The position numbers were made by a program, and so were the translations under genes. This document shows positions 1-34,271 of a stretch of DNA of 34,271 nucleotides, one piece after another. Source of the DNA: a virus. The notes beneath the pieces were generated by a model. It saw only the letters and a list, made by a program, of their open reading frames with translations. It searched no databases and was not told the DNA's origin. The first letter of the stretch is position 1. Each line of letters begins with the position of its first letter. Where the stretch lies: IMG/VR virus record IMGVR_UViG_3300022074_007341, positions 1-34,271 of that record, one strand, 5' to 3'.

Positions 1-45
1 GTTCTTGGACTTAGCGATCTTGGCTTTAGCGGATTCTTGACTCAT
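1..45 (-). CDS. Start of a minus-strand gene cut by the window edge
   Basis: Only the first 15 codons are inside the window (ATG at 45-43; N-terminus MSQESAKAKIAKSKN). It is the first gene downstream of the early promoter at 91-118, which gives it a leader of about 40 nt rich in C and A. The visible part is lysine- and alanine-rich and says nothing about function. Confidence 0.55.
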   Translation of the reverse strand, partial: MSQESAKAKIAKSKN

Positions 46-90
46 AGGTAATGGTGGTTGTTTTTTCTGGGTTGTTGTTGTTACATGCCT

Positions 91-118
91 ATCTTACCAT
101 AATATAGGGGAATGTAAA
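91..118 (-). promoter_or_regulatory. Early promoter, extended -10 class
   Basis: Read on the minus strand: -35 TTTACA (118-113), 16 bp spacer, then TGG followed by TAAGAT (96-91). An A-rich tract lies just upstream of the -35. It is one of a family of ten near-identical promoters in the window and points at the truncated gene at 1-45. Confidence 0.75.
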
Positions 119-149
119 TCTTTTTTTTCATTAAAAATGCACTTTTTTC

Positions 150-470
150 TTAGGCAGCGGAGGAGCCCTTGGAGAGGAGCTCCTGGACTGATTCCCAAGT
201 GATGTCCTTGCGGTCGTAGTGGCTGGCTCCAGCCATGGGGACAAGGCGGAAAAGCCAGCCATGGCCGTTTTTAAGTCTGGGGTCCATGTTGCCAGCACGA
301 AAGCGAGCCATGAGGCGCTTGAAAATGTCGTTTCCGTCCGCGGATGTGACGGGGTATTTGCTCCAATTCTTCTTGTGTTCGTTGTTCATCTCGAGGCGGA
401 ACAAAGGCCGCTCGAGAGGCTTGAGTGATTCGAGGGCTGCGCGGACATCAAGTTTGGTAGTGGTGCTCAT
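150..470 (-). CDS. Hypothetical early protein, 106 aa
   Basis: Not recognised. The frame is open up to 719, but the start is placed at the ATG at 470 (MSTTTKLDV) because the promoter at 503-531 lies just upstream and the longer reading would run through the promoter and the end of the DUF1501 gene. The product is soluble, with no signal peptide or membrane segment, and is rich in K, R, W and F. It ends immediately before the A-rich segment feeding the next promoter at 91-118, so it is probably a one-gene early transcription unit. Confidence 0.7.
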   Translation of the reverse strand: MSTTTKLDVRAALESLKPLERPLFRLEMNNEHKKNWSKYPVTSADGNDIFKRLMARFRAGNMDPRLKNGHGWLFRLVPMAGASHYDRKDITWESVQELLSKGSSAA

Positions 471-502
471 TATGTAGTGTGTAGTTTTTCTGTTACAGAG
501 AC

Positions 503-531
503 ATCTTACCATAACTTGTGGGTTCCGTAAA
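503..531 (-). promoter_or_regulatory. Early promoter, extended -10 class
   Basis: Minus strand: -35 TTTACG (531-526), 17 bp spacer, TGG then TAAGAT (508-503). The transcribed leader is about 26 nt and shares a stretch (TGTAACAGAAAAA followed by CTACA) with the leader of the promoter at 13274-13301, so the promoter and leader appear duplicated as a unit. Confidence 0.78.
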
Positions 532-613
532 CCTCTTTTTTCATTAAAAATGCACTTTTTTTCCACTTTTGCCGGTTTTGGTAGTTTTTCAAAGGGTTTT
601 GCCGGTTTTCGCG

Positions 614-637
614 AAAGGCTCCTAGGAAAGAGCCTTT
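614..637 (-). other. Hairpin at the DUF1501 stop codon
   Basis: AAAGGCTC (614-621) and GAGCCTTT (630-637) form an 8 bp stem with an 8 nt loop containing the stop codon of the DUF1501 gene. No U-tract follows on the minus strand, so it is not a standard intrinsic terminator. It may protect or process the 3' end of the late transcript. Confidence 0.4.
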
Positions 638-1824
638 GCGATTGGCTTGCCGTGGTCAGCCACGCGGAATGGACGGCCAGTGGTTGAAAAGTGGGACTGC
701 TCGATGTCCAGGCCTGCAAGGTGAGCGATTGTTGCGTTCACATCTGTGATCGAATGCTTTTCGCTGATAACCTTTGTTGCCTGCTCATTTGTTTCTCCCA
801 CTGCCACACCACCGTTGATACCAGCTCCAAGAAGGAGTGCTGAGTAAGCCTGTGGGTAATGATCCCGGCCGGTGTTTACGTTGATCTTTGGTGTGCGACC
901 AAATTCGGTTACAACGGCAATAAGAGTGGAATCTAGTAATCCCTCAGCTTCGAGATCCAGGACCAAAGCGCTTAGTGCGTTGTCAACTTCATTAAGTTTG
1001 TTGTCGAGCTTTTCAAAGTTCTCAGTGTGAGTGTCCCAGCCTCCGTTGTTGACCTCAATGAATCGAACATCGCCGCGGACAAGACGTTTGGCAAGAAGAA
1101 GACCTTGACCAAGACGAGTGCTTCCGTACCGTTCCCGCTTGGCTGCGGGCTCACGTGTTATGTCAAAAAGCTCAAGGTCTTTTGACTGGAGGAATCGAAC
1201 TGTGTTGTCATAAAAGTCATTGTACTGAGAAGCAATTGGTGATTCGATCTTTGAGTTAACCTGGCGGAGTAAATCCATGCGCTCAGCAAGCTTTGAGTCC
1301 GCACTCGAATTACGAAGACCAGCATTTGGATCCACAATGGGAAGAGGCGATTTAATCTTGGGAAGGAATCCACTTCCTGGATGTGAGCTTGCACCATTGA
1401 TAAGAACAAAGTCTGGAATGGTTGTGTCGCGATTGGACAGGTGTGAAACCCAGCTTCCAAGAGATGGGTGAGTGATCGTTGCAAGTTGCTTAAACGATGT
1501 TCTGTTCAAATACTGAGCCTGTCTGTGTGCTCCGGTTTTTGATGTAAGCGATCGAACAACAGCTGCGTGGTGCATGACCTGAGCAAGCTTCGGAAGGCGA
1601 TGGCCAATTTGAAAGTCGCCTGATGTTGCGATGCCGGTTGTGTCTCCAGCAACTTCTTTGTCCTTTTTAGGATCAAAAGAATCGATGTGACTTGCACCAC
1701 CATCGAGAGCGATGTAGATAACATTCTTGGCTTTGGTTTCTTGTGTGGGTTGTGCGTTTACAACGTTTACCCCGTATGTAGCGGCTGCTAGGCCTGCGAT
1801 GAATGAGCGTCTGTCTGTTTCCAT
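622..1824 (-). CDS. DUF1501-family exported protein (alkaline-phosphatase/sulfatase-like fold)
   Basis: 400 aa, apparently complete. The N-terminus METDRRSFIAGLAAA resembles a twin-arginine signal, as in bacterial DUF1501 proteins. Family landmarks are present: the GGASHIDSFDPK segment (42-53), NNGGWDTHTENF (259-270), TEFGRTP (306-312) and GRDHYP (319-324). DUF1501 belongs to the alkaline phosphatase/sulfatase superfamily; its substrate is generally unknown. The gene starts 10 nt after the stop of the DUF1549/DUF1553 gene, so the two form one late operon. Such pairs are typical of Planctomycetes and Verrucomicrobia chromosomes and unexpected in a T4-like virus. Family assignment is firm; role in infection is unknown. 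Confidence 0.9.
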   Translation of the reverse strand: METDRRSFIAGLAAATYGVNVVNAQPTQETKAKNVIYIALDGGASHIDSFDPKKDKEVAGDTTGIATSGDFQIGHRLPKLAQVMHHAAVVRSLTSKTGAHRQAQYLNRTSFKQLATITHPSLGSWVSHLSNRDTTIPDFVLINGASSHPGSGFLPKIKSPLPIVDPNAGLRNSSADSKLAERMDLLRQVNSKIESPIASQYNDFYDNTVRFLQSKDLELFDITREPAAKRERYGSTRLGQGLLLAKRLVRGDVRFIEVNNGGWDTHTENFEKLDNKLNEVDNALSALVLDLEAEGLLDSTLIAVVTEFGRTPKINVNTGRDHYPQAYSALLLGAGINGGVAVGETNEQATKVISEKHSITDVNATIAHLAGLDIEQSHFSTTGRPFRVADHGKPIAKALS

Positions 1825-1834
1825 GTTCTTTTTT

Positions 1835-3574
1835 CTATATAATAAATTTAAATTCGTGGCTGTTTAAAAGTATCCAAACGATGTCTTCGAATGGAACGTC
1901 CATCAGTAATTCAACCTCTTCTTGGGTTGGTAGCCGGCTGATGTATGTTGCAAAAAGGTATTCAATTGCCATGTCCTTGTTCCAGTCAATCAGTTTTTCC
2001 ATGACTTGGTTTTCTTCGTCCATGAGACCCTTTGTGAGCGGGCCGTTCATGAGTGTAAGGATCTGTGTTATGTTGGCGTCTTCATTACCCGTTTCAATTA
2101 GGTTTCGATCGGATCGACCAAACTCCAGCATGAAGTTTTCCAGCGCACCTTCAAAGATGTTGGAGGATCGAATCATCATCTGCCGACCCATTCGTGGCGC
2201 ACCGTCGTAAAAAAGACGTTGTAATTTCTGCCACTCTTCATAAGCAACAAGAGCTGTTTTCGAATTAACACTTGAAGGATTGCGGAAAAGCTCTCGGTAG
2301 GTGTCGGTGAGATCCTTTGGTTGCCAAGCATCAACGTTGCCGGTGTGAAGCGTAACAATTGAATCCCAAAGCTGAGCTGATGTCATGCGTCGCATTTTTG
2401 GTCCTCGAAACTCGCCCTTGTCGTCTGACTGCGCTGAGTAAAACCGTGTGCTGTACAGTATGCGATTAAAAGCCCGTGTGTTGTAATCCAGGTCCTTTAT
2501 AAGCTGTGTTAGGTACTCAACAAGTTCGTCGTTGCGTGTGCTTCTCAGATCATCAAAGGTACTGATGTCATTTAAGTTGTGAATAAGCTTGAATCCAAAA
2601 GCCTTGTACCAAAGACGGTTAACAATGTTTGTGGCAAAGGTTGGATGGCTGTCGTCTGTGAACCACTCAGCAAAGTCTTGTGTTAGTGTTCCACGTTCTT
2701 TACCCTCACGCAGCACTTTGCCAATTGGGGTGCGAGCTTCAACGGTGTCGTAAGGATCAGCGTCGCTGTACTTGTAATCGTGTGGAAGCTTTAAAAGCTT
2801 TTTGGGATCGTATGTGATTGTGTTGCGGTATCCTCCAACCGCCCACCATTGGCCGAGCCTGTTAATAGCTCCGCGGGTTTCACCGTTTGCATCAGAAGCC
2901 CGAGCTTCATTGCGAAGGTCTCCGTAAATGGAACGCTCCTTTGCAAGACCCCGTGTGTTTAGCGTGGAAAAGAAAGCGGAGATGTTGTAGTAATCCATTT
3001 GTGTCCAATCATCAAACGGATGATCGTGACACTGAGCACAGGAGATGTTTGTTCCAGCAAGAGCTGTGAATGTGTTTGCAACGTTGTCAAGTAGCATGCC
3101 TTCGTCTCGAAGGTAATACGCAACCGCTGGGTTTGTGTAAATGGTTCCTTGAGCAGTTAGCAGGTCCCGGACGAATTTGTCGTAAGGGGTGTTAGCCGCA
3201 ATTTGATTTTTAATCCAAAAGATGTATGATTCTGCAGGAACGTTGTTAACAACCCTTCGTTTAACACGAAGAAGGTCTGCGTAAAAGTTAAACATAGACT
3301 CTACATAACCTTGTGACGAAACAAGCTTTTCGATAAGCGCTGCTTTGTCCGGATCGCGAATAAACATTTCTCTCTCGTCAAACGTTGGTATCCTTCCAAC
3401 AATATCCAAGTAAGCTCTGCGAACAAACACTTCATTTGAAGCGGGTTTCGGCATTTGGATTTGCTTTTTACGGAGATCGGCCGCGATAAGTTGGTCGATC
3501 TTAAGACTGGGCGAAGCTGTTGCCCAGGCATGACAAGAGAAAAGAACCATAGCGGGGATGATTAATCTCTTCAT
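1835..3574 (-). CDS. DUF1549/DUF1553 exported protein with one CxxCH motif
   Basis: 579 aa from the ATG at 3574. An in-frame ATG at 3589 would add five residues but lies inside the late box at 3580-3587. The N-terminus (MKRLIIPAMVLFSCHAWA) is a signal peptide with likely cleavage after AWA. The first half matches DUF1549: RRAYLDIVGRIPT near residue 52-64 and CAQCHDHPFDDWTQ near 179-192, whose CxxCH could bind c-type haem. The second half matches DUF1553 (FATNIVNRLWYKAFG, then the RRMTSAQLWDSI segment). There is no separate N-terminal cytochrome domain, unlike many planctomycete homologues. It is followed by DUF1501. Function is unknown in all hosts; export to the periplasm is inferred. Confidence 0.9.
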   Translation of the reverse strand: MKRLIIPAMVLFSCHAWATASPSLKIDQLIAADLRKKQIQMPKPASNEVFVRRAYLDIVGRIPTFDEREMFIRDPDKAALIEKLVSSQGYVESMFNFYADLLRVKRRVVNNVPAESYIFWIKNQIAANTPYDKFVRDLLTAQGTIYTNPAVAYYLRDEGMLLDNVANTFTALAGTNISCAQCHDHPFDDWTQMDYYNISAFFSTLNTRGLAKERSIYGDLRNEARASDANGETRGAINRLGQWWAVGGYRNTITYDPKKLLKLPHDYKYSDADPYDTVEARTPIGKVLREGKERGTLTQDFAEWFTDDSHPTFATNIVNRLWYKAFGFKLIHNLNDISTFDDLRSTRNDELVEYLTQLIKDLDYNTRAFNRILYSTRFYSAQSDDKGEFRGPKMRRMTSAQLWDSIVTLHTGNVDAWQPKDLTDTYRELFRNPSSVNSKTALVAYEEWQKLQRLFYDGAPRMGRQMMIRSSNIFEGALENFMLEFGRSDRNLIETGNEDANITQILTLMNGPLTKGLMDEENQVMEKLIDWNKDMAIEYLFATYISRLPTQEEVELLMDVPFEDIVWILLNSHEFKFII

Positions 3575-3579
3575 GGTTA

Positions 3580-3587
3580 TATTTATC
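3580..3587 (-). promoter_or_regulatory. T4-type late promoter box (GATAAATA)
   Basis: Minus-strand GATAAATA, one base from the T4 late consensus TATAAATA, with exactly 5 nt (TAACC) before the ATG at 3574. T4 late transcription starts 6 nt after the box, so the A of ATG would be +1. It would drive the DUF1549/DUF1501 operon. Confidence 0.6.
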
Positions 3588-3617
3588 ATTTTAAATTTCT
3601 CAGTTGTAATTAATTTC

Positions 3618-3625
3618 GATATATA
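3618..3625 (+). promoter_or_regulatory. Late promoter-like box (GATATATA)
   Basis: GATATATA followed by 5 nt (AAGTC) and the ATG at 3631. The spacing equals that of the boxes at 3580, 4224 and 15068, which is the main support, since the box differs from TATAAATA at two positions. It is divergent from the box at 3580-3587. Confidence 0.45.
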
Positions 3626-3630
3626 AAGTC

Positions 3631-3759
3631 ATGAAGAAAACATCATCCCATCAGGAAACAAAGCGCATCAAGCGACCAGGAGTTCACGCAAAGTCCGGAT
3701 CTTCCGCACTAAAAAGTTCTAAGATTTACAAAAAGCGGTATCGCGGACAAGGGAAATAA
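3631..3759 (+). CDS. Small basic conserved marine T4-like phage protein, 42 aa
   Basis: The translation starts MKKTSSHQETKRIKRPG and ends YKKRYRGQGK. It is highly basic with no hydrophobic segment. Short proteins with the same layout (basic start, PGVHAK-like centre, YKKRYRGQG-like end) are recurrent in T4-like cyanophages and related marine viruses as I recall them; function unknown, nucleic-acid binding plausible from charge. It is the first gene of a plus-strand late cluster and lies 3 nt before the ParB-like gene. Confidence 0.75.
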   Translation: MKKTSSHQETKRIKRPGVHAKSGSSALKSSKIYKKRYRGQGK

Positions 3760-3762
3760 CCC

Positions 3763-4221
3763 ATGAAGCAACGTGTTTTGGAGTGCCAAATCACCGAAGA
3801 CAATTGGCGGGGCTTTCCGCTTATCACTCTTCCGGTTGATGAAATTTGGCAATCTGTTCCATCAGTTAAGGAGCTTCGCGGAATGCCTTTTAAGGATTCG
3901 TTGAGCAAGGACATCCTGGCCAACGGCATGCGGTTTCCTATAATGGTGGTACACACATCATACAAGGATCTACTAGAAGCAAAGCGACGTTACCGCAAAA
4001 AGATTTGTGATATTCCGAGCGATCAATTTTGGGGAGACGAGAATAAAGACAAAATGATTTACAGCGTTTGGGGTGGATCCCAGCGTCTTACATTTGCAAG
4101 GGAGCACGACTACACTCACATTGTTTGTACAATTCTTCCCAGCATTCAAGAATCAATCTCTTTACAAAAAGAAATGCGAAGACCATTTCCCGAATTATAC
4201 GGAAAAGGCAAACGTTCGTGA
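3763..4221 (+). CDS. ParB/sulfiredoxin-like domain protein
   Basis: 152 aa. The segment SVWGGSQRLTFAREHDYTHI (about 101-120) resembles the GGxxRLxAxxxLGYxxI signature of ParB N-terminal/Srx-fold domains, and the preceding ILANGMRFPIMV resembles their hydrophobic strand after a helix (S-I-x-x-x-G-x-x-x-P-I). Related stand-alone proteins occur in marine T4-like phages. ParB/Srx-fold proteins include CTP-binding, nuclease and phosphotransfer activities; which applies here cannot be told. It is preceded closely by the 42 aa gene and followed by the amidase. Confidence 0.6.
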   Translation: MKQRVLECQITEDNWRGFPLITLPVDEIWQSVPSVKELRGMPFKDSLSKDILANGMRFPIMVVHTSYKDLLEAKRRYRKKICDIPSDQFWGDENKDKMIYSVWGGSQRLTFAREHDYTHIVCTILPSIQESISLQKEMRRPFPELYGKGKRS

Positions 4222-4223
4222 TT

Positions 4224-4231
4224 GATAAATA
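4224..4231 (+). promoter_or_regulatory. T4-type late promoter box (GATAAATA)
   Basis: GATAAATA with 5 nt (ACTGT) to the ATG of the amidase at 4237. It overlaps the region just after the stop of the ParB-like gene, so the lysis enzyme can be transcribed separately. It argues against the in-frame upstream TTG at 4222 as the start. Confidence 0.6.
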
Positions 4232-4236
4232 ACTGT

Positions 4237-4872
4237 ATGAAATTCAACGGAAAAACCGGAATCGTAAGAGAAGTCCAGGCCAAGCTTGGTCTCAAGGCCG
4301 ACGGAATTGATGGACCCAAAACCTGGAAGATGATTTGGGAAAACCTAATTCACGAAGGCAAGGGCGAACCAGAAAAACCTGAACCGCCAGTCGACACCAT
4401 ACAGGAAGACGACTACACCGAGGTTTTTAAATCATCACCCAACCAAAGCGGAAGTATCTCGCCAAAGTACATTGTTCTTCATCACAGTGCTGGAAGTCAT
4501 GATGGAACTCGTTCTTGGATCCTTAATTCCAGAAGCAAGGTTTCCTATCACTACCTCATTGCTGCTGACGGATCACGAACACAATTTGTTTCCGACACCA
4601 AAAAGGCTTGGCACGCTGGATCAAGTTCTTGGGCAGGTCTTTCTGGACTAAACAGTCACAGCATCGGCATTTCTTTTTACGGAGACACAAACACACGAAC
4701 ACCATCCGCAGCAGAGATTGATTCATGCGCTAAAAAGTGTGTTTATCTCATGACAAAATTCGGACTGGATGAAAGCAAAATCCTAACCCACGAACAAGTT
4801 TCTCCAGGCCGGAAAAACGACTGTTCTAAAGAAACACACCAACTGGTACTAAAGAGAATTAAGCAATTATGA
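4237..4872 (+). CDS. Endolysin: N-acetylmuramoyl-L-alanine amidase with peptidoglycan-binding domain
   Basis: 211 aa. Residues 1-37 form a short peptidoglycan-binding repeat (VQAKLGLKADGIDGPKTW). After a Pro/Glu linker (43-60), residues 77-205 are an Amidase_2/T7-lysozyme-type domain: YIVLHHSAG (H82 region), SYHYLI, AWHAG, NSHSIGISFYGD, and THEQVSPGRKNDC giving H185, K193 and C196 as zinc/catalytic residues. It cleaves the amide between MurNAc and L-Ala in peptidoglycan. There is no signal peptide, so a holin is needed; a holin-like gene lies across the terminator at 5542-5757. The start is set by the late box 5 nt upstream. Its stop overlaps the next gene's start. Confidence 0.88.
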   Translation: MKFNGKTGIVREVQAKLGLKADGIDGPKTWKMIWENLIHEGKGEPEKPEPPVDTIQEDDYTEVFKSSPNQSGSISPKYIVLHHSAGSHDGTRSWILNSRSKVSYHYLIAADGSRTQFVSDTKKAWHAGSSSWAGLSGLNSHSIGISFYGDTNTRTPSAAEIDSCAKKCVYLMTKFGLDESKILTHEQVSPGRKNDCSKETHQLVLKRIKQL

Positions 4873-5132
4873 GCGACGAAATATTTGACTTCGGATTCAC
4901 CGTCGTTGACGAAACAGAACTAAATTCGTACCAAGAAGCGCAAAGCGAAATCGAAGCAACAACTGCCGAGGCCGAAGCCGCACAAGAAAAAATAGACAAA
5001 CTATACAACGCGGTTGGTCCACTCCTAAATAACCTAAAATCTAGCCCAGACAAAGATTACATACTTTGGCCAGATCGGCTTAAGAAAATCGAAGCATTCG
5101 AAAAACACCTAAAGGGAATCTACGAAGGCTAA
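4869..5132 (+). CDS. Conserved marine T4-like phage protein, 87 aa
   Basis: It begins at an ATGA overlap with the amidase stop, so it is translationally coupled. The layout is an N-terminal FDFGFTVVDE segment, a Glu/Ala-rich coiled-coil helix (about 20-48, EIEATTAEAEAAQEKIDKLY) and a C-terminal segment with NNLKSSPDKDYILWPDR. This arrangement recurs in small proteins of marine T4-like phages with no assigned function. A bidirectional terminator follows. Confidence 0.75.
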   Translation: MSDEIFDFGFTVVDETELNSYQEAQSEIEATTAEAEAAQEKIDKLYNAVGPLLNNLKSSPDKDYILWPDRLKKIEAFEKHLKGIYEG

Positions 5133-5152
5133 TATCGCTAAATTACTAAACG

Positions 5153-5194
5153 AAAAAGCCCACTCGATCCGTTAAGAAAGAGTGGGCTTTTTTT
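5153..5194. terminator. Bidirectional intrinsic terminator between convergent late clusters
   Basis: GCCCACTC (5158-5165) pairs with GAGTGGGC (5180-5187) around a 14 nt loop. Seven T follow on plus and five A precede (five U on minus). It ends both the amidase cluster (plus) and the holin/spanin cluster (minus). Confidence 0.9.
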
Positions 5195-5208
5195 GTAATC
5201 TGTTGAAA

Positions 5209-5448
5209 TTACTGTTCAATGAGCATCTGGCGGAATGAAAAGTCAGAGTGAAATTTCTGGCCTCGCCCTTGTAGGGTTCCTTCTTTGAATTCGTAAGTTT
5301 TACCCGGGATCAACGTCACCTCCGTCGGATCGTATAGAGCCGAGTTGTTCAGTGTATCGTTTTTTCCTGAGAAGGAGCCTACGGATTCGCAGCTTGGAAT
5401 CAGCATTGAGATCCCTGCTAAGGCGATCAATGTCGTCTTCAATTTCAT
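5209..5448 (-). CDS. Small lipoprotein, candidate outer-membrane spanin (o-spanin)
   Basis: 79 aa. The N-terminus MKLKTTLIALAGISMLIPSC is a lipoprotein signal ending in a lipobox-like LIPSC (Cys20). The mature part is about 59 residues without further hydrophobic segments. It overlaps the preceding 79-codon gene by 149 nt in another frame, as Rz1-type genes overlap Rz-type genes. Together with the upstream holin-like gene and the facing endolysin this suggests a spanin role in disrupting the outer membrane. The mature part is not especially proline-rich, so the assignment rests on context. Confidence 0.6.
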   Translation of the reverse strand: MKLKTTLIALAGISMLIPSCESVGSFSGKNDTLNNSALYDPTEVTLIPGKTYEFKEGTLQGRGQKFHSDFSFRQMLIEQ

Positions 5449-5539
5449 CTATGTACCTTTCGCTTTTCCAGTTAATGTGGGCAGCATAAGCATTCAAAGC
5501 TGCTGTAGCTGCCTGAATGATTGCCTTCCACATGTTCAT
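5300..5539 (-). CDS. Candidate inner-membrane spanin (i-spanin), 79 aa
   Basis: An N-terminal moderately hydrophobic helix (IIQAATAALNAYAAHI, about 6-21) is followed by a highly charged helical region (residues 24-68) likely to form a coiled coil. A Shine-Dalgarno-like GGAG lies upstream of the ATG. The gene sits between the holin-like gene (2 nt gap) and the lipoprotein that overlaps its 3' half. The membrane helix is weaker than in classical Rz proteins, so a cytoplasmic role is possible. Confidence 0.55.
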   Translation of the reverse strand: MNMWKAIIQAATAALNAYAAHINWKSERYIDEIEDDIDRLSRDLNADSKLRIRRLLLRKKRYTEQLGSIRSDGGDVDPG

Positions 5540-5541
5540 TG

Positions 5542-5757
5542 TTATTCTCCAGCTTCTTCAGTCTCAACCTTCTCACCTGTGTCCTTCGCCTTAGCGATGT
5601 TCACGGCCAGGAAATCGATGACCCAGTAAAGGTAGCTCAGGGGAGTTCCCTTTTCAGGAGTTGGAGTAGCAGCCGCGATGATGGATGCAGCAGCGATGAT
5701 TGCTGTTGCAAGACCAAACCAGGACTGACCTTCGAGTAGTTCGATTAGTGCTTCCAT
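5542..5757 (-). CDS. Holin-like small membrane protein
   Basis: 71 aa. A hydrophobic segment (13-31, FGLATAIIAAASIIAAA) is followed by a PTPEKG turn, a second weaker hydrophobic segment (41-55, YLYWVIDFLAVNIA) and a charged C-terminus, which is a small two-segment holin layout. It is the first gene after the late box at 5799-5806 and heads the cluster with the spanin-like pair, facing the endolysin. Holin function is inferred from topology and neighbours. Confidence 0.6.
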   Translation of the reverse strand: MEALIELLEGQSWFGLATAIIAAASIIAAATPTPEKGTPLSYLYWVIDFLAVNIAKAKDTGEKVETEEAGE

Positions 5758-5798
5758 TTGTGTTGTTGTGTTTTGTGTTTGGGGTTAGATTAAATAAC

Positions 5799-5806
5799 TA
5801 TTTATA
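5799..5806 (-). promoter_or_regulatory. T4-type late promoter, perfect TATAAATA
   Basis: A perfect minus-strand TATAAATA lies 41 nt before the holin-like ATG, giving a leader of about 36 nt made almost only of A, C and T with a repeated ACAACA pattern. Confidence 0.75.
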
Positions 5807-5875
5807 TATGAGGCCAATTTAATTCAAGAAAATTATTTCTCGGTTGGTCTTCAACCTTTGACTGCATCGCCCAGG

Positions 5876-6688
5876 TTATTCATACCTTTGCTTAAGGTGT
5901 TCCCAAGCATGTCCTGCAGAAATCTCTTCCGGAAGCCACTGAGCATAGGCTAGATCGGCTGCCCACTGGGATCGGTCCGGAGTGGGAGGGTTGTTTAGCT
6001 GGGTAAGATCTTTCATTGCAAGGTCCCATACCATGGAGCCATGGTCAAAATTCACAACCGGGGTTCCTGCGATCACAGAATCAACACCGGAGTTACTGTT
6101 GATGGTAACGGTCACTGCCGCACCTCGAACAGCCTCTTCTATGCTGCCGTTAAAAACGCCGTCGGCCACGATGTTACCCCAGGTTCCCTTTCGCACCGGG
6201 TGATCCTTTACAAGCACAGGAAGGTCACTTGCCTTCATGCATTCGTTGGCTAACTTCTGGTAATTAACTGGGAAATTGCGAATGGAGTTGTCACCTCTTA
6301 TCTGCAGTGTGAGAAGGATGTAATCACCCTTTGTGTTCCATGGTTGAATTCGCCCATCATCGAAATGCTTTTTCCACCGATCGTCGGGACTGTTTTTGTT
6401 GTAGTATTCCCCTCGGTTGTTGAGACCGTTGTATCCAAGTGAGATCCATTCGTACCTGTCCTCGAAGTAAGCGCGCTCAGTTAGAATAAAGTCCTTTCCT
6501 GATTCGCCTCGAACATCTCTTGCCTGCCTCATGCCCCACACAAGAACAAGATCCGAATCGGTGTCTAGAGCAATGTTGGTGCTTATCTCTCCCTTGATCC
6601 CGTGGCGTTTAAGGCCTTCACAAAATATTTCTGCCGCCGTCACCTGATGCTTGGGACGGTTTTTTCTAACGTAACAGGTGATCTTCAT
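5876..6688 (-). CDS. Glycosyltransferase-like protein (GT-B-like, polysaccharide type)
   Basis: 270 aa, last gene of the AT-rich late operon. The segments LVLVWGMRQARDV, LPVLVKDHPVRKGTW, VTINSNSGVDSVIAGTPVV and FDHGSMVWDLA resemble the C-terminal nucleotide-sugar half of capsule/CDP-glycerol-type transferases, in which a KxHP segment and an SxxGxxxxxxGxPV segment bind donor. Proteins of this type are found in marine T4-like phages. Acceptor unknown. The start overlaps the stop of the upstream gene (TAATG), implying coupling. Confidence 0.6.
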   Translation of the reverse strand: MKITCYVRKNRPKHQVTAAEIFCEGLKRHGIKGEISTNIALDTDSDLVLVWGMRQARDVRGESGKDFILTERAYFEDRYEWISLGYNGLNNRGEYYNKNSPDDRWKKHFDDGRIQPWNTKGDYILLTLQIRGDNSIRNFPVNYQKLANECMKASDLPVLVKDHPVRKGTWGNIVADGVFNGSIEEAVRGAAVTVTINSNSGVDSVIAGTPVVNFDHGSMVWDLAMKDLTQLNNPPTPDRSQWAADLAYAQWLPEEISAGHAWEHLKQRYE

Positions 6689-7212
6689 TATTTCTGAAAA
6701 AGAGGTTTATTGTGAACCACATCAACGGAATCGGTAACTTCTATCATGTTCATTTGGTTTTTTAGTTTTCTGTGTGTTTTAGAAAAGGCGTTGTGATCTT
6801 GAGGAGAGGTCTTTAAATTTTTTTGCCAAGATTTTAAAAAGTCAAATGTATTGGGCGTGCTATTAAACCATATCCACCCCACTGAAATTTTATTCGAATA
6901 ATATTTAGGGACATTAGAAAAATATCCAATATCGCAGTCAACCGGAATGTGATTTATTTTTTCTACGTAGCAATCAACGTCCAACCATAAACACGTATCG
7001 GTTTCTTTTAACGCGGTTTCTATTACGTATGGTTTCCATTTACAATTTGAGAAATGTTGGGTTTTAAATACCTCTTGCGGTTTACACACCCAGGGCTTTT
7101 TTTCTTCAAGGTGATAACCGACGCCCAACGAATTGGCGTTATCAATAAGTCTTTTTGCGTATTTGGAATACTTCTTTGATGAATCATCACAATAAAAACT
7201 AACAATTTTCAT
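6688..7212 (-). CDS. Glycosyltransferase-like protein with DxD motif
   Basis: 174 aa from the ATG at 7212 (MKIVSFYCDD). An ATG five codons upstream is possible but lies deeper in the preceding gene. CLWLDVDCYV (about 94-103) contains a DxD-type metal/nucleotide-sugar site preceded by hydrophobic residues, as in GT-A fold enzymes, and CKWKPYVIETAL fits the helix before it. At under 180 aa it is shorter than most full enzymes. It is in the middle of the methyltransferase/sulfotransferase/glycosyltransferase operon and overlaps its neighbour by 14 nt. Confidence 0.6.
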   Translation of the reverse strand: MKIVSFYCDDSSKKYSKYAKRLIDNANSLGVGYHLEEKKPWVCKPQEVFKTQHFSNCKWKPYVIETALKETDTCLWLDVDCYVEKINHIPVDCDIGYFSNVPKYYSNKISVGWIWFNSTPNTFDFLKSWQKNLKTSPQDHNAFSKTHRKLKNQMNMIEVTDSVDVVHNKPLFQK

Positions 7213-7774
7213 AATTGAATACCTCAAAGTCTTTCTTATATTTACTGTGCACTATTTCTGCCAATTCTTTATTATAATATTCTGTATAGTGCTTGTGGTT
7301 TGTTTTGTTTTTGTGTGATAGGGTTATTTTTTTGCCAATAACTTTATTGGTAACGTATGACCAATCTTCAGATAAGTTTTCGAATCTTCCTACAAAATTT
7401 ACTTTGATACTACCATCATACGTAATGTGTAAATGCTGAGGCTTTAACAGAACGTCGTCTTCTATATTGGCATCGTTTAACCAGTGGACAAACGTGCTAA
7501 AATCCTCACAATGTTCTTGTCTCAATTCGTCGTGCCATTTTTTAAAAACGTATTTTTCGCGTTTAACCCAAAAGTAAGATGATAGCAACCTATCAAGAGG
7601 ATTTCTTACAAACGTCCAAGAAAAATAATCTTCACGCCAGGTATCATTTTCAATGAAGTCCTTTACAGTAGTGTGACATTTATTACCAACCCACTTTTCG
7701 GATTGCATCGAATTACCCGCACATTTGGGAATATGAATAAATGAGTGTTTGTGTTTATCGTTTATCACACTCAT
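7199..7774 (-). CDS. Carbohydrate sulfotransferase (Sulfotransfer_2-like)
   Basis: 191 aa. FIHIPKCAGNSMQ (12-24) is the 5'-phosphosulfate loop that binds PAPS, and FVRNPLDRLLSSYF (about 55-68) is the 3'-phosphate site of the family; both are intact. The enzyme class moves sulfate from PAPS to sugar hydroxyls. It starts in an ATGA overlap with the FkbM gene and ends 14 nt inside the next gene. The region is visibly AT-richer than flanking early genes, suggesting transfer. Acceptor unknown: phage glycans or host surface glycans are both possible. Confidence 0.85.
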   Translation of the reverse strand: MSVINDKHKHSFIHIPKCAGNSMQSEKWVGNKCHTTVKDFIENDTWREDYFSWTFVRNPLDRLLSSYFWVKREKYVFKKWHDELRQEHCEDFSTFVHWLNDANIEDDVLLKPQHLHITYDGSIKVNFVGRFENLSEDWSYVTNKVIGKKITLSHKNKTNHKHYTEYYNKELAEIVHSKYKKDFEVFNYENC

Positions 7775-8388
7775 TTCTTTTCAAAAATAATGTTGTATTG
7801 GTGTTTATATTCCCTGTCTCTAGCAATCGGTGTGAATCCTTTTGATCGCATAAAGCTTATAATATCAGAATCTAATTTTTGATTTACCCAATATTTTATT
7901 TCTTCAACTTCGATAAAAACATATTTAGTTTTTTCTAAAATGGATTGCGCACCCTCTAAAACTTCGTAACCAACACCCTCTGCATCAATCCATAAACCAG
8001 CAGATGTGATACCAGTATCATATTCGTCAAGTTTGGAGCATTTAACCGACACATCCGTGTATCCCTTTCTAGGGGATTTTGTTCGATTTAGTATTGAATT
8101 ATTACCTTCGGTTTCTCTGCCATTTTGGATTTTAAAGGAAAGGGGCTTATTTGTATTTGAAATAGCGGAGTGGATAAAATTGATGCCGGCAGCCTCTATT
8201 GATTCTTTAAATTTTTTATAGTTATGCGGGTTCGCCTCAAAGGCGGTAATATCGCAATCAAATTCTTTTAAAAGCCTTTTAGAAAATTCAGCGCTAAAGC
8301 ATCCTATTTCATAAAAATGAGAAGGACGATTTTCTTTAATCTTAGTAAGAAAAAAATCGACTAATTCTTTTACACCGTACTCTTTCAT
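7771..8388 (-). CDS. FkbM-family SAM-dependent methyltransferase
   Basis: 205 aa. The SAM-binding start is seen in FYEIGCFSAEFSKRLL (26-41, motif I variant ExGxxxG), then ITAFEANPHNYKKFK (motif II acid, E-x-N-P) and the FkbM hallmark LWIDAEGVGYEVLEGA (132-147, usually DVEGxE). It O-methylates sugars or related hydroxyls in known members. It is the first gene of a four-gene late operon behind TATAAATA at 8398-8405. Confidence 0.85.
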   Translation of the reverse strand: MKEYGVKELVDFFLTKIKENRPSHFYEIGCFSAEFSKRLLKEFDCDITAFEANPHNYKKFKESIEAAGINFIHSAISNTNKPLSFKIQNGRETEGNNSILNRTKSPRKGYTDVSVKCSKLDEYDTGITSAGLWIDAEGVGYEVLEGAQSILEKTKYVFIEVEEIKYWVNQKLDSDIISFMRSKGFTPIARDREYKHQYNIIFEKK

Positions 8389-8397
8389 TATAAAAGC

Positions 8398-8405
8398 TAT
8401 TTATA
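8398..8405 (-). promoter_or_regulatory. T4-type late promoter, perfect TATAAATA
   Basis: Minus-strand TATAAATA with 9 nt to the FkbM ATG (8388). With T4 spacing the 5' leader would be about 4 nt. It directly follows the terminator at 8411-8430, so the late operon is isolated from early readthrough. Confidence 0.8.
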
Positions 8406-8410
8406 AAAAC

Positions 8411-8430
8411 AAAAAAGATGCTTGCGCATC
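8411..8430. terminator. Intrinsic terminator after tRNA-Asp, near-bidirectional
   Basis: GATGC (8417-8421) and GCATC (8426-8430) flank a 4 nt loop. Six U follow on the minus strand (8416-8411), and CTCTTTTT follows on plus. It closes the early operon that ends in the tRNA, just ahead of the late promoter. Confidence 0.8.
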
Positions 8431-8445
8431 CTCTTTTTATATTAA

Positions 8446-8523
<78 letters not shown>

Positions 8524-8528
8524 AAATT

Positions 8529-8801
8529 TTATATCTTTACCTGAAGTCCAAAAGATTTAACAGAGTCAACACGGAAGCTTCTCCATCCTTCAGCTTCAAC
8601 GTCATAAACAGGAATAACACCTTCGCTGAGTGTTCCTCCGTTTTCGCTTTTTGAATGAAGCTCCTCAGGAATTTTGTCTGATTTGGTGGTACAAAACATT
8701 TTTCTTGTGTCACCATTTGTCTTTACAAACTCCACCTCAAGCACGTATGCGTTGAGAAGTGTTTTAAGCTTTTCACCTAGTTTTTGTTCTTCTGTTTTCA
8801 T
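8529..8801 (-). CDS. WYL_2-like (Sm-like SH3 barrel) small protein, 90 aa
   Basis: After an N-terminal helix (1-25), VEFVKTNGDTRKMFCTTK and then IPVYDVEAEGWRSFRVDSVKSF make the compact beta-barrel pattern of small phage proteins annotated as WYL_2/SH3-like (family name from memory): the first strand carries xFxKxxGxxRxMxCT and the last carries W-R-x-F-R-x-D-x-hydrophobic-K-S. Role unproven; nucleic-acid or ligand binding is typical of the fold. Member of the early operon from the promoter at 9749. Confidence 0.7.
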   Translation of the reverse strand: MKTEEQKLGEKLKTLLNAYVLEVEFVKTNGDTRKMFCTTKSDKIPEELHSKSENGGTLSEGVIPVYDVEAEGWRSFRVDSVKSFGLQVKI

Positions 8802-8815
8802 GTTGTAAAGTGTGT

Positions 8816-9112
8816 TTATTGAATAATGAATTCCTGGCCTGGATCAAGTTTGTAGTGTTTAAATTCCCGACTGTATTCATGGATGTATTCGTAAAGTTCC
8901 TCAAACTTTGGATCATCGGAATCAACTTCGTCTCCCAGGCCTTCTCTTCGTTGGGAGTCGTGGTGGTAGATGATGTACTCGCACGGAGCCTCTTTGCTAG
9001 AAGACGACCAAAGGACGTACCGGTCGCTTTCGTACATAAAGTGAACCAACCAGTTTACCTGAATGGTTGTTTCTTCAGGCTTTGTTAGGATTCTCAGTTT
9101 GCCCCCTTCCAT
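8816..9112 (-). CDS. Hypothetical early protein, 98 aa
   Basis: Not recognised. An N-terminal mixed region (VNWLVHFMYESDRYVLWSS) is followed by an acidic, tyrosine-rich half (EELYEYIHEYSREFKHY). No signal or membrane segment. It lies 3 nt after the upstream gene and 14 nt before the WYL_2-like gene in one operon. Confidence 0.65.
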   Translation of the reverse strand: MEGGKLRILTKPEETTIQVNWLVHFMYESDRYVLWSSSSKEAPCEYIIYHHDSQRREGLGDEVDSDDPKFEELYEYIHEYSREFKHYKLDPGQEFIIQ

Positions 9113-9115
9113 GGT

Positions 9116-9532
9116 TTAGTCCCAAAGCGATTCGTAGTATTTCCCAAAAAGACGGAAGCCGTTTGCAACTCTTTTCTGATGCTTTTCCATTCCAGGTTCG
9201 TCGTAACCATCTTCTGTAAAGTATTGATCTTCGATAGAAGGATCTATCTTGGTGGAAAAAGAAAAGATCATTTCGTTTAGCACCCAATGCCAACGATCAA
9301 AGTAAAGGTGATCCATACCATAGTCTGGAGCCTCGTAACTCTTTGGGCGAAGTTTACTAGGAACGTCTTTCAGTTCAACAGGAGGACCCGAATGAGATGT
9401 TTCAGCGAGTTGCTTCAGCATGGGAACAATAATATGGGCCAGAGTTACATCCATGTTCCACGTGTCGTGTCTATGGATTTTAACATGAACCTTTTGCTTG
9501 ATTTTTGTGGGATCTCCAATGGTTACTTTCAT
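9116..9532 (-). CDS. Conserved marine T4-like phage protein, 138 aa
   Basis: It has the layout of a small protein common in cyanophages and related marine T4-like viruses: VKIHRHDTWNMDVTLAHIIVPMLKQL near the start (H-x-D-x-W-x-M-D then ALxIxPMLxxL) and FDRWHWVLNEMIFSF in the middle (W-x-W-V-x-x-E-M-I). No enzymatic motif is recognised. It lies in the early operon behind the promoter at 9749-9777, 3 nt after the preceding gene. Confidence 0.75.
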   Translation of the reverse strand: MKVTIGDPTKIKQKVHVKIHRHDTWNMDVTLAHIIVPMLKQLAETSHSGPPVELKDVPSKLRPKSYEAPDYGMDHLYFDRWHWVLNEMIFSFSTKIDPSIEDQYFTEDGYDEPGMEKHQKRVANGFRLFGKYYESLWD

Positions 9533-9535
9533 AAA

Positions 9536-9742
9536 TTAATTACTTTCGGGAGAAGACGGCTTAAGGTTGTCAAGGTACTCGCTTAGTTCAATTACCGAAT
9601 CAATGTCTTTTCGGCTAACAGCATCAAAGGCTATTTTATTGTTTTCAAGCAGCCAGTCAAGACGTTTGCTGTCCTCAAGTGCTTCTTCGTAATCCGCTCG
9701 GAGAGCGTCTTCCAAGTCCATTATAATCTTACCTGATTTCAT
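9536..9742 (-). CDS. Hypothetical early protein, 68 aa
   Basis: Charged helical protein, first gene of its operon. The -10 box of the promoter lies only 6 nt before the ATG at 9742, which supports this start over the ATG at codon 8 and predicts a leaderless message. It contains RLDWLLENN, which is similar in pattern to small phage proteins of unknown role. Confidence 0.65.
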   Translation of the reverse strand: MKSGKIIMDLEDALRADYEEALEDSKRLDWLLENNKIAFDAVSRKDIDSVIELSEYLDNLKPSSPESN

Positions 9743-9748
9743 GTTTGT

Positions 9749-9777
9749 ATTATATCAAAGTTTGCGCGGGATGTAAA
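9749..9777 (-). promoter_or_regulatory. Early promoter, leaderless class
   Basis: Minus: TTTACA (9777-9772), 17 bp spacer, TGA then TATAAT (9754-9749), then 6 nt to the ATG at 9742. The -10 overlaps the stop codon of uvsE. Usual sigma-70 spacing puts +1 on the A of ATG. Confidence 0.8.
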
Positions 9778-10682
9778 TCTAAATCTTCACTAAGTTGAAA
9801 AATAGCCTTTTCCTTTGCCTTCGCTTCCACATCGATGTGAAGAGGAAATTCCTTTGCAGCTTCGCGGAGCCACACTGGAATGTCGGTTGGGGTGATGTAT
9901 TCGTGATGTGGTCGTGATTTAGCGGGGGTTGTGTATTCGTCCCGGGGCGTGCTGATGTGCATGCGTTGGTAGTCCCTGCCGGTGTCGATCCACGTTTGAC
10001 GAGCAAGGCGATAGTATTCCTCTTCCGTTTTCTGAGGGGTGTAATCCTCTTTGAGCTGGTGACAGCGATGATGATGCAAATCAAAGGTAACCGGAATGCC
10101 TGCGGCTTCTGCAATTTCCAAGCAGTCGTCGATGCTGTATGTAAGCTCGTCGTTTTCAATGGTGAGGTAGTCTTTGAATTCCGCTGCGCTTTCGATCCAG
10201 CGTTCCTTTGCTGCTGGCTTGTCTCCGTATGCACCACCACCGTGAATGTTCATTTCCTTGAAGCCAATGGCGTCTTGAAGCAATTTGTGATAGCGGAGAT
10301 CTTCCTTGCTGTTGGCAATTACCTCGGGCTTGTTTGACCCAATAGCAACGTGTTGACCTGGATGCATTGAAAGACAAATGCCGCTGGTGTCGTGAGAGCC
10401 AAACGCATCCAGAAATGCCAGAAGCTCGGACTCTGTAACAAGACCGCGTTCAGTGATGTACTTGAAGTGAGGAATAAGATCAGAAGAAAGCCTGTACGAA
10501 GGGATGTTGTTGTCCCTGCAGTAGTCAAAGAAACGACCAAGCATCTCCGTGTTGTGCCAAACGACTTCGTGAACGTTTGTCTTCGCCTCGTCAAAGCTCA
10601 GCCTTGAAAGCCGCGCCTTTGTGTAGGTCCTAAATTTGTATTCCTTGTTGTTGTGCAGCAAGCAGCAGAGTCCTAGATTCAT
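9750..10682 (-). CDS. uvsE: UV-damage endonuclease UvsE/UVDE
   Basis: 310 aa, normal length for the family. TIM-barrel metal ligands are visible in order: LSMHPGQH (104-111), NIHGGG (145-150), IENDE (175-179), FDLHHHRC (200-207), MHISTPRD (241-248), HHEYI (259-263) and DVEAKAKEKA (284-293). The enzyme nicks DNA 5' of UV photoproducts and starts alternative excision repair. In a surface-water virus this would protect or repair the genome. Its own early promoter lies immediately upstream, with 6 nt from -10 to ATG. Confidence 0.95.
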   Translation of the reverse strand: MNLGLCCLLHNNKEYKFRTYTKARLSRLSFDEAKTNVHEVVWHNTEMLGRFFDYCRDNNIPSYRLSSDLIPHFKYITERGLVTESELLAFLDAFGSHDTSGICLSMHPGQHVAIGSNKPEVIANSKEDLRYHKLLQDAIGFKEMNIHGGGAYGDKPAAKERWIESAAEFKDYLTIENDELTYSIDDCLEIAEAAGIPVTFDLHHHRCHQLKEDYTPQKTEEEYYRLARQTWIDTGRDYQRMHISTPRDEYTTPAKSRPHHEYITPTDIPVWLREAAKEFPLHIDVEAKAKEKAIFQLSEDLDLHPAQTLI

Positions 10683-10688
10683 AATGTA

Positions 10689-10717
10689 ATTGTATCACTT
10701 TTTGGGTTGGATGTAAA
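10689..10717 (-). promoter_or_regulatory. Early promoter, leaderless class (uvsE)
   Basis: Minus: TTTACA (10717-10712), 17 bp spacer, TGA then TACAAT (10694-10689), then 6 nt to the uvsE ATG (10682). It fills the whole gap to the upstream gene, whose stop is at 10718. Confidence 0.8.
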
Positions 10718-11470
10718 TCACTTTTTACGACGAGCACGCTTTTCCGAGTCGGAGCTCTCCGCGGTTTCTTCGTAAAAGGTAACAAGAACAGCCATGTCCT
10801 GAAGATCAAATCCCGAATGGTTTGGATCCGTGTGGGTGAGTTCCATTAGGTAAAGAACGTCGCGGGGACCAATTCGAATTGTTCCATCGGAGGAAAGGTA
10901 AGGACGGATAAACGATTCGATCGTTGGTGCGTATTGCATTGGAGTTGTTGTTGGAGGTGTGTCTCCGTTCTTTAATGCAACCACATTTGAAACGCTGTTC
11001 TTGGTGCTAAACCAAGGACCCCATCGGTTGAGGTAGTAGCGTGAGCCGAAGTTGATTTCCTCGCCTTCTTCAACGGCCTTGCTGTAAACAACCTTGTCAG
11101 GTCGAACAGAGTTGTTGTTCCCGAAAAAGATCCTGCTGTAGCCATTGCCGTCGACATTGATCAAGCACTCAGTTGGAACGAAGGCCCAAAACGGAGAGGT
11201 GTTTGTTGAAACCGTGACACCTGCTCCGAGAACCCGTACGTCCATAATAACGTCACGCTTTGGGACAAGTGTGCCTGGACCTTCGATGTCGACAATGTCA
11301 TCCACCGCTTCTGGAACTGTGACGCTCCATGTTAGTGTTGGGCGAGTACCGGTTTGAACAACGGTTGGAGTCGCAGTTAAGGACCCAACAGGGATGGGAG
11401 GCGAAAGCTCTTGGGCTGCGGCCGTGGCCAAGGACAGTATTGGTAGAATTGAAAGGATCGTGTTTTTCAT
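10718..11470 (-). CDS. Exported protein of unknown function, 250 aa
   Basis: The signal peptide MKNTILSILPILSLATAAAQ probably cleaves after AAA. The mature protein starts with a Pro/Thr-rich beta-type region (PVGSLTATPTVVQTGTRPTLTWSV) and has beta-strand-rich sequence throughout, ending in a basic tail (KRARRKK). No enzymatic motif is seen. The style (AAQ cleavage, TPT-rich linker) looks more like a bacterial periplasmic or secreted protein than phage machinery, so acquisition from a host is suspected. It is the last gene of the early operon that begins at 13246. Confidence 0.8.
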   Translation of the reverse strand: MKNTILSILPILSLATAAAQELSPPIPVGSLTATPTVVQTGTRPTLTWSVTVPEAVDDIVDIEGPGTLVPKRDVIMDVRVLGAGVTVSTNTSPFWAFVPTECLINVDGNGYSRIFFGNNNSVRPDKVVYSKAVEEGEEINFGSRYYLNRWGPWFSTKNSVSNVVALKNGDTPPTTTPMQYAPTIESFIRPYLSSDGTIRIGPRDVLYLMELTHTDPNHSGFDLQDMAVLVTFYEETAESSDSEKRARRKK

Positions 11471-11491
11471 AATGTGTGCTGTGGAGTGTTT

Positions 11492-12121
11492 TTAGATTGC
11501 TGGCTTGATTGGCCAATCTCCCCAGTTCATAGACTGTGTGGTTCTTCCCTTTCCATGAAGCATTTCAAGACCTTTTTGGTCTCTGGCACTAAGGTGCATA
11601 CGACCAAATGCGTGATCAGCCTCGTGTTCGCAAACGTATTGGATCTCCCTTGATTTTCCTCGTAGCTTGTCGTTGATACCGATCAAACGAAATCCTCCGG
11701 TCATGTAAAACCCATTGACTCTAGTACCATGATGCCCAACAACTTTGGTTTCAAGTGTGTGTGAAAACCATTTAACAGTAACAAATTTGCCAGATGGGTA
11801 ACCTGATCCGCGGTGCTCTTCAAACTTAACTTTGTATTTTTTAGCACCCAGTGAATTATTAACGCCCTTTAGAACTGCTGCGCGTTCTGCCGTAGTAAAG
11901 CCTTCTTTGAAAAGAAGTTTAACCTTCCTTTTGTTTATGGGCTTATCATTTTTGTACTTGACCTTGTACTTTTTACCGTCTTCATCCTTTGTGACGATTT
12001 TGGTTTTAGATCCCTTAGAAGCTGGTAGTTCAACAGTTGTTGTGTTGCAGCTTGTTACAAGGATTGCAGAGATAGCAATTGTGGTGGCGAAAGCAGATCT
12101 TGCTGCTATTAGGTTTTTCAT
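11492..12121 (-). CDS. Lipoprotein with metzincin-type zinc protease motif
   Basis: 209 aa. A signal peptide ends in the lipobox LVTSC (Cys25). Residues 40-70 are lysine-rich. The C-terminal domain has HEADHAFGRMH (166-176), a complete HExxHxxGxxH metzincin zinc site, followed by SMNW (197-200), a candidate Met-turn. It would be anchored outside the cytoplasmic membrane and may cleave proteins or peptides there. It lies between two other exported proteins in an early operon, so it is probably made soon after infection. No propeptide or other protease domain is evident; activity is inferred. Confidence 0.82.
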   Translation of the reverse strand: MKNLIAARSAFATTIAISAILVTSCNTTTVELPASKGSKTKIVTKDEDGKKYKVKYKNDKPINKRKVKLLFKEGFTTAERAAVLKGVNNSLGAKKYKVKFEEHRGSGYPSGKFVTVKWFSHTLETKVVGHHGTRVNGFYMTGGFRLIGINDKLRGKSREIQYVCEHEADHAFGRMHLSARDQKGLEMLHGKGRTTQSMNWGDWPIKPAI

Positions 12122-12139
12122 AGTATGGTTGTTTGGTTT

Positions 12140-12382
12140 TTATTTAAATGATGGTCTTGGAAACAGTGTTGCTTCTGGTGCGGATGGTTGTGTGGGTAAT
12201 TCGATCTTGCCGTGAGGACCGTAGAAAAGTGTTTGTGCTTTGTAAAGAGCCTCTTTGTCTTTAACGATTTGTTGGATAACACGCTTGGGTTGGATTGGCT
12301 CAAAGTCCCGCTTTTTGGGAGCGATGGCAAGTACGATTCCCGGAGCCAGGATCAGCGCAAGAATGGTGAGATTTGATTTCAT
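12140..12382 (-). CDS. Small exported protein, 80 aa
   Basis: The signal peptide MKSNLTILALILAPGIVLA ends in VLA, a good signal peptidase I site. The mature part is about 60 residues, basic then proline-rich (KKRDFEPIQPKR; PTQPSAPEATLFPRP). No family recognised. It lies 18 nt upstream of the metzincin-like lipoprotein and 3 nt after a membrane micropeptide. Confidence 0.75.
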   Translation of the reverse strand: MKSNLTILALILAPGIVLAIAPKKRDFEPIQPKRVIQQIVKDKEALYKAQTLFYGPHGKIELPTQPSAPEATLFPRPSFK

Positions 12383-12385
12383 AAT

Positions 12386-12532
12386 TTAGATGGTAGCGAC
12401 GGGATCTGCTGTGATCCAAAGAGTAAAAAATGCGATTGCGATCAGCGTTGCGAAAAGCAGCGCTACGTGGAAGATTGCGTAAAGCGAGGAGATCACGCGA
12501 TCCTTTTTAGTGGTGTATGTGATTTTTTCCAT
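12386..12532 (-). CDS. Membrane micropeptide, 48 aa
   Basis: It starts MEKITYTTKKDRVISS and has one hydrophobic stretch (about 17-42, including FHVALLFATLIAIAFFTLWI) and a short tail. The stop is 3 nt before the next gene. It has a basic N-terminal side and one membrane helix. Function unknown; one of three adjacent micropeptides. Confidence 0.7.
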   Translation of the reverse strand: MEKITYTTKKDRVISSLYAIFHVALLFATLIAIAFFTLWITADPVATI

Positions 12533-12537
12533 ATGAG

Positions 12538-12639
12538 TTAGCCTCGTGAAAAGGGAAGGAAGAATATGCAGAGAAATCCTAAGAAGAAAGCTGCAATGAT
12601 CTTAACGATCGCTCCTAGTATCCAAAGAATAATATTCAT
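12538..12639 (-). CDS. Membrane micropeptide, 33 aa
   Basis: Nearly wholly hydrophobic: MNIILWILGAIVKIIAAFFL continues as GFLCIFFLPFSRG. Two short helices or one long one are possible. It starts in an ATGA overlap with the upstream micropeptide gene and ends 5 nt before the next. Confidence 0.68.
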   Translation of the reverse strand: MNIILWILGAIVKIIAAFFLGFLCIFFLPFSRG

Positions 12640-12722
12640 TTTGAGTAAACGATTTTGTATTGAAAAACGCAGATGATTCCGAGGATAACTGCGGCGGTTA
12701 GTGCCATTTCAATTGTTGTCAT
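12636..12722 (-). CDS. Membrane micropeptide, 28 aa
   Basis: MTTIEMALTAAVILGIICVF followed by QYKIVYSK: one hydrophobic helix with a short basic tail. The ATG is 1 nt after the stop of the acidic protein gene and its TGA overlaps the next ATG, so its translation is coupled on both sides. This, rather than length, is the evidence that it is real. Confidence 0.65.
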   Translation of the reverse strand: MTTIEMALTAAVILGIICVFQYKIVYSK

Positions 12723-12723
12723 A

Positions 12724-12978
12724 CTAGATGTAGGTTCCAAGAAGTTCGAATTCTTCGTCTACGTCGTCTTGGGTGTAGCCCATTGTTTCGTATTCGAAGC
12801 AGGTTTCTTCGGGGTTGTCCCCGTTGTCAAAGCTCTTGAGAGCCTGGTCTTCGGGGTCTTCGAACTCCAGATCCGCGTTGGCGAATTCATCTGCAAGCTT
12901 AACGCTGTCAAGGTCAAGAAGCTTTGGCTTTTTGGACTTGGGGTTTAAGCAGTCGTTTCTGATTTGATCGATGTTCAT
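12724..12978 (-). CDS. Acidic hypothetical early protein, 84 aa
   Basis: Strongly acidic (DLEFEDPEDQALKSF, DDVDEEFELLG) with no signal or membrane segment. The charge distribution resembles nucleic-acid mimics or phage inhibitors of host proteins, but nothing specific is recognised. Second gene of the early operon from 13246. Confidence 0.68.
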   Translation of the reverse strand: MNIDQIRNDCLNPKSKKPKLLDLDSVKLADEFANADLEFEDPEDQALKSFDNGDNPEETCFEYETMGYTQDDVDEEFELLGTYI

Positions 12979-13012
12979 GATGTAGTAAGGAGAGGGATTA
13001 AGAAGGGGTGGT

Positions 13013-13246
13013 TTATTTGAGCTCTGGGAAAAGCTCGTGGATCATTTGGATCCGTTGTGAAACCTTGGCCAGGTCATCTTCGTTTTCGAGAAGGCTCTTT
13101 CTCCAGGCGGTAAGGCAATCACTGCTGAAACCGTATTCGGCCTTGGCCAGCCACCGGTCGTTGATCTTATCTTTGATTTGGACAAGACGATCGCCTCGGA
13201 GTTTAAGGAATTTTAAGGATTCTTGAGCTTTTTCTTCTGATGTCAT
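13013..13246 (-). CDS. Hypothetical early protein, 77 aa
   Basis: Predicted all-helical and charged (MTSEEKAQESLKFLKLRGDR at the start; SLLENEDDLAKVSQRIQMIH later), with one DCLTAW segment in the middle. First gene behind the promoter at 13274-13301 and so the head of a nine-gene early operon down to 10718. Function unknown. Confidence 0.7.
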   Translation of the reverse strand: MTSEEKAQESLKFLKLRGDRLVQIKDKINDRWLAKAEYGFSSDCLTAWRKSLLENEDDLAKVSQRIQMIHELFPELK

Positions 13247-13273
13247 AATGTAGCTTTTTTCTGTTACATAGAC

Positions 13274-13301
13274 ACTATACCATATCTACAGGGTATGTAA
13301 A
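13274..13301 (-). promoter_or_regulatory. Early promoter, extended -10 class
   Basis: Minus: TTTACA (13301-13296), 16 bp spacer, TGG then TATAGT (13279-13274). The leader is about 20 nt and shares TGTAACAGAAAAA with the leader of the promoter at 503-531. An A-rich element upstream (CATTTT/AAAAAAG-like, 13302-13330) matches those at 120-145 and 536-560. Confidence 0.8.
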
Positions 13302-13316
13302 CCTCTTTTTTCATTA

Positions 13317-13338
13317 AAAGTGAACTTTTTTTCACTTT
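13317..13338 (-). terminator. Hairpin between exonuclease gene and next promoter, possible terminator
   Basis: AAAGTGAA (13338-13331 on minus) and TTCACTTT (13324-13317) pair around an A-rich loop, followed by only a short T stretch. Similar imperfect hairpins precede the promoters at 503 and 91. It could be a weak terminator, part of the promoter's A/T-rich upstream element, or both. Confidence 0.4.
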
Positions 13339-13389
13339 CCGCCCCCTTTTAGCGTATTTGGCCAGTTTTGTGCCCTTTTAGGCAAATCC

Positions 13390-13986
13390 TTAAAGCTGGT
13401 TAACGTTACCCTGGAGGTATTTGAAAAGATCGATGGTTTTGACCACATCGTAGTCGGCGTCGTGGGCCTGCTCTTCGTCCCATCCAAGCTCTGCGCATTT
13501 ACAGATGGTTCCAAGGGTAAAATTCGGGAAAACACCGCGCACACGCTGAGTGAACCAAGCAGCAGCCTGCATCACACAAATGGGAGGGTGGAAAAAGAAT
13601 GCTCCATAGTAATTGTTTCCATTCTTCTCGTACCATTGGCGAACAAAGTCGGAGTCGAAAAGAGCGTTGTAGGCAACAAACTGAAGCTTGTCTTTTTTGT
13701 CATAACGGTTCACATGCTTGCTGATAAAGGCATCAAACTGCTGAAAAGCTTCCTCCGAGGAAAGCGGATAACTTTTCCAATCCTCAAGTGTTACACCTGT
13801 TGTTTCCATTGCTCCAACAGAGTAGTGTTCAAGGGAGTGCGGACGGAAACTTAAATTGATTTCATCAAGGATCTCTCCTGCGTCGGGGGTAAGAATCTTT
13901 GCGCTCAATTGAAAGATATTATTCTTATGCGCGCAAAGACCCGTTGTTTCAGTGTCGATAAAGCAGAGCTTGTGTTCGTTATTCAT
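13390..13986 (-). CDS. DnaQ-like 3'-5' exonuclease (DEDDh)
   Basis: 198 aa. ExoI FIDTETTG (D11, E13), ExoII AYNALFDSDF (D111 or D113) and ExoIII AHDADYD (H175, D180) are all present, so it should be active. Family members proofread or process DNA or RNA 3' ends. It has no polymerase domain. It overlaps the upstream dNMP kinase gene by 8 nt, forming a two-gene early operon for DNA metabolism. Confidence 0.88.
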   Translation of the reverse strand: MNNEHKLCFIDTETTGLCAHKNNIFQLSAKILTPDAGEILDEINLSFRPHSLEHYSVGAMETTGVTLEDWKSYPLSSEEAFQQFDAFISKHVNRYDKKDKLQFVAYNALFDSDFVRQWYEKNGNNYYGAFFFHPPICVMQAAAWFTQRVRGVFPNFTLGTICKCAELGWDEEQAHDADYDVVKTIDLFKYLQGNVNQL

Positions 13987-14584
13987 TGTCTATGGGTTTG
14001 GTAAAAGTGAGATTGTTTAATTGAAAGTAAGGGGAAGCGTTGTCCCGAACAAATTCAATTTGTAATTCATATTCGTCTTGGTGATACGTTGGCCAAGCGA
14101 GTTTAAGATCAGCGTTAGCCTTGAGCATCTTATTGTTCACCGCTTCATATTCATTGGCGGGAGCAACAAGCACACCTTCTTGGTTGATGTATCGATCAAG
14201 GTAAATGACTGTTCCGCCTTGTTCTTTGATCCATTGGTATTCGTTTTCGTATCGAAGATCTGTAACAATGTAAACCACGTTGGGATCAGTCATGCATTCA
14301 GCGGACTTTTTAACCCAATGCATGTCATCCTGCTCCCGGCGAAACTCAGTACCCCAAAAGATAAGGAATTTGCGAATGAGTTTCTTTTCGTCGGGATTAG
14401 AGGTCCAAGCACTGATACCAATGGTGTCTATTAGAAATTGGTCGACCTCTTCTTTTAGTGCATCGGCAAAGGCAATTCTTTGTACGGTGCAATTATGTTC
14501 TGTTTGGAATTCGTGTTTGAGAGCACGATAAAGAGTGTCTTTACCAACAGTTGCATTTCCGGCTATAGCGATGATCTTTGGCAT
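13979..14584 (-). CDS. Deoxynucleoside monophosphate kinase (T4 gp1-like)
   Basis: 201 aa. P-loop GNATVGKDT (9-17); then a LID/substrate region with FLIFWGTEFRREQDDMHW (about 73-90) and VYIVTDLRYENEYQWI (about 104-119), matching the TDxRxxNE segment of phage dNMP kinases. It phosphorylates dNMPs to dNDPs for virus DNA synthesis, fitting the NrdA gene in the same window. The -10 of its promoter lies 7 nt before the ATG, predicting a leaderless or near-leaderless mRNA. Confidence 0.82.
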   Translation of the reverse strand: MPKIIAIAGNATVGKDTLYRALKHEFQTEHNCTVQRIAFADALKEEVDQFLIDTIGISAWTSNPDEKKLIRKFLIFWGTEFRREQDDMHWVKKSAECMTDPNVVYIVTDLRYENEYQWIKEQGGTVIYLDRYINQEGVLVAPANEYEAVNNKMLKANADLKLAWPTYHQDEYELQIEFVRDNASPYFQLNNLTFTKPIDNE

Positions 14585-14591
14585 GAAAGTA

Positions 14592-14620
14592 ATTATATCA
14601 AAATTAATTTAAAATGTAAA
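14592..14620 (-). promoter_or_regulatory. Early promoter, leaderless class (dNMP kinase)
   Basis: Minus: TTTACA (14620-14615), 17 bp very AT-rich spacer, TGA then TATAAT (14597-14592), then 7 nt to the ATG at 14584. Confidence 0.82.
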
Positions 14621-14660
14621 CAACAAAATAAGAAAGAATTTATCCCGAAGGAAAACCTCA

Positions 14661-14936
14661 TTACAGATTGTATTCAATGACCCCATCGTCTATGAGAATC
14701 ATAATGCCGGTTAAACGATCATCAAGGGTAAGTCTCATTTCACCGTATCCGTGCTTTGTAAATGAGGAAACACACTCACCAATGATTCCATCTTCCTCGA
14801 TCCGATGCATGTCAATTCGTTCTATATCCGGGTAATAATCGTCGGTGGTGTGATCGTAATCGTAATAAATCCGAGCAATGTGCTTGAATCCTTTCCATGT
14901 CTTTTGAAGTACTGATTGATGAATTCTAGTGGTCAT
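14661..14936 (-). CDS. Hypothetical early protein, 91 aa
   Basis: Soluble, with no recognised motif. Beta-rich, rich in D, Y, I and H (IARIYYDYDHTTDDYYPDIE). It is transcribed from 15021-15049 with a leader of about 80 nt that is A-rich, then C/A-rich, near the ATG. No partner gene follows before the next promoter. Confidence 0.65.
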   Translation of the reverse strand: MTTRIHQSVLQKTWKGFKHIARIYYDYDHTTDDYYPDIERIDMHRIEEDGIIGECVSSFTKHGYGEMRLTLDDRLTGIMILIDDGVIEYNL

Positions 14937-15020
14937 AAGAAAAATATTGTTGTGTTGTTGTTATTCTATCCTCAACTGATCCAAGCGTTTTAATTGAATC
15001 TTTTTTTTTTGATACAAATC

Positions 15021-15049
15021 ATTATATCGTTTTTTAATACAAATGTAAA
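15021..15049 (-). promoter_or_regulatory. Early promoter with a long leader
   Basis: Minus: TTTACA (15049-15044), 17 bp spacer, TATAAT (15026-15021). It is the only one of the ten without a TGn extended -10 (CGA instead). It is 84 nt from the ATG at 14936; no ATG-started ORF lies in that leader. It sits back to back with the plus-strand late box at 15068. Confidence 0.75.
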
Positions 15050-15067
15050 TCTAAAAATGCTTTTTAT

Positions 15068-15075
15068 CATAAATA
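15068..15075 (+). promoter_or_regulatory. T4-type late promoter box (CATAAATA)
   Basis: CATAAATA then 5 nt (GTTTC) then ATG at 15081. The spacing is identical to the boxes at 3580 and 4224, predicting a leaderless late mRNA. Confidence 0.62.
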
Positions 15076-15080
15076 GTTTC

Positions 15081-15962
15081 ATGAAAGATTCCCGGGAATA
15101 CACAAACAAAGATCCGCTTGTAAAAGCAGCCTACGATGTCATCGCCGCTAAAAAGGCTATGGAGGCAGCGGAGGCAGCAGCCAAGCTCGAAGAGGCAGTA
15201 AAGCCTAAAGGTGGTTTTGAATTCACCGTTGACATCGGTGGTATAGATTACAAGACCCAGCTTGATCGCGTTGTTAAACTAATTAAAAAGACACGTATTC
15301 TCAAGTCCGACAAAGACATCACAAGCTTTCTAGAGAGCGGACTCGGCAGGGAACTCGGAGAAATCATTGTTGGCCAACACGCCAGACTTAGTCCCGCTGC
15401 TCGTAAAAACGATGCACCTCTCACGTCATTCTTAAGCAAGAAGCTTCCTATTTGGGACGCAATGGAAGAATCCACCGAGCTTGAAGAAGGACTTGGCTTT
15501 GCTGACTCTTCCCAAGGTGCCAAGCAAGCTTATAAGAATACATTATCGCTTTCAAAGTCGCTCAAAAAAGGCTCTAGCTTAAATAAAGCAGTTAACAAAA
15601 GACTCGAGGGAAAATACGATTCCGACTTTGTTAAGATGGAAGATGCTATTGAGTTAATTCTTTCCACTCTTGATGAAATTGACAGAGAGTATCAAATGAA
15701 CGAAGGAACGGATGTTGCTGAGCGGAAAGAAAAGTCTCTTTGGGCGGAAGGAGCACTTAGCCTTCCAAACGAAAAAGAACTTGCGATGGCTATCACACAG
15801 TTAAACTTCCTTTGCCACGCATCAATGGAAATCAGAAACCACCTTATGAATGGCGGCGGATTTCCCGAATGGTTCCAAAACAAATTGAGTGGTCTTCACA
15901 ACAGCATGGAAGATCTTCACTCTTATATGGCTGGCAAAGAAGCTGGCGAAGAAGAAGCTTAG
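15081..15962 (+). CDS. Late protein, probably virion-associated, 293 aa
   Basis: The frame is open from 14994, but the ATG at 15081 (MKDSREYTNKD) is chosen because the late box ends 5 nt upstream. It is helical and charged, with an Ala/Glu-rich coiled coil at 19-45, a central Lys-rich region, and a C-terminal segment with ITQLNFLCHASMEIRNHL and FPEWFQNKLSGLHNSMEDLH. The pattern of a P-E/S-W-x-Q-x-K-hydrophobic segment followed by a helix occurs in structural and internal proteins of marine T4-like phages. No enzyme motif. Its stop overlaps the stop of the convergent gene. Confidence 0.75.
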   Translation: MKDSREYTNKDPLVKAAYDVIAAKKAMEAAEAAAKLEEAVKPKGGFEFTVDIGGIDYKTQLDRVVKLIKKTRILKSDKDITSFLESGLGRELGEIIVGQHARLSPAARKNDAPLTSFLSKKLPIWDAMEESTELEEGLGFADSSQGAKQAYKNTLSLSKSLKKGSSLNKAVNKRLEGKYDSDFVKMEDAIELILSTLDEIDREYQMNEGTDVAERKEKSLWAEGALSLPNEKELAMAITQLNFLCHASMEIRNHLMNGGGFPEWFQNKLSGLHNSMEDLHSYMAGKEAGEEEA

Positions 15963-16351
15963 ATCTGAGAATTGTTCGGAGCATCAAGAGGAACAACTGC
16001 CACCGCTTCAATGTTGTTGTGGCCCAGTACATCGGTAACGAGACCAAAAACAAAGTAAAGTCTTTCCTCGGTGTTTAAGCCGTAGGTGTATTTTAAATCG
16101 TTCCAAGACTCCACGAAAACCGAATGCTTTTCGCCCTCACGCGTTTGCACGTGAATCACCGCAGAGGTGTAGGGGCTGGATGTGAGCATCCCGATCAAGT
16201 CCATTGCAATGGTGAACTGTAAGTCCGGGCTGATACGATTGATCACCACCTCCTTGATTTTAGGAGCTTTTGAAGGGACTGGTATTGCAAAGGATATACC
16301 TATTAGAAGTAAGGAAAGACATGTAATAAACGTGATTATCATCCTCCTCAT
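15959..16351 (-). CDS. Exported protein of unknown function, about 130 aa
   Basis: Start uncertain: the ATG at 16351 (MRRMIITFITCLSLLLIGIS) gives a clean signal peptide with likely cleavage near SFA; ATGs at 16342 and 16396 are alternatives. The mature part is a small alpha/beta-type domain (FTIAMDLIGML; HVQTREGEKHSVFVESW; RLYFVFGLVTDVLG), not recognised. It is alone on minus between two plus genes and shares an overlapping stop with the late gene at 15081-15962. Confidence 0.65.
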   Translation of the reverse strand: MRRMIITFITCLSLLLIGISFAIPVPSKAPKIKEVVINRISPDLQFTIAMDLIGMLTSSPYTSAVIHVQTREGEKHSVFVESWNDLKYTYGLNTEERLYFVFGLVTDVLGHNNIEAVAVVPLDAPNNSQI

Positions 16352-16393
16352 ACATTTACTTATAATAATAACACCTTTAGAGCCACCGGCTTT

Positions 16394-16401
16394 CATAAAT
16401 A
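16394..16401 (+). promoter_or_regulatory. Late promoter-like box (CATAAATA)
   Basis: CATAAATA on plus; +1 would be near 16407. A 22-codon ORF (ATG at 16418) and then a strong terminator at 16470-16501 follow, so a transcript of about 95 nt is predicted. The match is the same variant as at 15068. Confidence 0.4.
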
Positions 16402-16417
16402 TTTCAGAGCTACTGCT

Positions 16418-16486
16418 ATGGACACAAACGATAATAATCAGGGTCTGGATGCGGGAGCAAGTCTACTGAGGGAGGGATCTTTATAG
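16418..16486 (+). CDS. Possible microprotein, 22 aa, or part of a small RNA
   Basis: ATG to TAG encodes a polar peptide beginning MDTNDNNQGLDAGASLL. The stop lies within the terminator hairpin that follows. The short transcript unit (box at 16394, terminator at 16501) could equally be a non-coding RNA. Support is positional only. Confidence 0.3.
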   Translation: MDTNDNNQGLDAGASLLREGSL

Positions 16487-16501
16487 ATTTCTCCCTTTTT
16501 T
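16470..16501 (+). terminator. Intrinsic terminator upstream of phoH
   Basis: GGGAGGGATCT (16470-16480) pairs with AGATTTCTCCC (16485-16495), 11 bp with two G-U, 4 nt loop, followed by six T. It ends transcription coming from upstream just before phoH. Confidence 0.88.
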
Positions 16502-16526
16502 GTATTAACATCAACCACCTACCACA

Positions 16527-17291
16527 ATGTCACGAACAAAATCCAAACGCGCTACCCGTAAAAATACGGAGCAAAGACTTAAGCTAGAAGATCTCGAGTG
16601 TGAAATCCAAGACACCCTTGAAGAAAACTGGCTGACTAATTTTGTTATTAAAAAGCCATTTTATTTCTCTAAGAATCACCTTGCTTTTAAAGATGGCCTT
16701 TATGACAATAGAACAAAGATTGGGTTCGTTGACGGTCCAGCAGGATCGGCTAAATCGTATCTTGCGGTGCTTGCAGCACTTGAGCTTCTCAAAGAAGACA
16801 AGATTGAAAAGATCGTTTACATACGAAGTGTAATCGAATCCGCGAGCCGTTCGATGGGTGCCTTACCTGGTGAGGTTGATGATAAATTCCTTCCTTATGC
16901 AATGCCTCTCATTGAAAAGGTTGCAGAGATCAGCGGCCAAGGTGTTGCTAACCACCTTATGAAAGAAGGAATACTGAGCGCGATACCCGTTAACTTTGTG
17001 CGCGGTTTAACGTTTAACAACTCCTTTGTTATCATCGACGAAGCTCAGAACCTTACGTATGCAGAGCTGGTAACAATTCTAACCCGATTCGGTAAGGACA
17101 CACGCTACGCAGTTTGCGGAGACCTTGCTCAGGCGGACATTGGTAAGTCGAGCGGTTACTCAGACATCTTCAACAAGTTTGCTGAAAGGGAAGACGCGGA
17201 GGACAAAGGAATCTTTAACCTTACGTTTGGCGAAGAAGACATTGTTCGAAGCAAAATCCTTCGTTACATCGTCGACGTCCTTGAAGCCTAA
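16527..17291 (+). CDS. phoH: PhoH-like P-loop ATPase
   Basis: 254 aa. Walker A GPAGSAKSY (70-78, usual form GPAGTGKT), SVIESASRSMGALPGEVDDK (the PhoH segment before the PYxxPL motif) and Walker B FVIIDEAQN (167-175). PhoH proteins are cytoplasmic ATPases with proposed RNA-helicase or nuclease-linked roles and are very common in marine phages. The start follows a C/A-rich leader (ATCAACCACCTACCACA) and no Shine-Dalgarno sequence; no late box or early promoter is evident between it and the terminator. The stop overlaps that of the convergent zinc-finger gene. Confidence 0.92.
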   Translation: MSRTKSKRATRKNTEQRLKLEDLECEIQDTLEENWLTNFVIKKPFYFSKNHLAFKDGLYDNRTKIGFVDGPAGSAKSYLAVLAALELLKEDKIEKIVYIRSVIESASRSMGALPGEVDDKFLPYAMPLIEKVAEISGQGVANHLMKEGILSAIPVNFVRGLTFNNSFVIIDEAQNLTYAELVTILTRFGKDTRYAVCGDLAQADIGKSSGYSDIFNKFAEREDAEDKGIFNLTFGEEDIVRSKILRYIVDVLEA

Positions 17292-17536
17292 CGCATTGAG
17301 CTTTGTGTAGCTCGTTTTACACCTGATCCCATTCCCGTGTACTTTCCGTAAGGACTGTATTTGCGGTGTTCATTAAACTGGTCAGGCGAAACGACCTGCA
17401 TCTCTCCAGCTGTTTTGTGACCCCAGCACATAACGCCCTTTACTTGTGCCACGTGCTCGGCACAGGACATGCAGTAGTTGTACCCCGCAGCGACACGTGC
17501 GGGAGCGACTGGTTTGTAGCAATTAACGCATTCCAT
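17288..17536 (-). CDS. Small zinc-finger protein, 82 aa
   Basis: Two CxxC pairs: C3/C6 (ECVNCYKP) and C22/C25 (YCMSCAE), after RVAAGYNYC, plus C37 and H40. The RxAxGYNYCxxC layout is recurrent in small marine T4-like phage proteins of unknown role and resembles DksA/TraR-type C4 fingers. The C-terminal half is polar (HRKYSPYGKYTGMG). Last gene of the early operon from 19159. Confidence 0.7.
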   Translation of the reverse strand: MECVNCYKPVAPARVAAGYNYCMSCAEHVAQVKGVMCWGHKTAGEMQVVSPDQFNEHRKYSPYGKYTGMGSGVKRATQSSMR

Positions 17537-17550
17537 AATATAAACTGATC

Positions 17551-17832
17551 TCAGGCAAATTTGCGAAGTATGTTGACGATTATCTCTGTGTCAAGTATTC
17601 CTTCGTAGCTGTAGGTGTGCTCACCATCTAACACTACAAAAAACGGAAACGATGAAACGACGTGGCCCTCGGATCGAAGACTCTGTAAGTATGTTATAAT
17701 TTCTGATGGACTCGATTGAAGTGAAATAAAATCGCAGCTGAGTTTATTATCGGCGGAATGCTTTTTTAGGTCAGCAAGATATGGTCCGCAGTTTTGACAC
17801 TGTTCGTTGTAGTATACTTTAACTTTTGCCAT
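17551..17832 (-). CDS. Glutaredoxin/thioredoxin-like protein
   Basis: 93 aa. VKVYYNEQCQNCGPYL carries the CxxC redox pair (C12, C15) after the first beta strand; FPFFVVLDG (about 62-70) contains the cis-proline, and an EGILDTEIIVNIL helix follows. Such proteins reduce ribonucleotide reductase in T4-like phages (NrdC). It starts in the end of the hydrolase gene, with AGGAGG 8 nt upstream of the ATG, one of the few good Shine-Dalgarno sites in the window. Confidence 0.78.
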   Translation of the reverse strand: MAKVKVYYNEQCQNCGPYLADLKKHSADNKLSCDFISLQSSPSEIITYLQSLRSEGHVVSSFPFFVVLDGEHTYSYEGILDTEIIVNILRKFA

Positions 17833-18518
17833 TACGAATGCCTCCTAACTCCGAGGATTCTGTGCTTGTAAACAGAAACTCGAATTTCTTGAATTGGTGT
17901 GCAATATGTTGATCTATGAATAGCCACACCGTTGCCTTTGTAGATCATGATGTGACCTGAGGACGGATTACTTCCACGGCTGGTAACAATGATATCACCT
18001 GCTCGCATTGAGTTGAGCGAAACAGGTCTTCCCCACTTAAGCCAGGCTCGTGCCATTGCTGAGGATCTCGGTGGGCTTCCTCCAGCTCTCTTAACCACGT
18101 GTGAAACATAGTTAGCGCACTGGTAGCTTTGGCCCCTTCTGAAGTATGTACCAAGATCTCTTTTAGCAATGCTTGCGATCTTTGAATTGCCTCCCATTGA
18201 AAATCCACCCCAGCGATGAGAACCGGGTACTGCGTAACTTCCAACCCTCGGTGTTGGTCCGCTGATTACTCTCAGCGGGATGTTGTGATATACAACTGGG
18301 GGTTTTGCTTGTGCGGTTCCAGCTGCAAGCGGGATGAGTGCAACCAAAAGAGCTTTGGTAAGGTTCCGTCGTTTGTCGGCGGCAAGTACTAGTTTTTCCA
18401 TACAAGTGTTGTGATGTTTACAGGTTACGGGGTATTTGCATTTGCTTTCAGTGCAGTTTTTTCTGCTGTGAATGTACATGTTCCAAGGAGCTTGGCCACA
18501 GGTAAATGTTGGTTTCAT
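17832..18518 (-). CDS. NlpC/P60-like peptidoglycan hydrolase with Cys-rich N-terminus
   Basis: 228 aa. The catalytic domain is at about 112-215: QCANYVSHVVKRAGG with nucleophile C134, the SSAMARAWLKWGRPV region, AGDIIV, and SSGHIMIYKGNG with H189. This resembles small NlpC/P60 endopeptidases (TIGR02594-like). Residues 40-71 (MEKLVLAADKRRNLTKALLV, then ALIPLAAGTAQA) form a signal peptide-like segment. If translation starts at 18518 (used here, after a C/A-rich leader), 39 residues with C7, C22, C27, C33 and C39 precede it; if at the internal ATG 18401, the protein is simply secreted. Both starts have plausible leaders. Confidence 0.75.
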   Translation of the reverse strand: MKPTFTCGQAPWNMYIHSRKNCTESKCKYPVTCKHHNTCMEKLVLAADKRRNLTKALLVALIPLAAGTAQAKPPVVYHNIPLRVISGPTPRVGSYAVPGSHRWGGFSMGGNSKIASIAKRDLGTYFRRGQSYQCANYVSHVVKRAGGSPPRSSAMARAWLKWGRPVSLNSMRAGDIIVTSRGSNPSSGHIMIYKGNGVAIHRSTYCTPIQEIRVSVYKHRILGVRRHS

Positions 18519-18547
18519 CGTGTAGTGTTGGGATGGGTTGTTGTTTG

Positions 18548-19159
18548 TTAGAGTTTGTATCCGAGACTGAGCAGTTTGCTTTCAACGGTGCGCACGTAAT
18601 CACTGAGCCGTTGTTTTTCGGAGCTAAGGTAATCCTCGTATTTCTTACGGTCAACGGATGAAGCAGCAAAGTTGCTTTTAAGTGTTGCTGGTTTGGCGTA
18701 ATGACCTGATCTTTGTGATGCCTGGCTAAGAAGCTCTATTGCATCTGTTCTATTTTTAAGCAAGGTTTGGATCTGTGCTTCAACCTTGGAATCGCGTTCG
18801 CTTCTTTGATAAACGTATCTCTGAGAGCTTGGAACGGGTGCGGAGTTTCTGCTGACTGTGATGTCTGTGATTTTCCCACGTAGTGCGAGGACGAGATCCT
18901 CGCTTTTATCCAATTCGCTGCGGACGGAATCGAGTTCTTTTTTAAAGTCCAGACCAGCCTGTGAGGCTTCTTTAAGTGAGACTTCGAGGTCCTGAATTCT
19001 CACCCGGCTTTTGGCAAGATCCTCGACCAGGGATTCGTCCGGTATTTGCACGGCCGAAGCTTCGGCTTTTTCTTTTTCCAGAACGTTGACTTTTTTGTCA
19101 AGTGAGTAAGTGTACCAGCCAAGGGCACCCAATGCTGTGATCAATAGTATTTCTCTCAT
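18548..19159 (-). CDS. Membrane-anchored coiled-coil protein, 203 aa
   Basis: N-terminal membrane helix (3-17, EILLITALGALGWYT), then long heptad-rich helices (22-95 and about 118-195) separated by a Ser/Pro-rich hinge (SRNSAPVPSSQRY). Topology is that of a type II single-pass periplasmic coiled coil, like i-spanins, but with an early promoter and a peptidoglycan hydrolase downstream. It may tether or space envelope factors during infection. No domain recognised. Confidence 0.75.
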   Translation of the reverse strand: MREILLITALGALGWYTYSLDKKVNVLEKEKAEASAVQIPDESLVEDLAKSRVRIQDLEVSLKEASQAGLDFKKELDSVRSELDKSEDLVLALRGKITDITVSRNSAPVPSSQRYVYQRSERDSKVEAQIQTLLKNRTDAIELLSQASQRSGHYAKPATLKSNFAASSVDRKKYEDYLSSEKQRLSDYVRTVESKLLSLGYKL

Positions 19160-19185
19160 AATGTAGATGGTGTTGTTACCCTATT

Positions 19186-19213
19186 ATTATACCATATTCA
19201 GCGGGTATGTAAA
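19186..19213 (-). promoter_or_regulatory. Early promoter, extended -10 class
   Basis: Minus: TTTACA (19213-19208), 16 bp spacer, TGG then TATAAT (19191-19186); spacer nearly identical to 21694-21709. A long A-rich run lies upstream (19216-19236). Leader about 20 nt, with GGTAACAACACC. Drives 19159 down to 17288. Confidence 0.85.
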
Positions 19214-19260
19214 CCCCCTTTTTTAATTTTTTTTTGCGGAAAAGGGGAGTTTGGGCCACC

Positions 19261-19289
19261 AAAAAGGCCGAATCCCGAAAGATTCGACC
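19261..19289 (-). terminator. Intrinsic terminator after the Gly-rich lipoprotein gene
   Basis: On minus, GGTCGAATC (19289-19281) pairs with GATTCGGCC (19274-19266), 9 bp with one G-U, 6 nt loop, followed by five U. It separates the 21679-19315 operon from the promoter at 19186-19213. Confidence 0.88.
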
Positions 19290-19314
19290 GATTTGATTAA
19301 TTGTTTGGATCGAA

Positions 19315-20097
19315 TTAGCAACCAGGACGGTTAGGGCGACAGTCGTCTCCCTGATTCTGGTTTTGGTTCTGATTCTGGTTTTGGTTTACGTTGATGTTGA
19401 TACCACCACCGGTACCACCGCCGGAACCACCACTCGAAGTGGATGAAGCGTCACCGCCAGCACCGCCAGTCGCAGTTGCGTTTCCGCCTGCACCACCGTT
19501 AGCAGTTGCGTTACCGCGACCACCTTCTCCGCCTTGACCACCTTGGCCACCAGCACCACCAGCACCACCGAGGCCACCAGCACCACCAGCACCGCCGTTA
19601 GCGACATTGGAGTTGTTGTTGGTAGCAGAACCACCAGTAGCGCTTCCACCGTTGGCAACATTGGAGTTGTTGTTGGATGCAGAACCGCCAGTTGCGCTTC
19701 CGCCAGTACCACCACGACCACCAGTAGCGTTACCGCCGGCTGAATTGGATGCAGCGTCTGCAACAGAAGAAACAGCGTTGTTGATAATGGTGTCAGATCC
19801 GAAAGCATCTTTCATAATGAATGCTTCAGCGACTCCACCTACGGCTGCTACAACAGTGTGACCAATTCCTGGGCCAGATGCTGTGGCAATTACGCCTGTA
19901 CGTGAAGGTGCACACTTACCATCGCGATGTTCAACCAAAGCGGTAATGTTAGGACCGTCAAAAGTCCGTGCATTAACGCGGTAGTAAACCACATCGCCAA
20001 CAGTGCCGAGTTGCTTAGTGCTCTTGCAGGAAACCCCTGTAAAAGCAGCCGTCATGATAATCATCGATCCGATGATGTTCTTATGGGTGTTTTTCAT
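19315..20097 (-). CDS. Gly/Asn-rich repeat lipoprotein, 260 aa
   Basis: The signal peptide ends in a lipobox-like GVSC (Cys24). Residues 25-115 are an ordinary domain (YYRVNARTFDGPNITALVEH; a hydrophobic VVAAVGGVAEAF region). From about 115 on it is low-complexity: two 18-residue units (GGSATGGSA-S/T-NNNSNVAN), then GGAGGAGG-type and GGEGGRGNATANGG-type stretches, an NQNQNQNQNQ run and a Cys-containing end (DCRPNRPGC). It would sit on the membrane outside the cytoplasm with a long flexible or polyglycine-II-type tail. Function unknown; adhesion, surface masking or phase separation are guesses. Confidence 0.8.
   Translation of the reverse strand: MKNTHKNIIGSMIIMTAAFTGVSCKSTKQLGTVGDVVYYRVNARTFDGPNITALVEHRDGKCAPSRTGVIATASGPGIGHTVVAAVGGVAEAFIMKDAFGSDTIINNAVSSVADAASNSAGGNATGGRGGTGGSATGGSASNNNSNVANGGSATGGSATNNNSNVANGGAGGAGGLGGAGGAGGQGGQGGEGGRGNATANGGAGGNATATGGAGGDASSTSSGGSGGGTGGGININVNQNQNQNQNQNQGDDCRPNRPGC
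19598..19705 (-). repeat. Two 54-bp imperfect tandem repeats inside the lipoprotein gene
   Basis: Units 19598-19651 and 19652-19705 each encode 18 residues with a shared NNNSNVAN core. Their third-base differences (for example GCACCA/GCGCCG-type changes nearby) show they are not a very recent copy. They form the start of a longer Gly-rich simple region (19380-19740). Confidence 0.75.
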
Positions 20098-20237
20098 ATT
20101 ACCTTAGTTAGTATGATTGCAGGTTTTTTGGACTGAGCGAGCGATGTATTGCCTTCTTCGTTCCTGCCCTCAGTTAGCGTCCCTTGATCAAACACTCGTT
20201 CGATCTTTATTTGTTTTATCCGTGCGGAAGGGTGGGG
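20098..20237 (-). other. 140-nt gap without a gene
   Basis: No ORF, early promoter or T-run terminator is seen. Read on minus it contains two related words, GCTAACTGAGGGC and ACTAACTAAGGT, the second near the lipoprotein ATG. It could be a structured leader or processing region for the lipoprotein mRNA. I cannot assign it. Confidence 0.35.
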
Positions 20238-20417
20238 TTAATCCAGAGGTTGAATCCTCCAGCTTAAAGTTGTGTTGTTTTCTTTTGTAAGTTCTTTAAC
20301 TTCTTCTTTTTTCTTTTGTACCGTGTCATGCGCTTCCAAAAGATCTTCGCAGGTTGCGTCGGTGATCCATTTGTGATGAAACGGATGCAGGTATTGAATT
20401 AGATATTTTGTTTTCAT
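20238..20417 (-). CDS. Small hypothetical protein, 59 aa
   Basis: MKTKYLIQYLHPFHHKW at the start, then an acidic/basic helix (DTVQKKKEEVKELTKEN) and a WRIQPLD end. Its ATG follows directly on the stop codon of the upstream gene (TAAATG), so it is coupled. The layout, a short strand then a charged helix, suggests a small soluble protein. Not recognised. Confidence 0.65.
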   Translation of the reverse strand: MKTKYLIQYLHPFHHKWITDATCEDLLEAHDTVQKKKEEVKELTKENNTTLSWRIQPLD

Positions 20418-20600
20418 TTAATTTCCTTCTTCGATAAGATTAATAGTGTTTGAGCATTTTTCCGAAATGATTTTAACGCCCTCACGAAGTATTGTTCGTT
20501 GACTGTATATATCAAGGTCCGGATCCTCTACATGTTCGAGAAGACGATCTAGCTCGGCCTTGAGAAGTTTATAGTGAATTAGAGTGGAAGCCGATTCCAT
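20418..20600 (-). CDS. Small hypothetical helical protein, 60 aa
   Basis: Starts MESASTLIHYKLLKAELDRL; predicted helix-turn-helix of amphipathic helices (YKLLKAELDRLLEHV; LREGVKIISEKCSN). 2 nt after the preceding gene. No recognised family. Confidence 0.65.
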   Translation of the reverse strand: MESASTLIHYKLLKAELDRLLEHVEDPDLDIYSQRTILREGVKIISEKCSNTINLIEEGN

Positions 20601-20602
20601 TT

Positions 20603-20830
20603 TTATCGATTGTATTTTAGGTTAATCTCGGTGTCAATAACGAGTCCAGCACGTTCCATCCTGATAAGTGATACAAGAACATCCTCTTCCCATGGATCAA
20701 ACCATGCAAAGAATCTTTTGAAAAAAGCCTCAAGTTCCGACTCGGATTTAAGGGACAAACGATCAACCGCGGAACGGTGGATGTTCCATACCTCGCCGGT
20801 TTTAGAGGTGATCTTGATCGTGTTGGACAT
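20603..20830 (-). CDS. Small hypothetical protein, 75 aa
   Basis: The start is taken at the ATG 20830 (MSNTIKITSKTGEVWNIHRS), which overlaps the stop of the upstream micropeptide (TAATG). The frame extends further upstream, but that part would overlap the micropeptide. Two short beta-like segments are followed by a Phe/Trp-rich helix (LEAFFKRFFAWFDPWEEDV). Function unknown. Confidence 0.65.
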   Translation of the reverse strand: MSNTIKITSKTGEVWNIHRSAVDRLSLKSESELEAFFKRFFAWFDPWEEDVLVSLIRMERAGLVIDTEINLKYNR

Positions 20831-20967
20831 TAGTCTTTTAAAAAGTTTTTGATTGCGTTTGCTAGGATAGCGACGTAAATGGCTTCTGATATTTTGTGCA
20901 GGGAGAATAGCCAAAGTGAAACTCCCAGAAGAAAGATAACTGCGACGTTGTAGATTTCGTATTTCAT
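20830..20967 (-). CDS. Membrane micropeptide, 45 aa
   Basis: One hydrophobic helix (about 7-22, NVAVIFLLGVSLWLFS) then an amphipathic C-terminal helix (EAIYVAILANAIKNFLKD). Overlaps both neighbours by 3-4 nt, evidence that it is translated. Confidence 0.68.
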   Translation of the reverse strand: MKYEIYNVAVIFLLGVSLWLFSLHKISEAIYVAILANAIKNFLKD

Positions 20968-21059
20968 TGCCAATTGTGTAGAATTAAAAAGCTTGCTGCG
21001 CCTGCGATTAGTATTAAAACTGATGCGCCGAGAACCCAGTATAGTGTTAGGTAGATCAT
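20964..21059 (-). CDS. Membrane micropeptide, 31 aa
   Basis: MIYLTLYWVLGASVLILIAG then AASFLILHNWQ: an almost entirely hydrophobic single helix. Its ATG overlaps the TGA of the upstream gene (ATGA) and its TGA overlaps the next ATG, giving tight coupling on both sides. Confidence 0.68.
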   Translation of the reverse strand: MIYLTLYWVLGASVLILIAGAASFLILHNWQ

Positions 21060-21388
21060 TTGATCCGAAGTTTGATTAACTTGGCCAAGCTCTCGTAAGG
21101 TTTAAGAAGCTCGTCAATAGAGTGAGCATCGAGACCTTTGTCTATGATGCTTTGATTGTTTCCGCCGTGGAAGTTCTGAACCCATTCAAGAAGCATGGTG
21201 CAAAGCGAGAGAAGGGTTTCGTTTTTAGAAGTGAGCTCTCCAAAGGACATGCTGTGGAGGAAGGTCTCTCGCATTTCGCGGATAAGCTTCCATTCGCAGC
21301 TGCGGAGAATGGTGGTAGCTTCGTGAAGGTCGTTGGTGCCGTTAAGCTTGCTTTTTAAAACTAATGGGGTACTGATTTTGTTGCTCAT
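21056..21388 (-). CDS. Hypothetical early protein, 110 aa
   Basis: All-helical by composition (LHEATTILRSCEWKLIREMR; LSLCTMLLEWVQNFHGG; ELLKPYESLAKLIKLRIK). No motif recognised. It is preceded by an 18-bp direct repeat lying between it and the first gene of the operon. Confidence 0.68.
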   Translation of the reverse strand: MSNKISTPLVLKSKLNGTNDLHEATTILRSCEWKLIREMRETFLHSMSFGELTSKNETLLSLCTMLLEWVQNFHGGNNQSIIDKGLDAHSIDELLKPYESLAKLIKLRIK

Positions 21389-21397
21389 GATATAAAG

Positions 21398-21440
21398 GTG
21401 TGGTGTGTGGTTTAGATAAAAAGTGTGGTGTGTGGTTTAG
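21398..21440. repeat. 18-bp exact direct repeat
   Basis: GTGTGGTGTGTGGTTTAG occurs at 21398-21415 and 21423-21440, 7 bp apart; the second copy contains the stop codon of the 21437 gene. On the mRNA this makes a doubled C/A-rich block between two genes. Confidence 0.85.
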
Positions 21441-21679
21441 CCCAGGCCGTTGAAGGCGGAGGGCTTGTTATTTGTTCCACTGTGCTCAAGAGCCTTGAAC
21501 ATACGCTTGTAGACGGCGTTTAGGGAGTCTTCAAGGTAATCTGCCTTTGCTTCAGGATCTTCTAAAAGCTGACCCAAAGCGATAACAGATTTGATCTCGG
21601 GAAGGACCCATCGGACTTGATTCTGGAGGAATCGGGCTTCTTCTTCGATATTGGTGGTGGTTGTTGTTTTATTATCCAT
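21437..21679 (-). CDS. Hypothetical early protein, 80 aa
   Basis: MDNKTTTTTNIEEEARFLQ at the start, then helical, acidic sequence (LGQLLEDPEAKADYLEDSL). First gene of a seven-gene early operon down to the lipoprotein at 19315. The -10 is 8 nt from the ATG, so the leader is only 1-2 nt. Confidence 0.7.
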   Translation of the reverse strand: MDNKTTTTTNIEEEARFLQNQVRWVLPEIKSVIALGQLLEDPEAKADYLEDSLNAVYKRMFKALEHSGTNNKPSAFNGLG

Positions 21680-21687
21680 ACACGAGC

Positions 21688-21715
21688 ATTATACCATATT
21701 CCACGGGTATGTAAA
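21688..21715 (-). promoter_or_regulatory. Early promoter, near-consensus
   Basis: Minus: TTTACA (21715-21710), 16 bp spacer, TGG then TATAAT (21693-21688). Upstream is a perfect palindromic A/T element, CTTTTTTGCAAAAAAG. This is the best match to the family consensus and to sigma-70 consensus. Confidence 0.88.
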
Positions 21716-21825
21716 CCTCTTTTTTGCAAAAAAGTGAACTTTGTCTTAAAAAGACCCAAAACCTGCTCAATTCGGCACAAAATCGAACCCCCGCCCACAA
21801 GAACCCCGCGGAGAGCAAGAAAGCA

Positions 21826-21849
21826 TGGCCCCTGAATTCGCCGGGGCCA
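21826..21849 (-). terminator. GC-rich hairpin after the tail-fibre gene
   Basis: TGGCCCC (21826-21832) and GGGGCCA (21843-21849) with a 10 nt loop, 12 nt after the fibre stop codon. On minus it is followed by a mixed T-rich stretch, not a clean U-tract, so it may be a terminator or a 3'-end stabiliser for the long late mRNA. Confidence 0.55.
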
Positions 21850-21861
21850 GAGCGGGATTAC

Positions 21862-24800
21862 CTAGCTTAATCCTGAAATTGATACATTCTCGATGTCGTT
21901 TGAAGCCATACTGTTGAACTGTAACTTCGTGTAGTTCTGTTCTCCGGGCTGAATGTAGTTTCGAACGCCATTAGAAAAGCTGTCGCTGCTGCCATCACCC
22001 ATTAGCCACACTTGAGTAGCATATGCTGGTTGTGTATCACCGATTTGGAAGTTAGAATAGTTAGATGTTGTATTAGGATATCTGTAAGTCTCCCCTACTT
22101 TATAGTCAGCAACCCAACCAACAGGGTCAGTAATCATCTTCAGGATTTCAGCATCATCTGGTATGGTATCATTTCTCTTAAGAGTTGTTGTAACCATACT
22201 AGCTACTTTACCATGAAAGTTTCTATTACCACCACGTCCGCCGATAGTGAAATCCCCCGTTATACTTAAATCTGTACGAGCATTGTTTCCACCATTAGTC
22301 CAGTTAGCAGCTGTTGATTTATTATCAGCTAATGCAGGAGCATAATCCCAAACTCCAGAAATTATTCTTATGTCAAAAGCATCAGCTAAATTAGCATCGG
22401 TTAAATTACCGTAGTTAAATCTACCACCTTTGAAAGCGATATAAACTCCGTACCATTTACTAGCATTGGTTTGTAGATAGTTATCAATCAAACACTCATT
22501 GTTATTAGAGCCTCTTCCCCATCCAAAGTATAACTCCCTGGATGCAGTTAGTCTTAGATAAATGTTATCGTTATTGCTACTAGCACCTTCACCCATATTC
22601 CAAATATGTTGGTTACTATTGTTACCATCAATTCTGAATACTATAGAAGTTGCCCATGGGAAAGAATATCCATTATCAGCAGTTTTAGTACTATCAGGGT
22701 TGTTAGCTACAGCAACTCCATAGCCACCCAGTCTAAGAGGTTGTGCTTGAGTAATAGGATTAACTTGTTTTAAGTGTTCATTACCACCACTAAAGTCAAT
22801 CGCCTTAGTCCAATTAGTTGCATTTGTTGTTGGTGGAGCAGGCACCGATATTTCAGATAAACCTGTCCAATCAATCTCATTACCATCAATAGCATTGCCA
22901 TTAAAAGTCCAGAAGGACATTACAACATCAAGAGGAGTAGTAACACTAGCGTATCCTGAGTTATCGCCACTCTGACCTTTATAAGCATTCCAGTTACCAT
23001 AAGTTACAGTTGATTCGTCACCAGAAGTAATGCCTAAGTTTCCATTACGTCCAAAGGCTAATCTGATGTTATTACCAGAATTTGTTACTTCAAGGAAAGC
23101 ACACGTTGTGTTCATTAAGGATGTGGTGTTCAGATACATGCTGTTTCCTACAATACCATTAGCAACAGGGTACATGGTAAGACTTGTACCACTGCTATTA
23201 AATATACCTACAATGTAGCTATTACCTGCGAAAGTAAGACCTGATGCAGCAGCACCATTACTGTTTACTTGCTTGGTATTTGACCAGTTACTACCTTTAA
23301 GTCCGATTGCAAAGATAGTATTGTTGCTTTTAACTTCACCAATGAAATCAGTGAAGAAAGCATTATCTAATACAAGTCTTTCGCCTGCGCCTAATGTCTC
23401 ATCAAGACTAATCCAACCATGGTCACCCGAGTCCATTACATTTGAGCCAGTCTGGTTAGCGCTTGGACCTTCTAAGTCAATACCGGTCGGATTAGCGCTG
23501 TAAGTTGAACCAGCAACGGTCATTGGTACTGTAGCAGTAGCAGCCCCATCACCATCAGTCCAAACAAGGCTAATAGGCGGAACGTCTGCTGGTACAACAA
23601 ACTCGAGGTAAGCGCCAGCACTTCCAACAGTACCATTTAGAGTAACACCAGTAGTATAAGCATTGCCATTAGCATCAACAACCATTAAGGTGTCATTTGA
23701 CTCAACAGAGGCATGATCTAAGTAGAACTTGTAAGTGCTACCAGCATTAAATGTTACCGTGTTGAAGTCGAGTATTGTGCTACCTCCGTCTTGGGTAAAC
23801 TTAATACCACTTGCTTGTTCAACAATAGTGAATTCGTTTCCGGCCAGGTCAGCCAATACATTAATAGTAATTGTTCCTTGAACAGAACCAAAGCTATTTG
23901 CTTTAGTAACGTTAATAACATGAGTAACAGAGTTACCAGCGCCATTAGTAATGTCTTCAGCTGTACCAATAATAGCGTAGCCGTTGTCAGCATAACCATT
24001 AGGAACGTTGGTCACATTAAATGTGTCGGTCATTCCAGCAGCCTTGTACTGAATGTTAATAGCACTACCTTCTTGTACGTTGTAGGTGATATTACTAAAC
24101 GTTGGCAAGTAGTTGGCGTCCTCTCCTGTTGGGATTTCGTTCCAAACAACGTTAATGCTGTTACCGAATATTCCGCCTTGAGGTGCTGCCGAACCAGCAT
24201 GGACTCCAGATGTATCTGGCATGTACCATGTGTTGCTTCCGCCATTGTAGGTATCATCCGCAAATGTATGGGTGTGGCTTGTACCACTTCCTCCATCTTC
24301 TATGGAATCAATGTAATTAGCCTCCGCTTCACTTGCGAAAAGAGGGTAATAGAATTCCCCATCTGGGCTTTCAATGTAATACCAACCTGTTAGGGAAGCG
24401 CCTTCTTCTTCGGCGCTCATGTCATACTTAACCAATTCGGGGATTCTATCAGCGGTATGACTGTTCTCATTAGCTCCCAAAAAGATATTAAAAGCAGAAC
24501 CATCAAGGTCTACCTTCTTAGTGGCAATTAGTTCATTATTGGTTTCGTGCCACATCTCCAAGGAGTTGTCACTGTTGTACCTGAATGAAATTAGACCCAG
24601 ATTATTATTACCAGCGTCGATACTTGAATCATATCCAATGTCGCTTCTGTCTCCATTTGGATCATAGGAATTGAGAGCGCTCGTGTTCCAAGTCCAATTA
24701 CTTTCAGAGGCTCCGATTTCTTTTATTACCTCGGATGTGTTGTAGAAGAAGCCATCTTCAAGTGTGTCTTCAGCGCTTGCAACGTTGCTAGATGCTCCGG

Positions 24801-27800
24801 TGTATCCGAATCCGATTTTCTCAGAACGGCCAAAGTAGTTGAAGTTCAGAGTTATCTTTTCTCCGGGGCTTACTGAGATCCTGCTTTTAATAACGGTGGA
24901 CTCTTCTAATCCGTTGCTCCATTCTCCTCCTTGAGAGTTGTCTTGGTCGTGAACGATCTCCCATGATTCGGTTCTTTCTGTGAATACTGGAAAGCTTCCT
25001 TCATTAAAGGAAGACCACTGAATCATAACTGAAGAACCAGCTATTGTGGAGTTGGACTTACCGATTAAACTGTAACCGCCGTTAACTACTTCATAGAGAT
25101 ATAGGTAATTGTCTTGACCGAAGCGAAGAGCAAGCTGACCGTTGGGCATTCCGTAGTAACCTGCGAATGATCCGCTTGTCTCAATTGTCACTCCGCTCGA
25201 ATCAACTTGGCTGAATCTTGTATTGGTACCTGCGTAAGCAAATCCAACCGTCCAATTGGAGGGCTGAAGCGCATCCGAACCGGACTGTGCGGTTTCAGCT
25301 GCACCCCAAACACCTATCATGTAATCGTAGGAGGGATTGTGTGTCCAAACAAACTCGTGGCCCTTTTCTAAAGACTCACCGTTATAAAACGGATTGTAGT
25401 TTCTATAGTTGTTTCCAATAGTAGGTGTGGTAATCTGTGTTCCCGCTTCTGCACCGTATGAAACGAACCAGTTGTTACTTATAGCTGGGAGTGATCCCCC
25501 AGACGATTCGTCCCCATTTATTCCGACCTCCGAAACAAGGAACGATTTGTAATTCACAAGGTCCATTTGGAACGCTGCGTTGAGTGTATCATTCGCAGAA
25601 TTTAAATCGTTTCCGGCCTGTGTTCCGTTAACATAAATGTTTCCGAATGTAAGACCTCTCAGTTGAACCTTATCAGAATTGTTTTGGGATATTTGTATTG
25701 TACTTCCAACCACCGTGGAGGTAAGGTCGTTAATAGCGTATCTGTTAATAACATTACCGCCAACACCTTCGTTTAGTGTGATTGATTGTTTTAGTGTGTC
25801 AACCACCACGTCCACGATCGGCACTTGCATAACGTGGTTACTGAAAGGTAACTCGGAGTAGTTACCAGCAAGTGGAGGGTTAATGGCCTTTGTCCCGATT
25901 GATTGGTAGGAGTTATCTCCCAAAGATAATCTAAGATTGGTCACATCAACTTCGCTTAGGTCAATAGCATAGTCTTGACCTATGAATCCAACGTCATCTA
26001 CCTTAATAATGTTCTTATCGTCGTCAGGTAATTGACCAACCGCAGACGTGATAAGAAGTCCAACCTTATCGGAGTTGGATCCAAGTCCTGTGTAGTGAAC
26101 CTGGGTGTCAAGTATCTCTGCGATGAATCTAAAGTCGGGATTTAAACTAATTGAAGTTCCAAGTAGATTGTAAACCTCGTTAATTTGGATTGATGCCTTT
26201 GCGTCTCCGGGGTTTCCGATGCCGTTAAAAGAAGAGCGGTTATTGTCATAAAGACCGCAATCACGAAGTGTGCTGTTAGCTGCGCCCCATGCGCAGAATC
26301 CTGCGTTCCAGTTTCCGTTAACCTCGTTCTGGCTAAACTTATTATTGATACCGCCAATTACTAAAAGACCGTTGTTGGCATTGTAGGAGGAAGCGTTCAT
26401 CGAAACAGTTACGTTGTGACACCCTCCAAGAGAACCTGCGGCGATGTATATTCCCGACTCGATGTTCTGGGAAGACACGTTTCGAGTTATGAATCCATAG
26501 CCGCCAATACCGCAGTCTTGAACTCTGATACCTCTAAGGTTTTTGCTTACATTGTTTCCAATCACTCGAACTCCGGTTGATTCCTGAATTCTTAAAGCTC
26601 CACCGTTGGAAGCATTGGATCCTGCGTAAAACGCCTGAAGATCCGCGCTGGAAGAATCGTATCCAAGTAAGGCGGTTGTTGTCGAAGGGAGAATTGTATT
26701 AAGAGCTGAACCGTTCCATCCGTTGTTTGTAAAGTCGCAGTTTTCGATCTCAACCTTTGCGGTCTTTTTAGTAAGGATTCCGTATCCTCCCGCGTTGCTG
26801 AATCGTAGATTGCGGAAAGCGTACTCCTTGGAGTTATCTGTTCCGGTTACTTCCAAAACGTTTCCGTTGCTTGCGTCATAAGAAGCATACTGAATGGCTG
26901 AACCATCAGATCCTACAAATGTCAAAGACTTATCGGCGGGAAGTACCAAAGAGGATGTTATGTTAAATACACCGTCCAAAAAGATTGTGTCACCGTCGTT
27001 AGCCGATGCAACCGCTGTAACAACATCACCAAAGGGATAAAGAGCTGAGCCATCCGAAACGCCTCCGGTGTATCCAGCTTTCACCATCACATCGTAAACA
27101 CGAAGTCCGGAGCTGTTAATGTCATTTTGAGTTACTGAGTCAGCAGCAATGTGATCATAGTCTGTTCCATTGAAGACCATAACGTCTCCAACAGCCTTAC
27201 CATTTCCTGGTGTAGCCACTCTGTAGAAATCACCGAGCACATCAGAACCGGTTGGTAATGACGGGGTGTCGGTGTCAGCGTTGTAAGTTCCTTTGTAAAT
27301 CGAGCCTGTGCTCAAAGCATTTACGTCGTCCTTAGTAGCTATTTCTTTGTCTTCAAAAAGACGGTGGAGAACGTTTGTTTGGTATCTTGTGTTGACATCG
27401 TCACCTTCGCAGACAAGTAAAAGACCTTGTCTTGTTTCTTGGTTTCCTATCGTTTCGACCTTTGTAATCGACGCGTGGTTGGTAGACCCAGCTTCAATGT
27501 CAAGTGGGTGAGTAAAGAACCATGTTAAATCCTCGTTAACCGATAAACCCGAGTGATCAAGATGCTGTTGATAAACCAAAGTGCCATCAACGCTCAGTTC
27601 GTAAAGAAGCCGCTGATTAGCAGGAACCTCCTCAGCGACTCTCGTTGTAATTCCCACACCGGAGATATTAAAAGAAAAGAAGTTGTCCCCGTCATAAGGA
27701 ATAGCTGTGTCATTAACGGGTGTTCCGCCAAGTCCTACGGTACTGAAGTCACCAAATAGTCGGGTGGACGGATTAACCAGACCAGCTCCTGCCGCCTGGT

Positions 27801-28308
27801 TCTCAGGAAGAGATTGGTCAAGCATTCTTCCGAACACTGGGAAGTCACTCGTTTCTCGCGTAAGGTCGTCAAAGTAAACGTTTGCTGCACCGGAACTCAT
27901 GCGGTGTTGACCACCTAAGTGAAGAGAAGAAAGTGTTGTCTCAATCGCCTTAACAGCTTTTAGTCTGTCAGTGGTGGGATTGTACTCGAAGTATTCCCCA
28001 ATGGTAGGTCTTGCAAACTCGTTGTTAAGATAAGCAAGTATTTGATCCCTGTCGTAGGAGTAAGGTGCATCTACGAGATTTTCACCCGCTTCGTTTTGAA
28101 CGCGAGTGATTTTTAAACGTTTAAAGAAAACGCGGTGCTCTGTTGTACTTCCGGACTTAAAGAGAACAGTAGATTTAACAATAACCCTGTTGGTTTGTGT
28201 TGGGTGAGCGATGGCTTCAACAGAGCCGATGTCCTTTTGTCCCACCTTTGCACCGTCAAAGGAGACCTTTCCGGTGGATAAATTCGAGTAGATTTTTACT
28301 TGGCCCAT
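21862..28308 (-). CDS. Giant tail fibre / receptor-binding protein, 2148 aa
   Basis: One uninterrupted frame. The N-terminal ~330 residues (MGQVKIYSNLSTGKVSFDGA onward) are likely the attachment part. A short SIYKGTYNADTDTPSLPTGS-type spacer domain follows (about 335-395), then a right-handed parallel beta-helix region (about 430-720, many V-x-N-x and GGYGILTKK/ENCDFTNNG-type turns). The centre has beta-sandwich-like modules, and a C-terminal ConA/LamG-like module (about 1900-2080, SIVFRIDGN, WYGVYIAFKGG, FTIGGRGGNRNFHGKVASM). No signal peptide, no catalytic motif. It binds host surface glycans or proteins by analogy. The part encoded at about 21.9-24.1 kb is AT-richer than the rest, suggesting module exchange. 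Confidence 0.85.
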   Translation of the reverse strand: MGQVKIYSNLSTGKVSFDGAKVGQKDIGSVEAIAHPTQTNRVIVKSTVLFKSGSTTEHRVFFKRLKITRVQNEAGENLVDAPYSYDRDQILAYLNNEFARPTIGEYFEYNPTTDRLKAVKAIETTLSSLHLGGQHRMSSGAANVYFDDLTRETSDFPVFGRMLDQSLPENQAAGAGLVNPSTRLFGDFSTVGLGGTPVNDTAIPYDGDNFFSFNISGVGITTRVAEEVPANQRLLYELSVDGTLVYQQHLDHSGLSVNEDLTWFFTHPLDIEAGSTNHASITKVETIGNQETRQGLLLVCEGDDVNTRYQTNVLHRLFEDKEIATKDDVNALSTGSIYKGTYNADTDTPSLPTGSDVLGDFYRVATPGNGKAVGDVMVFNGTDYDHIAADSVTQNDINSSGLRVYDVMVKAGYTGGVSDGSALYPFGDVVTAVASANDGDTIFLDGVFNITSSLVLPADKSLTFVGSDGSAIQYASYDASNGNVLEVTGTDNSKEYAFRNLRFSNAGGYGILTKKTAKVEIENCDFTNNGWNGSALNTILPSTTTALLGYDSSSADLQAFYAGSNASNGGALRIQESTGVRVIGNNVSKNLRGIRVQDCGIGGYGFITRNVSSQNIESGIYIAAGSLGGCHNVTVSMNASSYNANNGLLVIGGINNKFSQNEVNGNWNAGFCAWGAANSTLRDCGLYDNNRSSFNGIGNPGDAKASIQINEVYNLLGTSISLNPDFRFIAEILDTQVHYTGLGSNSDKVGLLITSAVGQLPDDDKNIIKVDDVGFIGQDYAIDLSEVDVTNLRLSLGDNSYQSIGTKAINPPLAGNYSELPFSNHVMQVPIVDVVVDTLKQSITLNEGVGGNVINRYAINDLTSTVVGSTIQISQNNSDKVQLRGLTFGNIYVNGTQAGNDLNSANDTLNAAFQMDLVNYKSFLVSEVGINGDESSGGSLPAISNNWFVSYGAEAGTQITTPTIGNNYRNYNPFYNGESLEKGHEFVWTHNPSYDYMIGVWGAAETAQSGSDALQPSNWTVGFAYAGTNTRFSQVDSSGVTIETSGSFAGYYGMPNGQLALRFGQDNYLYLYEVVNGGYSLIGKSNSTIAGSSVMIQWSSFNEGSFPVFTERTESWEIVHDQDNSQGGEWSNGLEESTVIKSRISVSPGEKITLNFNYFGRSEKIGFGYTGASSNVASAEDTLEDGFFYNTSEVIKEIGASESNWTWNTSALNSYDPNGDRSDIGYDSSIDAGNNNLGLISFRYNSDNSLEMWHETNNELIATKKVDLDGSAFNIFLGANENSHTADRIPELVKYDMSAEEEGASLTGWYYIESPDGEFYYPLFASEAEANYIDSIEDGGSGTSHTHTFADDTYNGGSNTWYMPDTSGVHAGSAAPQGGIFGNSINVVWNEIPTGEDANYLPTFSNITYNVQEGSAINIQYKAAGMTDTFNVTNVPNGYADNGYAIIGTAEDITNGAGNSVTHVINVTKANSFGSVQGTITINVLADLAGNEFTIVEQASGIKFTQDGGSTILDFNTVTFNAGSTYKFYLDHASVESNDTLMVVDANGNAYTTGVTLNGTVGSAGAYLEFVVPADVPPISLVWTDGDGAATATVPMTVAGSTYSANPTGIDLEGPSANQTGSNVMDSGDHGWISLDETLGAGERLVLDNAFFTDFIGEVKSNNTIFAIGLKGSNWSNTKQVNSNGAAASGLTFAGNSYIVGIFNSSGTSLTMYPVANGIVGNSMYLNTTSLMNTTCAFLEVTNSGNNIRLAFGRNGNLGITSGDESTVTYGNWNAYKGQSGDNSGYASVTTPLDVVMSFWTFNGNAIDGNEIDWTGLSEISVPAPPTTNATNWTKAIDFSGGNEHLKQVNPITQAQPLRLGGYGVAVANNPDSTKTADNGYSFPWATSIVFRIDGNNSNQHIWNMGEGASSNNDNIYLRLTASRELYFGWGRGSNNNECLIDNYLQTNASKWYGVYIAFKGGRFNYGNLTDANLADAFDIRIISGVWDYAPALADNKSTAANWTNGGNNARTDLSITGDFTIGGRGGNRNFHGKVASMVTTTLKRNDTIPDDAEILKMITDPVGWVADYKVGETYRYPNTTSNYSNFQIGDTQPAYATQVWLMGDGSSDSFSNGVRNYIQPGEQNYTKLQFNSMASNDIENVSISGLS

Positions 28309-28312
28309 TTTT

Positions 28313-28936
28313 TTAAAAGATAGATAGTGTTAGGTTGTCTAGGGTTACTGTGCCAGCAACGTCGGAGCGAACCTGAAATCGGAAAGATCCGGCGTCACCA
28401 ACGCCGTGTGTGGTGATGTCTTCGTTTATAATAAATTTAATAACAGGAGATTGAGCATAGTCAATATCAGCTCCTGACTCCATGGCTGCGGAGGTTGCCT
28501 CGATAAAGAACTCAGAGGGAGGTGAATCGCCTGAAACCGAGTTCTTAGTAAAACATAAACGGGAGTCGAGTCTTCCGCCGTCTTCGTCGGGATCAAATCT
28601 AAATACCGCTTGAAAAGAACAGGAAGAGGTTAGTGTTAATCCTTCTAAGTCAAATACAACGGGATCAACCGTTGTTCCTGCGCCTGTGTGACCTGCGGCC
28701 GCAGCAGCTTTCATGTTTGCGGTTCTGTGATCATAAAGACCACTTGGATCAACAGTAAAGTTAAGATCCTGGTAAACGTTTGTGTCATCAGTAATGATTT
28801 CTGTCGTGGTTCCTGATCCTCCGTAGTATGCGGAACTCAGCAAAGCGTAATGACCCTGAGACGTTTGAGGGAGACCAAGCGCATCAGCAACCTGATCGAA
28901 AGTTCCCGTGATGGGGTTAATTGCGTATTTTGGCAT
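28313..28936 (-). CDS. Tail-fibre-associated structural protein, 207 aa
   Basis: It starts MPKYAINPITGTFDQVADAL; the first 25 residues recall short N-terminal attachment segments of marine phage tail proteins (NPITGxFDxV). The remainder is beta-rich with a jelly-roll look (FSCSFQAVFRFDPDEDG-type, SFRFQVRSDVAGTVTLDNL). It has an upstream AAAGGAG, one of few good Shine-Dalgarno sites. It lies between the RHS-like small protein and the giant fibre in one late operon, suggesting a fibre connector, tip or assembly factor. Confidence 0.68.
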   Translation of the reverse strand: MPKYAINPITGTFDQVADALGLPQTSQGHYALLSSAYYGGSGTTTEIITDDTNVYQDLNFTVDPSGLYDHRTANMKAAAAAGHTGAGTTVDPVVFDLEGLTLTSSCSFQAVFRFDPDEDGGRLDSRLCFTKNSVSGDSPPSEFFIEATSAAMESGADIDYAQSPVIKFIINEDITTHGVGDAGSFRFQVRSDVAGTVTLDNLTLSIF

Positions 28937-28952
28937 GGTTTTTTATACTCCT

Positions 28953-29174
28953 TTAAGCGATTCTTTCAGAGGTGGTGATGTTACCACTTCCATCGTAGGT
29001 GTATCGGATGTGACCGACGAGAGTACCGCTGGCCTGTTGACCGCCAAGGTAATAATAAATGTCAGTGACGTTGCCGCTGCCATCGTAAGTATAGGTCACG
29101 TAGTCGTGTGGACCCACACCCATTCCAGTAAATTTAGAGTTGTTCTTTCTCTGTGGATAGTTGTAGTAAGCCAT
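28953..29174 (-). CDS. Small late protein with two YTYDGSGN repeats, 73 aa
   Basis: Two YTYDGSGN segments (28-35 and 58-65) resemble RHS/YD-type repeat units, separated by YYYLGGQQASGTLVG. It starts MAYYNYPQRKNNSKFTGMG. It heads the fibre operon right after a perfect late promoter; a minor structural role is inferred. Confidence 0.65.
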   Translation of the reverse strand: MAYYNYPQRKNNSKFTGMGVGPHDYVTYTYDGSGNVTDIYYYLGGQQASGTLVGHIRYTYDGSGNITTSERIA

Positions 29175-29183
29175 AACATTGAG

Positions 29184-29191
29184 TATTTATA
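29184..29191 (-). promoter_or_regulatory. T4-type late promoter, perfect TATAAATA
   Basis: Minus TATAAATA, 9 nt before the ATG at 29174. Same spacing as at 8398. It drives the fibre operon (29174, 28936, 28308). Confidence 0.82.
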
Positions 29192-29244
29192 CAAAAACAC
29201 AGTTCTGTACGGCGACTTTATGATAGAAATTACACCTATATTTA

Positions 29245-29616
29245 CTAAAGAGCAGATCGGGTAATATCATCCAGGGACCAGGTTTGTTCCCTGTCACTCC
29301 ACCAATGCGTTGTGGTTGGAGTGGTGATTAAAAAGCTGTCCTGAGCGGTGGCAGCCTTTATTTCGAATCCCAAAGCCTTTGCGGCTTCAAGTATTTCTTC
29401 GCTTGAACGTGCGAATTTAGGATAATTAACAAGCTCTACGCATGCTCCTGTTTCCTCTCCGCCCGAATAAATGAAGGAGGTCTTTGAAACGTTTACACAG
29501 CACGTATTTGCCTTGACCCAGTGCCGGCATGTTTGCTTGATTTCAGCAAGTGGACCACTGATGTAAATGCGAGCCCAGTAAGTCTTTGCCGAAAGATGTC
29601 TTTTAAATTGATCCAT
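29245..29616 (-). CDS. Hypothetical protein, 123 aa
   Basis: Starts MDQFKRHLSAKTYWARIYIS. An alpha/beta composition with four Cys (CRHW, NTCC, GACVEL), ending in THWWSDREQTWSLDDITRSA. Conserved-looking but not recognised. It lies just upstream of the late promoter of the fibre operon and 24 nt downstream of the next minus gene. Confidence 0.68.
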   Translation of the reverse strand: MDQFKRHLSAKTYWARIYISGPLAEIKQTCRHWVKANTCCVNVSKTSFIYSGGEETGACVELVNYPKFARSSEEILEAAKALGFEIKAATAQDSFLITTPTTTHWWSDREQTWSLDDITRSAL

Positions 29617-29640
29617 GGTATATTAGCAGGCAAGGGGTGT

Positions 29641-29931
29641 TTAGATCATTTCTGATCGAAGCGATTCGATTTCTCGATAAAGAGAATCCACTTCTTCAGT
29701 TACTCTTTTATCAAAGCGGGAATCCACTTTGTCGAAGTTCCTCCACACTTCATCATTTGAAGCGTCAAGGTCTTTTTCAGTTGAGTCGACACGCGTATTG
29801 GTGTCATACTCCAGTTGTCTCAGCTCTCCTGATAATCTAACAACCTTGAACCCCAACCATACTGTGTATGACAGGAACCCCAAGCTGAATACAGTCACCA
29901 AGATGCCGTTTACTATAATTGCAGTTTCCAT
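29641..29931 (-). CDS. Small membrane protein with coiled coil, 96 aa
   Basis: The start at 29931 (METAIIVNGILVTVFSLGFL) is preferred; an in-frame ATG at 30030 would give an N-terminus overlapping another gene. One membrane helix (4-26), then charged coiled coil (DTNTRVDSTEKDLDASNDEV; EVDSLYREIESLRSEM). Small proteins of this layout are common in T4-like marine phages. Function unknown. Confidence 0.7.
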   Translation of the reverse strand: METAIIVNGILVTVFSLGFLSYTVWLGFKVVRLSGELRQLEYDTNTRVDSTEKDLDASNDEVWRNFDKVDSRFDKRVTEEVDSLYREIESLRSEMI

Positions 29932-29950
29932 AAGCCGGTTCTTTCTATTT

Positions 29951-30115
29951 TTAGAATTTGTCCAAGCTCTGCAATATACCATGGTCAATGTGCTGATGTT
30001 CCAGGCAATTGATCCTTTGATCGTGCACATCGATAAATTTTATGATACCCAAAATAATGAGAATGAATACCAACTGTGCCGCAAGCACCGTTACAAGCAC
30101 AGGGTTTGATTTCAT
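29951..30115 (-). CDS. Small membrane protein, 54 aa
   Basis: MKSNPVLVTVLAAQLVFILI continues into IILGIIKF, a single long membrane helix, then a His/Asp-rich tail (DVHDQRINCLEHQHIDHG). Its ATG overlaps the stop of the 24-codon gene upstream. The tail is the unusual part; metal binding is possible but unproven. Confidence 0.7.
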   Translation of the reverse strand: MKSNPVLVTVLAAQLVFILIILGIIKFIDVHDQRINCLEHQHIDHGILQSLDKF

Positions 30116-30186
30116 GAATCTTCTACTTTAGCAAAAATAGCATACACAATCGCAGATAGAAAAACTATTACCAGCACCAATTCCAT
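30112..30186 (-). CDS. Membrane micropeptide, 24 aa
   Basis: MELVLVIVFLSAIVYAIFAK then VEDS: one membrane helix. It starts 1 nt after the stop of the 84 aa gene and its TGA overlaps the next ATG (ATGA). Confidence 0.62.
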   Translation of the reverse strand: MELVLVIVFLSAIVYAIFAKVEDS

Positions 30187-30187
30187 T

Positions 30188-30442
30188 TTACTCCTTCTCG
30201 TCTTCAGCCTCAGTCTTTTCAGCCTGAGCCTTTTTCATCTCAAGAAGTGATTCGTAAGCAGAGGTAAGATCTCTCCGGTTCCGTGCGGAAAGATCCGATA
30301 CCTTTTCTTGAATACGCTTGTACTCGGACTCGATGGGAAGAACCCAAGGTTCGCTTGGTTCGGGAATATCATTTCCCGTTTCAAGCATGATAGTGAGAGC
30401 AAGACGCTCTTTGAACTTATAATTCAGGTTGGTTGGTTTCAT
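30188..30442 (-). CDS. Hypothetical protein, 84 aa
   Basis: An N-terminal part (MKPTNLNYKFKERLALTIML) and a charged helical C-terminus ending in KTEAEDEKE. A helix with KRIQEKVSDLSARNRRDL. No motif. It lies 2 nt after the ClpP-like gene and is followed by two membrane micropeptides. Confidence 0.7.
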   Translation of the reverse strand: MKPTNLNYKFKERLALTIMLETGNDIPEPSEPWVLPIESEYKRIQEKVSDLSARNRRDLTSAYESLLEMKKAQAEKTEAEDEKE

Positions 30443-30444
30443 AA

Positions 30445-31131
30445 TTAAACAGATTTCTTTTTAGTGGTTGTCTTACGCTTTGTGCCAGATCCGCGTCTGC
30501 TTTTGCGGTCTTCGGCCTTTTTGCTTTCTTTAAGAGCTTCTTCTTCCTTTTGGCGAATAGCTTGACCCCGTGATTCAAGACGCTCAACCACTGTGGCTGC
30601 GTCCATCCAGATGTCTTTGTCATCAACCAATTGGCTGATTTCCTCGGCAGTTAAAAAGTCTTGGTACTGTGAACGGAAAAGCTTTTCAGACCATTTTCTG
30701 TCGTGTACCACATTCGAGTACATCTCTCCGCCTTTACCAATCATACCACCGCTGTAGTTGTGAAAAAGAAACGCGCTGTGATCGTTAACAACGAATTCGT
30801 CTCCCATTAGAAATATAAGTGTTGCTGCGCTCATGCATGCACCGCTAACGTTCATGACAATGTGTGCATTACACTCACTGAGCACCTGAAGGAATTGAAC
30901 CGTTGTAAAAAGGTTTCCTCCGGGGCAGTTGATGTGAATGTTGATCAAATCAGTTTGTCTTGCACTTCGGATCTTTTGAAACCAATCGATGTAATCGGTG
31001 GCTTCACCGATGTTTCCGGACAAATAGAAATCCGTGATGGATCCGTATTCAACAGAAAAGTTGTTTGGCTTTCCTAATCCGAGGACATCGTCTAGTCCCA
31101 TTTTCTTTGTCTTTATGTTTTCAGTATCCAT
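30445..31131 (-). CDS. ClpP-like serine protease with basic C-terminal tail
   Basis: 228 aa. ClpP fold signatures: INCPGGNLFTT (67-77, oxyanion-loop INSPGG variant), GACMSAATLIFL with nucleophile S101, AFLFHNYSG with H124, and a D170-D173 region for the third residue; hence a complete triad. Residues 195-228 are an added Lys/Arg/Ser/Thr-rich tail not typical of bacterial ClpP, possibly a nucleic-acid or partner-binding tail. Phage ClpP-like enzymes are often prohead proteases; here it is not next to capsid genes. A Shine-Dalgarno AAGGA precedes the ATG. Confidence 0.85.
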   Translation of the reverse strand: MDTENIKTKKMGLDDVLGLGKPNNFSVEYGSITDFYLSGNIGEATDYIDWFQKIRSARQTDLINIHINCPGGNLFTTVQFLQVLSECNAHIVMNVSGACMSAATLIFLMGDEFVVNDHSAFLFHNYSGGMIGKGGEMYSNVVHDRKWSEKLFRSQYQDFLTAEEISQLVDDKDIWMDAATVVERLESRGQAIRQKEEEALKESKKAEDRKSRRGSGTKRKTTTKKKSV

Positions 31132-31136
31132 GATTG

Positions 31137-31523
31137 TTATCCTTGGCGCTTTCTATCAAGGCCAAAAAGTGGCTTCCAAAAGAAACCAAATCGGGTTCGT
31201 GTTCCGAGTTTAAATTTTATTTTGCCTGTTCGGCAGTAGGTGTTCCAGTTTTCTCTCAAGCCATCTCTGTTATGGCCTGTGTCGGAACCTTTTCTGTTTA
31301 CGTATGAAGAGCGTGACTCGGCAGCTATTTGCCAACGATCACCAACCGATCTCCAGCACCCGCAGCTGGCTCGGCGCATGTTTTCCGTCACGAAGATCCT
31401 TGGACGAAGCTCGCACCTTGGGCATTTTTCCCAGGTAGAAATGTTATCAGGACACCACCAGCTGTTGGGAGCGTTGTTCCAAATGTGCTTTGGGTATCGG
31501 AGATGAGCCTTGCTTAGCTTCAT
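31137..31523 (-). CDS. Zinc-ribbon protein with Lar-like layout
   Basis: 128 aa. CPRC (34-37) and CGC (54-56) form a four-cysteine site, followed by a long spacer and ENWNTYCR (91-98). This CPxC ... CGC ... WNT arrangement resembles Lar-family restriction alleviation proteins (CPFCG ... C..CG ... A-W-N-R), though spacing is longer. The N-terminus has WNNAPNSWWCPDN. The C-terminal half is basic. It starts within TAATG of the upstream gene. If Lar-like it would blunt type I restriction; evidence is modest. Confidence 0.55.
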   Translation of the reverse strand: MKLSKAHLRYPKHIWNNAPNSWWCPDNISTWEKCPRCELRPRIFVTENMRRASCGCWRSVGDRWQIAAESRSSYVNRKGSDTGHNRDGLRENWNTYCRTGKIKFKLGTRTRFGFFWKPLFGLDRKRQG

Positions 31524-31777
31524 TAGTTGTGATTGATCTTCGAATTCTTACCAGCTCCTTTGTGGATCTTTCCAAGAAGATCGTTCCATCCGCTTCCAGC
31601 TTTACGAATGTTTCCAACTGGGCTTATGTGTGAAATAGCTGGAGCAGAGATTCCTCTCTTTTTCTTTCCAGTTTCACAGTGGGGACAAGGATCACCAACA
31701 GGGTCATCACGCTTTGCCATGGGATGTCCTTCTTCCCAGGTCTCACCGCAAGTTTCGCAGAAATAATTATAGGTCAT
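31523..31777 (-). CDS. FmdB-like zinc-ribbon protein, 84 aa
   Basis: MTYNYFCETCGETWEEGHPM and DPCPHCETGKKKRGI give CxxC pairs C7/C10 and C31/C34, as in FmdB/putative regulatory zinc ribbons. The C-terminal half is Gly/Lys/Asn-rich. The ATG directly follows the stop of the DUF6433 gene (TAAATG). In T4-like phages such proteins have no fixed role. Confidence 0.72.
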   Translation of the reverse strand: MTYNYFCETCGETWEEGHPMAKRDDPVGDPCPHCETGKKKRGISAPAISHISPVGNIRKAGSGWNDLLGKIHKGAGKNSKINHN

Positions 31778-32239
31778 TTACTTTTTAGGAGCTGGAGGTG
31801 GAAGGATTGTTGGGAATGCTTTGCGGACTGTTGATTCGGTTAGTGTTTTATAAAGCTTTTTAAGCTTTTTTTCACGAATCGCAAGAAGGATTTTAGCATC
31901 CTCTTCACACACAGATTCAAGAAGACGAATGAATTTCACTTCTTTTTTGTAACGTGGAAGCGGGGATTGAACAATGAGATGTGCAAGCTCCCTGACCATT
32001 TTCTCAAAGTGTCTCATTGATTGTCCAGCAACCTGATCACTTACTCTGAATGGAGGATCGCCTTCGGGAAGGTCAAACACGACCTCTTCTTTGTAGTTTA
32101 CCTGAAGAACTGTTTTAATTCCGAATGTTCCGTTTTCCTGAAGAATCTTTACTCGCTCAGCAACGGTCTTTGCTTCTTCACAAAGCTGAAAAACTTCGTG
32201 GGGAAGTTTGGTTCTGTTTTTCTTGGGTGTCGGTTTCAT
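31778..32239 (-). CDS. DUF6433-like T4-like phage protein, 153 aa
   Basis: Conserved layout known in marine T4-like phages as I recall the family: CEEAKTVAERVKILQENGTF (start helix), VLQVNYKEEVVFDLPEGDPPF in the middle, RYKKEVKFIRLLESVCEEDA (K-x-x-x-F-I-x-L-L-E), and LTESTVRKAFPTILP at the end. Function unknown. It often sits near replication and RNase H genes, as here. A weak TATAACTA on minus about 20 nt upstream may be a late or middle start. Confidence 0.75.
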   Translation of the reverse strand: MKPTPKKNRTKLPHEVFQLCEEAKTVAERVKILQENGTFGIKTVLQVNYKEEVVFDLPEGDPPFRVSDQVAGQSMRHFEKMVRELAHLIVQSPLPRYKKEVKFIRLLESVCEEDAKILLAIREKKLKKLYKTLTESTVRKAFPTILPPPAPKK

Positions 32240-32271
32240 GTTAACGTTTTGTAGTTATAGTTATACCTTAT

Positions 32272-33141
32272 CTATGACTTAATAAAGAACTCCTCTGCGC
32301 AGGCAACCAATTGGCTGCATCGGCGAGAAATAAGGTAGTTTAAAACTTTGCCGTTTGGCTTAACTTCTTTCTTTGCGTATTCTTCCCTGATGCGGGAGGT
32401 AACATCTTCGGGGATACGTGATAAATCGATCATGGACCGATTGCGACAGTAATTGCGGTATGTTTCTTCGTCAAGGATTTCATCCATACCCTTTGTACGT
32501 GATGCTTCGTACCATTCCTCGATCTTCTTGGAACGAAGAGGTGTTTGCCGAGCATCTTCTGAAACAAAGACATTGTCTGCAGAAAGAACATTTGGAACAC
32601 CATCGCCACTGTCTCCACGAATAATGTGTTCGAAGATATACTTGGTTGGATTAGGATCCTTGATAAGTTTCTTTGTGAGAGGAGAGAACTGATCCACGTT
32701 GTCATACTTTTGTAATTGAATAAAGTCTTTGTCACCGGAGATGATCATGACCTTTTCGTGGTTACCGAACTCTTGAGTGGTTTCTACGAGTGTTGCAATA
32801 ACATCGTCCGCTTCTGCATTTTGCACGCTTAGAACAGGGAATGGAAGGTGTTCGTCGATCTCCGCTGTGATGGTGTTAAGCCATCCAAAGATTTCTTTCC
32901 AGTCCATGTCTGAGCTGTCCCGAGTCTTTTTGCGGGATGCTTTGTATTCTGGGAATGGACCTTTGCGCCAGGAGCCAGCATCGCATGCAAGTATCATGCG
33001 GCCGTATTGTTCGCGATACTTGAGATTGTAGAGCCTGAGAGAATTCAGGATCATGTGACGAAGAAGGTCTTCCTGGAGGTTTGATTTGGGCTGTGAGAAC
33101 ACAGATGCAATTGAAATTGCGGAGAAGTCTACGATAATCAT
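32272..33141 (-). CDS. rnh: RNase H / 5'-3' exonuclease (T4 Rnh-like, FEN family)
   Basis: 289 aa. Metal-binding acids in order: IVDFSA (D5), LACDAGSWRKGPFPEYKASR (D54; the R59/K67 region), NAEADDVIA (E110, D112, D113), SGDKDFIQL (D137, D139), and GDSGDGVPNV (D177, D180) of the helix-3-turn-helix. It removes RNA primers and DNA adjacent to them during lagging-strand synthesis. Its own early promoter lies 27 nt upstream. Length and motifs are complete. Confidence 0.93.
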   Translation of the reverse strand: MIIVDFSAISIASVFSQPKSNLQEDLLRHMILNSLRLYNLKYREQYGRMILACDAGSWRKGPFPEYKASRKKTRDSSDMDWKEIFGWLNTITAEIDEHLPFPVLSVQNAEADDVIATLVETTQEFGNHEKVMIISGDKDFIQLQKYDNVDQFSPLTKKLIKDPNPTKYIFEHIIRGDSGDGVPNVLSADNVFVSEDARQTPLRSKKIEEWYEASRTKGMDEILDEETYRNYCRNRSMIDLSRIPEDVTSRIREEYAKKEVKPNGKVLNYLISRRCSQLVACAEEFFIKS

Positions 33142-33168
33142 TTGATATGGATTTTTTGTTGGACTACT

Positions 33169-33197
33169 ATTCTACCATAATATTACATGGATGTAAA
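33169..33197 (-). promoter_or_regulatory. Early promoter, extended -10 class (RNase H)
   Basis: Minus: TTTACA (33197-33192), 17 bp spacer, TGG then TAGAAT (33174-33169). Leader about 20 nt, C/A-rich, to the ATG at 33141. Confidence 0.8.
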
Positions 33198-33204
33198 TCA
33201 CTTT

Positions 33205-33630
33205 TTAGTCTTTTTCAGGCTTTTTTAAGCCTTTTACGTGATTCCGGTGAATCCGGCACTGAATAATGCCGTTATAGTAGTCATCGCGGAGAAGAACCTC
33301 ACGCTGAACTTGCTCGAGCATTTCGAGATATGAAAGCTCACCGAGCTTTTCACAAAGGTGTAGGATCTCGCGTTCGAAGATGTCACCACCGTGTTCTTCC
33401 ACGAGGGCTTTTGTTTCTTCGCTGGATCCGTAGTATTCTTGCCAATCAGATTCCTTAAGAGAACGACGCTTGCGCTTCATACCCTTGAGAGGCGGCTTGG
33501 TAACCTTAAACCAGAATTTCTTTTTTCCAATATACTTCATGCCGGTGAGCTTGTTTGTTAACAAGTACACGTACCCCACATAATCCTCGATCATGTCGGT
33601 AGTGAATTCCTCACCCTTGTAAGTCCACAT
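33205..33630 (-). CDS. GIY-YIG-like endonuclease, 141 aa
   Basis: GYVYLLTN (19-26) and MKYIGKKKF (31-39) are the GIY and YIG strands with the Tyr/Gly core; downstream YYGSS, LEMLEQVQREVLL (E103 or E106 as the metal acid) and DDYYNGI with N120 complete the domain. Related T4-like proteins are annotated as Seg-like or putative nucleases. Stand-alone with no added DNA-binding domain, it could be a homing endonuclease relic or a DNA-processing nuclease. Confidence 0.75.
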   Translation of the reverse strand: MWTYKGEEFTTDMIEDYVGYVYLLTNKLTGMKYIGKKKFWFKVTKPPLKGMKRKRRSLKESDWQEYYGSSEETKALVEEHGGDIFEREILHLCEKLGELSYLEMLEQVQREVLLRDDYYNGIIQCRIHRNHVKGLKKPEKD

Positions 33631-33638
33631 GGCTTAGA

Positions 33639-33824
33639 TTAAAGTTCTCCGTCGTAGGAGTTGTGTGTTCCGCAAAATGGGCAATATTGGGGATAGATTT
33701 CTTTGTCGTAATCGTCGTAGTCAATGTCGGTATCTTCTACCGCTTGAAAAGACGCTTCTTCATTATCATCCCACGTGACTTCGTAGGATGCGTTACAATT
33801 GGGACAGCGATGGTCAGTGATCAT
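33639..33824 (-). CDS. Zinc-ribbon protein, 61 aa
   Basis: The start is placed at the ATG at 33824 (MITDHRCPNCNASYEVTWDD); an upstream in-frame TTG at 33872 would overlap nrdA and is unlikely. CPNC (7-10) and CPFC (near 50-53) flank an acidic segment (DTDIDYDDYDKE). A two-CxxC ribbon with an Asp-rich insert, recurrent in marine T4-like phages; function unknown. Confidence 0.72.
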   Translation of the reverse strand: MITDHRCPNCNASYEVTWDDNEEASFQAVEDTDIDYDDYDKEIYPQYCPFCGTHNSYDGEL

Positions 33825-33835
33825 TTCTTTGTTTT

Positions 33836-33856
33836 GGTTTATATTATCTATAAACC
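33836..33856. repeat. 8-bp perfect inverted repeat after nrdA
   Basis: GGTTTATA (33836-33843) and TATAAACC (33849-33856) around a 5 nt loop, 3 nt after the nrdA stop. There is no U-tract on minus. It could be a transcript-processing hairpin or an operator-like dyad before the zinc-ribbon gene. Confidence 0.55.
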
Positions 33857-33859
33857 TTT

Positions 33860-34271
33860 TTATCCCTCGCAAGATTTACAGTTGTTAAGAGACCGAGCCA
33901 GTTCCTGGGCTGGGTTAGCACTGCGCTGGTAGTACAGACCTTTGATTCCCCACTCCCAAGCCTGGATCAGAAGTTCATTCACTTCTTTTGGCTTTGCTTT
34001 GGGCGGGATCATTAGGTTAAGACTTTGTCCTTGATCAAGAAACTTTTGACGTTGTGCCGCTTGGATAATAACCTCTCGCTGAGATATTTCACCAAAGGTT
34101 TTAAACACATCTTTTTCCTCTTCGCTGAGCTCTGTGAGGTGTTGCACGCTTCCACCATGAGTAAGGATTTCGTGCCAAACTTCTTGGGTGTCCAAACCTT
34201 TTTCACGAAGAAGACCTTTTAGGTAGGGATTCTTGAATGTAAATTTACCCTTTGCGAGATCCTTCGTAAAG
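33860..34271 (-). CDS. nrdA: Ribonucleotide reductase alpha subunit, C-terminal end
   Basis: Partial: the frame is open to the window edge at 34271, and only the last ~136 residues are seen. YLKGLLREKGLDTQEVWHEI, ISQREVIIQAAQRQKFLDQG, SLNLMIPPKAKPKEVNELLI and WGIKGLYYQRSANPAQE are typical of the class Ia large subunit C-terminal domain, and the end NNCKSCEG provides the tail CxxC that exchanges electrons with glutaredoxin. It reduces ribonucleotides to deoxyribonucleotides for virus DNA synthesis. The glutaredoxin-like gene at 17551 may serve as its partner. Confidence 0.93.
   Translation of the reverse strand, partial: FTKDLAKGKFTFKNPYLKGLLREKGLDTQEVWHEILTHGGSVQHLTELSEEEKDVFKTFGEISQREVIIQAAQRQKFLDQGQSLNLMIPPKAKPKEVNELLIQAWEWGIKGLYYQRSANPAQELARSLNNCKSCEG

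Follow-up and report, generated by a model that had tools for sequence, protein, structure and literature searches.

What do two exported proteins, from families found mainly in Planctomycetes and Verrucomicrobia, do for a virus? The job of the PSCyt/PSD/DUF1501 families has, to our knowledge, gone without an answer for two decades. The question is raised by IMG/VR record IMGVR_UViG_3300022074_007341, a linear fragment of 34,271 bases without a capsid gene, analysed over its full length and here called the window. Because it holds T4-type RNase H, dNMP kinase, PhoH and a cut ribonucleotide reductase, the window is taken as a fragment of a T4-like phage. This agrees with a reading made earlier from the sequence alone, as does the presence of gp23 on the contigs of pair-bearing relatives. 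Two complete genes, PSCyt2-PSD1 at 1835-3574(-) and DUF1501 at 622-1824(-), are separated by 10 nt, and the sequence-only reading had described both correctly, together with the motifs CAQCHDHPF, TEFGR and GRDHYP. The features on which the argument rests are these:

622..1824 (-), DUF1501 protein of 400 aa with a Tat-type signal and an alkaline-phosphatase-superfamily fold
853..870 (-), GRDHYP motif of DUF1501; H322, found in 82/82 sequences, is a putative metal ligand
895..906 (-), EFGR motif of DUF1501, E307-R310
1027..1041 (-), GWDTH motif of DUF1501; D264 (82/82) and H266 (80/82) are putative metal ligands
1807..1812 (-), Tat twin arginine R5 R6, invariant in 82 aligned DUF1501 proteins
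1835..3574 (-), PSCyt2-PSD1 (DUF1549/DUF1553) protein of 579 aa with a Sec signal peptide and a single CxxCH
3026..3040 (-), CAQCH haem c attachment motif of PSCyt2-PSD1, residues 179-183
3521..3574 (-), predicted Sec signal peptide MKRLIIPAMVLFSCHAWA; the hydrophobic N-terminus is kept in viral relatives
3580..3587 (-), late-type promoter box GATAAATA, 5 nt before the PSCyt2 ATG
4224..4231 (+), late-type box GATAAATA, 5 nt before the endolysin ATG
4237..4872 (+), Amidase_2 endolysin, divergent from the pair (PF01510, 6.1e-26, and endolysin PHROGs)

Elsewhere in the window, a glycan cluster at 5876-8388 (-) comprises capsule-synthesis-like, nucleotide-diphospho-sugar transferase-like, sulfotransferase and FkbM methyltransferase genes; its GC content dips to ~0.335 and it adjoins a tRNA-Asp (8446-8522). 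A 2148-aa protein at 21862-28308 (-) has a right-handed beta-helix and is probably a tail fibre or spike.

The identity of both proteins is secure at the level of families. Scored on the open reading frame 1835-3589(-), the first matches PSCyt2 (DUF1549, PF07583; E 1.3e-39, 136.8 bits against a cut-off of 29.8) and PSD1 (DUF1553, PF07587; E 5.2e-21, 75.6 bits against 28.5), while DUF1501 (PF07394) is matched over 388 of 390 positions (E 3.7e-95, 319.8 bits against 27). These Pfam assignments also answer the concern that profile searches might place the proteins in another fold. The signal peptide claimed earlier for PSCyt2-PSD1 is predicted here too, as a Sec signal, although the start had to be corrected: alignment with 12 viral relatives sets it at ATG 3574, and the alternative ATG, at 3589, runs into the promoter box GATAAATA (3587-3580). 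All 83 aligned PSCyt2-PSD1 proteins, viral and bacterial, have CAQCHD, and this motif with the export signal predicts a haem c protein. By sequence, neither member of the pair has a solved relative. The AF2 model of PSCyt2-PSD1 (pLDDT 91.0) finds no clear match in the PDB; the best hits are so weak (Foldseek E 0.24; VIA Z 5.4, a phycobilisome linker) that no fold family is claimed.

The DUF1501 model (pLDDT 91.6) is more informative and has the alkaline phosphatase superfamily fold (best Foldseek E 4e-7). Its best solved match is PafA (VIA Z 20.8 over 275 residues, rmsd 4.0), and comparisons with PafA, NPP and sulfatases give Z values of 18-21. The earlier suggestion of a Tat-like N-terminus is supported by the invariant twin arginine. 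In the alignment D264, H266, E307, H322, H100 and D48 are conserved, position 41 is variable, and F308 occupies the place where a histidine is expected for a canonical two-metal site. The predicted metal site is thus canonical in part only, and hydrolysis by DUF1501 is putative.

The pair belongs to a sizeable viral family. A first scan of IMG/VR with a viral alignment yielded 22 viral contigs, and a second scan with mixed viral and bacterial alignments located PSCyt2-PSD1 on 75 stretches (73 loci) and DUF1501 on 162. In all, more than 70 IMG/VR contigs carry PSCyt2-PSD1, with DUF1501 adjacent in nearly all loci uncut by a contig end. Seven contigs of the first set also carry T4 gp23, and so do nine of the second, one of which (L169) has DUF1501 only; the 15 records with both gp23 and the pair reach 224,703 bp. 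In one relative (L114) gp15 and gp20 come immediately after the pair, and in another (L101) a baseplate wedge gene lies ~2 kb away. The sequence-only reading had named a misassembly at 3.6 kb as a possible refutation; this is ruled out by the amidase/small-ORF/pair junction of the window, which is repeated in two other metagenomes. An NCLDV origin was considered for the contigs without gp23: a search of them for an NCLDV capsid, a weak test whose control stayed silent, found none, and they hold instead polymerase, helicase, ClpB and tail genes of phage type. Among INPHARED phages there was no PSCyt2-PSD1 and a single weak fragment match to DUF1501.

Variants of the arrangement were also seen. 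A second, distant DUF1501 copy occurs in L116 (8100-9365), L149 (1813-3069), L151, L153, L157, L188 and L104 (12924-14345), and in L149 a weak FMN-reductase-like gene separates that copy from the pair. DUF1501 stands without PSCyt2-PSD1 in the examined stretches of L169, L178, L184-L187 and L189-L191, of which L169 (222 kb) carries gp23.

Where the pair came from was addressed with trees of the viral proteins and 79-80 bacterial relatives from Verrucomicrobiota, Planctomycetota, Lentisphaerota and Acidobacteriota. The first-set viral sequences form one clade nested among PVC sequences for PSCyt2-PSD1 (SH-aLRT 97) and likewise for DUF1501 (support 99), as capture from a PVC bacterium would have it. 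With all viral sequences included, 46, the window's among them, form one clade (support 98) nested in PVC operons, and 30 others fall outside it, some near Opitutia operons. A single viral origin for all copies is rejected (AU p 5e-7), so at least two captures took place. The families had been said to occur as adjacent pairs in PVC bacteria, and DUF1501 does lie directly downstream of PSCyt2-PSD1 in 66 of 80 bacterial loci, which argues that the operon was taken whole. An Opitutales MAG protein (L086, 51% local identity) was considered as the sister group; it clusters with other bacterial sequences and lies on a chromosomal contig. For seven pairs of sequences, dN/dS in both genes is 0.027-0.092, showing strong purifying selection. 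The pair therefore consists of host-derived genes, PVC-nested and under purifying selection, that the phage has kept.

A second, non-T4 lineage of large phages, with records up to ~205 kb (L170, L178, L195, L196, L262, L112), has its own or a borrowed pair. Contigs such as L170, L196, L262 and L112 share a DNA polymerase III alpha gene, ~59-61% identical over its full length to that of L170, and several of the contigs share a ClpB-like gene. L112 and L113 belong here by polymerase and ClpB, yet their pair comes from the window's clade, and the cassette thus also moves between phages. The PSCyt2-PSD1 of L196 is 72-74% identical over ~550 residues to that of an otherwise chromosomal-looking Opitutia MAG contig. 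This likeness points to Verrucomicrobiota as donor of the L196-type pair and, probably, as host of that lineage. For the window's lineage, the origin of the pair suggests a PVC bacterium as host. A search for gp23 in 388 Verrucomicrobiota genomes returned none and, run without a positive control, shows little.

The sequence-only reading also placed the pair under a late-type promoter. By its count in the window alone the box GATAAATA is not beyond chance (2 seen, 1.16 expected); what lends the claim weight is its position in relatives. NATAAATA sits exactly 5 nt before the PSCyt2-PSD1 ATG in 23/23 T4-like members of the inner clade, against 0/79 bacterial genes and 0/30 other viral copies; L114 is a 24th viral copy with the box, 6 nt from the start. 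Across the viral loci, 83 of the 202 NATAAATA boxes followed by an ATG within 40 nt show exactly this 5-nt spacing, and the box also stands ahead of genes for the tail sheath, tail tube, terminase, portal, neck and head protease. Five of the largest T4-like records encode the late sigma factor gp55. From a fixed box shared with virion genes, we predict that the pair is a late gene cassette of a T4-like phage. Places with the box exactly 5 nt (some 6) before the ATG include L118 4753, L123 938 and 1548, and 3574 and 4237 in the window.

The spacing itself may be informative. By annotated starts, most T4 boxes lie 24-35 nt from the start, and those of P-SSM2 15-51 nt. The T4 late box spans -13 to -6, and with a 5-nt gap the +1 would fall on the A of the ATG, which predicts leaderless late mRNAs. 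T4-like phages across this whole group probably make such messages; a possible alternative is that the 5-nt box acts as an A+T-rich translation signal. An early-promoter-like element (TTTACR, spacer, TAAGAT after TATGG) occurs twice on the minus strand of the window, at 88-147 and 503-563. Both copies also hold TTCATTAAAAATGCACTTTTTT on the plus strand, and they precede gene 150-476(-) and a gene running off the window; the pair has no such element.

Each of the 23 T4-like inner-clade loci has a gene for an amidase or phage lysozyme no more than 1,322 nt from the pair, and at least four arrangements are seen. This gene is divergent from the pair in the window, L097 and L098, and convergent and touching it in L099 and L100. 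In seven loci (L101, L104, L105, L129, L130, L131, L176) the pair follows, after a gap of 2-32 nt, a lysozyme gene of the same orientation, and in L102, L103 and L106-L111 the pair stands between an amidase and a lysozyme gene. That the partners stay the same while the arrangement differs suggests a functional link with the lysis genes, common ancestry accounting for part of it. The link is not universal: in the outer T4-like group (L143, L149-L164, others) no neighbour of the pair matches the amidase or lysozyme profiles, the genes there being neck/portal or replication genes. By eye, a signal-peptide protein resembling a small outer-membrane barrel (L110 12998-13471 (-)) and a small prepilin-like protein (L102 9247-9477 (+)) also lie beside the pair. 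PADLOC profiles match none of four proteins to known anti-phage defence.

Taken together, these data are most consistent with a role in lysis. We consider it an even call that a PVC operon was captured whole by the ancestor of a broad T4-like group and kept as a late, exported envelope cassette that aids lysis. A more specific version is put forward a little more tentatively: a specialised late module, made up of an exported haem protein and hydrolase and acquired from hosts on at least two occasions, that would open or remodel a PVC-specific envelope during lysis. The pair would be transcribed late in infection from the phage late box. The Sec and cytochrome c maturation systems of the host would make PSCyt2-PSD1 a haem protein, with haem attached in the periplasm, and the host Tat system would export the DUF1501 hydrolase. 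There the two might alter or cleave an anionic glycan of the PVC envelope (a sulfate or phosphate ester) or some other ester in it, and the remodelled polymer would let endolysin or lysozyme finish lysis and release the progeny. The alkaline-phosphatase fold of DUF1501 and the sulfatase and sulfatase-modifying genes close to bacterial operons (PMC5615132) speak for this reading. The earlier idea that the products are exported before lysis fits the retained Sec and Tat signals and the late box; export itself is predicted. The association with lysis genes, the wide spread of the pair among viruses, the fold of DUF1501 and the second capture go beyond that earlier reading.

The sequence-only reading had offered changes to host surface polysaccharide, an envelope redox function and superinfection exclusion as possible roles, and the sequence fits all three alike. 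Two serious rivals compete with this lysis reading. Superinfection exclusion or receptor removal, in which a late exported pair alters surface glycans so that siblings fail to adsorb to the cell or its debris, is unlikely though the better placed of the two. It shares the export signals and the late-type expression signal, and the sulfotransferase, FkbM methyltransferase and glycosyltransferase-like genes of the window suggest that this phage edits glycans. Exclusion genes are often expressed early, however, whereas this pair is late-type, and in the inner clade it stays beside cell-wall hydrolases.

Auxiliary metabolism, where a periplasmic pair would free phosphate, sulfate or sugar from the envelope or from dissolved organic matter for phage DNA synthesis, is somewhat less probable again. 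The alkaline-phosphatase fold of DUF1501 would suit it, and of 58 same-strand neighbours of bacterial operons 7 are sulfatases and 6 sulfatase-modifying enzymes. These counts are in line with the role in carbohydrate breakdown suggested for PSCyt/DUF1501-type operons (PMC5615132), which likewise favours nutrient release. Against this, a promoter common to virion genes is late for nutrient supply, the metal site of DUF1501 is degenerate, and the window's clade retains both partners and not the hydrolase alone.

That the proteins are virion-associated enzymes acting on the envelope at entry is improbable. The pair is late-type and, in the L114/L149 group, has gp15 and gp20 as neighbours, but Sec and Tat signals would remove the proteins from the cytoplasm, where virions assemble, and haem c attachment, which PSCyt2-PSD1 would require, needs the periplasm. 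That the records are chimeric assemblies or mislabelled bacterial contamination, a doubt to which a linear fragment lacking a capsid gene might seem open, has a negligible chance and is already refuted for the family by the recurrence of the junction in independent metagenomes, by gp23 on the contigs of 15 pair-bearing records and by the phage promoter box ahead of the pair.

Phages tend to retain only what pays. With a minimal pair, a late promoter and endolysin or lysozyme genes alongside, the search for function narrows to envelope chemistry late in infection. If the lysis reading is true, the module would be a first functional handle on the PSCyt/PSD/DUF1501 families; its carriers are many large marine and freshwater phages, which offer a route to what the pair does. 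The pair also provides a marker by which phages that infect uncultured PVC bacteria can be recognised.

The nearest known systems are the bacterial PSCyt2-PSD1 and DUF1501 operons of Planctomycetota, Verrucomicrobiota and Lentisphaerota, with the same Pfam families, gene order, export signals and CxxCH. The viral copies differ in forming their own clade, in the phage late box of the inner clade, absent from 79 bacterial genes, in a shorter PSCyt2-PSD1 (~571-615 aa in the window's clade, bacterial open reading frames mostly 613-850 aa) and in having one copy of it seen per phage locus, against many per genome in bacteria. DUF1501 shares its fold and several Asp/His residues with the alkaline phosphatase superfamily (PafA, NPP, sulfatases), at 10-16% identity and with the two-metal ligands partly conserved. 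With T4 late expression the pair-bearing phages have the NATAAATA box and gp55 in common, their 5-nt spacing setting them apart from T4 and P-SSM2. T4-like cyanophages, whose gp23 is ~33% identical to theirs, likewise stably keep host-derived (auxiliary metabolic) genes in aquatic phages; the pair differs from these in its families, its exported proteins, its late box and its physical link to lysis genes. The sequence-only reading knew of no described viral case, and our literature search for PSCyt2-PSD1 and DUF1501 as an exported late phage pair found none; the DUF1501 that PMC5418858 reports for a Pseudomonas phage amounts to a weak CDD match in a 61-aa protein and is not this pair. Host-derived genes in T4-like phages are known, and what appears to be new is the occurrence of these families as an exported, predicted late pair.
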